Source: Lepas anatifera (lineage: Eukaryota > Arthropoda > Thecostraca > Lepadidae). Taken from it: 64,000 bases of DNA. Below are positions 1-64,000 of the stretch, piece after piece. A program made the position numbers and the translations under genes. The notes under the pieces are model-generated. The model did no database searches and was not told the DNA's origin. It worked only from the letters and a program-made list of their open reading frames with translations. The stretch covers positions 674,001-738,000 of the forward strand of contig JAOTON010000477.1 in the NCBI GenBank assembly GCA_034440635.1, in the 5' to 3' direction. Numbering within the stretch: the first letter of the stretch is position 1; the number at the start of each line of letters is the position of its first letter.

Positions 1-2744
1 ATGCAGGCATATTAAACTTAAAATCAAACAATATTGTACAACGGTAAAACAAGGAAGAAAATCAAGAAGAAGTTGAATCATAAGACATAAAAGCACAAGA
101 AGACGAAAGTAATAACGGCACCCGAGCACTTACATGGAGCGGATGTATGAGCGAACCACGCAATGGGACCCTCCAGAGAGCAGTGCCGCTCCCAAAAAAC
201 AGCACTCAGCTTTAGAGGCCAAAGCGAGCATGGCCTGAGGAATAAGTAACTGCCTCCATAGACACGGTGGATGAAGCGCAAGGAGGGTTCTCCATTTACA
301 TACCGTCCGGGTACATATTGAGGTCAAGGTTCTTCCTACGTCCGCATCAGCTATTCATAAAATGATCGCTCCGCAAAAGATGAATATATGGATAATTGAT
401 TCCGTCGTTTAAATAATTACTCCCGTCGCTTGAACAGTCATCGGCAAGGTCAAAGGTATTATACTGCCGCCAGTATATAAGACCAGCAAGGTCAGAACTT
501 CTATCCAGGGAAATTAGATTCACGCATGACTGACGCGTGAGCCACAGCGGTGATAAAACAAACAGGGCGATCATTATTGGATGCAATAAAGTTACCACTA
601 CCACGCGCGGCTAAAATCGCGCGAGCTTCCCCTCAGTGAAATGACGCACGTGCCTGACCAAACGGTCTTCGGCCAATGGACAATTGGAGATTACCTCGGG
701 CGGCCGCAGCCACGTGACGCATGAATACATTTCCCCGCTAAGTTTCCAAAACCACGCCCTGAAAACCCCGCCTTAAATTGATGCGAGCAGTTACTGCAAG
801 CCAGGTGTCTGGTGCCGGATATTTACGACTGGAGCAGCCCCGGTCGTCTGAAGAGAGTAATGCGAGACTTATGGGCCGGAAGAAATGCGAGACATAAGGG
901 CCGGGAGTAAGCGAGATTTATGGATACTAGGGTGGCAGGAGCGTTGGGACGGGGCACAGGGCGGCGTCCGAAAACCACGGCGAGCAGCAGCCAGATCTGG
1001 CTGCTGGTTGACTGCCCAGCACGTCCAACGAAGGGTCTGGACGCCTTCAATGGTAACTGCCTTGCAGCACCCTGTTAATATAAACTTCTATTTTGTCTCC
1101 TTGTCTTGAAGTCATGCCCCTGGACCATGTTCTGCGATATTTCTCGCCGATTTTTTCCTCAACAACTTAAAGCTTATTTGTTCGTTTATCTGGAGCAATC
1201 TGTCCTCGCCCACCATCACTCCCGGTTGGGTGCGAGAAGACCAGACGACAGAAGGGTTGTACGGATCTGCGGAGTTACAGCTAAAATCCGAGGCAAAGTA
1301 TTGGTGAGTGGATCTGGGCCCTCACAGATGAATAATTCTTCTCCTACTCTCCTCTCTGCAGTATTCCAACTCGTTCGTTAACGATCTTCAGCGAGAGAGC
1401 GTTCTGAAGTTCTGAGCAGTCCCCTCAAAGACCTGCTGCTGCAAACTACCCTCACCATTCCAGCCATGAGATACATGTTACGGCCGACCAGCGCTAGTAA
1501 TGCTAGCAGCCTGAGCAGGGTCGCGGCAGTTCAAACAGGGCAACCGAGATAAACACGACGGTCGGACTCAGTGGCCCTGGATACATGAGCAGGCTCAGTA
1601 CGGTACCGACTACGAAACAGCCCAATCGACTCATGGATGAGGGCGTCTGGTACGGTTCTGTCACTCGGAACTGGTCCTTCTATAGAAGATAAACTATAAG
1701 GGTGGTGCCTACCATTGGACAAGGTTTTGATTCAAAATACAGTCTTTTCATTAAATATCAGAGATTTGACCTTTTTAAACTTGATAAAAATGGGTTCTAC
1801 GAGATTAAGTGAATGTTTCATTCAAATAGATTGAATTTGCTTCTACAATTTCGTATGTTCAGCATCACCACATTCGTCTGAACCGCGCTATATTTTGTCT
1901 GCACGTAATGATGCGTCCCAAGGGCCTGCGTATCGAGGCTGCTTATGTGTCTGGGGTACGTGAAGGCTGTGGAAAGGAAACAGGCGGCCGCGCCGCAGTC
2001 GGCGTAAGGTGACGACTGATAACAAAAGCTTTCACCCGCCACCCTTTGATAAGCGCGCCGTATTGCGCGCCATGAGATCGCTGGCTGGGTTCCCTGCTGT
2101 CTCTATGCTGAGTACAGGCGGCTACCTGGCTAGTCTTTTTCTGCTCTCGCCATACAGTATCTGGACAACCATTCGACTCTGCCTCTCGGCATATGGGAAA
2201 CCCCATTCAGATTAACTTCGGGCGCAGACTGCGGCCCAAGACTGGATGACTGTGACCAAAAGCAGAACAAAGGTTTGAAGAACAAACTTTGCTTTCATCA
2301 AATGCAGAAAAAAGTTTTGGAGAATAAAGCTGACTTTCAAGAAAACACACATCAGGTACAAAACATTGTAAGATATATCACTGATAAAATATGGCTCCTG
2401 AGATGTACAAATAGGCAAACAAATCATTTCATCCACTATTTATTACACAATTTAAATTTGTCGTGTTTTTTTGCTACCGTTTGCATATTTATAAAATCAT
2501 CGATCGCTTGCAGGCTACGTACCCATTACCATACGTCGTTCTCCGCCCGTGCACGACAACGCCAACGCCGTACGAATAGCGCCATTAAATTACGGTTTGT
2601 ATGTACCTCCGGACTCTAGGAGCCCAAATTCGAACAGTTTTTGGTCCTAATGTGGAAAGTTTTTTGTCAGCATCAGGTTGAAGTTTGGCTGCCCCCCTCC
2701 ACTTTTTTGCGGATGGCGACGCTTACGCCCTCAATAGCCAAACA
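1..2744. other. No gene recognised
   Basis: Short reading frames occur on both strands, but none shows a recognisable domain, repeated motif or credible splice pattern. I found no terminal inverted repeats or RNA-gene signature. The stretch 2440-2620 is A/T-rich with a possible coding bias that I could not assign. Treated as intergenic or decayed repeat sequence. Confidence 0.4.
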
Positions 2745-2890
2745 TAATGCATAGCCCCACCGTCACACACCCAGTCAGAGCTTGCTTGCATACTTGCTCC
2801 GACTCGCACCAGCCCACGCGACTCATCGGAGGTTGCCGCCGCTGTAGAGGTGACCGCCTCAAGGCTACCCTAGCCGCCGCCGGCCCCATT
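2745..2890 (-). repeat. Interspersed repeat, inverted partner at 21090-21225
   Basis: The reverse complement of 21090-21225 aligns with this stretch: shared blocks include GTCAGAGC(T/A)TGCTTGC and GAGGTGACCGC(C/T)TCAAGGC. Two diverged copies in opposite orientation indicate an interspersed repeat. No ends or coding content are defined. Confidence 0.55.
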
Positions 2891-3062
2891 GCTAGTCCCC
2901 TTGCACCATATTCAGTCAGTACTCAGGGCACTGGTCCCACCTGCTTCCACCGTGGCAACAGTGTTGCTACTAAGTACACTGAATATAGACCAGATAAGTT
3001 TCCACGAGAGACAAACATTATAAAAAAATAGGAGCGTCCTATCCGCTAACGCCCCTCCATTA

Positions 3063-3471
3063 AAGGGAATGTGGCACCTTCATAACGTGATTTTAACTGA
3101 GATAGCCAAGCTGTAAAGCAAGTTGGAAAACGCGGTACTCAATATATTATTTGTCTTGGAACTCGAGATTTCCGTAGAAACAAAGCTAGAACCTACCAGC
3201 AATGTACCCCTCATGTAGCCTTCGCAGCAGGCCACAATGGTCATGGCTGTTGGTGTGACGACATATGCTGGCATCACGATGAGCATCAGCCAATCAAGCC
3301 CTTGAAGCGTTTCGAGTATGGTAGTGGTTGCCAGATCATGACATCATCTACAGGCAGATATTTATTCATTTCCCGAGAGGAGCATTTTAAAAATCAAAAT
3401 ATTGAGCTTATTGTACATTTTTCAGAGAAATCATGAGTGGTTTCATTATTTTCGGCTAAAAGTACACCTAA
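3063..3471 (+). mobile_element. TA-target MITE, copy 1 (right end lost)
   Basis: The sequence starts with the family terminus AAGGGAATGTGGCACCTT directly after a TA. It then follows the copies at 14260, 21662 and 31633 closely, up to the motif TTTTCGGCTAAAAGTACACC. There the homology stops, and the expected right terminus GGTGCCACATTCCCTT is missing. The family is about 450 bp and non-coding, with TA target duplications in other copies, which suits a non-autonomous Tc1/mariner-type element. The right end was probably lost by deletion or by the joining of unrelated A/T-rich sequence. Confidence 0.75.
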
Positions 3472-4607
3472 GACGGATTTCATAAACGTCAAAACGATGC
3501 AATTTTTACAGTTCAGCTGTAAAATGTACGAATCTAATTTCATAAAACGGGTGGATCCTACAATTTACAGGCGTGAATTTACAGCCGAGATTTTACAGTT
3601 AACAGTCGTCCACGATTGGACGGCTGAACTGTAAAATTTTCTTGCGATGCGCTGATTGGTCGATGAATTTCATAAAGCAGAGACGACTGTAAGATTGATT
3701 CTAAAATTTTACAACTGTAAAATCTGAATTTAACAGTGGGTCATAGCACTGTAACATTCCTCGGTCGCCATCTTGTTTATTTGTGTGTTGAGTTGGCTTC
3801 GGAATGAAGAATGAAGAATGATGAAAGAATGAGAAGTGTTTTCTGACCATGGATCCATCTCGAATGGGGACTCAGCGACCATTTTTGGTAAGTTACGGAG
3901 ATGACAGTATTGATATTCGCTATTTGTCAATGCTCAATTCCCTACCAATGCAGCAATACTTAACGGATTAAGCACGGCATGGGGATTGCCCCCACCCCAT
4001 GGGTGAAACATTCTCAGATTTACGTAAGGCAGCAAGTTTGCATTGCCTCCCAAATTTAAATGAAGTTTCAACGCGCCAAAAAACATATATACCTAAGGTA
4101 TGTTCCATGTTTTCTTCTGGTAGACTTACCTAGGAGGGTATTTCGTAGTGTTCTTTTGGTGATTCTTTTGTTACAAGATCGTAAGTAGGAAATATCCACA
4201 CGCACTTTTTCAGCTTCCCTTCGTACAGGTAAACGCAGGCCGCCCGTCGTCAAAGAGTTTGGTTGTCGCCCCACACTTTTCAGAATTCAACACTGAATAT
4301 ATTGATGTCTTCTTTTCTATGTTTAAGATTACCTTTTATCTCAACGACCACCGCCCCCCCCCCCACCTACCAATTACTTTAAATGATGGCGTCTCTGCCT
4401 GCGCGCCGGCGACGGGCCGTTGCTAGGCGTTGCTACGCGGGTACTGCCATCTAGTGCCGAAACTATCCGTTTGCGAAAAGCGTGGCGCCCTCTATTCTAT
4501 GTCCTCCACTACCCTGGTGGCGCCAGCAGGCAGTGGGGAATGCTAGTAGATGCGTGCGCGGACCATTGGCTGAAATGGGGGGGTGGGCGGGTCGGGGGTC
4601 ACGACCC
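3472..4607. other. A/T-rich stretch with repeated TTTACAG/CTGTAAA words
   Basis: From about 3495 to 3760 the words TTTACAG and CTGTAAA recur on both strands and form several short inverted repeats, which suggests a decayed fold-back element. The remainder shows nothing identifiable. A poly-C run lies at about 4350-4365. Confidence 0.3.
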
Positions 4608-4700
4608 CCTGGAATAAGGGTCTCCCATAGGCTTTGCTTAGGACTTGTATTTACGTGCCAGCGTTAACCCATGCAGGACCCCCTGGATCGAGAAGCCATA
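4608..4700 (+). repeat. Interspersed repeat, second copy at 26570-26675
   Basis: This stretch and 26570-26675 share GGGTCTCCC(A/G)TAGGCTTTG, GCTTAGGACTTGTATT-like sequence, CAGCGTTAACCC and CCCCCTGGATCGAGA, in the same orientation. The type of element is unknown. Confidence 0.6.
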
Positions 4701-4772
4701 TCCAGCTTTGGCAGCAAGAGATCTCAAAGTCAATAGGGGCTTGCATTTTGTTTTCGGCGCGTAATGGGTGAG

Positions 4773-5040
4773 CATAGGCGGATCCAGGATTGCCGATCGG
4801 GGGGGCACCTTCCCGGGGGGCGCCATCCGGACCAGGGGGCGCCACTTATGACTGGCAAAAGCTATCAGGTGGGCGCCAAATCCTATCGGTGGGCGCCGAC
4901 TTTCGCATCCTGGGGGGGGTGGGAAGCGACATTTCAGGGGGCGCCATCGACCTTTCAGGGGGCACCATCGACCTTTCAGGGGGGCGCCGAGGGTCGATCG
5001 GGGGGCACGTGCCCCCTTGCCCCCCCTGGATCCGCCTATG
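4773..5040 (+). mobile_element. hAT-type MITE with perfect 8-bp TSD
   Basis: The element begins CATAGGCGGATCCAGGATTG and ends CCCCCTGGATCCGCCTATG, so the termini are inverted repeats. It is flanked on both sides by TGGGTGAG (4765-4772 and 5041-5048), an exact 8-bp duplication as hAT transposases make. The 268-bp interior is very GC-rich, contains repeated (A/C)TTTCAGGGGGC(G/A) blocks and has no coding capacity. Reading frames through it are low-complexity artefacts. Relatives in this window lie at 5303-5625, 23778-23935, 33464-33856 and 40485-40922. Confidence 0.9.
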
Positions 5041-5302
5041 TGGGTGAGCTAGCCGTTTCAAGAAGGAACATCCAGCAGAGGCGGATGTAAGGGGAGGGTC
5101 GATGGGGCGACCGCCCCTCCTCCACTTGGGCTGAGTTTAACCACTGCAAAGGGCCTCAAATATGTCTGATGGGCGCTCCAGGGGAACCCAAACACCTTTT
5201 GAATGCTGGTCCAGAGGGCTCCAAGAGTTTGTCTCGGGTCATAAAGTATTAATAGTTGGTTCCGGGAGTCCCAAGTAGCAGTCTCAGGGGCTCCCAGAGC
5301 AT

Positions 5303-5625
5303 GGACAGATCCAGAATTAGCAATGTGGGCACCATCCCGGGGGCACCACTTTCGGTCGACAATACCTATAAAGTGGGCGCTTAATCATATTTCCTATGAA
5401 TCCTATTAATCCTCCCATGGTGCCGATTTTCCCACTCTAGGGGGTTGGGGGAGTTTGGGAAGCGACATTTCAGGGGGCGCCATTGACTTTTCAGGGGGTG
5501 CTGTGACCATTTCAGGGGGCGCTGAGGGATATTGCAGCGCATCTTTTCCGGCGTGAGGTTTTTTTGCTTTTCGACTTTTGACTTTGGTTTCCCCTCCCAA
5601 ACCCACCGGCTAGATCCGCCACTGA
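5303..5625 (+). mobile_element. Degenerate relative of the GGATCC-ended MITE
   Basis: The ends are diverged: GACAGATCCAGAATTAGC at the left and CGGCTAGATCCGCCACTG at the right. The interior shares the CATTTCAGGGGGCGCC blocks of 4773-5040 and the C/T-rich right part of 33464-33856. No clear TSD is visible. Confidence 0.55.
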
Positions 5626-5799
5626 TAGGCGCCTTTCAGATTATTTATTTGTCAAATATTTCACTTGGTTTCAATAAATTGAAGATTGAGGGCCATCCGA
5701 GCAGGGGACCGGATATTTTTATCCACCCACCCGCCTGGAGGAAATGCTGGATCCGTCCCTGCATCTAGCAAGTTTGCCAATTTGCAAAACAATTACACT

Positions 5800-6085
5800 C
5801 ATTCAACACATTGGTAAAAGCAGGGGGTCATTCCAGCCATGCCCCCTCCCCCCAAAGTGCTGGAAGGAGGGCCAAACTATCTTTTGGCCCCTAAAGGCCT
5901 CCCCCAGGAGAGCAATCATGTACTTGGAGAGAGATAGCTTATACTAGGTCTGTCGAGCACCAAAATCGCATGTCCCTACTCGCATGTCGCATGCCCCCTA
6001 CTCTTACAGGGGCCCCCGAGGAGAGTCCACCAAGGCTAACATCGTGCCTTCCCACTTTAGGAAATCCTGGATCCGGCCCTGGCAT
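5800..6085 (+). mobile_element. Fragments of hAT-like elements
   Basis: The segment 5826-5960 shares GGGCCAAACTATCTTTTG and ACTAGGTCTGT with the left end of the hAT at 44173. The phrase CTGGATCCGGCCCTG at about 6067 looks like the right terminus of a CAG(T/G)G-ended family. Boundaries are unclear. Confidence 0.4.
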
Positions 6086-6964
6086 TCAGAGCCCATCCCA
6101 ACCCTGGGAATCTTCAACTGGCAACCCAGGTGCACCTCAACACCTCCGGAATCTTTCATCGCCAGAGCATCGCTTCGCTATTCATTTTTTTAACTACGGA
6201 ATTTCTTCCAGGCCTCGCGTCACCATGCATATCTGCATCGCGGGAGGAGACAACGTCGGGTGGTTGCTGGAGGAGGCGGCGGTTCAGCAGCGGCTAGTGC
6301 TTCCTCGAGAGCTCATCGGAGACGCCTGCGCTGATGAAGCGGCACACAAAGACGTGGTGCTGAGACGTGGCGCAGAGCGCTGAAGTGCGGGGGCCGCCCG
6401 GCGCCAGGATCCGGAGCGGCTGTACCACTAGCGCGCGCCAGTCTGTCATGGTTTCTACAGTTGTTGGTTTTTATCTAATGCTATTATTTTTGTTCCTACA
6501 GTTATTATCATTACCACATCTTCTTCGCCGCCAACAAGTTACGACTCCGATTGCTTCACCTGTCTTGTTAATAGAGAGTTGAGATTGATTCCGCTTGTTT
6601 TACCGTGAATCGAAAGCTAGGGTGTAGTACCTATACACTTTGGCGGAAAGTTATGAACTGAAAATATCAGTATTAGAGCGATGTGCGATGTGTGAATTAG
6701 AGCGATGCTCAAAACTGATATAAGCCCAGACATCGCTGAATGAAAACAAAACAGAATTCTCGACACTTTTATGTAAGTCCCTAACGTTGAGCAAAAAAAA
6801 AACAGTAAGGAACGATGACAGTAGCGCATTCAGGATTTCATTTCGGGAGAGGCCATGTTTCGAAAGTGTGCCCCCATATTCTTGAAGTCTGCGAAAACCA
6901 TCCACTTATTTTGGAGTGTGCCCCCGAGACCCTCGAGACCAACTCTTTGTGTTGGTCACTTTTC
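6086..6964. other. No gene recognised
   Basis: A GC-rich patch at 6210-6450 has a short open frame but no recognisable domain. The rest is A/T-rich and featureless up to the Penelope insertion. Confidence 0.35.
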
Positions 6965-7873
6965 AAAGTGAAAAGTGGAGTGGTTTTGGGGTTTTTTCTA
7001 CGAGCCCTTAGAATTTGTAGTGAAGAGTTTTTGAAGGAAGAGATGGACCACGTTTTTCAAGTATTTTTAAACTTACAATACCCAAAAGGCTTACTGATTC
7101 AACTGCGAGAGAAGGCAAAGAAAATAAAGAAAGAAGCAGAAAAAAGAAACCAGGACAAGAATGAAAACCGAAACAACGAAAGAAACGACACAGAAGAAAC
7201 AAAAAGAGAAGCATAACGATACCGAACTCATCCCATGCCGAAGCCATCTCATCTGCGTTTAAAGGAAAGGGAGTCGAAATATGCATCCACTCGGGAAAGA
7301 AAATAGGCGACCTGCTAAAGAAGAAAAATCTAGTTATTAATACAAACAGTGTCATTTACCAAATTCCCTGCTCCGGACCATGCCAAAAATGTTACATAGG
7401 AGAAACTGGACGAGGCCTTTCAACAAGACTCAGCGAGCACAAACGAGATGTAAAAAACCATTGCGAAAATAGCAGCGTAGTGAGACATATCGATAAGTGT
7501 AACTATTTACCAAAATGGGAGAACGCTAAAATACTTAAAAGTGGCATGACAAAACCAATCAGAAAAGCATTAGAGGCAGCATATATTTTAAGCAATCATT
7601 CGGCACATAACTCTAAACCAGGTTTTTTCAGGTGGGGAACAGCAGCGGCACGGTTAGCTTTAGATCACGAGTAATTCAGATGATTTTCTTAAATATTCCA
7701 AGGCGATTCAAAGTGTTTTTCAGTGATCTGTTTCGAACTTAAGCTTTTGTATGTGTATTTACAGTGTTTTTGATGTGAGCTACTGACGAAGGAACTCTGT
7801 TTCTGAAACGTATAGCATTCCAAAAGTTAATAAAGTACGTGTTTTGCTAAAGAGCTCTATTGTCCGTGTGACG
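6965..7873 (+). mobile_element. Penelope-like element, 5' partial tandem copy (pseudo-LTR)
   Basis: This 909-nt block is almost the same as 9513-10423, the 3' part of the adjacent full unit. The differences I see are one A in an A-run near 7200, one G/T at 7635, and one A near 7825. It encodes the end of the reverse-transcriptase linker and the GIY-YIG domain, then carries the 3' untranslated region with a hammerhead motif and an AATAAA. Penelope-like elements are known to insert as such head-to-tail partial tandems, in which the upstream truncated copy acts as a pseudo-LTR. Here the final codons read on 10 residues further, to TAA at 7672-7674, whereas the full copy has a premature TGA. Confidence 0.85.
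7779..7816 (+). ncRNA. Hammerhead ribozyme motif in pseudo-LTR
   Basis: The core CTGACGA (7783-7789) is followed by a 5-bp stem II, AGGAA/TTTCT with loop CTCTG, then GAAAC (7805-7809) and GTA. Stem I is GCTA (7779-7782) paired with TAGC (7813-7816). Stem III is minimal: C-G plus A-U. The predicted cleavage lies after the A at 7812. Minimal hammerheads of this kind are known in pseudo-LTRs of Penelope-like elements and may act as dimers. Here two copies lie 2549 nt apart in one transcript. Confidence 0.75.
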
Positions 7874-7898
7874 ATTAAAAACGTCAACAGAAAACAAG

Positions 7899-10187
7899 AT
7901 GTCTAATCACGGCAATAGTAGCAACGTTAACGTAATCAAGGAATATAACTTAAAGAAAAACTCTCCAGCACCCTGAATCGCCTTCGATTTTTGAAGCAAT
8001 GCCAAGAGGAGATGGTTTTACCCAAATCGACCCCCGCACAAATACGAAATACGACAAAACCTTTCAGTATAACTGCAAGATCATACCTAGAAGAGGCAAT
8101 ACAGGACCTTAAAAACAAGACATACGAATTAAAGGATCAACTGCAAGGGCCACATTTACCGACACATCTCGAAACGAAACTAGCGACAATGATCGACGAG
8201 CAACGTAAGAATCTTAAAAAGAAGCTTAGAAGTCTCTGCACTAACAGCATGTGGGGAAAAGTCGGTAATGTAGATTTAATAACTAATTTATCGTCACATC
8301 AACTCTGCCAAGAAGAAAGAGAGGCATTGTCACTAGGCTTGAAGTTCGATTCAGGTAAAGACAAGTATTCCTATGTAGAGCATCTCAGCCGCAACAACAA
8401 ATATGAAGACAACGATGTGGACGTAGGGTTCATCCAAGGTCTCTTAACTTGCTGCAAGATTTTAGCAGATAAGGAACCGAATAGTCTCCCAAGACGATAT
8501 CTTAAAGCCTTGCAAGATCTTGCAAAAAATGAGAATATCATAATAACTCAGGCCGATAAGGGTGGTGGCATAGTCGTTTTGGATAGTGCTGAATACAAAA
8601 GAAAACTGCAAAACTTATTGGATGATGCAGATACATATCAAAAAAGAAAACAGTGGCTGTGTAAAAAAGAAAAGTAAACAGTTTAACAAAAAAGCAAGAG
8701 CAATATTGAAGAAAAGTGAAAAGGGCAAGAGACTGATGCATCTTCTGGAAGAAGCACCTCGGGCACCAAAACTGAGAGGTCTGCCAAAAGTACACAAGGA
8801 AGGGATTCCCATGAGGCCAATAATATCAGGCATAGGAAGTGCACCGCACAAGCTAGCCAAAATTCTTGCAAAGCCCCTTTCGAGATCTCTGGGTATCATC
8901 AGTGGCAGTCATGTTAAAAACTCTTCTGAGATCATGAACAGCCTTAAAAACATCGATGTGAAAAACAAGAAAATAGCCAGCTTTGATGTCAAATCTCTTT
9001 TCACGAACGTGCCTATCACAGGAGCCTTAGAAATTATCGAAGAAACAGTAAACCTTTTGGATGAACGTACACTGCCGCTTCCAAAACAACAATATATATC
9101 ACTTGTTTCATTATGCATGCACTTCAATACATTTGCCTTTGACGGAGAAGAATTTAGACAAAAAAGTGGATTAGCTATGGGATCACCCCTAAGCCCAGTC
9201 GCGGCATGTCTCTACATGGAAAAACTGGAGGAGAGCCGTTTCAAAGAAATTATAGGACCTGGATGTACATGGAAAAGGTATATAGATGATGTATTAGTTG
9301 TGGTGCCGAAGGAAACAAATCTAGAAGAAAAGCTGAACGCTCTAAACGAAGTGGACCCAAACATACAATTCACCATAGAAAAAGAAAACGACAACACGCT
9401 CCCATTTTTAGATTTACTTATCATGCGACGACCGGACCACGTAAAATTCAAAGTCTACAGGAAACCAACTTGCAAGGAAGACTACATTCACTATTTTTCA
9501 GCACATAACAAAAAAGTGAAAAGTGGAGTGGTTTTGGGGTTTTTTCTACGAGCCCTTAGAATTTGTAGTGAAGAGTTTTTGAAGGAAGAGATGGACCACG
9601 TTTTTCAAGTATTTTTAAACTTACAATACCCAAAAGGCTTACTGATTCAACTGCGAGAGAAGGCAAAGAAAATAAAGAAAGAAGCAGAAAAAAGAAACCA
9701 GGACAAGAATGAAAACCGAAACAACGAAAGAAACGACACAGAAGAAACAAAAAAGAGAAGCATAACGATACCGAACTCATCCCATGCCGAAGCCATCTCA
9801 TCTGCGTTTAAAGGAAAGGGAGTCGAAATATGCATCCACTCGGGAAAGAAAATAGGCGACCTGCTAAAGAAGAAAAATCTAGTTATTAATACAAACAGTG
9901 TCATTTACCAAATTCCCTGCTCCGGACCATGCCAAAAATGTTACATAGGAGAAACTGGACGAGGCCTTTCAACAAGACTCAGCGAGCACAAACGAGATGT
10001 AAAAAACCATTGCGAAAATAGCAGCGTAGTGAGACATATCGATAAGTGTAACTATTTACCAAAATGGGAGAACGCTAAAATACTTAAAAGTGGCATGACA
10101 AAACCAATCAGAAAAGCATTAGAGGCAGCATATATTTTAAGCAATCATTCGGCACATAACTCTAAACCAGGTTTTTTCAGGTGGTGA
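7899..10187 (+). pseudogene. Penelope reverse transcriptase/GIY-YIG endonuclease, two frameshifts
   Basis: The product would copy the element's RNA into DNA at a nick made by its own endonuclease. The ATG at 7899 opens the frame. Near 7950-7960, in an A-rich run, the frame must shift to the one open to 8677, and in another A-rich run near 8655-8677 it must shift back. From there the frame runs to TGA at 10185-10187. Visible RT motifs are motif A SFDVKSLFTNVP (8979-9014), motif B GLAMGSPLSPV (about 9168-9200) and the catalytic YIDD box (9279-9290), followed by FLDLL. After a Lys/Glu-rich linker comes the zinc-binding and GIY-YIG region, IPCSGPCQKCYIGETGR (about 9910-9960). The first and third segments share a frame, so the two indels compensate; this copy cannot make the full protein without recoding. 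The start is inferred because the alternative TTG at 7991 lies inside homologous coding sequence. Confidence 0.85.
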
Positions 10188-10327
10188 ACAGCAGCGGCAC
10201 GGTTAGCTTTAGATCACGAGTAATTCAGATGATTTTCTTAAATATTCCAAGGCGATTCAAAGTGTTTTTCAGTGATCTGTTTCGAACTTAAGCTTTTGTA
10301 TGTGTATTTACAGTGTTTTTGATGTGA

Positions 10328-10365
10328 GCTACTGACGAAGGAACTCTGTTTCTGAAACGTATAGC
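10328..10365 (+). ncRNA. Second hammerhead ribozyme motif
   Basis: Same core as the upstream copy: GCTA at 10328-10331, CTGACGA at 10332-10338, stem II, GAAAC at 10354-10358, then GTA and TAGC at 10362-10365. Self-cleavage at both sites would release an RNA of about one unit length with defined ends. Confidence 0.75.
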
Positions 10366-10423
10366 ATTCCAAAAAGTTAATAAAGTACGTGTTTTGCTAA
10401 AGAGCTCTATTGTCCGTGTGACG

Positions 10424-10440
10424 GTGCCACATTCCCTTTA
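10424..10440 (+). mobile_element. Severed right terminus of the TA-target MITE
   Basis: The motif GTGCCACATTCCCTT followed by TA is the right end of the family seen at 14711, 23311 and 32083. Everything internal is missing: the Penelope unit abuts it on the left and LINE sequence begins directly on the right. Confidence 0.7.
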
Positions 10441-10441
10441 A

Positions 10442-11110
10442 TTTCGGCTCAAAGTAAATCCCAGCAAAACTGAGCTTCTCGTTGTAAAGTCGAACCGGAA
10501 CAGGTGTGACCCGAACTTCACTATTCAGTTCGGTAACACCCTCATCAAACCCACATCATATGCTAAGATCCTCGGTGTCTACGTCGACTCAGCCCTGACC
10601 TGGGAAAAACAAGTATCGCAAGTAACTCGTCGCTGTTACTGCATCCTCATTGGATTATATCGCTTAAGCCGCAAAATCCCACCAGAGACCAGAAAACTTC
10701 TTGTTCAGGCCCTTGTGTTCCCACATATACTGTATTGTTTGACTGTGTGGGGAGGATCCAATGCCACTCAAAAACATCGCGTCCAGAAAGTTTTAAATTT
10801 TGGCGCACGCATCGTAAAGGGACTGAGCAGGCGTGAGCACGTGACCCCAGCCCTTCAATCCTTGGGCTGGCCGACGTTTCCCGATTTGCTAAAGAAACGG
10901 GGCATAAAAGTTATTAATAGACTGCTCTCCGACGACTCTGAAAGTGCACTGTCACGGTCAGTTTCGCGTCGCTCTGAAATCTCTAGCCGGAGCACACGCG
11001 GGACTGACCGTGATATGCTAGAACTCCCAAGGGTGCGAACGGAGCAAGCCAAGCATAGTTTTCGCTTCAGAGGGGTAGAAGCATGGAACAGTAAGGTGAG
11101 AGAGGGATAA
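10442..11110 (+). pseudogene. 5'-truncated non-LTR retrotransposon reverse transcriptase, C-terminal part
   Basis: An open frame of 222 codons starts right after a stop at 10439-10441 and ends at the stop 11108-11110. It begins with NPSKTELLVVKS, the segment that in non-LTR reverse transcriptases follows the catalytic YADD box. It continues with ILGVYVDSALTWEKQV, then a long helical segment with LVFPHILYCLTVWGG and a C-terminal Ser/Arg-rich tail. The catalytic fingers and palm, and the whole endonuclease part, are missing, so this is a typical dead-on-arrival copy. The clade (CR1, L2 or RTE-like) cannot be fixed from this piece. There is no internal stop, so the insertion is not very old. Confidence 0.8.
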
Positions 11111-11310
11111 GTATACGTATGCTAGGCATTTAGGAAAGAGGATAGGCTAAAATGAACTAGCGCATTTCTTTTAAAATTGTTATCTACAACGGTCATGTTC
11201 TGTAAAGTATTGTGGTTTACGAAAGTGTGTGCTCCCTATGTGTGCTGTGTCCTTGTAATTGAGGGCTGAAAAGCCATATCTTATGGAGACCTCAATGTAC
11301 ATCTACAATC
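11111..11310 (+). mobile_element. Probable LINE 3' untranslated tail
   Basis: The sequence continues without interruption from the RT stop and ends in short repeats of ATGTACATCTACAATCTAC near 11295-11318, as many non-LTR elements end in short simple repeats. The right boundary is approximate. Confidence 0.45.
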
Positions 11311-11318
11311 TACAATGT

Positions 11319-11928
11319 ACCGCAGATATGACATGCCGTCAGGATGTCACATTAGGATACAGCCCCATCGTTGCCTTGTTTCCAAGACTGTATCGATGTC
11401 AGAGTATCCGGTGTACTTGGAAACCACCAGTCACCCCTATTTCTCATTAGCTATTGATCACGTAATATATTCTCAGTCAACTCGTCAGCATCCAGTGTCA
11501 AACCATATATTAACAGCTGCCGTTGCCACTGTAGATGCACTTGTGTATCGTAACCGCGACAGCGACGGGAAGACTGCCAGTCAGCGCAGTGACATGCGAT
11601 TAATCAACTGATAGTGCTGAGTACAAGAGTGTTGCTTCAAACTAGATTACGGACCTGTTCACAACGCCAGGTATATTGTGCGAGATAGATTTAGAAAAGA
11701 ACAACTACGCATCTTAATCTCACACCACCAAAAATAGGTCCTCCGATACGCAACCAAAATTCGCAGCCAGGTCCCAGAGCACTTCAAGGCCACAAGCATG
11801 GATCGATGTCAGTCCATCAACAAAGGAAGACCACTGGATGCTGTGCGGTGCGCGGTGGTGGCCAGAACATTTGCACTTCGTTTCTCGCAGCTATGGGATT
11901 ATCCAGGGTTAATGCTGCTGTCTACATT
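11319..11928. other. No gene; one stretch like the LTR leader near 38.07 kb
   Basis: At 11730-11790 the sequence AGGTCCTCCGATACG...CGCAGCCAGGTCCC resembles 38068-38110 (AGGTCCTCCATTACG...CACAGCCAGGCCC), so an LTR-element leader may be present. Otherwise nothing is recognised. Confidence 0.35.
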
Positions 11929-11936
11929 ACCGGTCC

Positions 11937-12215
11937 CAGGGGCGTAGCCAAGGGGGGGCGGCAGGGACAGCCGCCCCTCCCTGAGGGCCTGAAGGGCCCC
12001 CGAGGAAACGAGCCGCGCGAAGCGCGGCTCGCCCGCACTATGCTCTGTGGCCAAATTTGGCATTTTATACCAAACAGGGCCCTCTTAAGCCCTCTTCAGA
12101 ACTCTATTCTGTAACATGCAGGGACCTTTTTACCCATCAGGGCCCTTTTTGCGCTGTCGCAGGGCCCTTTTCGAGGCGCCGCCCCTCCCTGCGCGAAATC
12201 CTGGCTACGCCCCTG
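11937..12215 (+). mobile_element. hAT-type MITE with perfect 8-bp TSD
   Basis: The termini are CAGGGGCGTAGCCAAGG and CCTGGCTACGCCCCTG, inverted repeats of the common hAT form. Flanks are ACCGGTCC at 11929-11936 and 12216-12223, an exact 8-bp duplication. The 279-bp interior is non-coding. It contains a strong hairpin, GAGCCGCGC-GAA-GCGCGGCTC (about 12009-12029), and repeated CAGGGCCCTTTT-like words. Confidence 0.92.
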
Positions 12216-12576
12216 ACCGGTCCCGGGGCGACACACGTGAGGTGGCGCTGAAGACACTGACAACAGCTGATTCACGGCAGGGGTTTTCCTAAGTACACTG
12301 GTATGGCTCTCGCGCTGGAAGCAGCACGCCGAGAATGCCAGGTTAGGGTCTTCAAAAAAACATTTTTTTTACTTTTCAGTCTCACACTCACTTTTTCCCA
12401 ATTACATATTCAATTCTGATTTCAATGAGCCACATTCCAAGCGTCTACGACAGGGGGAAAGATCGCCTCAAAACGGTTAAAGATTTCATGTTTCGGGGGC
12501 GATTGGCCGCCCGGCGTTGCAGTCTCCCCCTGTTAAATTGGGATGAAAGGGGTGCATAACCTACCAGTAAAGACAG

Positions 12577-13192
12577 TGTAGCGTTCCGACTTCGATGGTG
12601 GTATGAAGTATGGGAGCGTTATGTGACGTGATAGTCTAGTCTTTCTTGCGGCTGTCACTGAGGCAGAGTCTGTCAGTTAACTTACAAGATGTATTATGAG
12701 TTGTTTAAGCGGACCTCGCGTTTTAATGTACAGACCGGCGTTCAATAGCTGTTTCTGCCTGCTGAGGTATCGGGGGTCTGGTTTATATACCAGGACAACC
12801 CTGCCCCCGGCCTCCAACGCTCGTTACATAAACATCGAACGGGCGCGGCCGACGCCGACGCTACGCGCACAAAAAGGTTGCCGGCTCGCAGCACAGCGCT
12901 GGCAAACCAAGGTGAGTGATTAACCAGTCGATAGGTAATAAGGCCGGATACCAAAAAGCATATGTACAAAACTCAACTCAATCATCCGCAGAACTGTGGA
13001 CGCCAGCGCGCCTCATTACGTCGCCCGATTACACATCGTTAGTGTCTCACGAAACCATATAACTGCATGCTCGCGTGATAGAGCGAAACATAACTTGAGT
13101 ACTGAGTGAAAAATAATTGAGAGAAATGAGGGGGCAAACGCGGGTAAACCCCTACAATACCTTGAGGGGGCAAACGCGGGTAAACCGCTACA
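12577..13192 (+). mobile_element. Solo LTR, 616 bp, 4-bp TSD
   Basis: The sequence begins TGTAGCGTTCC and ends AACCGCTACA, so it carries short inverted TG...CA ends. It is flanked by ACAG on both sides (12573-12576 and 13193-13196). The empty site can be seen in the inverted copy at 19534-19550, which reads straight through. A second copy, inverted and also solo, lies at 49913-50492. A promoter-like TATATA box lies in the GGTTTATATACCAGG stretch near 12780. A 30-bp unit, GAGGGGGCAAACGCGGGTAAACC, is repeated twice before the right end. By comparison with the related LTR at 48050-48431, sense transcription runs right to left. Confidence 0.88.
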
Positions 13193-13384
13193 ACAGCGTG
13201 GCATGTGCGTGCGTATAAGAGCGGTAGGTGGGATTTAACAGTATTTACTTGTCAGATTTATTTGCAGCGCAATACAAATACATATTATTCCACAAAAGAC
13301 CTGAAATTAAATGATTTTGCACCCTAGTACTCTAAATCCCGACAGAACAGTAATGCCTTCCGGAGGCGTACCTTTCTCTACTAA

Positions 13385-13735
13385 CTATCGCTGGAGAACG
13401 TCGTAAGGCAGGTGCTTCTCCCTATTCTCCTGCGAACTATTTAAGGGCTCTGGTACTGATAAACGAATACCCTGTTTCATATTTTTACCCTTTAGGTGGC
13501 TCACGAAATCTTCCACCAGCTCCACACCACGCTGTGTGATCATTCGCCACATTAAGTTCTGGAATACCTTGAAACAGGAGAAGTTATACCAGTCATCAGC
13601 TTCGTAACGGAGCCATTTCTGGTCAGAATATTTCAGATTCAGGCAATCGAATACCAGCCAGCTGTCACGAGTGACAAGCTGGCTGAAGCTTAGTACCGAG
13701 CATTTACAGAGCTTTTTATAGCCTCTATCGGAAAC
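13385..13735 (-). pseudogene. Transposase-like protein fragment, family uncertain
   Basis: On the minus strand 116 codons are open between a stop at 13736-13738 and the stop at 13385-13387. The frame lacks an early ATG but looks coding: it contains DSWLVFDCLNLKYSD, WLRYEADDWYNFSCFKVFQN and QRGVELVEDFVSHLKGK, and ends in YDVLQR. The pattern of a Trp/Phe-rich segment followed by RGV-L--DF resembles the C-terminal part of multicopy, transposase-like proteins of invertebrates, as I remember them; I cannot name the family safely. Upstream (13740-13900) homology with the right copy continues but with stops. Probably the last exon or end of a decayed transposase gene. Confidence 0.45.
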
Positions 13736-14054
13736 TTAAGCCTGCCCTAGTCAAATGTGAATCGTTTGCTGCTTTGGCCAATTATTGTGCGACTGGCTCC
13801 TATACCTCCAAGATGGTGGTTCTCACCAGCGGGACAGAATATAACTTTTTGCGCACAGATACCACAGCTGATGGCAAATTGACTTCAGCACATTCAGGGC
13901 AATTTCTATATTAACTTAATGAAAGCACTGCACTGCATTTTATGAATAGCTTTGAGGCTCATAGAAGGCTCTAAAGCTGACTATCCGCGACGGAGGAACC
14001 CAAATGCATGGTTTAGAACCACTTACAAGGAAAGCCGTTGAATATTTCGGGGTC

Positions 14055-14150
14055 TGGGTAGCTTAGCCTGTTAGCGCTTGCGCGGCTCGGCCGATGGCAT
14101 TCTTTATGTGCTGGGTGTCGTGGGTTCGAGCCCACGCAGAGACAGAATCT
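14055..14150 (+). repeat. tRNA-like sequence (Lys-like SINE head or tRNA pseudogene)
   Basis: The stretch has an A-box-like TAGCTTAGCCTG, and a B box in GGGTGTCGTGGGTTCGAGCCCACG that closely resembles the T arm of eukaryotic tRNA-Lys. The acceptor halves pair over only four bases and the anticodon arm is not a clean 5+7, so it is not a functional tRNA. It is probably an internal Pol III promoter of a SINE or a tRNA pseudogene. Confidence 0.45.
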
Positions 14151-14259
14151 GGCGCCCTGCTCTAGCCCAAGCTAATTCTTTTCCTCTCGCCTCTGATGCC
14201 ATATGACCTGAGCAGTTGATGCGTTGCTAAACTCCAACAATTATAATATTCCGTCTCTA

Positions 14260-14711
14260 AAGGGAATGTGGCACCTTTATAACGTGATTTTAACTGAGAT
14301 AGCCAAGTTGTAAAGTAAGTCGGAAAACCCGGTATTCCAAATGTCATATGTCTTGGAACTCGATATTTCCGTAGAAAAAAGCTAAAACCTACCTGACACC
14401 AGCCCCCTCATCAACCCATCGCCGGGCGGCCATTGTTGTGAGCTGCTGGTGTGACGACATATGCAGACGTCACGATGAGCATCAGCCAATCGAAGCCCTT
14501 GAAGCGTTTCAAGTATGGTACTGGTTGCCAGATCGTGACATCATTCACAGGTTGATATTTATTTCTTTTTCTAGATGAGTATTTTAAAAATCAAAATATT
14601 GAGCTTATTGTACATTTTTCAGAGAAATTATGAGTAGTTTCATTATTTTCGGCTTAAAGTACGCCTAATTACACTAAATTCCAGGATTCGACTAAGGTGC
14701 CACATTCCCTT
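14260..14711 (+). mobile_element. TA-target MITE, copy 2 (complete)
   Basis: Starts AAGGGAATGTGGCACC and ends GGTGCCACATTCCCTT. TA lies at 14258-14259 and 14712-14713. The 452-bp interior is non-coding. It lies in the loop between the two inverted transposase-like copies. Confidence 0.88.
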
Positions 14712-14959
14712 TAAGTATCTTCTGGAATGATGAACGGAATCTGACTCAGTAGTAGCACCCACTTCATGCCATAAATGTTCTATATTCCATAATATGGCTC
14801 GCTGCTGGGCTCCGGGTCTTCTAAACAGACAGTTGTTGGAGACAGCCTCTCCTGACAGCCACACGTAAACCAGCTTGCGCAATTCATGATTATTTTCTCA
14901 AGGAAAACAGAGCTGGCATGTCTTCCAGAACCAAAGCACTAGCCGGGCCTGATGATCCA

Positions 14960-15365
14960 GGAACGTTCCTGATAGGTCTTCCACTCCGGTGATGTATAGA
15001 GGCGCCGAAGTCAATGTGCAAACGCAACTGTTATTTGTGACCAGAAAGTTATAATCTGCTTCGCAAATAAGAATCACAATGCTGCAGGTAAAAAAACAGC
15101 AATACAGCACCTGGCCTAAACAGCAAAACCATCCACCTTTCAGTTAGGTAGGCTAAAGTTTTCGACAGAGGCTATGAAGAGCTCGGCTCGATACCAAGCC
15201 TCTCCCAATTTCTCATTCCTGAAAGCTGGATGGTATTTGAGCGCCTGAATCTGAAATATTCTGACATGCAATGACTCCTTTGAGGAGCTGGTGACTGGTA
15301 CAGTCTCCCTGTTTCAAGGTATTCCAGAACTTACTGTCGTGAACGGTCCCACAGAACATGGTGTG
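14960..15365 (+). pseudogene. Right copy of the transposase-like sequence, 5' part
   Basis: Homologous to the reverse complement of 13530-13900. It reads ESWMVFERLNLKYSD around 15220-15265, then meets a stop and frameshift (CAATGACTCC where the left copy reads CAGAAATGGCTCC). The LTR element interrupts it at 15365/15366. The coding remainder continues at 19205-19342. Damaged before the insertion or independently of it. Confidence 0.5.
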
Positions 15366-15519
15366 TGTGATGTACTGGTACCGCTGGTGTAGTGCGCCCT
15401 CACGAGATGGTGTTAGTGCGGTAGGCACCGGGCCTGACCGTGCAGCGGCAGTCGTCGAATACACTTCAAGAGCTGAGCAAGTGGTGTGCCATGAGAGTGC
15501 GGGAAGCGGGGATCTAACA
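15366..15519 (+). repeat. 5' LTR
   Basis: 154 bp, beginning TGTGATGTACTGG and ending GGGATCTAACA. Identical to 19046-19199. Unusually short for a gypsy-type LTR; no clear TATA box. Confidence 0.93.
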
Positions 15520-15537
15520 TGGCGCGGTCGGTTTGAG
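15520..15537 (+). promoter_or_regulatory. Probable tRNA primer-binding site
   Basis: The 18 bases after the 5' LTR begin TGGCGCGG. The leading TGG is what pairs with the CCA end of a tRNA primer. I cannot assign the tRNA. Confidence 0.65.
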
Positions 15538-15568
15538 GACATTGCACCCAAGAAGTGACTGAGAAGCC

Positions 15569-18500
15569 ATGGCCAAGCAGGACACTGACTCAGGTATGGC
15601 CCTTGTAGCCGACGCGATTTTAAAGCTGCAGGAAAACGTTGTGCTTTTGACGAACCACATCGCCTCGGAACATAGCCAGCGTAGCCAGCTTCAACCCGCC
15701 CCTGTGTCAACCAGTTCGGTTGGTCAAGGACCACGACCCATCGCTCTGCAGCCGCCCCAACTGGGTTCATCTGTTTCGTTAAAGGAGTTCGATGTCTGGA
15801 AACATAAGTTTGAAGGCTATGCGACTCTGTCACGGCTCTCTAACTTCCCCGCTACAGAACAGCGTGCAGCCCTGCAAGCCGCTGTTAGCGATGATTGGAA
15901 CCGTATCATTCGGTACAGCCTTACTCTCACTGACGACACGCCCCTCACTGACCTAATCGGTCTCATGGAAAAGCATCTGAGGGACCAGCGGAACATCGTG
16001 GTCGACAGACGAGATTTTCACACTCGCATCCAGCATCCGAGTGAGAGTTTTGATGACTTCTTGTGTTCTGTCAAGGAGATCGCCGGTTTCTGTGACTTCT
16101 GTACAAACTGTATCGATAACCGGCTGAGGGATCGAATCGTAGCAGGGATAAGGGACGATGACACCCTTAAGCGTCTGTTGGAGAAGCCTCTCACTCTTCA
16201 GAGGGCGATCGATATATGTCGCGCAGCGGAAAGTGCTGCTAAGAACAGCGCCGACATCAGGGGCTATTCTGACCCGTCCCTGTACGCTGTTTCTCGCTAC
16301 AAACGTGAATCTCGCTATCATGTCTCCAGCCCTCCACCGGCAGCCACACCTGCACGCGTGACGTCATCAGACCGGCCACGGGGCAGCCGCGGCCGCACGC
16401 CGGTGCCTGCGGCGAGCGGTCAAGGTCACGGCCGGCCCTCCCCCTCCCCGCCCCGGTATCAGCCGGGCCACAGCCTCCGGTCACCGAGTGGTGAGTGGGG
16501 CCAAGGGACAAGCAGCCGGTACCGGGAGAATGCACGCGCTCCAAACCGGTCTCGGGAGAGACGATATGACAGCCCGTATCGGTATAGGGAGAGCCGGTAC
16601 GAACGCAGTCCCAGCCGGTCTCCTGCCAGGAGGCAAGGCCGATACAGATATCGTTCACCCAGTCCATACTACCATGCCAGCAGCCAGTCTCCCCGCCGTG
16701 ATCATGCATTTCGTTATCACGTGAATGTATGTGAACGCAACACGTCGGTTTCCACAGGATCTGACAGGTCTCGATCGTGCTGCGTCGGCACTTCCCCGAC
16801 GATAGCCGACATCCGGAGGCACGGAGCATCTGTGCGACCGGCGCTGAAAATAAAGGTACAGTTCAGTTGTACTGCAGGTACCATTGTGTTCAACTCCATG
16901 GCCGACTCCGGCGCTAAAGCCACAGTTGTTGGACCAGCAGCGGCAGAAGCACTGGGATTCAATGTCTCAACATTGAGTGACACTGGCCGTGCACCGGCGT
17001 TTTCCGCTGCGGGACGGCAGCCCCTCACGTGGCTCGGGAGCTTCCCAGCGTGCTTGAGGCTAGGTGACCGGGAGACTAAAACTGAAGTGTCCGTTCTGAA
17101 GGAACTCGGTAGCACTGTTCTGATCAGCTGGTTTGACTCCATCGCACTGGGTGTGCTTCCGGCAGATTTTCCCGCACAGATCAGGATGGTGCGCGGCCAG
17201 CGCCACGCCAGTCTTCCTCCGATCCAATTTAGGAGAGGTACTGAGCCGCCCGAGGGTTCTGCGCTTCAGTCGACGCCGAACCGGCACCATAGAACGCCGC
17301 CGCCTGGTGATGCCTGTGGGCAGACAGCGCCGTCTATCGACAAAGACAAGAACCAGTCACTCTCTCATCTCCAATCCGTCGCTGAAGATGGCACGCGTCT
17401 CACTCCCCTGCAAGACCAAACTTTGGAGATGGTCCGTGCCGCTGCAGCCCGCGACCCTGAATATGCAGCTTTACATGACGTCATCATGTCCGGTTTTCCG
17501 GATCACCGGCAAGATCTCCAGCCATCCCTTCGTCCGTACTGGGGCGTGCGCTCCATGCTGGCGGTCGATGAGGGGTTGGTCGTGTGTGGCCCCCGCCTTC
17601 TGATCCCGCAAAGCCTACGTCGAGAAACCCTGCACCGGCTGCACGACTCGCACCAGGGCATGGGTCGCACCAAAAGGCGGGCGCGTCAAACCGTCTACTG
17701 GCCTGAAATCGACAAAGACATCGAGAACACAGTTTCATCATGTCAAGAGTGCCGTAAATACCTGCCGAGTCTTCCAAATGGACCCCTATGGCAGGATGCT
17801 TCATCTCCAACTCGCGTCTTTGAATCTGTATCTGCAGATTACTTCCACGCAGCTGGCCGCACATACTTCATATACGTGGATAGGAAATCTGGATGGCCTA
17901 TCGTGTTCGAGTGTCCTCGCAGCGGCGCATCCGCTGAGCATTTGACCCGTCTCCTCAGGTCAGTGTTCGCCGACACTGGCGTGCCCGTGCTGCTGAGGAC
18001 AGATGGAGGCCCACAATTCACCTCTGGGACACTTCGGCGCTTCCTTCAAAGGTGGGGTGTCCGTCACGTGATGTCTTCTCCGCATTACCCGAGATCGAAT
18101 GGACATGTGGAAGCCGCGGTCAAGACCCTGAAGCGACTGGTACTAACACTAACATCACCCAATGGCCAGCTTGATCAGGATGCTTTCGCCAGAGCGCTCA
18201 TAGAGCTCAGAAACACGCCTCGCGCTGACGGAAAATCGCCTGCACAGATCTTATTCGGTCATGCTATGCGTTCTAGCGTGCCCACTCATTTCCGCTCCTT
18301 TGCAGCCGAGTGGCAAACAGCAGCAGACGAAGCCGACAGGCGGGCAGCACGTCAGCGTCAGGAGCAAAAGTGGAGACACGACCTGACAGCTCACCCGTTG
18401 TCACAACTGCGGATCGGCAACGTCGCCGACATACAGGACCCACGTACCTCACGGTGGGACCGCGTCGGCACCGTCGTCGGGATAGGATCCAGACGAGACT

Positions 18501-18793
18501 ATCTGCTCAAGCTGAGTAGCGGCCGGGTGCTGTGGAGTAACCGTCGTTTCCTGAGGCCACACAGGCCCCTAGTGTGCAGAGAAGCGCAGTCCCTACCTCA
18601 GGCCGATCACGGCCCCTGTTCACAGACTATAACACCACACAGTTGTGCAGGTACCCCGCTAACGGTACCCCCAGTGCATCCACAGCGTTCCGCGATCTCA
18701 GCACCGGCGATGACGATGCGTAGGAGCGTGCGTGAGAGGCAGCCGCCTGACCGTCTGCGAGTGCGTTGGGGAGGTGTCAGTTACAATGACTAA
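15569..18793 (+). CDS. Gag-protease-integrase polyprotein lacking reverse transcriptase
   Basis: The single 1074-residue frame starts with ATG 49 bp after the LTR and is intact. Residues about 70-230 form a helical Gag-like region containing VDRRDFHTRIQHPSESFDDF and DRIVAGIRDDDTLKRLL. Residues about 250-400 are Ser/Arg/Pro-rich and basic, probably nucleic-acid binding; no CCHC knuckle is visible. The aspartic protease active site is DSGA, with Asp446. Where about 500 residues of RT and RNase H should follow, there are only about 100 unrelated residues. Integrase then begins: HHCC zinc region (LHRLHDSHQGMG ... CQEC, about 685-735), catalytic Asp756, Asp812 and Glu848 (D-X35-E; LRTDGGPQF and SNGHVEAAV), and a C-terminal GPY/F-like module (WDRVGTVVGIGSRRDYLLKL). 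The product should package RNA and integrate DNA but cannot make DNA itself. Confidence 0.92.
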   Translation: MAKQDTDSGMALVADAILKLQENVVLLTNHIASEHSQRSQLQPAPVSTSSVGQGPRPIALQPPQLGSSVSLKEFDVWKHKFEGYATLSRLSNFPATEQRAALQAAVSDDWNRIIRYSLTLTDDTPLTDLIGLMEKHLRDQRNIVVDRRDFHTRIQHPSESFDDFLCSVKEIAGFCDFCTNCIDNRLRDRIVAGIRDDDTLKRLLEKPLTLQRAIDICRAAESAAKNSADIRGYSDPSLYAVSRYKRESRYHVSSPPPAATPARVTSSDRPRGSRGRTPVPAASGQGHGRPSPSPPRYQPGHSLRSPSGEWGQGTSSRYRENARAPNRSRERRYDSPYRYRESRYERSPSRSPARRQGRYRYRSPSPYYHASSQSPRRDHAFRYHVNVCERNTSVSTGSDRSRSCCVGTSPTIADIRRHGASVRPALKIKVQFSCTAGTIVFNSMADSGAKATVVGPAAAEALGFNVSTLSDTGRAPAFSAAGRQPLTWLGSFPACLRLGDRETKTEVSVLKELGSTVLISWFDSIALGVLPADFPAQIRMVRGQRHASLPPIQFRRGTEPPEGSALQSTPNRHHRTPPPGDACGQTAPSIDKDKNQSLSHLQSVAEDGTRLTPLQDQTLEMVRAAAARDPEYAALHDVIMSGFPDHRQDLQPSLRPYWGVRSMLAVDEGLVVCGPRLLIPQSLRRETLHRLHDSHQGMGRTKRRARQTVYWPEIDKDIENTVSSCQECRKYLPSLPNGPLWQDASSPTRVFESVSADYFHAAGRTYFIYVDRKSGWPIVFECPRSGASAEHLTRLLRSVFADTGVPVLLRTDGGPQFTSGTLRRFLQRWGVRHVMSSPHYPRSNGHVEAAVKTLKRLVLTLTSPNGQLDQDAFARALIELRNTPRADGKSPAQILFGHAMRSSVPTHFRSFAAEWQTAADEADRRAARQRQEQKWRHDLTAHPLSQLRIGNVADIQDPRTSRWDRVGTVVGIGSRRDYLLKLSSGRVLWSNRRFLRPHRPLVCREAQSLPQADHGPCSQTITPHSCAGTPLTVPPVHPQRSAISAPAMTMRRSVRERQPPDRLRVRWGGVSYND

Positions 18794-19037
18794 GACAGTG
18801 TGGTTAGTTATGCCTAGTAGAATTCAGGGCACGGGCGAGTGAGTGGTTCGTAATTTCTGCAGGCATTGATGTGTATTTCGGTTCCGCCGTTACAGGTGTT
18901 TTTGTTCGTCTTTCGCGTCACTTGTCTTCTTTGCACAGCTGCAGAAGATGCAGTCAGTAGTCGGGACCGTGTTATCACTTTTAAGTTTCTTGAGATGGTG
19001 GCATAAGCATTTTGCATCCCATACTTTTTCACCATCT

Positions 19038-19045
19038 GGGGGAGG
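19038..19045 (+). promoter_or_regulatory. Polypurine tract
   Basis: GGGGGAGG lies directly before the 3' LTR, the place where plus-strand DNA synthesis is primed in LTR elements. Confidence 0.8.
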
Positions 19046-19199
19046 TGTGATGTACTGGTACCGCTGGTGTAGTGCGCCCTCACGAGATGGTGTTAGTGCG
19101 GTAGGCACCGGGCCTGACCGTGCAGCGGCAGTCGTCGAATACACTTCAAGAGCTGAGCAAGTGGTGTGCCATGAGAGTGCGGGAAGCGGGGATCTAACA
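19046..19199 (+). repeat. 3' LTR
   Basis: 154 bp, identical to the 5' LTR, followed by the TSD copy GTGTG. Confidence 0.93.
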
Positions 19200-19204
19200 G
19201 TGTG

Positions 19205-19785
19205 AAGCTGGTGGAAGATTTTGTGAGCCACCTAAAGGGTAAAAATATGAAACAGGATCTTCTCTTATCAGTACCAGAGCTCTTAAATAGTTCGCAGGAG
19301 AATAGGGAGAAGCACCTGCCTTACGACGTTCTCCAGCGATAGTTAGTAGAGAAAGGTTCGCCTCCGGAAGGCATTCTTGTTCTGTCGGGATTTAGAGTAC
19401 TAGGGTGCTAAATCATTTAATTTCAGGTCTTTTGTGGAATAACATGTATTTGTATTGCGCTGCAAATACATCTGACAAGTAAATGTCTGCATGTTAAATC
19501 CAATCTACCGCTCTTATACGCACGCACATGCCACGCTGCCTTTACTGGTAGGTTATGCACCCCTTTCATACCAATTTAAAAGGGGAGACTGCAACGCCGG
19601 GAGGCCAATCGCACCCGAAACATGAAATCTTTAACCGTTTTGAGGCGATCTTTCCCGCTGTCGTAGATGCTTGGAATGTGGCTCATTGAAATCAGAATTG
19701 AATATATAATGGGAAAAAGTGGGTTCGAGTCTGAAAAGTAAAAAATGTTTTTTTTAACGACCCTAATGCCAGGCAACTGAAAATT
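19205..19785 (+). pseudogene. Right copy of the transposase-like sequence, 3' part
   Basis: Continues the reading KLVEDFVSHLKGKN and ends YDVLQR with stop TAG at 19340-19342, as in the left copy. The downstream non-coding part (to about 19785) aligns with the reverse complement of 12336-12570 and 13200-13385, including the site that is interrupted by the solo LTR in the left copy. Confidence 0.55.
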
Positions 19786-20299
19786 ACTGTTACGTGAAAT
19801 TTATCCTAAGTGAAAATAATGGTACATTGCGGGCATGGGGACGATCATTAGTGTTGACGAGGGACTTTATTTTTTCTGTGCACGCAATTTTCTAGCATAT
19901 CGTCATACTGGGAAGATTCTTTATAGCTTTGGGATGGGAGCTTTAACAACGTATGCGCGGTAGTTTTGCGCATTGTGGGACCAATCAACGGTGAATTACA
20001 GAACCAAGCATTAGTAGCATCTGAAGGTTACAATGCCGGCGATTAAAGGCAAGCACGTTATTGAATTTCGAGTTCCCCAACACGTTTCTGCTTCCGCTCC
20101 AATCGGCACCCTCTGTCCTCTGTGAGATGCCAAAATGTTCTCGATAATTCAAGTATATCAAACAATAAGAACTTGCATGACAAACGGTCGCACGTCACGA
20201 AAGCAAGACAAAACCAAGTATTGGAAAACGAAGTGTTTGAAACTTGCCGAGTACGCTCAATATGGCTGGCGGATACTTGCATGGCTGTCAGGAGGAACC
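19786..20299. other. No gene recognised
   Basis: A/T-rich sequence with short frames only. I see no termini, repeats or domains. Confidence 0.35.
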
Positions 20300-20505
20300 G
20301 ATCTGGCAGGGGCGCCGCCACGAAATTTTCGCAGGGGGACGGACCCGGGCTGGTGCTGACCGGGGGAGGCGAATTTTGAGCATATTCGGTACCTGACAGC
20401 ATTTATGACTATTAACCCAAAATTTTTTGGGGGACGTCCCCCTGGTTGGCCAACAGGGGGGACGCGTCCCCCGTCCCCCTTGCTTTCGGCGCCCATGGAT
20501 CTGTG
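20300..20505 (+). repeat. GC-rich interspersed repeat, inverted copy at 50912-51075
   Basis: Shared blocks with the reverse complement of 50912-51075 are GGGGGACGTCCCCC, TTGGCCAACAGGGGGGACGC and TTTCGGCGCCCAT. The end TTTCGGCGCCCATG could be a hAT-like terminus, but no paired terminus or TSD was found. Confidence 0.6.
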
Positions 20506-20589
20506 CACTAGTGTGACCTGGAGAGCACTTTCCCTCCACACGCTATACACTGTTGTCAGCAAGATGGGATCTTCGGTGTGGTTGTGAAT

Positions 20590-21659
20590 TGCTGTGGAGT
20601 AGCGGAGGAGCTCGTCGTGGGGCGATGAAGAGACTTTTTGTACTAATTGCTATGTATTCCCACTTGTAAGCCTGGCGTTGTTAACAGGCCATAACTCAGC
20701 AGCAGTTCCAGCACTCTGCGCCGTTAGCACCTTTTCACTACACTCGTCACATGTCACAGAGCTGACTGGTAGAACTTCCCCGTCGCAATGGCGAATGCGA
20801 AACACGACTGTCTATTGAGCGCCAACAGCGGCTGTTTATATACGGTTTGATACCGGATACTTACGTGTTGACTGAGTACTTTTCATCATCCAGAAATGAG
20901 GGTAACTGTGGATTCCTTAGAATACTGGAGGTTACTAGAGTACGACAGGTGTCCGGGAACTGGGGAGTAATGGGGTCCAATCTTAATGCAATATCCTGTC
21001 GGCCCTTCAGATCTGCATAGCACTAATGGAAGTCCATTAGTTTTATGGGCGCTGTGAACTCAGTGACGGCCATTCCCATGCCAAAAGCACGGGGATTCAG
21101 CGTCTTGGCCTTGAAGCGGTCACCTCTAAGCAGGGTTAACGCTCGACGCGGCCACGTGGGTTGGTACATGTCGGAGCAAGTACGCAAGCATGCTCTGACT
21201 TGGTATGTAATGCATTATGTCTGAATGTTAAGGTGGTTATTTTCGTGCTTGATGGATTTAGAAATTTAGTACTTTTAAAGGTGTAAATAAAATATTAATT
21301 GCAACTGCTTTTAGCGCCAGGCGCACATTGCTACTGGGCACGAATAATAGCCCACACCGGAACAACGAAGGCAAAGTCCAACAACCCACATCGATTTGCC
21401 ACACTCTCACTGACTTCCATTGGAGTTTGATGGGTCCGAGGACAAGCCAGATTCGAATCCCGTGCTAAAATTGTGATACGAAACCATCCCGTCGAGGCCA
21501 AAGCTGATTACAGAACGTCGTATTATATCCACACAGACCCTCCCAGGTGCCATTCCGGGACAGGACCGAAGAGAAAGGAGTCATTAAGTGACGAATCGGA
21601 TGTGCGCTAGTGCTGCGCCATAATGTGCCGCTCTATACTATGGACGCATGTAAACATTT
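20590..21659. other. No gene; contains repeat 21090-21225
   Basis: The only assignable part is the inverted partner of 2745-2890. The rest has no recognised coding or structural signal. Confidence 0.35.
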
Positions 21660-21661
21660 TA

Positions 21662-23311
21662 AAGGGAATGTGGCACCTTCATAACGTGATTTTAACCTTC
21701 GCCCGGGTGGGGGGTCTTTTTAGACCCCCCTCGGGATTTTCCAAAGTGACCAAAAAACGCAGCGCGCAGCGCCGCCAAACTTGGTATAGCTGTTTCTTCA
21801 TCATTTTTACATCTTTCCTGAAAATTTTGGCTCAAGGTCATATCAGGTCAGGTCACCAGGCCAGGTGAAGTGACCTCACCTCAAAAAATACTTAGGACCG
21901 CATAACTACAAGAAGGATTAATCGATCAAGTTGAAACTCATACCACATATTGGGCCCACCAGGAGCTACAACATTTGTTCCGGGATTTTTCATTTTGGTG
22001 ACCTAAGGTCATTTGCAGAGCATGACCTCCCCATTGTCAATACATGGGGAAAATCACGAAATGAGCTTTTCTCATTAAGTATGGATGGAATCAACTTCAA
22101 ACATCGGTTGCGACTTGATCTTAGCCCATTTCTGAAGCTGTTGGCCAAATTTTTGACTTGTGACCTTTAAAAGGTCACCTTAGGTCAAATAAGCATTTTT
22201 TGGTGTTTTCCTCTATAACATTTGAATAAACTAAGATAGAGCTTTTATTTTGTCACCAAAGTGTTTGTATAGTCACTGGAAGTCAAATGATATACATCAT
22301 GACTATACCAGGTCAAGTTGGGTCAGACCGTTGACCTGGGTCAGGTCAAATTCTTAAATTTGACCTGGCATAGCAATATCATTTATCATTCGATTTGTAT
22401 TGAGGAGAGGATTGCAATGGTGCATAAACTATGGCTGTATCTTGTTTGGTTTGGAAGCTATTAGCGAAAAAGTAAACGCCCTTATGCATGGGTGGCTATG
22501 GACATTCCCAAGAATATGCCCAATATTTAGTGACCTGTAGCTCCCTAGGCTTTGACCTAACACGAAAATGAATGCCGCTGTAATGAAAGCGCATTTCAAG
22601 AGCTTTCGAATGGTGTTAGAAAAATGTTTCTAGCTATCATAGTTTCTGAGATATATGAGGTTTTCTTAGTACACCTCATATTAGCGTTTTTGACCTATTT
22701 TGACCTCTGGTGACCTTGATATTGACCTGACAAGAAAAATGACCGAAGTATTTTCGATATCATTTTCGAAGAGCTTTCGATTGCTGTTTTGCGCTTTTTT
22801 CTAGCTCTCTTAGTTTTCGAGATCGTGGGGGGGTCTTTTTAGCCCCCACCAGGGCGAAGGTGGCTCGTACCCGCCACCGGGGCAAGGGTTAACTGAGATA
22901 GCCAAGTTGTAGAGCAAGACGAAAAACCCGGTACTCAATATATTGTTTGTCTTGGAACTCGAGATTTCCGCAGAAAAAAGCTAAAACCTACCTGCAATGT
23001 ACCCCTCACGTACCCTTAGCAGCAGGCCACAGTTGTCATGGCCGTTGGTGTGACGACATATGCTGACGTCACGATGAGCATCAGCCAATCGAAGCCCTTG
23101 AAGCGTTACGAGTATGGTATGGTTGCCAGATCATGACACCATCCACATGCAGATATTTATTTCTTTCCCTAGAGGAGCATTTAAAAAATAAAAATATATG
23201 CAGCTTATTGAACATCTTTCAGAGAAATCATGAGTGGTTTCATAATTTTCGGCTAAGAGTACGCCTAATTACACTACATTCCAGGATTCGATCAAGGTGC
23301 TACATTCCCTT
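21662..23311 (+). mobile_element. TA-target MITE, copy 3, split by a TTAA element
   Basis: The left part 21662-21695 and right part 22889-23311 together match the other copies of the AAGGGAATGTGGCACC family. The right terminus GCTACATTCCCTT has one substitution and the following TA is degraded. The MITE is older than the element inserted in it. Confidence 0.85.
21696..22888 (+). mobile_element. TTAA-target non-autonomous element, 1193 bp
   Basis: Inserted in the MITE at its GATTTTAAC site. TTAA flanks it at 21692-21695 and 22889-22892. The termini CCTTCGCCCGGGTGG and the complement of CCACCGGGGCAAGGG are imperfect inverted repeats. The interior is homologous to 29321-30172 and 47108-47946, with a subterminal GC hairpin around GCGCGCAGCGC and very many AGGTCA/TGACCT hexamers. 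It has no coding capacity. TTAA duplications are typical of piggyBac transposases. Confidence 0.85.
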
Positions 23312-23777
23312 AAATTTTACAGGTTAAGCAGCAACCATCTACTCTAGTGTTAATATATTTCACAATTCGATCGGGAACGAGTAACTTAAAGAAACTAATG
23401 GCATTCAAACATTGCCCAAACCAAAGTATTTTGTTATCTATACATTCGGACCATAAGGCGGTGTTCTAACCGGGACGTTGCCGACGGTCGGCGACCGTCG
23501 GCAGCAGTTGCAGAGCGGTCATTGACCTGTCTCCGGGAGTTTTGATCGGCAGAGGAAAAATTAATATTTGGCAGAAATTTGGCAGCTGAAGTTGCGACAA
23601 ACCGTTGTTTACCAACAAACGGAAATAAGCAGGCAGAGCTATTAAAAAGACGATTGAGGAGAAATAGGTACTAACTAGAAATAGGTACTAACTAGATATT
23701 TAGGGGTTGAATGTACATGGTTAAATTTTGCGCCACATTTGAATGCTATCAATTTTGAACGCTTTGTCACACTGTTG
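23312..23777. other. No gene; small GC inverted repeat
   Basis: Near 23477-23503 the words GCCGACGGTCGGC and GACCGTCGGC form a short inverted repeat. Nothing else is recognised. Confidence 0.35.
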
Positions 23778-23935
23778 CAGTGGCGGATCCAAGGGGCTAG
23801 GGGCTCAAGCTCCTACCTAAATGTCCGAGCCCCTATAGTTAATACATAGGCGGGGGATGCCCGAGATACTGGCGGGTGAGGCTCCAGCCTCCTAGCCCCC
23901 AACCCCCTCCAAATTAATTCCTGGATCCGACATTG
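23778..23935 (+). mobile_element. Short GGATCC-ended hAT-type MITE
   Basis: Ends are CAGTGGCGGATCCAAGGGG and CCTGGATCCGACATTG. The flanking octamers CACTGTTG and CTCTGTTA match at six of eight positions, an eroded TSD. 158 bp, non-coding. Confidence 0.7.
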
Positions 23936-24426
23936 CTCTGTTACGACATTTGCGACATTTGTTAAAGGTCTTGTGTACTAAACAGTGTCTCTATAGCTTG
24001 GGATGAGAAGGGGACGGTGTTAAGTGGTGTCATTGTAGCTATGTTTGTTCGGAAAGATGGGGACGGTCAGAACCTTCTTTTGTAAAGCTCAACTGGTTTT
24101 CAAAAAATAAAATAGGTTTCCCCTTGGATGGTTGATCTGCACTATTTGCAAAGTTTTGGGGAGTTTTACTAGCATTCCTGAAATTCAAGATCCATCCCTA
24201 CATTTGACTGATTTTCCAGGCTTTGTATGTCGTGTGGTGTCATCATGCAACGTATCCTAGGTGCGACAGTGTTCGCTATTTCAATTCTGCTTGGTGACAA
24301 GCTTCTCCTTTTTCCTCCCCTAGACGCGTCTGAATGGATAGCCAACTATCATTTCGGTATGAGCAGGAAATTGTGTGAGAAGGCGATTGCCATGTCCTGA
24401 TCATCAAGGTCTTGGGGTAATGTATG
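23936..24426. other. No gene recognised
   Basis: Short frames only; no repeat or domain seen. Confidence 0.3.
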
Positions 24427-24448
24427 TATATATATATATATATATATT
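24427..24448. repeat. (TA)n microsatellite
   Basis: About eleven TA units. It lies about 90 bp from the tRNA-like sequence at 24545-24622, as the longer (TA)n at 27346 lies close to its relative at 27208-27250. Confidence 0.95.
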
Positions 24449-24544
24449 ATTCATAACAGTTAAATTTATTTGTTTATCATTTTTATGAAAAACACATGCA
24501 AATACAGTAATCGGCTGTTCTATTTCTGCAGTTTTGAAAAAAAT

Positions 24545-24622
24545 TCTCCTAAGCTGGGATTCGAACCAAGGTCTCCAGATTGCAGGGCTGGTATGCTAAT
24601 TACTGCACCACTCAGGAGCCTG
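24545..24622 (-). repeat. tRNA-like sequence, probably SINE-derived
   Basis: Read on the minus strand it starts CTCCTGAGTGG and ends AGCTTAGGAG, giving a 7-bp acceptor stem. It has a D arm (GTGC/GCAT), an anticodon arm with CCAG/CTGG, and a B box in GGTTCGAATCC. The loop CCTGCAA would place TGC as anticodon but lacks the universal T at position 33, and the T stem has a mismatch. A second piece with the same flank (TTTTGCAGTTTTG side) is at 27208-27250, so it is repeated rather than a single tRNA gene. Confidence 0.5.
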
Positions 24623-24624
24623 AG

Positions 24625-26569
24625 TTTTCCTTTTTAACCCGCACCCCGCCAGCAGTTCTGTTTTTTTCCTGCTCTCACTGTTTTAATGCGAATATTTACA
24701 TCTAACTACCTGTCCCGATAATAATGTTCATGGTAGCTGTTCCTTTCTGAATTTTGCATCATTTCCGATAAACAAAAAGTAGATACCTTTCTAACTTTTT
24801 CGTAAAGTTAAAGAAAGTTACTGAGATGATGTTCGCGCTCTTCTACTCACACTTGGCAGGGGCGGCTCGTGCCGCGGCCCGCTGGGGCCCGCGACAGCCT
24901 CTGACACAGATCGGGCTCGTCAACACAGGCGGCGGGCGGAAGGGTGACACTTTTCTTGGTTCGGTCAGCTGATAGCGATCGAAGGGACGATAAGGGCACG
25001 CGTGAAAACACGGAACAATGGCCCAGACAGCGCGTCCCAACGCTTGCTTCCTGGAAAACATTCCCAGACGGCATGGCGGCAACGCCAGGCTCGATAACAT
25101 CAGCAGGGGCTTATGGGACGAGAGGGGTGTCTCAGGCCACCCTCCTTGTTACCATGGTTACCGAGAGGAGATTTCTACATCAAACTAGGCATTCTGTCTG
25201 TCTCACAGCTGGGTGGAAAAGGGTCAATTTTCCGTGTAAATGGTGTCAACGGATGGGGATGTAAACAGGCATGTACGTAGGTAATGATGGAATAATCATT
25301 GGTCCCCAGCCTTTTAGTTCCGTGGATTTTGCTCCATATTTGCATTGAATTCTCACAAGTTGATTTGAACAAATAAATGATGGAAAACATATCTACTCCC
25401 CATAAGTCCCTTAATTATGAAATTTCCTTTTTTCTTTAGCTTTTCTGATATCACCTCACATCCGACGTCAGAAAACTTTGAGTTAGAATTCCCGGACCAC
25501 ATCCCCTGTGTCAGTCGACTGCAACCCTGTGCGGACTGCAACAGTTGTTTACTAGGATATATTCGACAGGTGGTTCTAATGGCTCATTAGACGTAGTTCT
25601 TAGTAGTTCACAAGCTGTTTTTCTCCATTTTGAGACCATCACCTGACATTCCTTACCTTTCCACTTAAACGTTGAAACGTTTTTGCCGTTTTTTATATGC
25701 AGATGGCATATAAAACGTCAGTGCCTTTTTCGCTTTTGAAACAATCCGATATCTCCGTTTCGGCGCTGCGGTGCCATTCCACACATAGGTGGAAATTCCG
25801 GGCGGGTGGTAGGTGTTACTGCGTGTGAAAGGTTTCAGAGAGACTACGAAAGAAGGACCCTCCAGATTTAGAGTAGTTGGAGTATTTTTCTTGATTTGGT
25901 AACGAGGAAATGCGGGTGACCGTGGTGCAGATTTATGATCTTCCCAGAATGACCATGCGGTTTTGTTATTTTTCATGTTGCACACATGGCCTTTTTCAGT
26001 GATGAGCTGAAAGCGCATTCTTGTGCTTAAAGGCTTCGCATCACTGCATAAAGCTAAAAGTAAAGAGCTTATGCCACAAGCTTAAACAGACAAGGGCTTA
26101 CTTAAGCCATACAACAAGTTCTAGCCGTGCATAACTCCGAACAGAGTAGGTTGGTAGGTTCACACACGTGCCCCCCTCCACAGGATGCGTATATTTGGGT
26201 TAAACTGTGCCGTGTGCGCTATTACTTCTATTTAGTGCGATATATCCTAGGCTCAGACTAGATATTGCCACACGATTAATGCATCTTGCCTCGAAGAAAG
26301 TGCGCAGAAAGCTGATATCTCAGCCTTTATGTAAATGTGCGCAATAATTGGCGTTGTCCTCAATGATTTCTTAACCCGTGCTTTGGGTTCGTTTTGACAT
26401 TTGTGTTTTTGCATTCCAAATTTTGCTACATATGAAGTTATTATCATGTGTATTGTTTCCCAGGTTTTTACGTCCAAACATCAAATATATGGCACCAGTA
26501 GTTAATTTCTTTCTTTCTCAATGCTGTATGTTTGATGACTATTAGCTCGGCACAGTAGGGGAGGGGGTC
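24625..26569. other. No gene recognised
   Basis: The GC-rich patch 24857-25150 begins with CAGGGGCGGCTCGTG, a hAT-like terminus, but I find no matching right end. A minus-strand frame at 25665-26018 has no recognisable motif. Nothing else to report. Confidence 0.35.
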
Positions 26570-26675
26570 AGGACCCCCTGGATCTTGGGTCTCCCGTAGG
26601 CTTTGTATAGGGCTTGTATTGCCGTGTCAGCGTTAACCCCCAGGACCCTCCCCCTGGATCGAGAGCATATCTCCA
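26570..26675 (+). repeat. Interspersed repeat, partner of 4608-4700
   Basis: Shares GGGTCTCCCGTAGGCTTTG, CAGCGTTAACCC and CCCCTGGATCGAGA with 4608-4700 in the same orientation. Confidence 0.6.
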
Positions 26676-26726
26676 GCCATGATCCCACATCAAATGCACG
26701 TGCTCGACAGGCAGCGGCGCCAGGTG

Positions 26727-26822
26727 CCAGGACCGCCTGTACCCGAGACACGGGGTGCCGGGACCGCCTGTACCCGAGACACGGGGTGCCGGGACCGCCT
26801 GTACCCAAGACACGGGGTAGCC
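26727..26822 (+). repeat. 33-bp tandem repeat, three units
   Basis: The unit GGTGCCGGGACCGCCTGTAC plus CCGAGACACGG occurs three times with few changes. The period is 11 codons, so open frames run through it on both strands, but no other coding evidence exists. Confidence 0.85.
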
Positions 26823-27207
26823 GCCGTGCACCGTATTGGCAGCCGCTATGGTCGGAATTAGACTGCAAGGTTTGTTTAAAAGACCTAGCTTATGCACTCT
26901 TGATAGAAATTTATGTATTAAAACTTACACAAACAAATATAAAAATGAATGAGGTTTCTTTTGAGATCCTTTAAAGCATAACAGACCACTAGCAATTTAA
27001 GTTATCTACCGGTAAACAAGAGTTTTTCAGCCATGCCGGCAGGGCGCATAACTCCCGGGGTGCCGGTAGACCGACGGATAAGCTTACGTATTTAAACTTC
27101 ACTGGTCGGCAGTTTTCAGCGGGGACATTCTCGTGGCAATTAGGTCCCATGGTACCTCCAGCAATTATATCTCAGCAATGGACGGTTACATTTTTGCAGT
27201 TTTGGAA

Positions 27208-27250
27208 AATTGCTCCTAAGCCGGGATTCGAGCCCAGGTCTCCGGATTTC
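27208..27250 (-). repeat. Partial tRNA-like repeat
   Basis: The minus strand contains ACCTGGGCTCGAATCCCGG and CTTAGGAGC, the T arm and 3' acceptor of the family seen at 24545-24622. The 5' half is absent or diverged. Confidence 0.45.
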
Positions 27251-27345
27251 CTGCCCGTTCAAAACAGATATCATTGCTGGAGGTAACAACAGACCTAATG
27301 GGCATGAGAATGTACCAGCGGAAAACTGCAGATCAATTAGTGTTA

Positions 27346-27347
27346 TA

Positions 27348-27408
<61 letters not shown>
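27346..27408. repeat. (TA)n microsatellite, about 60 bp
   Basis: An almost pure run of TA dinucleotides. Open frames through it are artefacts. Confidence 0.97.
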
Positions 27409-27410
<2 letters not shown>

Positions 27411-27639
27411 TATACATGATAATTACTATAATATACCTTTTTCTTGCTTTAAGCGTGTGGATCCCCATTAAAGGGTAATTTTGCTTAAGCCGGCAAAAAG
27501 TCGCACCGCACCGCATTGCCCAAAATGAGACTACCACAGTTGCAGCTGTACACATGTTGGCAATGCGCACATAAAGTTGCAGTCGCGTTTAGCGGCGTTT
27601 TCGTAATTTATGGCGGATAATGCAAGGGCCGTGTCCCAC

Positions 27640-27935
27640 CCGCTGCTCCGTCAGGGTCATGGCCCGTCCGCTCCGTACTGGGGTGCGTGGTGTCTCCCTC
27701 GCTTCGTCAGAGTGGCCCGTCCGCTCGTATTGTGACGCGTGGTGTCTACCTCTTGCTGTCAGGGCACGGCCCGTCTGATGGCCCGTCCGCTCCGTACTGG
27801 GACGCGTGGTGTCTACCTCTTGCTGTCAGGGCACGGCCCGTCTGATGGCCCGTCCGCTCCGTACTGGGACGCGTGGTGTCTACCTCTTGCTGTCAGGGCA
27901 CGGCCCGTCCGCTCCTTATTGTGACGCGAAGTGTC
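27640..27935 (+). repeat. Minisatellite with about 67-bp unit
   Basis: The unit contains CCCGTCCGCTCCGTACTGGG, ACGCGTGGTGTCTACCTCTT and GCTGTCAGGGCACGG. Two and a half units near 27770-27925 are almost identical, while the left ones are shorter and diverged. The period is not a multiple of three, so the frames shift from unit to unit. Confidence 0.85.
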
Positions 27936-27959
27936 GCGATGGACGGCAAACAAAGTGGT

Positions 27960-29316
27960 GGGATGAAAATTCAAAGAAAGTAAGGTGTGCGCACCTAATG
28001 GTGGGCATGACACGTATTCCGGTCAATAGGATGCGCTAAGAATAGTGTGCCAGTTTGTTTGAATAGGACACGTGGCACACCTGGGCTGATGGAAGGCAAA
28101 CCTATGAGGCGTGTCCGCTGTGGGATTCATCCGTGCAAACGGGTTTGTTAAGCAAACCTGGAATCGTGTTTGGACGGACACATACGGGTGATCTTAAAGG
28201 TTAGAAGTTTGCTTGGGAGCTCGGAGGTGAATGGTCGTGGCCTCGTGATGGAGCTCTGTGTAAAGAAAGACTAACTAGTTGCATTCACTTTTTGCATTCA
28301 TTGTATCAACTAGATCTGGTTACAAAGAAAGAAAAACTTGCACGACCGTGAATCAAGCACGTTCTCATCCGTACAATGCTACCTAAATTGGCAAGTGAGC
28401 GTTTAAAGAATATGTTCCAATGGAACATCCCCTTTCACAATGGTAAAGTACTGGCATATCGTTATCAAACGAGGCCACACCCGGGCGGAAGGAAAGGCGC
28501 AGTCCTGGGCCAAACAACGGGGCTGTGTACGGTCAACTGATATGGTTACAGGCTGAAACTGCATAGTACATATACGCACAACTCATTATCTTGTACACAC
28601 TTCGTCTAGATACATTAATGCTTAGGCATTTCACTATACCCTACAAAAAAAACACAAAGAGGTGCCGATTTACCGTATTTTCTGATAAATTGCCGTCTCT
28701 ATCCCACACTCAACAATGTTTTCCCATGATCCATTGAGCTCATACCAAGGCAACGCCGTAAAATTATCGTCTTCCCTGAGGTTATTTTTCCATTAAAAAC
28801 TGTTGTGTATACACTTTGTGTATGTTAATGTTATATTCGACTGCACCTGTGATTATGGTAAAAAAATATAAATACAATTATGATTCCCTCGTCCTAGCAC
28901 TCGTATCTTTTTTCTGCCGACTGACATATTGTGTCAATGTATGTCAAACCAAGGAACAGTGTGTCTGCGCCTTCTGAGGTCATTTTAAGGGATAAACCAG
29001 CATGACGTCAGGGCTGCAAAGCAGTGGTTGAAGTTTCTAAACCTAGTGCCGAAGTAAAATCTGCAAGCCCGAAAGAACACAGAGCTCATCCTCAATACCT
29101 GGTGCTCCAATGGGGAGCACACCACGGGCCAGGGTGCTTAAAAGGACTAAAACGGCACCCCCCCTCCAAGTTCGGTAAATTAATGAGAACGGAAAAATCT
29201 AGTTGTGCTGTTCGCTGCAATGGTCCGTACATCCGAACATTACCCGGGTGCAGTGTCCCCTTTCCAGAAACATTGGTCGCACTTCAGCCCCACGCTCACC
29301 AGAAAATCCGCCCTGA
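27960..29316. other. No gene recognised
   Basis: No domain, terminal repeat or RNA signature is seen. A few TGT...ACA phrases occur, but no pair could be justified as an LTR. Confidence 0.35.
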
Positions 29317-29320
29317 TTAA

Positions 29321-30172
29321 CACGCGCATTGACGGGGGGGCGGGTACCCGCCCCCTCCTCGTGTTTTTCGGAGACAACAGAAAAACGGCGGCGCGCAGCG
29401 CCGCTGTACTTGCCATATCTTTTCCCTCATCATTTTTGCAACTTCTGTGAAAATTTTAAGGATAAGTCATCTCAGGTCAGGTCACCAGTACAGGTCAAGT
29501 GACCCGACCTCAAAAAAAGTTTAAGATAGCATAAGTCGGAGCAGGGTGAACTTATCCAATTGAAATTTATATCACATAATGGGCTCACCGAGTTCTCTAA
29601 AATATGTTCCGGTATTTTTTATATCGATAACCTAAGGTCAGGTACGAAGCATGACCTCTCCATTGGTAATACATGAGAAATATAGTTTTTACTGAATAAC
29701 GCAGTAACAGATGGTGATAGAGCGTTTATTTTAGCTTCATTAGACTCGCCATGGCTTTGCGGTTCTAATGATATGCATTTTATATAATTTGACCCTGACC
29801 TGACCTCAGGTCAGGTCAAATCTTTGATTTGACCTAGCAAGGTCAAATCATATATCATTCGATTCGGCTTGCTGCGAGGATTCATATAGTTCAAGTCGTT
29901 TTGCTCTATCTTTACTTGTTCAGATGTAATGGCCGAAAAACTTAATTTACATGTTATCTCTATGACGGCATGTGATGGCATGTTTTTGACCTCTGGTGAC
30001 CTTAAATGTGACCTGACAAAAAAATGGTTCAAATATTTTCGATGGAGAAGCGGATGGGCTACCCAACGCCGTTTACCGTTTTTTGCTAACTACCGTGGTT
30101 CTCGAGATCTTAGGGGGCGGGTACCCGCCCTCGTCAATCCGAAGGTGGCTCAGACCCCCGTCAATGCGCGTG
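29321..30172 (+). mobile_element. TTAA-target non-autonomous element, 852 bp
   Basis: Flanked by TTAA (29317-29320 and 30173-30176). The terminal inverted repeat is CACGCGCATTGACGGGGG. Inside each end is the palindrome GGGCGGGTACCCGCCC, then on the left a hairpin GCGGCGC-GCA-GCGCCGC. The interior is full of AGGTCA/TGACCT, including a perfect 23-nt palindrome with 11-nt arms (TGACCTGACCT and complement) at 29796-29818. No coding capacity. Closely related to 47108-47946 and to the disrupted copy at 41033-43005. Confidence 0.9.
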
Positions 30173-30176
30173 TTAA

Positions 30177-31630
30177 ATCCCCTCCCACAGTTCGCGACCC
30201 GCCAGTGTGTGGCTAGCAGGGTACCGGCGCTAGTTTTTTAGTGAAAATACTTATCTGAAAAAAATGAAACAAGAAAACACGAAATTTCAAAGCGCCATTC
30301 TATTGATCTCGACATCACAATTTCCATCACAATTTCGCCCACCCATCTTCAGTTTCGTGCAGTTTTCCTTGATGGTTGGCAAACCCTGTCTACCGACTAG
30401 ACGCACACTGGCAGATTAACATAAATTTCAGCTCTATCGGGCATTGGCCACCATTTGGGTGAAACACGTGTTCCGATTGGAAAGTCAGATGCCTTTTGGT
30501 TAACAGTTGTGTGTTAGAGAGGTGGATTCCACGCGCGTTATCAACGCTATCTCCAATACGACATTGAAAGCGCCGACAGCTCTCTTAGCACTCCCTACTC
30601 GTAAAAATATCAGATGGTAAGCCTGGTGGCAAACGCATGTGAATCTCGTTTTAAGGACTCTGTTAAAGATGACTGACTCTAAAGGTCCGGTTTAGCTAAG
30701 CGATGAGCTCCACTCCACTCAGGTCAGCGTTAGCGAGCTGGCGACCGCACGCAGCCTCGGCGGCTCGTGCCTCAAAAGAGCACCATTACCACAGGCGTTG
30801 CCACCGGCCAAAAAAGTGAGGCCAATCCCCAACCTGCCGCTGAAAAAATTCCCGCGCCAGAACCAAGAGCTCTTTGGAATTGGGCCCGTTGCTGCCTTTT
30901 GAACTAGCTGATTGCATAATCTTCTATTGCTTTCTAATCTGGCCAAGGTCAGGATATTTCTAGATGCAAAGTGTGTGATCCCGCCTCATTCTGAACCGGA
31001 TGAGCATTCCACTCATCATACGCGTCTGAATAGGGTAAGAGGGGGGCAGGAGTCTGGCTCGTTATTTTTGTCAACTCCTAACTTCATTAGCTGAGAAAAA
31101 AACGGAAATTTTTGTATCCAGCTCGGTAAAACAAACAGTGAGTCCGATTACAATGACAAAAGATTCTATAGGGGAGAGTTTCGAGTCAACAGCAGGTTGC
31201 AGATCGAGTGCGCCCTTAACTTGTTTGCCCGAGTGGACGCACATGCCACTGAGGCATCACCGCTTCCATTCGCAGCCTCGTAAGTCACATAGCTACGTTT
31301 AACAGGTGAGTTTGGGCCGGATTTATATCAGCTTACGGTTTGAATGTTGAGTGACGTGTTACCAAATTTTCTCGTTGGGGTATTTCAATCTGGTAAGGTG
31401 ATCGGCAGACCTTAAGTCAACATTATGCTAAATTCGCACATATTTAGCTTTCAGAGTAGGTGATATCATGCCAAGAGGATGGACACCTACACCGTCCTGC
31501 TCACTTTAATGGTGGTTCCGACGGTAATCATGATCAATAATGTATAAAGGTATTGGAATGAAGCAATGTAACGATCGTGTAAGTAACATAATGTATGTAA
31601 CGTAATGGGGCGGTTTCAGCACCCTGCACT
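30177..31630. other. No gene recognised
   Basis: Mixed-composition sequence with short frames only. No termini or repeats found. Confidence 0.35.
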
Positions 31631-31632
31631 TA

Positions 31633-32083
31633 AAGGGAATGTGGCACCTTGATGGAATCCTGGAGTTTAGTGAAATTAGGCGTACTTTAAGCCAAAAATA
31701 ATGAAACCACTCATGATTTCTCTGAAAAATGTACAATAGGCTCAATATTTTGTTTTTAAAAATACTCCTCTATTAAAAGAAATAGATATCAGCCTGTGGA
31801 TGATGTCACGATCTGGCAACCACTACCATACTTGAAACCTTTCAAGAGCTTCGATTGGCTGATGTTCATCGTGACGTCAGCATATGTCGTCACACCAGTA
31901 GCTCAAAACAATGGCCGCCCGGCGACGGGCTGATGGGGGGCTGGTGTCAGGTAGATTTTAGCTTTTTTCTACGGAAATATCGAGTTCCAAGGCAAATGAA
32001 ATATGAATAGCCGGGTTTTCCGACTTGCTTTACAACTTGGCTATCTCAGTTAAAATCATGTTGTGAGGGTGCCACATTCCCTT
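31633..32083 (-). mobile_element. TA-target MITE, copy 4 (complete, inverted)
   Basis: Begins AAGGGAATGTGGCACCTTGAT and ends GGTGCCACATTCCCTT with TA on both sides (31631-31632, 32084-32085). The interior is the reverse complement of copies 1-3. 451 bp, non-coding. Confidence 0.9.
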
Positions 32084-32384
32084 TAACATGTCGGAAGAAC
32101 GATGCCAGGCATAATTTGACTAAAAATACCCCAAATATACCAATGATGGCTAAAAAAGTCAAAGGTTACGTCAAATTCCATATTGATTTCGATGGAATCA
32201 AAAATAAATTTGGCATTTCGGAGTAATTAATTGAAAATTGATTATTTTGATCGGGCTAAAGCTGGCAGCCTCGTCTCAACCTTCATTGATGAAGGGTGCT
32301 GGAACAGCCCCGAGGAATTCAATCAGTTACTCACCGTGTTTCCAGTTCCAGCTGATCTTACGTCGTGTCTAGAAGCGATCACAC

Positions 32385-32735
32385 ATCCCCGCTGAAACAC
32401 GGACGACAGTCGCTCTCCAACAGCCCAAACGGCAGCGAAAGACCACCACTCACCCACCACACTGAGACCTTCTGCCCAGCGACGGACCACCTCTCGCCCA
32501 GACCACCACACTGAGATCTTCTGCCCAGTGACAAACCACCTCTCACCCACCACGCTGAGACCTTCTGCCCAGTGACAGACCACCTCTCGCCCACCACGCT
32601 GAGACCTTCTGCGCAGTGACAGACCACCACTCTGAGACCTTCTGCACAGCGACGGACCACCTCTCGCCCAACACACTGAGACCTTCTGTGCAGCGACCGA
32701 CCACCTCTCGCCCACCACACTGAGACTGTCGGCGG
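32385..32735. repeat. Irregular tandem repeat, unit about 45-60 bp
   Basis: The phrases CTGAGACCTTCTGC(C/G)CAG, TGACAGACCACC and CTCTCGCCCACCAC recur about six to seven times with varying spacing. Long overlapping frames on the minus strand come from the repeat, and the encoded Trp/Arg/Gly-rich sequence resembles no domain. Confidence 0.8.
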
Positions 32736-33351
32736 CTACTCGCGCCTCGCGGTCACACACACGGACCGCCTCTAACCCCGCCTCGAACGTGACTGAGCAG
32801 GCAGCGCGGCCGGCGGCAGAGAGCCGGTCTTCGGCCGCTCCTCCTCACGCCAGCAGTCAAGGTCAGACGCTGGAAGTGGAAGATCGTGGGAATTCGCTCC
32901 GGCTGGTCATCGGTGGCCGGTGACCACGTGATGCAGAACACCGGGGCTGCGCCGCATGTGTCGCCAACGGTCAGAAAGTGAGCAATTCAGCCTGCAGTCT
33001 GCTGCTGAACAGAACCTTCCATCTCTAAACGCCGCCTGCCTGCCAACACCGGCCGGTTGGGCAAACGATTGTTGCCGTTCCAATTTGATTGAAATCAATA
33101 TTTTTTACGAAAAGTGGGGAGGAACCACCTCAGCCCCTGCCCATTCTAACGTATATGAGACTGACCTATGCCAAATGCAGACAAGCTTACCACGAAATCT
33201 GCCAAATCATTTCTGCACCATGTATACCAAAGTATATGCAAATTATGCTTGACCGCCGAAGATACCCATACAATGATTAACACTGCAGTGTAGAAATCTT
33301 ACGTTTTATTATATTACACCGTGGTCTTTTTCACTGTGTTGTTCGTTTTCA

Positions 33352-33960
33352 GTAGCGCATCCAAGGGGGCCAGCTGGCCCGCCGCCCCAAACGCTTTGAA
33401 TCTAAAGTGGCACCCCTCCGCCCATTTCGGGCGCCTGGGTTTTGGCGATAATTAACCACCGCACAGTGGCGGATCCAGGGGGAGAGCAATAAAGGCATTT
33501 GCCTCCCTCCAACGGAAAAGCGCGGGGCAAAACTATGCTTTGGCCCTCCGCCCCCAAAGCGATCGACCTTCTTTTTGCCCCGACTCCTTTGAAGTTTATA
33601 AGCAAGATTTTGGTACTTCAACTCTCAACTAACCTAACCTACCTAACCTTCAAACAGAACAGTGCAAATATTGGGCCTTGGATAGGAAAAAAGTATCTTG
33701 AGCCCATGAGGTTTTTTTCGGTTTGTCATCAAATACCTCAAATTCTACTGTCAATTCATATTGTAGCACAATTTTTCACTGCACGACGTTTTGTTTTGCT
33801 TTTCAACTTTGGTTTTCCCCTCCCCTCCCCAAACCGACCGGCTAGATCCACCACTGCCGCCACAGGTGCCCATTGAGGGCAAAAATGAGCCTTGATCTGG
33901 ATTTTAGTACCAGTTCTACTCTCACCTTGACGCCCCTATCCATACTGTGCCGCCTCTGCG
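33352..33960 (+). mobile_element. hAT-like element split by a second MITE
   Basis: The left part begins CAGTAGCGCATCCAAGGGGG and contains CCAAACGCTTTGAATCTAAAG. The right part resumes GGTGCCCATTGAGGGC and TGAGCCTT. The same two segments lie close together at 41785-41875, inside the composite element there, so the middle (33464-33856) is an insertion. The outer right terminus is not defined. Confidence 0.55.
33464..33856 (+). mobile_element. GGATCC-ended hAT-type MITE, 393 bp
   Basis: Ends are CAGTGGCGGATCCAGGGGG and CGGCTAGATCCACCACTG. Flanking octamers CCACCGCA and CCGCCACA are similar but not identical. The interior contains CCCTCCGCCCCCAAAGCGATC and a right part with GTTTTGCTTTTCAACTTTGG, also found at 5560-5595 and, inverted, at 40500-40620. 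Confidence 0.75.
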
Positions 33961-34708
33961 TTGGGGCACTCGCCCAATGTGTGATTCAAGCCACCCCTGT
34001 TCCAAAACTGCCTCTCCCTCGCCAGGGAAAGAAATCCTGCCCGTGACATGCCGCCGCCCATTAGCCTGTCGCCCCCCTCCCCCTTCATCAGCTGCTCCCC
34101 TCCCCGAAACGAAAATCCTGGGTGTGCGCCTGTTCTCTTCAACTATTACAATATGAATGTGTAAGGATGCTAAGCCAATGTGGGTTGCCAGTCTTGGAAT
34201 GAATGACTCATTAGATGCAGTTTCATGCATCGAGAAGGTTAAAAGCATAATGTAATCACTTATAATATAGTGCAGCTTTTCGTTATAATAGTTAAAATCC
34301 CATTTATACATAAATCCCATATAATACATTATAAATCCCATTTATATGTAGGAGCATTTACCCGGATGATTGAAAATCGTCTTGGTAAGAGAGGAATCAC
34401 CTGCAAGCGCGTCAGAATAAAGACAGGCTAGGAGAGGTTTACATTTCATCCGAAGATGTCCTGATTTCAACAATGCTCGAAAAAAATTTAAAAGAACGAA
34501 AAGAAGTGTAATATATAAGTTAAGTTAGTCCTGGTATAGGTTTAATATATAAATTACGTTGGTGCTGGTATAGATTTAACATACATAATATTAGTTGGTG
34601 CTGGTAGATTTAGGTATTAGCCATCCAGACCGGTACTCGCAGCTTCAGAGCCGGCACAGGCCGATACAGCACTTGCTGACACAACCCGCCGTGTACCGTG
34701 AAAAAAAC
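33961..34708. other. Hat-like remnant, then no gene
   Basis: The sequence to about 34140 shares AAATCCTGGGTGTGCGCC-like phrases with the composite element at 42020-42060. From 34150 to 34708 nothing is recognised apart from a short diverged triplication of TTGGTGCTGGTATAG at 34520-34610. Confidence 0.35.
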
Positions 34709-35100
34709 ATTGCGTTACCACCATACGAACATGGCGTGATGGCGTCTTTTGTCAATAGGACACGGGCGTCATTAAAATCTGGCTTGCCACAACCATCGTG
34801 ATTAAACATTGCGTTACCTCCATACGAACATGGCGTGATGGCGTATTTTGTCAATAGGACACGGGCGTCATTAAAATCTGGCTTGCCACAACCACCGTGA
34901 TTAAACATTGCGTTACCACCATACGCACATGGCGCGATGGCGTCTTTTGTCAATAGGACACGGGCGTCATTAAGATCTGGCTTCCCACGGCCACCGTGAT
35001 TAAACATTGCGTTACCACCATACGCACATGGCGCGATGGCGTCTTTTGTCAATAGGGCACGGGGTCATTAAAATCTGGCTTGCCAAGGCCATCGTGAACC
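34709..35100 (+). repeat. 99-bp minisatellite, four units
   Basis: Unit starts with CATTGCGTTACC occur at 34709, 34807, 34906 and 35005, giving periods of 98, 99 and 99 bp. Each unit contains TTTTGTCAATAGGACACGGG and ATCTGGCTTGCCA. The minus strand is open across all units and reads YGGNAMFNHGG and FNDARVLLTK repeatedly (33 residues per unit). I recognise no protein. A diverged relative lies at 38510-38690. Confidence 0.85.
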
Positions 35101-35880
35101 GAGATCGATTGTTGATGACACAAAACACCTTTGAGCCACGAGATATTGCGTTGTCGCCCCGTGCATGCTGCGCGGTGGCGCATGTTATTAAACAACAGGC
35201 TACACTAATTCGTTCTGCGGTAAAGTGCATTGGATTGATTGTGATGGTGTGTGCGCTCTTACTATGAAAAGGAGGTGTGAAGGGCGGAGAGGAGGTTCAG
35301 ACGTGCAGACACCTCAGTTGCCCGAGTGCTCTCACACCGCGCGCATCACCAAACCATGTAAGTGCTGTAGTATTCACATTGTAGTTGCGAAATGCTTTAG
35401 CATTCCCATCGTAGTTGCAACGCCTTAACTGTAATTTTTTGCATTTCAGTTGATACTTTATAATATCCTCGTAAATATGCACTTGTAATTTCGTACTTGT
35501 AACTCACACTTTTAATTGTGACTTACAAGCACCCAATTACGAAATTTGACTTAAAAGTACTGTAATCGCTCTGGACCATCACCATAATGTACAATAATGT
35601 AAATGTAAAATTTCTGTCTAGATTCTATTGGCGTTTCCATGGAAACAGAGGAACACGATCCAAGCACAAGAGAAAACGAAATAGCCTCCTTATTCGTCTA
35701 AATACTAATTATCTAGAATACTTCTTACACGTATTTTACAGTATACCTACTTCGCTTATGACACTGATTCTAGAATGCACCCTTCCTGCACATACTTTAA
35801 AATATGTATTACAGAAGAAACATAAGCATAAGGTAGCAATAAGCTCGAACCGGATTAGTCTCTTGTTTTAAATTGGGGTA
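35101..35880 (+). repeat. First copy of a 1.2-kb direct duplication
   Basis: Together with the minisatellite before it, this stretch aligns in order with 38480-39690. Shared parts are TGAAGGGCGGAGAG, CCCGAGTGCTCTCACACCGCG, GTAGTTGCAACGCC, and AACGAAATA-rich sequence near 35680. There is no convincing gene. It is either an interspersed repeat or an old segmental duplication. Confidence 0.65.
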
Positions 35881-37008
35881 GTCGACGGGAGATTAAAGAT
35901 TCACAGGTCCCCTCACGGTCTTACCGTTAGCAACGCCCGTTTTAAGCGTCATATCGACGTGATATTCTGATAACCTCATGTCAATGTGTAAAAACTTAAG
36001 ATTGTGTCTTGGTGTATTGCATGGTCCCATCTGCTTGCCACTTTACAACGCGCCGAATTCTAGGCTTAGAGAGCAGTGAAGAATCTTGCATTTTGGTAAG
36101 GGGGGGGCATAAGCGGCGGATTACAGGGGCACAAAAATTATGCGACTCGAGTTAGGTGCTTTCATTTTCTTTAGCTACATGAACCTTCTTGCCAGCAAAC
36201 AATCTGGGTGGGCTAAGATCTGGCTGTAGTTGGGCTAGGTGGGGGATCCCGCACCTGTTCCTCTACAGCCCTACGGAGTTTTAAATCTGTTCCACGAGTT
36301 TGCAGACTGAGATACGGCTTCTCGGACGTAGCTAGGCCAAGCTTCGTGATCGGGCGTTGGACTGGCTGGCAGAACCAGCGGTGGTCGGAAGTATGACACT
36401 GACCAGCAAGTAGACGCTTTGCGACTGTCCTGTACTGGTCCATGGCTGTTAGGCCTGCTTCCGCGTTAATAACCTAAGTTAAGAGTTCACCGATTGATCT
36501 TTATCATTATAGTGCTTCTTATATATGTTATGGTTCCATTTCTATTGATACCTATACAATGTGATAATTTTACGTGATTTTTTCATCGAAACAATAGCAT
36601 AATTAGACGAGTACCTGCGCACAGCACTTGCCGTCATCCCTACTGGAACCCATGCAACGGCACTGCACGATGGAGAGCAGGCTTCGAGCTGTCAATCCTG
36701 AGTGGACTGAACTCTAGGGCAGGTATGGGCGTGGGCCGGAGAGTTATTCTACCCCGGACAAAATCAGCCGGCGCCCGGACTTCAGCCGGAACATTTTTGT
36801 CAGACGTCGCCAATCTGCAGCCGGCGTTATTTGATCCGAATCGGACCAAATTGTTTGCTGGGTATCGGTTCCCAATTATGTGTTCCATGAAAATTCCCAT
36901 TGCATGTGCCATCCCGATCAACTCGCACGCTGCTTCTTTTCGCTGAGCGCCGCGGTCGTGTCAGCACCGTCAATAACGGCTTCCCTTAGCGTATACCGAG
37001 GGAGTTAA
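35881..37008. other. No gene recognised
   Basis: Short frames only. A G-run (36098-36106) marks nothing else that I can interpret. Confidence 0.3.
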
Positions 37009-37310
37009 ATGCATTTCTGCGGCGGGGAAATGCAGATTTTTTCAACGACTCTTTTATCGATTTTAGGAAACATGTTCTTGCATATATTCGCACTGCTTAA
37101 CTTTTATTACCGTCACTTTTACCATCGGTTTTATCATCAGCTGCATCTTTCTCATCACTCACATTTTGTTGTTTTCACCGCTTTTACATGTGTGTCTCTC
37201 ATCTGTGTACATAGTTTTCCTTTTACTTACATCGACTTGGCCTGTTATTGGACAATTTTCTGTTGGCGATTTACTTGAATAAATAAATAAATAAATAAAA
37301 TAAATAAAAA
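37009..37310 (+). mobile_element. Possible LINE 3' end with (AAAT)n tail
   Basis: A T-rich stretch ends with CTTGAATAAATAAATAAATA, a tail form common in non-LTR elements. No reverse-transcriptase motif is present, so this is tentative and might be a simple repeat only. Confidence 0.3.
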
Positions 37311-37540
37311 TGACGTGAGCCGGCAGCTTTTTTAAAGACAGCCAATATTTTGAGCTTTGCCTGCCACCCTGTGATAAATATTTTTGTCAGACTTTAATTA
37401 ATTCATCATTTTTAAGTTTCACAAATTATATGCGAAAGAACTGTCTCATCTGAATTCATTACCCTCCAACATTCTCTCGTCAGGCTGCGTGATCAGTTTT
37501 ATTCTGAAGAGGAGACCGTGTGACCAATGGCTTACCATTC

Positions 37541-38053
37541 TGTGAACGCCCTAGTTATCTAAGCTAGCTTTCAGTGTTATCTAGCGGCTCCCTTTGATGT
37601 CTATTGGACACCTGTGCTGTACTGTGCGACAGTGCCTTTGATACACCGCTATGTCGCAGGGTCCATCTAAGTTCCCGACGACAGCGACAGGCGGCGCCTT
37701 TGTTGTATGCGGAGTGCATTAGCAACGTCCGGGGTCGTGAGAAGCCATGGTCGTTCCATTAGAGTTATCGTAATGTACCCTTGATGTTAGTGCCGCCTCC
37801 TTTGATATTAGCCGCCGCCGACGTATATAAACTCCCCGTATTTTGACCGAAGCACATCAGTACGAGTGTCAGTACGAGTGTCAGTGCATCTCCAGCCTGA
37901 GCTCAGTACAGAATTATAAAAGGCTGCTGTGACAGCGAGGAGAGAGTGAGATGTAAAGGAGTGAAGAACCGGTATTGGTAGAGTGTTTTTGGTCTTAAAG
38001 CTAAGTTATAAAATAAATATCGGAATCAGAAGAAGCTGCCTATCCATCGCACA
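37541..38053 (+). mobile_element. Possible solo LTR with promoter and poly(A) signal
   Basis: Starts TGTGAACGCC and ends CATCGCACA, with a TATATAA box (37824-37830), a start-like CATCAGTACG about 30 bp downstream, and AATAAA (38012-38017) about 40 bp before the end. This order is that of a U3-R-U5 LTR. The following AGGTCCTCCATTACG...CACAGCCAGGCCC recurs at 11730-11790. No TSD was found, so the limits are tentative. Confidence 0.4.
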
Positions 38054-38479
38054 AACAACAAAGAAGAGGTCCTCCATTACGAAACGTATTCACAGCCAGG
38101 CCCAAGCATAAGTCTTGGCCTCATATAAATTGTGCCGTGGCCACTAGTTTTAATCATTGATAATTGGCATTTTAATTGACATTTTAATTTTATTTTTAAA
38201 TGGGTTTAAAAGCCAAAAGTCAGTCAACGATTTCACAACACCTTCGACTCGTGTCGTGACTATACATTGTATGCGAAACCGTTGACCAACTTTTGGCTTC
38301 TAAAACTCATTTAAAAATAATACATATTTGGCAGATTATTTTGATTTTCACTACCTTTACCATTATCATGACGTCACTGCCATACCTTCTCCGTCACTAT
38401 GACACTCACTAAAATGTGACTTGCCACAGTACTAATTGTGATTCTAGCAGCCACAAACCTGCCATGAATAGCAATAGAT
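38054..38479. other. Inverted-repeat stretch, no gene
   Basis: GGGTTTAAAAGCCAAAAGTC (about 38200-38220) and the complement in CAACTTTTGGCTTCTAAAAC (about 38285-38307) form an imperfect inverted repeat around 80 bp of spacer, perhaps a small fold-back element. Confidence 0.45.
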
Positions 38480-39690
38480 GCGGTGCGTTACCGTGATAGA
38501 GATGCTGCGCTATAGCATGTATTTGGTCAGTAGAAAACGGGAGCCACTAAAATCTGGCTTGCCGTTGTCGTGCTTCGGTAAAGGACATCGTGACGGCGTT
38601 GATCCCCTTTTATAAATAAGCGTGTATGTTTTTTTGTCAATAAAAACGGGCTTCACTAAAGTCTGGCTTGCCAAGGTCGTGCTTCGGTAAAGGACATTGT
38701 TTGTTTATTTGTTTATTTGTTTATTAAACATAATCACCAACAGGCTGATGCCCACTAACAGGTGAAGTCAGGTGTTAAAACTCTCTCACGAAAAACTAAC
38801 ACATAAACATAAACATGTCCGAAACACCCTAGTGCTAAAAACATACAAATGAGTAAAATGGGTGCTGTAAAAATAAAGTTATTAAAATAGTTTGAGCTCA
38901 TTCCCTCTTCATATATTTGGTGCACATATACCTTGGTGACCTCACACTCTTAGGTCCCTTATGTACTCCACAACGTGAGCTCTAAAAATGCTATAGGTAT
39001 CAACAAAAAAATCGGAGTTGATCATGGTCAAAAACCTATTAGCAGATTTTGGTATCCGGCACAGAAACCCCGAGGCAACCGTGTTTACACGGCCGCGTGG
39101 CTCGGCGAAAAGTCGCAGGTTGCGGGTCGAGCGGGGTGGAACATGAAGGCCAAAACAGTTCAGAAGAGTTTGAGAGGAAATTTTTGAAATTGTGTTGCGT
39201 ATGACGGTCTTACTATATAAAAAAGCGTGAAGGGCGGAGAGTATGTCCAGACTCCTCCGTGGCCCGAGTGCTCTCACACCGCGCACACCGCCAAACCATG
39301 AAAGTGCTGTAGTTTTCGCATTGTAGTTGCAACGCCGTAACTGGAATTGTTGTGTGTTGCAGTGGAAACTTTGTGATTATAATTGTAATTTCTTACTTGT
39401 AATTCGTACTTGTAATTGTAACTTTACACTGCTACTACTCCGTGCTATTGCTCCGTGCTACTACTCCGTGCTATATTGCACCTTAATGTTAATATAAGCT
39501 TTCTATCGAGATTCTTCTGGCATTTCTATGCAAACCGAAGAACACAGTCCAAGCACAATGAGGAAACGAAATAACTCCTTTATAGGACTAATTATTTAGG
39601 GTTCTCTCATTGCACGTATTTAAAATATATTTACTTATCTATGAGACTGATTCTACAAGGCACCTTTCCTGTACATATTTATTACAAATG
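38480..39690 (+). repeat. Second copy of the 1.2-kb duplication, with LINE insertion
   Basis: Aligns in order with 34709-35880. The alignment is interrupted from about 38697 to 39225 by sequence that belongs to a non-LTR element on the minus strand. The minisatellite part has only about two diverged units here. Confidence 0.6.
38697..39225 (-). mobile_element. 5'-truncated non-LTR retrotransposon 3' end
   Basis: On the minus strand the sequence ends in repeated AATAAACA units (complement of TTTGTTTATTTGTTTATT at 38700-38727), a typical LINE tail. Upstream, frame 38942-39220 reads PKSANRFLTMINSDFFVDTYSIF and stops, like the C-terminus of an RT polyprotein. The catalytic part is absent. Confidence 0.55.
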
Positions 39691-40484
39691 ATTGCCCCTC
39701 CCGCGCTGTCCCCACCATGCCGCGAAAATTACCCCGTACTTTTTATCTACTACCCATCGTCAATCATTGAGGTATAGCTTTATTATTCGTTTCTTATAGC
39801 CCTCATCAAGTTTATTGCGATACCCTCTATCATACCATAAAACGCGGGTAGCTCAGAACCAGTTAGGCCGGGGTATTGCTGCAGAGTAGTAGCTAACGCA
39901 CTCACGGCTGTACTCTCCAGTGCCACACGTAAAATATTAAACACTCTGTGTACGTAAAGCATAGAATGATGTTAGTTTGTGCGGGGGGCATCATTGATCC
40001 GCGCCCTATGAGCTTGAACTAAGTTGTTGAGCACCGCTTCTGGAGCAGGACTCATTGTCATTGCGTCATTGTCAATAATCCTAATGAACAATCTCATGGT
40101 TATTTGATAATATCGCCAACTAAAATCGCAAGGTCGGGGTTTCTGGTCTCTAGCTGTACCAAAGGAGCTAGTGCCGAGAGACAGACCATACGCTTTACTC
40201 CTTAGATATTTTGAAAGAAAGGAAACCAACAAGGTCAATATTTCGGTAGGTACACTGAACTGCCTGCAAAGAATCAACCGATAAACATTTACCACCAGTT
40301 ATGAATAAGCACCCGCTTCCACAGATGCCGCAGAAGTTAGGGTAGCTCCTGAAGGTGCAATATGGCCGCGGTTCTCTCAAAGTAGCCAAATCTTACTCAC
40401 TTTTTTACACAAATGTGGTGCGCTTATTATAGACGATTCTGATTGATTTAACAAAAAAATTGTGATGTTTTCGATTTTATCTAG
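39691..40484. other. No gene recognised
   Basis: A phrase resembling a tRNA A box, GGGTAGCTCAG, occurs at about 39846, but I find no B box at the expected distance. Nothing else is supported. Confidence 0.3.
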
Positions 40485-40922
40485 ACGATGACAGATCCAG
40501 CCGATAGGTTTGTGAGGCGAAGCAAAGTCAAAAAGCAAACAAAAAGTCACGCGGTGAACAATTTTGGCACAAATTAACCAGATGGTACGTTTTTGGGGTA
40601 AACCAAAATCGAAAAGCAAAAAAGGCATCACGAGGTGATAATTGTAGCTGCAAGAAGCTTGGTTTTGTTATCCAAAGATCATTCACTCAAAAGTGATTCT
40701 GAATGTCAAAAGGACCAATGCCCAATTTTTACACTGAAGTTGACTGGTTCTATTTGAAGTTGATAGTTAAAGCACCAAAAGTTTGCTTATAAACAAAAAG
40801 GGTCGGTGCAAAAAAGGTTGACAGTTTTGGGTTTGGGGAAGGGGAGGGAGCAAAACATAGTTTTACCCCGAGCTTTTCCGTTTGGAAGGGTAAATGCCTT
40901 GTTCCCCCTTGATCCGCCACTG
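40485..40922 (-). mobile_element. GGATCC-ended hAT-type MITE, diverged, inverted
   Basis: The right end CCTTGATCCGCCACTG is the complement of the family start. The left end GACAGATCCAGCCG resembles the complement of CGGCTAGATCCACCACTG. Inside, TTTGGGTTTGGGGAAGGGGAGGGAGC and AAAGCAAAAAAGGC match the complement of 33464-33856. Confidence 0.6.
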
Positions 40923-41245
40923 TACGTGAATCCCCTGAAGGATTGGTTAAGATCTACATCTGCAATTGTTATACCAAACGTTATGAATTTTATTGAATTC
41001 GCCATTGCAGCGTTTGCCTTTTTCTGATTAAACACGCGCATTGACGGGGAATTGAGCCACCTTTGCTTTGACGAGGGCGGGTACCCGCCCCCTAAGATCT
41101 CAAAAACCACGCTAGGTAGCGAAAAACAGTAAACGGCGTTGGGTAGCCCATCCACTTCTCCATCGAAAATAGCTGAACCATTTTTTGTCAGGTCACATTT
41201 AAGGTCACTAGAGGTCCAAACATGCCGTCATAGGGATATCATGTA

Positions 41246-42842
41246 GGGGAAAGTGGGGGTCATGGACACCGTAACGATGGTGTGAGTTTTTGATGGCTTA
41301 ATGAGCTTGTTTCGCTCCTATTTTTGCTGTAGAGATACTTCAGACATTGATCTACCACTGTGCAAACAGCTATGTGTCTGTAATTATCATATTAAAATTT
41401 GCGTAAAGTTTAGAAAAAAGTAGCAAAAGTCCATTTCGCCCCACCTAGTGGGGTAACATGGTCACCCCTTGGGGAAAGATGGACAAGATGAACAATGTGA
41501 TCGAACCAGGCCTTAAATATTTCCAACTGCATCCACCCACTAGGTGACTATCCTCCGCCCCGGGAAGGGGGCATTTTCTTACTTTTTTCGTTAAAGGGTC
41601 AAAGGGGGTCATGCCTTTTCAGATTTTTTTATGATGGAGGGTCAAATTATCAAGGGCTTTTGTGGAACTGTGCTTAGGTTGCTCCAGGATCGCCGATCAG
41701 GGGGCGGGGCACCTTTCCGGGGGGCGCCATCCGGGCCAGAGGGCGGGCTCGCACCCAGGGGGAGCAACGGGCCTGGCGCCCCCCCCACCAACGCTTTGGC
41801 TCTAAAGTGCCGGCCCCATCCATGTGGGCGCCGAAGGCGCCCATCGAGGGAAGGATGAGCCTTCACCTGACTTTCACTGACTTAGCTGCCCCTGCACCCC
41901 ACACGCCGCCCCTAAAACAATTAACTATAGGTCTGTGGATCAAGCAATTCACCCCCCCAGGATGCGAAAGTTGGCCGCACTTCGGGGGAACAAGTGTGCC
42001 CCCCTGAGGCAAAATGCTGCCCCCCAAATAAAAATCCTAGGTGTGCACCTACCAGGGGGTGCCACTTTTGGAACCCAAAACCTATCAGGTCGGCGCCAAA
42101 TCCTCTCGCAGGTCTAAGAGCGCCCCTCCCCACTCCTGAGGGGAGGATTGGAAGCAACACTTTAGAGGGCCCATCAATCTCTTAGGAGGGCACCGTAACC
42201 ATTTCAGGGGGCAGCGCTGAGGGTTGAGGGGTACACCTGCCCCTGGATGACCCCCAACTTTAATTATATGTTCTCCAGAATTTCGGGCCCCGTGTCACCA
42301 CCCCTCCCCCAAACCATCAGCCGAATCCACCTCCGCTCAGGTGTATCGCTGGACCCCAAAACCTTTGATACATTTATTTATTTAAGCTTATATTATATAA
42401 ATTCAAATATACTCTTGTACAGGGTAACATGGACACCATGTCCATCTTACCCCACACGTGGCGTCCGTCTTACCCCATCTTGCTTTTCTTGAATAAACTT
42501 GGACATGAATTGGACGCCATTGCGATTACACAGTCAGCGACTGCGGTGAACAAAATGTAACATCTTGAAGAGCCATATTACGTAATACCAATAAAGTATC
42601 TATAGAAACATCCATGCAATGGCCTTACGAATTCGATTTTGAAAACAACACATGAGTTGCAGTTTTTACTTTTATGGAAATTGTATAAAACCTAGAGAGC
42701 TTACCGGACCCAACATTGCTCTGCGACCGACGCGCGCTAAAAAGAAGCGTATTACACGCTTTTCCCGGTCGCGGCGCTGTCAATTCGTCTCAAACAGGGG
42801 GTGTCTATCTTACCCACGGTGTCCATGACCCCCACTTTCCCC
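41246..42842 (+). mobile_element. TA-target transposon remnant, about 1.6 kb
   Basis: The termini GGGGAAAGTGGGGGTCATGG and its exact complement at the right end are perfect inverted repeats of at least 27 bp. TA flanks both ends (41244-41245, 42843-42844). Comparison with 29321-30172 shows the uninterrupted target ATGTAAAT. Subterminal phrases such as GGGGTAACATGG and CTTACCCCA recur. No transposase is left, so it is non-autonomous, Tc1/mariner- or pogo-like by its target site. It contains another element (about 41680-42345). Confidence 0.88.
41680..42345 (+). mobile_element. hAT-like composite nested in the TA element
   Basis: Starts near GCTCCAGGATCGCCGATCAG and ends near CCGAATCCACCTCCGCTCAGG. 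It contains GGGGGCGCCATCCGG and TTTCAGGGGGC blocks of the 4773-5040 family, and the ACGCTTTGGCTCTAAAG block of 33352-33960. Exact ends and TSD not resolved. Confidence 0.5.
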
Positions 42843-43011
42843 TAAATGAAGCTTTTCGGTCATTAAATCTGAACAAGTAAAGATAGTGCAAAACGTATTG
42901 AACAATATGAATCCTCACAGCAAGCCGAATCGAATGATTTATAATATGACCTTGCTAGGTCAAATCGAGGATTTGGTCAAATCGAGGTCAAATCGAGCTT
43001 TGTAGATGTAT

Positions 43012-43200
43012 TAGTTAGGACCTTCGCGTTATCATGTACAAACCGGCGTAATATAGCGGTCTCTGACTACTTATGCACCGGGGGTCTCCGATACATACGG
43101 AACTGGGTGTGACTTCAGCACCGTCACCGGACCTCCACCGCAGCCCTGCACCAAGCAAATAAACTCAGGAAGGGCCGGAAAGCCCAACTTACTACTAAGC
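43012..43200 (-). mobile_element. LTR fragment related to 48050-48431
   Basis: The reverse complement reads GGTCCGGTGACGG(T/C)GCT, then AGACCCCCGGTGCATAAGTAG and ACGCCGGTTTGTACATGATAACGCG. These match the LTR at about 48120-48235 in the same order. Both ends are missing. Confidence 0.6.
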
Positions 43201-43903
43201 CGAGCCACACCACCAGCCTCGAGCGGAGAGGACGAGGGAGACGAGCAATGAGAGCCTAATATTGCACAAACGTACGTTCAAGAGTCGTGATGAGCGGATA
43301 AGCGACAGGTAAGCGGTAGAGGCAGGTGATCACGAGATAGGCTGCAGGTAAGCCGGCACGAGAGCAGTCCCGTTGAATTGCATCTTGGTCACGAAGGATA
43401 ACGAAACGATTTAGTTCGCAGATCGGCAGACATGCAACGTAAAAATGTCAGGAGGGTGACTACAGCTTAGTCATCTCAAAGGAAAAGGCGTATATCTGAT
43501 TTCAAAGTGGTTAGTAGTCCAGTCATCCTAACTACATAGATCTACCTATTGATCAAAGACGCGACACTAGCGTCATCCCCCTTACACTCATCTGGAATCT
43601 TCTACACTCGAGATTACCATATCGTGATAACCATTCGGAGTTACATGCATCAGAAGAGACGACTTATTCATCACCGGCTTTTTAGCCAGACCTGAATCAT
43701 AACAAAACACAGAATGAACTCCGGTAAGAAAGCACCATAATGTGAGGTGAGGGCACTTCAAGGTTACACGAGGTTAGTCACAATGAAAACATTCTAGCGG
43801 CGTCGCGGGCAGTAAAGCCGAGCCGCGCCGTAGTGTGCTGTAGTGAGGCAGTAAAATGACGAAGTAAACTTAAAAGGAAAGCGCTACAGCAGGCTGCAAC
43901 ACC
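43201..43903. other. No gene recognised
   Basis: No repeats or domains were recognised between the LTR fragment and the minisatellite. Confidence 0.3.
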
Positions 43904-44172
43904 GTGTCTGACCTCTGGCTATGCTGTGCCGGCAGACACATCCTGCCTGCAGCTGTAGGCTGTGCTGCTGTGTTTGACATCTGGCTATGCTGTGCCGGCA
44001 GACACATTGTGGCTGCAACTGTAGGCTGTGCTGCTGTGTTTGGTCTGTGGCTATGCTGTGCCGGTAGACACATCCTGCTTGCAGCTGTAGGCTGTACCGC
44101 TGTGTTTGACCTCTGGCTATACTGTGCCGGCAGACACATCCTGCTTGCAGCTGTAGGCTGTACCGCTGTGTT
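43904..44172 (+). repeat. 66-bp minisatellite, left part
   Basis: Four units of 66 bp share TGGCTATGCTGTGCCGGCAG, ACACAT and GCAGCTGTAGGCTGT. The period is 22 codons and both strands are open (for example LWLCCAGRHIL on the plus strand). The array continues after the hAT insertion at 46271-46390. I recognise no protein, and openness on both strands argues that the frames follow from the period and composition. Confidence 0.88.
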
Positions 44173-46270
44173 CATTGGCGGACGCAGGGGGGGCATTTCG
44201 GCCATGCACCCCCAATGCGCTGGAGGGGGGCCAAACTATCTTTTGCCCCCCAAACGCCGGAGAAAATTGTGAAAAAGGTGTTTACACTAGGTCTGTAGCA
44301 GAGTTGTGCGTTTCAGAATTTTCTTGAGTCGACTCAACTCAACTCAAGTGCTGAGAGCAGTTGACTCAACTCTGACTCAACTCATGATCAAGAGTTCAGT
44401 GAGTCGACTCAACTCCGACTCACGGCTAAATTCATCCGATTCAACTCTGAATCAACTCACGACTCAATTCAACTCAAACTTCGACTCATTTGCAAAATGA
44501 AATAAATACATGATGAATATATAAATATAAAAAATAAGAAATAAATCAATAACCCAGCAAAAATTGAGCTGTTCAGAAAGTCTGACATGAAAAAGAAAAT
44601 TAATCAAAGCAAAATTAATTAATTGGCATTCAAACATTGGTTAACAATTACCCAGCAACCATGAATAACTTTTTAATTCTTCCAGACTGTCACTGCCCAA
44701 AAAAGCTACCACATGCTGCAATTACTTCTAAAAGTAGCATTGCATATAAAACTAAGTAAATGAAATGGAAAGGACGCTAAAAGCGCTAAGGTTACACCAA
44801 CACAGACAAAAAAATGAGCCTCCATACTGCCAAAAAAGATTCAAGCTAAGAGAACATGATATAAACTGTATTTTGATTTGAAGGGATGGTATAGGTATTG
44901 CTTTTTCTGTTAAAGAATGAGGCTAGGTAATCTTTATAAATTAAAATTAATATCCCAAGAGTTTTCTCAAAATTTAAGCAATAATTACCTAGTTGCAATT
45001 GCTAATTATAAGAATTACAGCAAACCACAGGAAAAGTATACCATATATGACAAAGGACAATAGCAATGACAATTCTATCAACGTTGATGTGTTGGATTTA
45101 AATATATTCATATTTTAAACCCAATCGAATTTTCAGCTTCAGTCAGAACCTCTAATAAAATACATACCTATCGCTCCTCAAGCAAAATTGGAGAACGATT
45201 TCATAGAAAATTGCTAATGTATTATAGCTATCCAAATAAACACAGATGCCAAGTAAGGGTCTCTGATCAGACAAAAACAGTAGCAGGAAATAATTCCTCT
45301 GATTCTTGCAATAAAGACATCTCAACATTTTTGTCGAATCAAACGTCCAATTTTTCAATGCTAATAGCAGTATTTGCTATTGATAGGTAAAATGAAAAGG
45401 GTGGCAGCAGACGGCGCATTTAGGACAAAAGAATAAATGTAGCATGTAGGCATATAAATATTTGCATTACTTCATGAACTATTACGTGATATTTACACTT
45501 TTGCCTTGAGGCTAGTTAAGCTTGAACCCATACTCGGCTGAATTTTTTTCAAAGACAGCAGTGGCGCACACTATTCTCAGAAAACCACCACTGACGACGA
45601 CAACAATCAGCGACGACGACGCGTGTTGTTGGAGTGTTTAAATTAAAGAAGTAATAATTAATATTGAAGATGAGAAGTTTTTGAGAGTATTGAAATGTAT
45701 TTTGTAGTGCGTTCCACCACTTCAAAACCAGTGATAGGAGCCTGTTTAATTTTTTGAGTGTATGTATTATTTGTGCCTAGGGATTCCTTCAGACCGGATT
45801 GGCATTTAAAATGAGCAATTGAGCCATATAATTATTGGTTTATTGAAACAAATTTAAACTTTGATTTAAACAATTGAAATGCTGGGGGAAAATGTTTTAA
45901 AGGAGGTTAAAGGAGGTTTCCAAAAGGTAGGCAAATTTAGACACTTTTACTTGACAACATGTTAACCTGTTGAGCCAACTTTTTCGTCAACTCATTTGAC
46001 TCGCTGTCTTCACAACTCAACTGAACTCATCTCATTGATGTGTTGTTAACCGACTCAACTCAACTCAACTCACTTGTCTAATTTTTTCGACTCAACTCAA
46101 CTCAACTCAGAGTCGAATGAGTCGGAATTTGAGTTAAACTCCGACTCTGACTCGCGAGTCGCACAACTCCTAGTCTGTAGAGCAAAAAAAAATTTGCTCC
46201 CACCCCCTTCCCAGGAGGAGAGGCAGACATGGGTTTGGCCTCCCAAAACTCGACTCTGCGTCCGCCCCTG
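44173..46270 (+). mobile_element. hAT element inserted in the minisatellite, 8-bp TSD
   Basis: The left end is CATTGGCGGACGCAGG and the right end CTGCGTCCGCCCCTG. Both sides are flanked by GCTGTGTT (44165-44172 and 46271-46278), part of the minisatellite unit. Its own sequence is only about 225 bp, split by the inner element at 44299-46172. Relatives of the left part lie at 5826-5960. Confidence 0.87.
44299..46172 (+). mobile_element. Inner hAT-type element with subterminal GACTCAACTC arrays
   Basis: Begins CAGAGTTGTGCG and ends CGCACAACTCCTA, with GTCTGTAG on both sides (44291-44298, 46173-46180), an exact 8-bp TSD. The outer 150-200 bp at each end are arrays of GACTCAACTC/GAGTCGACTC words. 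The A/T-rich 1.5-kb interior shows no transposase frame that I can recognise; a short minus-strand frame at 45152-45358 is unassigned. Non-autonomous or badly decayed. Confidence 0.85.
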
Positions 46271-46390
46271 GCTGTGTTTAGTCTGTGGCTATGCTGTGCC
46301 GCAAGACATATTCTACTTTCAGCTGTGCTTGGTGTCGCCGCGCCTAGCCTGTGATTATACTGTGCCGCCAGACATTTCCAGCCTGGAGCG
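46271..46390 (+). repeat. 66-bp minisatellite, right part
   Basis: GTGGCTATGCTGTGCCGCA and a second, more diverged unit, TGATTATACTGTGCCGCCAGAC, continue the array of 43904-44172 after the insertion. Confidence 0.75.
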
Positions 46391-47103
46391 GTGCATTTAT
46401 ATCATTTTTGGGGGGGGCGGCCAAACAAGGACAAAGGGATTATCAGGACCCGAGGGGCCGCATTCCATCCGTCAAAATGTCACTCGTTTTTTTTATTAGC
46501 CACTGTTAGTTCTTGCCTTGCATAAAAGCATAGGTCTCCGTAAGGATATTCAATAGAGGGCATAAGCCAGCTCCAAAAGAAGAGCAGTTTCCAGGTACTT
46601 GGAGCTACAAGGACACTGGTCCCCAGTGGAGGTAAGTCTAGAAGGCTGGGGGCCTTTGGCAGAGGGTGGGGACCAAAAAAGTACTCAGTTCTTACACAAA
46701 AAATGACCTTGTCTGCAGCTGCATGTTGTGCCACTTTAAACGAGCACCCATAAGTCATCAGCGGAAAAAAGGATGACAGGGATGGGTACGTGGCCTCCCC
46801 AACAATCCACCTGATGACCCCGCATAGGGGTCCTGTAGCCGATCTTCGGCAATGTCCTTTTTCTTTTCACATGGCGACAGCGATATCTCACACCGGTCTA
46901 CAGGTCTGGCTACTAATGCTCATTTCCTCACGAGCAGCCCCGCGCGCCCGTAAATCTACGTAATATGCTGGCCCTGACAGACCATTACGCTGCACTGGTC
47001 TGCAGCTCTGGCTGCTAATGCTCATTTCCTCACGAACAGTGCTCTCCCGTCGCGCCCGTCAATCCACGTGATGTGCTGAAAATTATTTTTTATTTCCTGT
47101 TAC
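46391..47103. other. No gene; weak duplicated phrase
   Basis: CTGGTCTGCAGCTCTGGCTGCTAATGCTCATTTCCTCACGA-like phrases occur twice, at about 46900 and 46995, with a unit of roughly 100 bp. Nothing else is seen. Confidence 0.4.
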
Positions 47104-47107
47104 TTAA

Positions 47108-47946
47108 CACGCGCATTGACGGGGGCGGATACCCGCCCCCTCGGGTTTTTCGGAGATAGTAGAAAAACGGCGGCGCGTAGCGCCGCCGTACTTGGTATAC
47201 CTTTTCCCTCATCATTTTTACAACTTCTGTGAAAATTTTAAGGCTAGGTCATCTCAGGTCAGGTCACCAGTACAGGTCAAGTGACCCGACCTCAAAAAAA
47301 GTTTAAGATAGCATAAGTCGGAGGAGAGTGAACTTATCCGATTGAAACTCATATCACATAATGGCCCCACCGAGTTCTCTAAAATATGTTCCGGTATTTT
47401 TGATATCAATGACCTAAGGTCAGGTACGAGGCATGACCTCTCCATTGGAAATACATGGGAAAAATGGTTTTTACGGAATAACTCAGTAACGGATGGTGAT
47501 AGAGCATTTATTTTAGCTGCATTAGACTCGCCTAGGCTTTGCGGTTCTAATGATATGCATTTTATATAATTTGACCCTGACCTGACCTCAGGTCAGGTCA
47601 AATCCTTGATTTGACCTAGCAAGGTCAAATTATATATCATTCGATTCGGCTTGCTAAGAGGATTCATATAGTTGAAGTCGTTTTGCTCTATCTTTACTTG
47701 TTCAGATGTAATGGCCGAAAAACTGAATTTACATGTTATCCCTATGACGGGCATGTTTTAACCTTTCGTGACCTTAAATGTGACCTGACAAAAAAATGGT
47801 ACAAATGTTTTCGATGGAGAAGTGGATGGGCAGCCTAACGCCGTTTACCGTTTTTCGCTACCTACCGTGGTTCTCGAGATCTTAGGGGGGCGGGTACCCG
47901 CCCCCCGTCAATGCGAAGGTGGCTCAGACCCCCGTCAATGCGCGTG
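47108..47946 (+). mobile_element. TTAA-target non-autonomous element, 839 bp
   Basis: TTAA flanks at 47104-47107 and 47947-47950, termini CACGCGCATTGACGGGGG as at 29321. The subterminal hairpin GGCGGCGC-GTA-GCGCCGCC differs from the 29-kb copy by one base in its loop. The AGGTCA palindrome is conserved at 47578-47600. This copy and 29321-30172 are the closest pair of the family in the window. Confidence 0.92.
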
Positions 47947-48049
47947 TTAAGCCACGCTGCCTGCGCACCTGCTCTTCTCACAGCCTGCCAGTCAACCTGT
48001 CAGTATTTTCATGTGATTAACTTGTAAATCGCACTTTCGTTTCCTCCAT

Positions 48050-48431
48050 ACCGAGGTTGATGGCGTGGCTCGGTCCCGCCCTGCCTGTGTTTATGCACTT
48101 GATGTCGAGTTGCGTCGAGGGTCCGGTGACGGCGCTAGTTCCGCCCCCAAATTTCGTAAGTATCACAGACCCCCAGCGCATCAGTAGGCAGAAACCACTA
48201 TCTTCCGCCGGTCTTTACATTAAAACCCGAGAGTCCTAACCAATACATCTACAAAGCTAATGTTACAGACTTCTGCCTCAGTGACCGCCGAGAAACTATG
48301 ATGATGATTGGTATTTTAGGGCACGTCAGCTTCTTTGGCTATATGAGCCCAATCCGCCGAGAAACTACTTTAGCCTATCACGTCGCCTAACGATACCGTT
48401 CAAACATAATCTTCGACAACGGATCGTTACA
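48050..48431 (+). mobile_element. 5' LTR of a degenerate LTR element (start approximate)
   Basis: The right border is clear: GGATCGTTACA, directly followed by a primer-binding-site-like sequence. Internal phrases AGACCCCCAGCGCATCAG, CGCCGGTCTTTACATTAAAA and TGCCTCAGTGACCGCCG match 50493-50600 and, more distantly, the solo LTRs at 12577 and 49913. The left border cannot be fixed. Confidence 0.6.
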
Positions 48432-48432
48432 T

Positions 48433-48450
48433 TGGTGCCGTGACCCGAAT
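48433..48450 (+). promoter_or_regulatory. Probable primer-binding site
   Basis: TGGTGCCGTGACCCGAAT follows the LTR end (CGTTACA) after one base. TGGTGCC-(A/G)-(A/T)GACC-type sites are typical for some LTR retrotransposons, Bel/Pao included; the family assignment is inference. Confidence 0.6.
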
Positions 48451-49737
48451 CTTCAATCGCCGAGGTGAGCCAACAGACCATACTTCCTCCACTGAGGTGA
48501 GATCGGGAGTTTAATATTAATTCTGTGAAGCATCAAAGTCAGCAAGCAAGTCAAACAACGTTTTTTTATTCTCTTCCTCGCCCGTCACGACCAAGCGGTG
48601 CTTGTAGCACCCAGCAGCCTTGACGCCTTTGCGCATGGACCGTGAATCTGTTGGGCCATCATCCAGTCTGTTCTTCGTCTAAAGAAGACCTTTGACGAAG
48701 TCAGACACCTACTTTGTTATCCGCACCAAGACTGGTACTTCGCCCAAAAAGACTTGGACCACAACTGTACATGTCACACCGACCCACGTCCCAAGTGTTG
48801 TCGAAGTTGTGGAAATTGTCTCGATGGTGGATGCACTCTAGCCACTACATCCGTAGTTGGCTTACACTGTTGCAGCAGCGTGGTGCGCCTACACCGCTGC
48901 TATGGGGCTGAAATTGTCGCAACGTCAATTGACTTTGCACGTTCTCACCACGGGTCAGCTCTGACAGCAGAGAGGTAGACGTGCAAACTCAATCACCCCA
49001 TTCTAGTGTCTTCTCTTGTTCAAGAGCGCAGTGTTCAAACAACACCACCACCAGAGGCACTACTGACGCCTAAAAAGTGTTAGCAAAAGGAAAAAAATAC
49101 CTAATCTGGCACCGTACTTCCGTACAAAGGATTTCACTACGTTCTTTTCTAAAATCATAGGAGAAGTGCTTGTTTCCCAGCACCCGTTAGCTTCTACTTT
49201 CATCTGCATTAAGTACCCTCAGTTTGTTCGTGTGTGGCTGACTAAAACCTGTGTGTCTGAATCTTGACAAGGAGGACGTGCGAGTACATTAAAAGTGTGG
49301 TTCCGCAACCATCGCCGCACGATGTATGTGCGAAAAACATAGAATGATGCCCGTTTGTAGATGTTCGTCATCGATTCACGCTGTAGCCGCTCTACGGCGA
49401 TTTTTCGGATTTTTTTCTGTTACGGCAGCACTCTCCCAGGCGCCGTTCATCTATTCCTCATATGCATCTATTCCTCTATGTATCTATAACCATGTGCTGG
49501 GTCACATGAATGTTTTCTGTTCACTACATGATTTCAAGTCATATCTTATATCCCTGCACTATATGGACTTACTCATATGTTCTGTTCATCTGATTAGTTT
49601 TGTTCATCTTACGACTGCTATTCATTCGCGGTAGAAGTCGGCTGCGTCGCTCTTTTTCCCCATATGTATCCGGTGCGGCTCTTTTTGTGTCCTGGCCTGC
49701 CAGGCTCATGAGACAAGCTTGTTGAGCGGGCACCACT
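48451..49737 (+). mobile_element. Internal remnant of the degenerate LTR element
   Basis: Only about 1.3 kb separates the two LTRs, too short for an autonomous element. A frame at 48754-48978 is Cys-rich (CTCHTDPRPKCCRSCGNC), but I recognise no Gag, protease, RT or integrase motif. Either a large deletion derivative or a non-autonomous family. Confidence 0.45.
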
Positions 49738-50630
49738 AATTCGTTTTCGTCGCTTTTTGTCCATGTCTTGTGCCCACTGGAGGCCGATGGCGCGGCTCAG
49801 CCCCGGCCTGGCCGAGTTGCGCAGAGAGTCTGGGGAGGGCGCTGGTGGCTGGTATAAAGTCCAGGCCCCCGGACAGAAGCCACCATCTTGAGCTAGTCTG
49901 TACTTCACAACGTGTAGCGGTTTACCCGCGCTTGCCCCCTCATTTCTCTCAATTATTTTCCACTCAGTCCTCCACTTATGTTTTGCTATGTCACGCGAGC
50001 ATGCAGGTATATGGTTTCGTGCGACATTAACGATGTGTAATCGGGCGACGTAATGAGGCGCGCTGGCGTCTACAGAACCGCAGATGATTGAGTTGAGTTT
50101 TTGTACATATGCTTTTTGGTATCCAGCCTTATTATCTATCGACTGGTTTATCACTCACCTTGGTTTGCCCGCTCTGTGCTGCGAGCCGGCAACCTTTTTG
50201 TGCGCGTAGCGTCGGCGTCGGCCGCGCCCAGTCGATGTTTATGTAACAAGCGTTGGAGGCCGGGGCAGGGTTGTCCTGGTATATAAACCAGACCCCCGAT
50301 ACCTTAGCAGGCAGAAACAGCTATTGAACGCCGGTCTGTACATTAAAACGCGAGGTCCGCTTAAACAACTTATAATACATCCTGTAAATTAGCTGAGAGA
50401 CTCTGCCTCAGTGACCGCCGCAAGAAAGACTAGACTATCACGTCACATAACGCTCCCATACTTCATACCACCACCGAAGCCGGAACGTTACAAACGCGAG
50501 GGTCTCAAACCAATACATCTGTAAAGCAAATATCAGACCTCTGCCTCAGTGACCGCCGCGAGACTAACTAGACTATTCACGTCACCTAACGACATCGTTA
50601 TACTTCATTAACAATAACAACCGTTCGCTG
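49738..50630 (+). mobile_element. 3' LTR of the same element, split by a solo LTR
   Basis: The pieces 49738-49912 and 50493-50630 together correspond to the LTR at 48050-48431: GGCCGATGGCGCGGCTC near the start, then CCAATACATCTGTAAAGC and TGCCTCAGTGACCGCCG. The solo LTR 49913-50492 sits between them. Outer borders are approximate. Confidence 0.6.
49913..50492 (-). mobile_element. Solo LTR, second copy, inverted, 4-bp TSD
   Basis: Begins TGTAGCGGTTTACCCGCG and ends CCGGAACGTTACA, the reverse complement of the 12577-13192 family. AACG flanks both sides (49909-49912 and 50493-50496). It contains the TATATAAACC promoter-like box at about 50278. It is 36 bp shorter than the first copy, mainly because the 30-bp duplicate near the end is single here. 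By the related LTR at 48050-48431, sense transcription here runs left to right. Confidence 0.88.
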
Positions 50631-50911
50631 CAACGCCTTGTGCGCCTGAATAAAACTGTCGCTGGTCCAAACTCTGGATCAGAATGACCACTGGAGAATG
50701 TCAAGCACGGTATATCTGACCTCTCAGACCACTCTCTAGATCAGACTGGCGACTCAAGCACGTTACCCTCCCCCCTGTATATCTCACCTGTCAGGCCACA
50801 CCCTGGATCAGACTGGCAGATCTCTGGATCAGCTGGGACGCCTCGTCAGCCCGTGCGACCGCGGTGTTTCACTCCTCCCGGTCCGGCTCCCCGCTGAGTT
50901 TTTACTAGGAG

Positions 50912-51075
50912 GTATGGGCGCCGAAACCGAGGGGGGACGGGGGGATGCGTCCCCCCTGTTGGCCAACCATGGGGGACGTCCCCCAAAAAGTTTTGGGTCA
51001 TTCGTCATTAATACTGTCAGGTACCGAATATGTTTAAAATTCGCCTCCCCCTGTCAGCACCAGCCAGGGACCGAC
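50912..51075 (-). repeat. GC-rich interspersed repeat, partner of 20300-20505
   Basis: Begins ATGGGCGCCGAAA and continues GGGGGACGTCCCCCAAAAAG, the reverse complement of the 20-kb copy. Ends undefined. Confidence 0.6.
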
Positions 51076-51115
51076 CGAAGGCTCACGATCACCCTCACAC
51101 TGGAATACGCGCCTG

Positions 51116-51940
51116 CTACTCAGGGGGGGAAGGTATGTAAACACACGGCCTCCCCATCGACTTCGCTGACACATGCGATGGACGTGGTATGGGTCCATTG
51201 TGCGAAGTTTTAGCAGGGGCCGATCGAGCTGCTAGGTACGGCGGGGCACAACGCACCACCGAATAACGCGCCACCGCGGCCGTGCTGTCCACCGGCATAG
51301 TGGGGTCACCCGGAGGCGGCAGTACTGGATTGGAATGTCTGCCCGTGGGAGCTATGGAAATAGCTACCTGGTCTCTACTCACCGGATGGTCGCCGCACAC
51401 CTGTGCCTGGGGAACCGTTTGATACATCTGAATCCTTTTGTTTAAATGAGTGTGTTGGCGAGCTGTGCCGGGCCAGGTGTTTTCCGGCAACTCTCGGAAT
51501 GCAGAGACGTTTGCTGCTGGTGTGTCTGCCTTTGTCAAGAATCTGCACCTGCCCGCAGGCGGCAGCTCGTCAGAGGAGATGAGGCCGTCGAGATTGTGAA
51601 TAAATGTTAGTGATGCTGAGATAGGAAGTCTCTCGTGTAGTATCTCGCTGATGGTCTCTCGTGTGTTATACGACGTATTTATGTATTTATGACAATTTGA
51701 GAGCCGCTCTCGCTGGCTCCTTTCTGCGGGCAACGAAATATTTAAAAACGCCTCTGAATACTTAAACATGTTTTCTGAAACAAAATTTACTGGGTCGATC
51801 TGATGTATTTTCGTCATCTTGGAATCAAGTGTGTCGAAAAACCTACCAGTGATCATGCAGCCGCGGCAGAACTGCTTTTCCGAGTAGAGCCATAACCGCA
51901 CATAGATAGCGAGTGATCCGCACATGGATTGCGAGATCAA
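51116..51940 (-). CDS. Unassigned 274-codon ORF
   Basis: This is the longest open frame in the window without an explanation. It is moderately GC-rich. The N-terminal half is helical in composition (RSQRERLSNCHKYINTSYN), the C-terminal half Pro/Ala/Ser-rich. I recognise no domain, signal peptide or membrane segment. It overlaps no identified repeat, though a GC-rich repeat lies just downstream. It could be a chance frame, a Gag-like remnant of an LTR element, or an exon of a host gene. The ATG is only the first in the frame. Confidence 0.25.
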   Translation of the reverse strand: MISQSMCGSLAIYVRLWLYSEKQFCRGCMITGRFFDTLDSKMTKIHQIDPVNFVSENMFKYSEAFLNISLPAERSQRERLSNCHKYINTSYNTRETISEILHERLPISASLTFIHNLDGLISSDELPPAGRCRFLTKADTPAANVSAFRELPENTWPGTARQHTHLNKRIQMYQTVPQAQVCGDHPVSRDQVAISIAPTGRHSNPVLPPPGDPTMPVDSTAAVARYSVVRCAPPYLAARSAPAKTSHNGPIPRPSHVSAKSMGRPCVYIPSPPE

Positions 51941-52259
51941 TACGCGGGGGCTTTGCCTGGGAAGTCACGTCACAGAAACGTCTAACCACTGACATTTCAT
52001 CAGTAACTTAACGGTCTCTTTTAAGCTGTTCACGCCATTTGGAAAGAAGGTTTCAGTTGCAAATTCCAACCCGGAACTGGATAATCGCTTGCATTGTCCA
52101 CACCAAAACAATGTGAAAGTGGCATGATGACGTGACCATTTTGTCTGAATAAATTATTGGCCTATTTCATGGATACGGATTTGATCAGAGATGCATCCAG
52201 TCCACCAGCGTCTTTACTGCGGTCCGGTCGCGGCTAAAAAAGGTGGCGAAAATCGTGTA
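51941..52259. other. No gene recognised
   Basis: Short frames only; no repeat or RNA signal seen. Confidence 0.3.
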
Positions 52260-52670
52260 TCAGACTAATTCAGAACACACTACTGCTGCATTGTTTCCAC
52301 CATTGCATGTTGAAAGGGACACAGCAGCCGAATACCATTGGAGGTTTTGCATCACCAAAAGCTCCAGCACAACCATTATATAGGCCTGGTCCGATTGGAT
52401 CCCTTTTCGGATTTTGCAAATGGTTCGGAATCGCTTTAAATTAAAGATGCATCGCTTTGCATACCTCTCAAATGATGCATTCGAAGAAAAAAGTATGGCC
52501 AAAAATTTAGCTCAGATAAGGTCAATTACTTATTACGTAATTTCGAAGCCCATGTAACGCGATTTTGTTATTCAAAACGAGGCCTACAAAGCAAATGATA
52601 GTCGGCTGCTGTGTCCGTTTCAACATGCAATGGTGGAAACAATGCAACAGTAGTGGATTCTGTAGCACAG
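52260..52670. repeat. Inverted repeat of about 75 bp around a 220-bp spacer
   Basis: The segment 52270-52342 (CTACTGCTGCATTGTTTCCA, CATTGCATGTTGAAAGGGAC) is nearly the reverse complement of 52598-52665. Both arms encode ALFPPLHVE-DTAA-YH, on the plus strand in the left arm and on the minus strand in the right. This could be the arms of a fold-back element or two head-to-head pieces of a duplicated coding sequence. Confidence 0.6.
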
Positions 52671-53156
52671 GTCCTAGAACAGCTGGACAAGTTTCTAAGC
52701 ATCATTCGAAAGCTATTGGAAATATTCCAGTTAGGTAGTATTGCATGTAAAAATCGTTTAAGCCTTTCTTCACGAATCACACCATCCTGCTGCTTTTGGC
52801 AAGGAGTGCAGACCATCGGAGATTCGGGCCGAGTCGGTGCCGGCCGTTCCATATTTTTCTTTGGTTCAGTGCCTAAAAAGTAATGTCACCTATTGTTTTA
52901 TGTTCATTTGAAGCTTAAACCCGCATGAAAGGTTCCTTCCACGCGTCTGCGACTTTCCATGCCGTAAAAGACTCGTATACATTTCAAATTTCTTGGAGCC
53001 ACTAAATGAATTTATTTGATTAAATACGGAACTGAAAGAAGAAAACTTCTGGTTGTAAGGCTTAGTTTTATTTATACCAGCCAGGAGCAACGTGATTGCA
53101 CGTCGCAAGACGTTTAATTCCCTGCACATTGACTGCTTAGTTTCTGGTTTCTTTTT
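52671..53156. other. No gene recognised
   Basis: Sequence next to the inverted repeat. Frames on both strands have no recognisable motif. Confidence 0.3.
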
Positions 53157-53350
53157 GTTTATTTATTTATTTATTTTACTTCTTCAGGACACTCAGCAAT
53201 AGACATGTGGCTATTCTTAGCCTGGCATCAATTATTCCATAACACAATCCATGTACAAAAGACAAAAATAATAGACACTATTCAATAATAAAATACACTA
53301 TGGTTCAATAAGCGGCGCAAAAAATTAATACCACACACCTTGCAGTTCGC
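53157..53350 (-). mobile_element. Possible LINE 3' end (minus strand)
   Basis: TTTATTTATTTATTTATTTT at 53157-53177 is the complement of an (AAAT)n tail. Diverged A/T-rich sequence follows, as in 3' untranslated regions of non-LTR elements. No coding motif. Confidence 0.3.
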
Positions 53351-56300
53351 ATCCGGTGGAACTAACTCTATAGCAATCGAGCGAGTGGTTTTTCAAAGCC
53401 AGCCATCCGCAGTTCTGTGAGATTCGGCGGCAGAGCATTATACAACATGTTGATCTAACTCTTTCGCGCGTTGCGTCAATTCTGGGACCTTTGGGTATTT
53501 GCCTAAAGAGGGGTTTTTATAAACTCAGAATTGAGAATAAGGATATCAGCTTTTTGTTGATTGGTGGTTTCAAGAAGGATTTAAGTGTTGCATTTGGTAT
53601 TATAAGCTTTGTTTAGGCTTTTGCGAATTCGGCTTTTGAGATCGTAGTCATGTTGGGGTTTAAGGGCACATCAGATGCTATGTGATGTATAGTACCTGCG
53701 GCTTTTGAGGTAGAAAAGTCACTAAAATCATCAAAATATTTGTTTTAGATTTGTCTCTTAGATCTCTCCCATCCCTGCCGGTCCCCAAAATTTGGGACTA
53801 GTTGCCCTCTCTCTCAAACTCGAGCTCTGGATACGCCAGTAAGCATGTCATAAAAGTGAAATATGTGCCTTACTAGTGTCTTTTATCCTTTCTCCAAATC
53901 CAAGCCGACACATTTGAACGCCAGGACAGTTAGTTTAAATATTCCTATCCATAAAAAACGGGGCCATCTAGCCAAAATAGGATAACCGCCTTCGGACCAA
54001 AATGTATCCAAATACTTTTGTTAGTCCAATCGAATCCGCCAAGCTGCAGGGATTCGTTCCGGCATCTTACCGGCGGACAGGACCGGTTTTATCAAAATCT
54101 TGGGTTGCAGGAAAGGGATACTCGGATAGTGAGTCGCTATTTGCCAAGAGGGACGCCACTTCTGGACGGTGCAACCTTTCAGGGGTGTGTCGAATCTAAT
54201 CACGGGGGCATCCTGGGGAAGGGGGAGGTGTTGGAGGCATGTTTGCACTAGGGGGCAAGGTTGAATCTGGGAGGAAGAAGCATCCGCTCCTTGTCCCGTG
54301 GATCCGCCTATGAACTGAACGTAAGGAGAAGTGGACATCTATTTGCATCGCTAGGTCAAGCCCCATCCACCATCCGAAAATCCACTGCTATTTCATACCT
54401 TTAAACGTGCCTAACGTTAGAATTACAAATGGGGATTTGAAATATCCAGAAATGATCTTAGAATGAATTAGCTACCTATCTATATTACAAACAAACATGA
54501 GCATTAATTTTCCTAAGAAAAAAACAGTAAGTTTCCGGGTTTCTTCACTTCATCTCTCAGTCCGATCTACTCGTAGCCTCAGCACAACTCAGCGAGCTCG
54601 CTGCCCGCGCAGCAGTGCAGCCCCACCCCAGTCACGTGCCCGCCTACGGCTACTCTGTTATCCGCTCTTCACCGAAGTTGTACCGTGTGCACCACGCCAG
54701 GTGTTCCATTGATCGGTTCCCGCCACTGCGGCTTACGTACGGTGCAGTGTCACGTGGTACAGACTTGATTGACGTGCCTGGGTCAGAGGGGTGCGCCTGC
54801 GATAGGCGGTGCCAGGTATTCTAGAGCATGCCCCGTTTTCACGGCCTCAGAAGTGTTTTATTGAATCTTTCTAAATCGGCGTCTGATGAAAATGCAGTGC
54901 ATGCCAATCGAAAAATCTCAACGAATAGCTGCTATAGAGCTTGAAACAAGGACCCTGAGTAGCATTGCTCTGGAGTTATTTGGCAAAAACAGCCAGACCA
55001 GCAATACCTTCCAATCAGTATGGAACCGGGTGTACACTGCTCGTGTCAATACTGTCTAGCATAGCCGAACACGAATACGAAATATGTATTGTACTAGCTT
55101 CAAACCCGAAAGCTCTCAGAGGTGCATCGTCAATCTAGATCTACGCCACAGTATTTTGTTTCAGAATCGTGTTTTGGTTATGTGGACCTCATATTATTAT
55201 ATCGTAAGAGAGTGATGACAAAAGCAGTCTATAACCGAAACCCTGACGCATACAGTCCAATCTCCTATTCTTGGTCACAGAATTTATGTCTAGGCTAGGT
55301 GTGTATTACATGCTGTTTATGGTAACCGAACACGCCTGCTTGTATAAGTGAATGAACAGGTATTTCATGCATTCCTGGGTGAAAAATAATTTCTTATTTG
55401 TATTTTTTCCTTTAAAACATTCAAACTTGATATGGGCAATTCCATCGCAAATCAACCGGGTTCTATACGGCGCCTTGTCGATTTTCTTAAAAACAGGTTT
55501 ACAGGGTTCTAATTGGCCCTGAAGCCGAATCTTAAAACTTTGACCTCGATTAGACCAAAACTGTCGGGATTTATAGCCTCCGGAAGAGTTAGGGAATCTG
55601 ATTACCGTGCACTTTCCGGATGTCCATAAAAGTGTCCCCTGCACTTTGAAGTGCAGCAGCAGCGGGATAGCAGCAGCAGAGCTGAGGGGAAGGAAAGTGG
55701 TTGCGCTTCTAAAGCTGGTTACATCGATCTAAGCAAAATTCCGAGAGTGCTTCCGAAGTATGATATCACACTGGGCAGAGGGATGAGACCATTTATGGCG
55801 GGGAAATATTGCCAGAATAATAAGGATATAATGTTTTTGAAGAAAACATTAATATGTCGGGGATTCTAAAATGAGTGCCCACGCTTCGCTTCTGCAAAGT
55901 TAGATTTCCCCAGTCCTCAGCCCCCAACCCCGCTCATACCTTCTCGGAAGCAGGATTGTATCGCAGAGTTTGACCAATCCTTTGTCTGACTAATTTACCT
56001 GTACGCTTCCTTGCCAGTCTATCTCTCCTGTGCGATCCACGGCCCATGATAAATTTATTACTGGAATATCTATAATCGCATCCTTGTCTATGACCACCTC
56101 CAAATTCGCGAGTGATTGTTCCCACTGTGCATCAACACCAAATACGGAGTAATTTGATACCAGAGGAGGCTATTCCTTAATGCCACGAGCTTACATTTCC
56201 CTGCAATAATAAAAAATAGGAACGACCAATGAGCAGAAGGAAGGACACGTATGACAAGAATCTCATTGAAAGCCAGGATTTTATCTCGGAAGCCTGCTTG

Positions 56301-56640
56301 TACATAAATTTAGGCATTCTCTGTTTCTGGATCAAACATGAATTAACAGTCTGCCTACTATTTCATGCGGTCAACGTCTCTAAATGTTAAATATATCAAT
56401 CTAGGTTGCACTCCACTAATGCATTAATCTTCCGCCGCGTTATTAATCGTTTCTCTCCTTCCAACAAAAAGGTGCACAACCCTTCCAACTTACAGCATAC
56501 TACAGAATTTCAAGGAATCGAAGAGAAAGACGGGTCGGCGTATTGGTGTCTGATATATTGCAATACTTAAAATCAGTCTGAACTAGACTGATTGAAGAGC
56601 TTTTCCAAAAGCAACAAAAGAAACTAGTTTTGAACTTCGA
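53351..56640. other. No gene recognised; hAT-like terminus at about 54310
   Basis: TGGATCCGCCTATG at about 54300-54313 is a right terminus like that of 4773-5040, and the preceding 300 bp could be its diverged body, but I find no left end. The GC-rich patch 54550-54830 has short frames only. The region up to the scramblase gene may hold its promoter or further exons, which I cannot identify. Confidence 0.35.
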
Positions 56641-56664
56641 GGACGGAGACAAAAGCAAAACTTT

Positions 56665-58111
56665 ATGATGAGTCAGGCGGCTGGTGGCTATGGTGGTTAT
56701 GGTACCGAAAATGTAATTATAGAGCAGCCTGCACCACTTGCAGCTGAGCCGCCACCAGTGTACTCTGTTATTCCTCCTGGCTTGCAACCCTTGGCAAACA
56801 CCGCCCAGGTGTGTATAAAGCAAGAAGTTGAGCTCTTCGAGGTGCTGTCAGGCCGAGAGTTTGCAAACCACTACTCAATATCTAACGAACAGGGCCAGAC
56901 CATGTTTCATGCGATGGAAAATAGCAACTGGTTGTTACGACAATGCTGCGGTGCAAACCGCGCCTTTGACATCACGGTCATAGACACCCTCGGCAACGAA
57001 GTACTGGACTTCTACCGGCCGTTTCGCTGTTGGGGCAGTTGCATTACACCTTGTTGTCTACAGCAGATGGATGTGACGCAGGACGGCATGCTGCTCGGAT
57101 CCATGAAAGAAAATATTGGCCCTTCACAAAGCTTCAGCATTCGATCTCCTACAGGTACGAGCCTATTTTGCCTCGCTACGGCGGGGTCAAAATTATCTTT
57201 AGCGACGAACCGACTGCTAAGGCTCTGGCTCTGGCTCTGGCTCTGGCTCTCTCTCTCTCTCTCTATGACATTTCACAACGTCCTAAGCGACCATACTTTC
57301 CGTTTCCCGAATTTAATTTGCGTCATCTTAGGTCATAAACTCATGCACATACATTTTTGCCTATGACCCTGCGACGCAAAATATCTAACCAAAAGAATAG
57401 GTAACTTTTTATAAATAAGACGTCAAATTCTGGTCACCTGCATCAGGTTGCCTGAATTTGGGTTCACATTACTAACAAACGACATGATACGGATAATGAT
57501 AAATATGTAATATTAAAAAGGTTGGCGTTACTCGAGCGGAAATTCAAGCTCTGGCTAATAATTTCAAGGACATATATTGGCTTAGTTTTGATAAAATTAC
57601 AGTAATCCTGCTCTCAACAGCCGGAGGACCTTGGTGTAGCATGTCCATATGATCTCCGTGCCAATTATTCTAAGGGAGGCTACAAACCTCTGGGCCTCCC
57701 GGAATGTTTTGAAAGGACCTCTAGGATCCGCGAATTTTGCTCGCAATTCGCTGAGCTCCTTGGTGATGATGCTTTCAGTTTCGCTGCGTTTATTGTTTCC
57801 TTCTTTTACGTTAGCTCAGACTTATACCTTTTCCCTGCGCAGGGGAAACGCAGCTGAAGATCCGCCGTGGCTGTTGTGCCTGTGCCACCTGCTGCAGCGA
57901 AGTCAACTTCAAGATCAAATCTGCCGACGGAAGGTACAACGTGGGCCTGCTGACCAAACAGTACCGCGGTATGATTGCCGAGGCCTTCACCGACGCCGAC
58001 ACCTTCACAGTGCAGTTCCCGCGTGACATGAACGTGGCAACCAAGGCCACAGTGTTAGGCGCCGTGTTCCTCATCGACTACATGTACTTCGAGGATAAGG
58101 CGCCGAAGTAG
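56665..58111 (+). CDS. Phospholipid scramblase, two coding exons (56665-57154, 57843-58111)
   Basis: Scramblase-family proteins are membrane-associated and move phospholipids between leaflets or act as palmitoylated regulators. The two exons join CAG|GTACG ... GCGCAG|GGG, splitting a Gly codon, and give 252 residues, the usual length for short animal scramblases. The N-terminus is Gly/Tyr/Pro-rich with a WW-binding PPVY motif (30-33). The scramblase core runs from about residue 38 (PPGLQPL) through the Cys cluster CWGSCITPCC (122-131) and CCACATCC (174-181), to the calcium-binding-like segment DADTFTVQFPRD (214-225). The last hydrophobic helix is ATVLGAVFLIDYMYF (232-246). All conserved blocks are present without break. 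The start is the first of two adjacent ATGs; the frame stays open upstream, so an additional 5' exon is possible. Vertebrate relatives have more introns in this domain. Confidence 0.95.
57221..57264 (+). repeat. Intronic (GGCTCT)n/(CT)n microsatellite
   Basis: Four to five CTCTGG units followed by a CT run lie in the single intron, 66 bp after the donor site. Open frames reading LWLWLW and SLSLS through it are not part of the protein. Confidence 0.93.
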
Positions 58112-58276
58112 CGAGGAGAGCGTTATCAAGCCACGGCGGATTCGGGATGCACATCGGTTGCAGCTCGTATTTTACTCCCACATGTGTAGCGCCATGTCTG
58201 CGAGGAACACGAGCAGGTGTTCGTGTTGCAATGATTTGATAAATCTGGGATAATTCGCTGGTGTGTTCATGCATGC

Positions 58277-58282
58277 AATAAA
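58277..58282 (+). terminator. Polyadenylation signal of the scramblase gene
   Basis: AATAAA lies 166 bp after the stop codon and is followed by GTGTTTAGTTG-type GT-rich sequence. A 3' untranslated region of about 190 bp is expected. Confidence 0.7.
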
Positions 58283-58299
58283 GTGTTTAGTTGCTTGGC

Positions 58300-59911
58300 T
58301 AGTAGTTTAATTGTGGCAGCATTAGAACAGAAATCCAGAGCTCAGAATGGATCACAACTCGCCCCATTTTCAAAGCATTGCACGTCAAATGCCCCCACTC
58401 TACATTTGAAAAGAAACATCAGAGAAGTACAGAGATATCAGAGAAGTACAGAGATATCAGAGTAGTACAGTGATATCGAAGTAGGACAGTACAACATACA
58501 ACATACACAAGTAGGACATACAACATGCGCAGCACACACAACACTAGATTTGCTGTCCTATAACATTTACATCGAGTTCTGAAGAAACCAAGAGCTGTGC
58601 ATGCCGCAGACAGTTATCCAGCTTATCCCACAAAAATTCAACCCTAGGACATGCCGCCACCCGTGTAAACACGACAAGGGGGTCCACGACAGTACCAAGC
58701 CCTCTGCTTGGGCCGCCGGGTATATCCGCGCAGGCGCCTGCGCGGCTGGCGATCGGCCAAGTTTAGCGTACGAGCATCGATCCCTGAAGCCGCTGCCGCT
58801 GCCGCAGTCGGTGTGGAGACCTCCGGGCGGGGACTGCCAAAGGTATGTGATTGCTGCATGAGCGGCGTGCTTCCTGTTGGTGGACGAGTGGGGACCATAC
58901 ATTCAACAGTGTTAGTGGAAAAAGTAGAACAAAAAACTTGAGTACAAAAGTAGTAGAATTTTTGGCCTATAACAGAGCGAAACAGCGCCCCCCTACGTTT
59001 TGATCCGCGTTCCTCAGAAGTTGCTGGGTCGCAAACAGCAACAGGCAGATTTGGCGCCTGGCCTTGTCCATGTGCGGAGGTTTCTCCTTCGAACGCCACA
59101 CAAGGGCGGAGGTCAGTTCTCGATCCAGGGGTGTTGATGTGTGAAGTTACCTCCGGAGGTTCTACTCCTGGGTCCCAGTGCAGGAACCTGACTTTGGTTC
59201 TGGCCAGGACTTCACCGGAACCAGAGGCAATGGTAGATGGAAGCTGCATCAAGCATAGTCTCATCAGCTGCAATTGCAGATTTATAAAATGTTCAGGATA
59301 CTTGTTTTTAAACATTACATCCAACCAAAATATTTCCCAGCATGCGTATGCTTCATCTTCTCCGGTATTTCATGTCCATAAAACTAAGATTTCCCCCTCA
59401 GTCCTCCACTAATATTATCATTCCTTTATATTCAACAATCAAGCTATTTTAGTTTTCATGCCCATAAAACCCTACTTTTGTGCCCAGGACCTTCTTTTGC
59501 CTAGCTGAGACCTTCCTGGAACCATGCTGGACTCTCCGATGCCGGGACCGGCGTCTAACAACAGCTGGAGGAAATATGGCACCTCTGGTCGACATTGACA
59601 CAGTATTACGAGCCCTGTTCTGACCCCGTCCCCTCTCCCGGGCTATCCACCCAAGACGGCACGAAGCCATGACCGCCGTGGCGGGTGGGCTCTGACGCCT
59701 GGGGGCACAAGCTCGCGGCCGGAAGAACATAGGCTGGGATATGGTGTTGGCAGCGAATGGTTCCAGGATTCTGCTTCTAAATGGTCTGGAAAATATATTT
59801 CAGAAGTAATGTACTCGTCTCTGTAGGCCTTGGTAGTGCTTTATCATGGTTTTCCTTGTCCATTGAAAACCCTGTGTTGAAACACTTGGTGAAAATAAAT
59901 ATGTTCATATG
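58300..59911. other. No gene; small 19-bp tandem repeat
   Basis: At 58421-58478 the unit AGAGAAGTACAGAGATATC is repeated about three times. A 226-codon minus-strand frame (58644-59324) and a 93-codon one (59449-59730) show no domain; the former is Arg/Pro/Ala-rich and looks like a composition artefact. Confidence 0.4.
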
Positions 59912-59990
59912 CATAGGCGTAGGAACCGGGGGGGCCAGGGGGGCCACTGCCCCCCCACTTTTCTGTGGGGGCCCCCACAGAAAAGTGGTA
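59912..59990 (+). mobile_element. hAT-like terminus with 34-bp perfect palindrome
   Basis: CATAGGCGTAGGAACCGGGG has the form of a hAT end. It is followed by a perfect palindrome at 59955-59988 with arms CCACTTTTCTGTGGGGG and no spacer. A diverged copy of the terminus (CATAGGCATAGGAAACGGG) lies at 63518 in the same orientation. No right end is found. Confidence 0.5.
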
Positions 59991-62876
59991 TTGATATGAA
60001 AATACCAGCAACTGTAACATAAAACAAGAAACCCAAACGGACCGTATAGCTTGCTCGGAAAACCTCTTATAAAGCTGGCCTGAACTCCTGAGCTGATCTG
60101 AGGTCTTATGAGTCGGCCTGGGGCCCCTGAGCTGTTCAGGGGCCCCTGAATTAACCTCTGATGTCCTATGAGCTAACTTGGGGCTCCTTGGGATAATCTA
60201 AGGTCCCTCGAGCTGGTTTATGCCCCTCTGAACTGTTGCATGGTCCCTAAGCTGAACTGGGAGCCATCAGCCTGAATGGGCCCCTTGAGCTAGTCAAACA
60301 CCCTATACAAGCCGATCTGGGGGCCCCTGAGCTGAGCTGAGCCCCCAAAGCTAATATGATGCCCCCTGTGCTAAACTGGGGCTCCTGAGCTTATCTGGGG
60401 CTCACCCAGAGTTATAGGGCCCCTGAGCTGAGTTTGAAGTGGCCTCCTTGAGCTGTTCTGAGACGCTACATAAGCCGATCTGGGACCCCTGAGCTGAGCC
60501 GGGCTCCTAAGCTGATCTGGTCATCTGAGCTAATCTATGACCCACTGTGCAGAACTGCCCCCCCCCCACCTCCCCTCCCCCTTAGATGGACTGGGACCAG
60601 TAGAGTAGCCAAGGAGAGTCCAAGGGGTTCGCAGACCCCTCCCCCCGCCCTTGGGCCGATCGTAAGCACTCTAAAGGATTCTCTGATCAGGGGGCCCCCA
60701 GAGTCAGTCTCAGGGGCCCCAAGATTGGTTCATAGAGGCCCCGAGTCGGTCTCAGGGCCCTCCCGCCCCGATAGTTAGCATTAAGGGACCCAAGAGTTGG
60801 TCTTAGGGGCCCCCGAGAGGTGGTCTCAGGGGCCCCCTGAAAGTTGGTTTTCAGGGCCCCTGAGAGTTGGTCGCAAGGGACCCCCGAAAGTTTGTCTCAG
60901 AGGGTCCGAGAGTCGGTCTCAGCCTCCCACCCCCGAGATTAAGTCTCAGACCCCCCAAAGTCGGTTTCAGGGGGCTCCTGGAAGTCAGTCTCAGGGGACC
61001 CCCAAGAGTCGGTCTCAGGGGGCCTCCGAGAGTCGAGCTCAGGGGGCCACGACATATAGTCTCAGGGGGCCCGAGAGTTAGTCTCAGGGCCAAAAGTCTA
61101 TCTCAGGGCCCCCCAGAAGTCGGTTTCAAGGGCCCCTGAGTCAGTCTTAGAGGATCCCAAGAGTTGATCTCAGGGGCCCCGAGAGTCAGTCTCAGGGCCC
61201 CCGAGAGTCAGTCTCAGGGCCCCCGAGAGTCAGCCTCAGAAGCCCCGCCCCCCTGAGAATCGGTCTAAGGGGTCCCTCGAGAGTCTTTCTCAGGGGGCCC
61301 CTGGGAGTCAGTCTCAGGGGTCCCTGGGAACTAATCTCGGGATAAGTTATTATCAGATACCCCACCAGTGTTGGTCTAAGGGGGCTTTCTCTCAAGGGCC
61401 CCGAAAGCTAATATGGGGCCCGAGAATTAGTGTCATGAGTGCCGCCAAGTGCTGGTCTCAGGGGCCCCTCATAGTCTCAAGGGTGCCTCTCTCAGGAGAC
61501 AATATTTACTTTCAGGGGGCCCCGAGTGATCATCTGGAGTCCCGAGAGTTAGTCTCATTTGTGCAGCAGAGTGACGGTCTCAGAGGGCCGCGGAGAGGTG
61601 ATCTTGGATGCCCTCGAGAATTGGCCTCAGGTTGTCCCCCCAAGTTTTTGTCTAAGGGGCCCCAAGAATCAGCCTCGGGGAGCGCTCAAAAGCTAGTCTC
61701 AGAGGCCCCTCCCCCGAAGTCAGTGTCAGGGGCATCCGAGAGCTAATTTTGGGGCTCTGAGAGTAATCACAAGAAGTTCTCCCGAGTTTTGGTCTCACGG
61801 GCTCCAAGTTGGCCTAAGACCCCTGAGGGCTAATCTGGGGCCTCCTAGAGTAGGTCTCAGAAGCACCAATTGCTCAGTCTCAGGGACACCCCCTGAGTGT
61901 TAGTCTCAGGGGGTGCCCCAGTGTTAGTCTCAGATTGCTATCGGGAGTCAGTCCCAGGGTCCCACGAAAGTCAGTCTTAGGGGACCCCAAGATCTGACCT
62001 GGATGCCCCCGAGACTCTATGTCTGGGGCCACCCGAGAGCAAGTCTGGGGGTCCGGTAGGTAGTCTCAGAGGTGCTGCCGAGAATTTGTCTTAGGAGCTC
62101 CGAGCTATACTCAGGGCCCCCTCAGTTTTGGTCTAAGAGTCCCCGGTAATAAGGCCCAGGGGCCCCTGACAGCTAATCGGGGGAGGGGCCGAAAATTAGC
62201 GTCGCAAGTGCCGCTAAGTGTTGGTCTTAGGAGGGCCTCAGAGCTAAACTGGGAATCCTGAGCTTATCTAGGGCTCACTTATACGGCCCCTGAGCTGAGC
62301 TGGGGGTCATGAGCTTAAAGTGGCCTTCTTAAGCTGTTCTGAGACGCTATATAGACCGACCTGGGGCCCCTTAGCTGAAACGGGCTCCTAAGCTGATCTG
62401 GTCATCTGAGCTAATCTGGGGCCCGCTGTGCTGAACTGGGGACCCCGAGATGGTCTGGGATCCCTGAATACTTTTAGAGTCACTGAGCTGGAACCGTTGA
62501 GCTATTCTGAGACAGTACATCAGCCGACTTGGGACCCTGAGCTTATCTAGACCCCTAAAAGCTAATTTGGGCCCTTAGCTAATCTCAGGCGCCCTGTGAT
62601 GAACTGAACAGCCCCTGAGCTGGTCTGGGGCACCTGCGCTGTTATTAAGTCCGCTGAGCTGAGCTAAGGGCGATGAGCTTGAATGGGCCTCTTGAGCTTT
62701 TTTGAGCTCTACACCAGCCGACCTGGGGTCCCTGAGCTGAACTAGGCCGCCAAAGCTAGTTTTGGGCTCTAAATTAATATGAGGCCCCTCTGCTGAACTG
62801 AGCAGCCCCTGAGCTAGTCTGGCGCCCCATGCCCAATTATAGGACCCGCTGAGCTAAGCTGGGGGGCCATGAGCTT

Positions 62877-63298
62877 GAGTTGGTCCATTGAGTTGTTCTG
62901 AGACCCTATATCAGCCAACTTGGGGGCCCCTGAGCTGTGCTGGGCCCCACAGATAATTCGAGCCCTAAGCTAAGCGGGGCCCCCTGTGCTTATATGAGGC
63001 CTCTGAGTTGGTCTGGAGCCCCTGCACAGTTCTAGCGTCCCTGAGCTAAGCTGGGGGCCGATGCCTTGAATGGCCCATTGAGCTGGTTTGATACCCTATA
63101 TCAGCCGACCTGGGCCCCTGAGCTGAGCTTGTCTCCCACAGCTAATATGTGGCCCCTGTGCTGAACTGGGGTCCCCAGCTGGTCTAGCCCCCTTGGACTC
63201 TGCTAGGGTCATTGAGCTGGGATCCGTAGGCTTAAACGGGTCCCTTTAGCTGTTCCTGAGACCCTATATAAGCCAACCTGGGGGGCCCTGAGCTGAGC
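62877..63298 (+). repeat. Higher-order direct repeat, first copy
   Basis: This stretch recurs at 63579-64000 with an offset of 702 bp and only a few differences, in contrast to the strong divergence between neighbouring basic units. This indicates a recent duplication of a long block. Confidence 0.9.
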
Positions 63299-63578
63299 CG
63301 GGCCCCTAAGCTAGCCTGGCTTCCTGAGACAATCTGGAACGCCCTGTTCGGAGCTTTTAGGGCCCTGTGCTTATGTGGGGTCCCTTAAAAGGTGGTCCCA
63401 TGAGCCGGTCCCTTAGCCCATGAGCAAATTTGGGGTCCCCAGAGCTGACTAATTTGGTTCCTGAGCCATGGTTTGGGCACTGGGGGCCTCTATGATAACT
63501 TGGCGGCTTCTGAGCGGCATAGGCATAGGAAACGGGAGAGTGGCGGGCCAGGGGAGCCACTGGCCCTCCACTGTTCTG

Positions 63579-64000
63579 GAGTTGGTCCATTGAGCTGTTC
63601 TGAGACTCTATATCAGCCAACTTGGGGGCCCCTGAGCTGTGCTGGGCCCCACAGATAATTCGAGCCCTAAGCTAAGCTGGGGCCCCCTGTGCTTATATGA
63701 GGCCTCTGAGTTGGTCTGGAGCCCCTGCAGAGTTCTAGCGTCCCTGAGCTAAGCTGGGGGCCGATACCTTGAATGGCCCATTGAGCTGGTTTGATACCCT
63801 ATATCAGCCGACCTGGGCCCCTGAGCTGAGCTTGTCTCCCACAGCTAATATGTGGCCCCTGTGCTGAACTGGGGTTCCCAGCTGGTCTAGCCCCCTTGGA
63901 CTCTGCTAGGGTCATTGAGCTGGGATCCGTAGGCTTAAACGGGTCCCTTGAGCTGTTCTGAGACCCTATATAAGCCAACCTGGGGGGCCCTGAGCTGAGC
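63579..64000 (+). repeat. Higher-order direct repeat, second copy (truncated by window end)
   Basis: Near copy of 62877-63298, starting GAGTTGGTCCATTGAG directly after the hAT-like terminus and short GC-rich stretch at 63518-63578. It runs to the last base of the window. Confidence 0.9.

What the first reader, a model, noticed from the sequence alone, without database searches (positions are those of the whole stretch)
15366..19199. Very young LTR retrotransposon with an intact Gag-protease-integrase ORF but no reverse transcriptase
Seen: two 154-bp LTRs without a difference, perfect 5-bp TSD GTGTG, primer-binding site, purine tract and an unbroken 1074-codon frame with protease DSGA and integrase HHCC plus D, D-X35-E. 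Between protease and integrase only about 100 residues are present where RT and RNase H should be, and the fusion is in frame. Known: non-autonomous LTR elements usually lose coding capacity altogether or keep only Gag. Inference: selection seems to have kept a polyprotein that packages and integrates while taking RT from a partner, a stable division of labour.
Basis: partly seen in the sequence, partly recalled or inferred. Interest (0 to 1): 0.88.

Follow-up and report, generated by a model that had tools for sequence, protein, structure and literature searches.

The report
Mobile element family lacking reverse transcriptase
A family of jumping genes in what looks like an animal genome has lost its DNA-copying enzyme, kept the code for its shell, cutting and inserting proteins, and still spread, apparently by borrowing the missing enzyme from a close relative.

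Summary
The element at 15366-19199 has identical 154-bp LTRs, a 5-bp TSD (an element-free copy of the target lies in the window) and one 1074-codon Gag-PR-IN frame without RT or RNase H. The 1.04-Gb genome holds at least six copies with the same PR-IN junction, each with its own TSD (only the window copy is one unbroken full-length frame), a seventh RT-less copy with a wider gap, and four RT-bearing relatives; two of these share LTR (about 88-92%), primer site and Gag. RT-RH (1584 bp, 528 codons) was lost in frame at a 4-bp CTCC microhomology (17369-17372). Branches inside the RT-less clade are poor in amino-acid changes (5 N:10 S, 0.69 N expected, one-sided p=0.005), terminal ones neutral (35:13). 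So Gag and IN were under selection while the RT-less form transposed; PR has too few changes to tell. The integrase tree shows four separate RT-less lineages. Best reading: semi-autonomous elements that make Gag, PR and IN and take RT in trans. Printed precedents seen keep Gag or Gag-Pro. Trans-supply is inferred, not shown.

The parts
15361..15365 (.). 5' target site duplication GTGTG
   Evidence: present once in the element-free copy of the target repeat
15366..15519 (+). 5' LTR, 154 bp, TGTGATGT...ATCTAACA
   Evidence: 41 LTR matches in the genome
15520..15531 (+). primer binding site TGGCGCGGTCGG; same letters in RT-less and RT-bearing copies (tRNA not identified)
   Evidence: one mismatch in C1449
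15569..18793 (+). single frame, 1074 codons, Gag-PR-IN
15569..16768 (+). Gag part (residues 1-400), basic/Arg-Ser-rich towards its end, no CCHC knuckle
   Evidence: by position and homology to RT-bearing relatives; no Pfam hit
16889..17122 (+). aspartyl protease (residues 441-518), DSGA at 446-449
   Evidence: Pfam Asp_protease_2 below cut-off; DSGA kept in 6 of 6 other RT-less family copies that cover it
17369..17372 (+). deletion junction, CTCC microhomology; RT-bearing relatives carry about 1584 bp more here (RT and RNase H)
17603..17761 (+). integrase H2C2 zinc-binding domain (residues 679-731)
   Evidence: Pfam PF17921 E 7.8e-16
17822..18112 (+). integrase core; Pfam rve 752-841, drawn here on to E848; D757, D812, E848
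   Evidence: Pfam PF00665 E 1.8e-11; triad positions
19038..19045 (+). polypurine tract GGGGGAGG
   Evidence: same in C886, C1850, C49, C528; small changes in C978 and C1449
19046..19199 (+). 3' LTR, identical to 5' LTR
19200..19204 (.). 3' target site duplication GTGTG
13194..13780 (-). element-free inverted copy of the repeat into which the element inserted (empty site)

Best explanation
The element belongs to a semi-autonomous Ty3/gypsy-type lineage. SHOWN: an RT-bearing ancestor lost RT and RNase H (528 codons) in frame at a CTCC microhomology, leaving one Gag-PR-IN polyprotein; the RT-less form has inserted at least six times at unrelated places; between those insertions Gag and IN were under purifying selection (PR: too few changes to tell). 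INFERRED: its RNA is packed in particles built from Gag-PR-IN together with some full Gag-Pol from an RT-bearing sister (such as the C528/C1841 type). The sister's RT copies the RNA, primed at the shared primer site, and the cDNA is inserted with integrase that is at least partly the element's own. A likely reason why RT alone can be dropped is that RT is catalytic and a few molecules per particle suffice, whereas Gag, PR dimers and IN multimers are needed in number (inference from retroviral biology, recalled). A like outcome arose independently in at least four lineages of this genome.
For: Six loci with the same junction (C452=window, C886, C1850, C978, C648, C49) have own TSDs GTGTG, CAGGT, CCGTG, ATAGG, CCACC, GATTC and 500-bp flanks that do not match each other. 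RT-bearing C528 and C1841 are collinear at about 92-96% except for the extra RT-RH segment, which in C528 Pfam reads as RVT_1 and RNase H; same primer site (C1841 printed one base out of register). Unrooted trees of PR, IN and the 3' region split the six from C1449 plus the RT-bearing copies at 0.993, 0.998 and 0.940 (the 3' tree puts partial copy C2055 beside C49); Gag is weakly resolved. With divergent outgroups the six stand together in the IN tree at 85. Selection, one-sided: branches inside the clade 5 N:10 S, p=0.005; with the C49 branch 13:21, p=2e-4; IN with C49 4:9, p=0.005; Gag with C49 6:11, p=0.004; terminal branches of five copies 35:13, neutral; inside versus terminal Fisher p=0.012. 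Of 12 codons on the two inner branches that could be read in C667 or C940, one shares its derived state with an RT-bearing copy. DDE kept in 7 of 7 RT-less family copies. Independent lineages: C222/C1976 lack 1450 bp of RT-bearing C741, one shared junction, net 1452 bp in frame; C971/C1901; C1503; apart on a 29-sequence IN tree.
Against: No expression, particle or mobilisation data. Only 1 of the 6 common-junction copies (the window's) is one unbroken full-length frame: C886, C648 and C49 have frame breaks, C978 three stops, C1850 a Gag deletion. Few substitutions inside the clade (15 single-base codon changes). W against C49 in PR is 5 N:2 S. Five inner-branch codons share their derived state with C1449, so the branching in Gag is not clean; leaving them out gives about 4 N:8 S (my count from that listing). 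If the same deletion recurred, selection could have acted in unseen RT-bearing sub-lineages. C1449 joins the RT-bearing copies weakly (52) and may be a separate loss. C971, the only copy of lineages 2-4 with a fully open long frame, has Asn for the second catalytic Asp, and C971/C1901 show dN/dS 0.9 in Gag-PR. C978 has lost a zinc ligand, H692.
Confidence: 0.75

Rival explanations
1. The RT-less copies are passive deletion by-products. RT-bearing masters generate the same deletion again and again by template switching at CTCC, each product is dead on arrival, and the apparent selection was acquired in RT-bearing ancestors.
For: Deletion at a 4-bp microhomology is a typical template-switch product. 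C1449 has a different, wider gap, so RT loss at this spot may have happened twice. Terminal branches are neutral and most copies have broken frames.
Against: The six common-junction copies are split from the RT-bearing copies in the PR tree (2 RT-bearing copies in it), IN tree (4) and 3' tree (3) and hold together at 85 with outgroups. Of 12 readable inner-branch codons one is shared with an RT-bearing copy. In the second family two copies share a junction with a 2-bp indel close by, hard to repeat. IN lies in the frame of PR in 4 of 4 lineages; this is weak evidence, as lineages were found through protein matches, which favour in-frame cases.
Confidence: 0.14
2. The RT-less element lives wholly on partner proteins and its own frame is kept fresh by recombination with RT-bearing RNAs during reverse transcription.
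For: Co-packaged RNAs recombine (recalled); C971 and C1901 have dS 0.034 in Gag-PR but 0.131 in IN, which suggests a mosaic history.
Against: Such recombination should at times restore RT, and none of the six common-junction copies has it; derived inner-branch changes are not shared with sampled RT-bearing copies but for 1 of 12 readable codons.
Confidence: 0.09
3. Assembly collapse or a single odd copy.
For: Only an assembly was available; no reads.
Against: Same junction at six loci with unlike flanks and distinct TSDs, and an element-free target copy in the window.
Confidence: 0.01
4. A host-domesticated Gag-PR-IN gene.
For: Intact frame; selection in the lineage.
Against: Identical LTRs and TSD, multi-copy, neutral terminal branches.
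Confidence: 0.01

Closest known systems
RLG_Sabrina_SA of wheat ('semi-autonomous', Gag-Pro), PMC9744471 (passages seen)
   Same: Non-autonomous LTR element of Gypsy type with an intact partial polyprotein, thought to contribute proteins and to take the rest from an autonomous partner.
   Different: Keeps Gag and protease only; RT and IN both absent. The present element keeps IN, under selection.
RLG_Quinta with RLG_Cereba, einkorn wheat, PMC11302176 (passages seen)
   Same: Pair of RT-bearing and RT-less elements sharing LTR ends and primer site; the RT-less one contributes Gag.
   Different: Quinta encodes Gag plus a domain of unknown function, no RT and no IN.
BARE2 of barley, PMC3735527 (passages seen)
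   Same: One function missing, supplied in trans by a close sister element, still multiplying.
   Different: The missing function is Gag, not RT; Copia superfamily.
RLG_WHAM and RLC_Giselle of barley, PMC5738225 (passages seen)
   Same: Gag possibly intact, thought to be mobilised by partners.
   Different: Giselle lacks both RT and IN; [quoted passage not shown]
C528/C1841 elements of the same genome
   Same: LTR, primer site, Gag, PR and IN; DNA about 88-96% identical.
   Different: Carry RT and RNase H between PR and IN.

Membership tests
Ty3/gypsy-type LTR retrotransposon | LTRs with TG...CA ends, primer site, PPT, short TSD | tested here: met
Ty3/gypsy-type LTR retrotransposon | Integrase of gypsy type (H2C2, D-D35-E), placed after RT in the RT-bearing relatives | tested here: met
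   PDB sequence matches include foamy-virus and Ty3 integrase
Ty3/gypsy-type LTR retrotransposon | RT and RNase H in the polyprotein | tested here: not met
   absent in the window element; present in its RT-bearing relatives
Mag-like clade of Ty3/gypsy | RT phylogeny placing it in that clade | not tested
   clade name recalled only; no reference RT set was used
Semi-autonomous / non-autonomous LTR element (criteria of PMC9744471) | partner with same primer site and LTR ends | tested here: met
   C528, C1841; LTR ends TGTGATGT...CTAACA, one base differs two before
Semi-autonomous / non-autonomous LTR element (criteria of PMC9744471) | multiple copies of the deleted form, active in the same period as the partner | tested here: met
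   six loci; LTR differences 0-2 of 154 in these, 0 in C528; only rough dating on 154 bp
Semi-autonomous / non-autonomous LTR element (criteria of PMC9744471) | mobilised in trans by the partner | not testable with these tools
   needs expression or particle data
Copia-order or Gmr1-like element (PR-IN before RT; order recalled) | RT downstream of IN | tested here: not met
   no RT after IN in the window element; relatives have RT before IN

The most novel reading that the evidence does not exclude
In this genome RT is a public good: Gag-PR-IN elements without RT have evolved convergently at least four times from different RT-bearing families by in-frame loss of RT-RH. They persist as a distinct semi-autonomous class whose integrase stays under selection because integrase, unlike RT, is needed in number by each cDNA.
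Probability: 0.43. Interest if true: 0.9.

Novelty: new variant of a known kind. Interest (0 to 1): 0.74.

Why it matters
It separates the proteins of an LTR element into those that it keeps coding for itself and the one that can be borrowed, in natural evolutionary time and with replicates. That makes the stoichiometry question (why keep integrase and protease but not reverse transcriptase?) testable, and it warns that searches for LTR elements by RT will miss young, coding, multiplying families.

Tried and rejected
Considered and rejected: Copia or Gmr1-like domain order with RT lost from the 3' side (relatives carry RT between PR and IN). A frame change between PR and RT in the parent: the 1585-bp offset of L018 and L020 comes from one private 1-bp insertion each, so the ancestral gap is 1584 bp. 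RT loss by recombination between long flanking repeats: none found in C528 or C1841 besides the LTRs, only CTCC. Domestication and assembly collapse (see rivals).

Led nowhere: relatives of the ORF in viral contigs and of the integrase part in genome contigs: none confirmed. AlphaFold2 of the Gag core without an alignment: mean pLDDT 39, not used. Gag against PDB and Pfam: no match. A genome search with the C971 frame, to count copies of lineages 2-4 and find the RT-bearing parent of C971/C1901, did not complete.

Limits of counts: one search scored 43 of 5796 first-look candidates and 40 of 45, so copy numbers are lower bounds. Of 38 loci, 12 belong to the window's family and 26 are divergent; I fetched 18 of the 26. 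Five had no RT match (C222, C1976, C971, C1901, C1503), 12 had RT and C89 only the RNase H end. The five had looked RT-less, so the ratio is not a frequency. Eight were not fetched (C493, C908, C1571, C1711, C265, C623, C107, C296). L014, L015, L021-L025, L027, L028, L035 are partial copies or lone LTRs, RT state unknown, left out of the copy count; three of them (L014, L021, L022) carry a wrong default label RT in the Gag tree, which I do not use. The expected N share 0.69 was taken from the window family's own spectrum and used for the other lineages too.
Full report
What is there. The element at 15366-19199 is a complete LTR insertion: identical 154-bp LTRs, 5-bp TSD GTGTG, primer site TGGCGCGGTCGG at once after the 5' LTR, GGGGGAGG at once before the 3' LTR. 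It sits in an older repeat, and an inverted, element-free copy of that repeat lies at 13194-13780, 86% identical across the joined flanks with the target sequence once. One frame, 15569-18793, 1074 codons, fills the inside. Pfam reads integrase H2C2 and core, and a weak aspartyl protease; no RT or RNase H. The Gag part has no Pfam match and no CCHC knuckle; the near-complete RT-bearing copies C528 and C1841 have none either.

Where RT went. The genome (1.04 Gb, 2126 contigs, unnamed) gave 41 LTR matches and 52 protein match rows at 38 loci. Two near-complete relatives, C528 (5457 bp) and C1841 (5445 bp), are collinear with the window element at about 92-96% except for extra DNA at window 17369-17372 and about 42 bp late in Gag. 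C528's pol frame holds RVT_1, RNase H and integrase. The junction is a 4-bp CTCC shared by both sides. The raw offset is 1585 bp in both, but each carries a private 1-bp insertion at a different place, so the ancestral segment is 1584 bp, 528 codons, and its loss is in frame. C667 and C940 also carry RT matches but have lost other parts.

The RT-less form moves. Six loci have this junction: C452 (window), C886, C1850, C978, C648, C49. Their TSDs differ: GTGTG, CAGGT, CCGTG, ATAGG, CCACC, GATTC; LTR differences within a copy are 0, 0, 0, 1, 0, 2 of 154 in the same order. Flanks of 500 bp (seven RT-less loci, C528, C1841) gave no match between any two RT-less loci; there were a short hit between C648 and C528, and matches between the two sides of one locus in C978 (299 bp, 92%) and C648 (36 bp). 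C1449 (TSD GAGGG) is RT-less too, but its gap is about 63 bp wider and its junction differs; it may be a second loss or a later widening. Most copies are damaged: only the window copy is one unbroken full-length frame; C1850 is open for 921 codons after a Gag deletion, C886 for 1054 before a frame break near its end, C648 and C49 have frame breaks, C978 has three in-frame stops and C1449 two.

Selection. Pairwise, W against C49 gives dS 0.038, dN 0.012, ratio 0.32 (IN 0.25, Gag 0.27; PR 0.90 on 7 changes); pairs among W, C886, C1850 and C648 lie at 0.55-1.13 and W against C528 is 0.27. Placed on branches with C528 and C1841 as outgroup, the two branches inside the common-junction clade hold 5 N and 10 S (expected N share 0.69 from the observed mutation spectrum, little changed by a CpG factor of 3 or 10; one-sided p=0.005), none of them in PR. 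With the C49 branch it is 13:21 (p=2e-4). Terminal branches of W, C886, C1850, C648 and C978 together hold 35:13, neutral; C1449's terminal is 46:23, neutral. This is the pattern of a lineage selected while it replicates and neutral once inserted. Codons with two changes (2 on these inner branches) were set aside. C528 and C1841 have the ancestral state at the 17 inner-branch codons by construction; of the 12 that can be read in C667 or C940, one (699) shares its derived state with C940; five of 17 share it with C1449, so the order of branching in Gag is uncertain, as the Gag tree also shows.

More than once. C741 is an RT-bearing element with one 1596-codon frame; C222 and C1976 are collinear with it at about 93-96% but both lack its 3983-5432 and share the junction, with a 2-bp indel close by, net 1452 bp. 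Their LTRs are about 94-98% like C741's and their primer site differs in one base (TGGCGCGGTCTG). Both carry stops (one in C222, five in C1976). N:S between them is 91:64 (p=0.004; IN 31:27, p=0.009). C971 and C1901, 95% alike, are a third lineage without RT; C971 is a single 1067-codon frame but has Asn for the second catalytic Asp, and C1901 has two stops among compared codons; IN 41:38 N:S (p=0.001), Gag-PR 34.5:12.5, not selected by this measure. C1503 is a fourth, with 368-bp LTRs 99.5% alike, TSD ATTAG, two CCHC knuckles, another primer site (TGGCGCAGCC), and Gag and PR-IN in two overlapping frames. On a 29-sequence integrase tree the four lie apart: C222/C1976 join C741/C1759 at 100, C971/C1901 join an RT-bearing group at 99, C1503 is on a long branch. 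If RT is not regained, this means at least four losses. In 4 of 4 lineages IN lies in the frame of PR, but protein matches favour finding such cases.

How it probably works. The RT-less RNA keeps LTRs, primer site and purine tract. Its frame supplies Gag, PR and IN. RT must come from elsewhere; the RT-bearing sisters have matching ends and primer site, so co-assembly of a few full polyproteins into Gag-PR-IN particles is the simplest route. Why IN is kept is inference: each cDNA needs several IN protomers but few RT molecules. None of this supply was observed.

Print. Passages of PMC9744471, PMC11302176, PMC3735527 and PMC5738225 describe RT-less partners with Gag or Gag-Pro, or a partner lacking Gag. 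PMC10886601 (passages) treats short non-autonomous elements with small-RNA-like LTRs. In the listings of searches (open-licence papers; titles and abstract starts seen) I saw no Gag-PR-IN element without RT; most listed papers were not opened and subscription papers and Repbase reports were not searchable, so absence from print is not claimed.

Noticed in passing
window 6965-10423: RT-coding element (Pfam RVT_1 in the frame 8586-10187) between 911-bp direct repeats 6965-7873 and 9513-10423, 99.7% alike; a GIY-YIG-like stretch after RT suggests a Penelope-like element (name and motif recalled).
   Followed up: partly
window 56665-57366: Frame with a Pfam Scramblase match, likely an exon of an animal host gene.
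   Followed up: no
L036 (C971) and L037 (C1901): Synonymous divergence 0.034 in Gag-PR but 0.131 in IN: looks like a recombinant history between RT-less copies.
   Followed up: no
L036 (C971): Open 1067-codon Gag-PR-IN frame whose second catalytic Asp reads Asn; no second LTR found in the 5 kb fetched.
   Followed up: no
L012/L013 (C648): RT-less copy with identical LTRs whose ends lie 12,272 bp apart, so about 8 kb of other DNA sits inside Gag.
   Followed up: no
L030 (C1759): Relative of the C741 element that lacks Gag-PR but keeps part of RT, RNase H and IN between LTRs 99.5% alike: the reverse kind of deletion.
   Followed up: no
L042 (C89): Integrase relative with only the RNase H end matched upstream in the 4.5 kb fetched; another partial RT loss.
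   Followed up: no
L028 (C645:2859946-2866446): Row of six CCHC knuckles near an LTR fragment, like a CNBP-type host gene (recalled).
   Followed up: no
window 60259-64000: Array of diverged 22-24-bp and longer GC-rich repeats.
   Followed up: no
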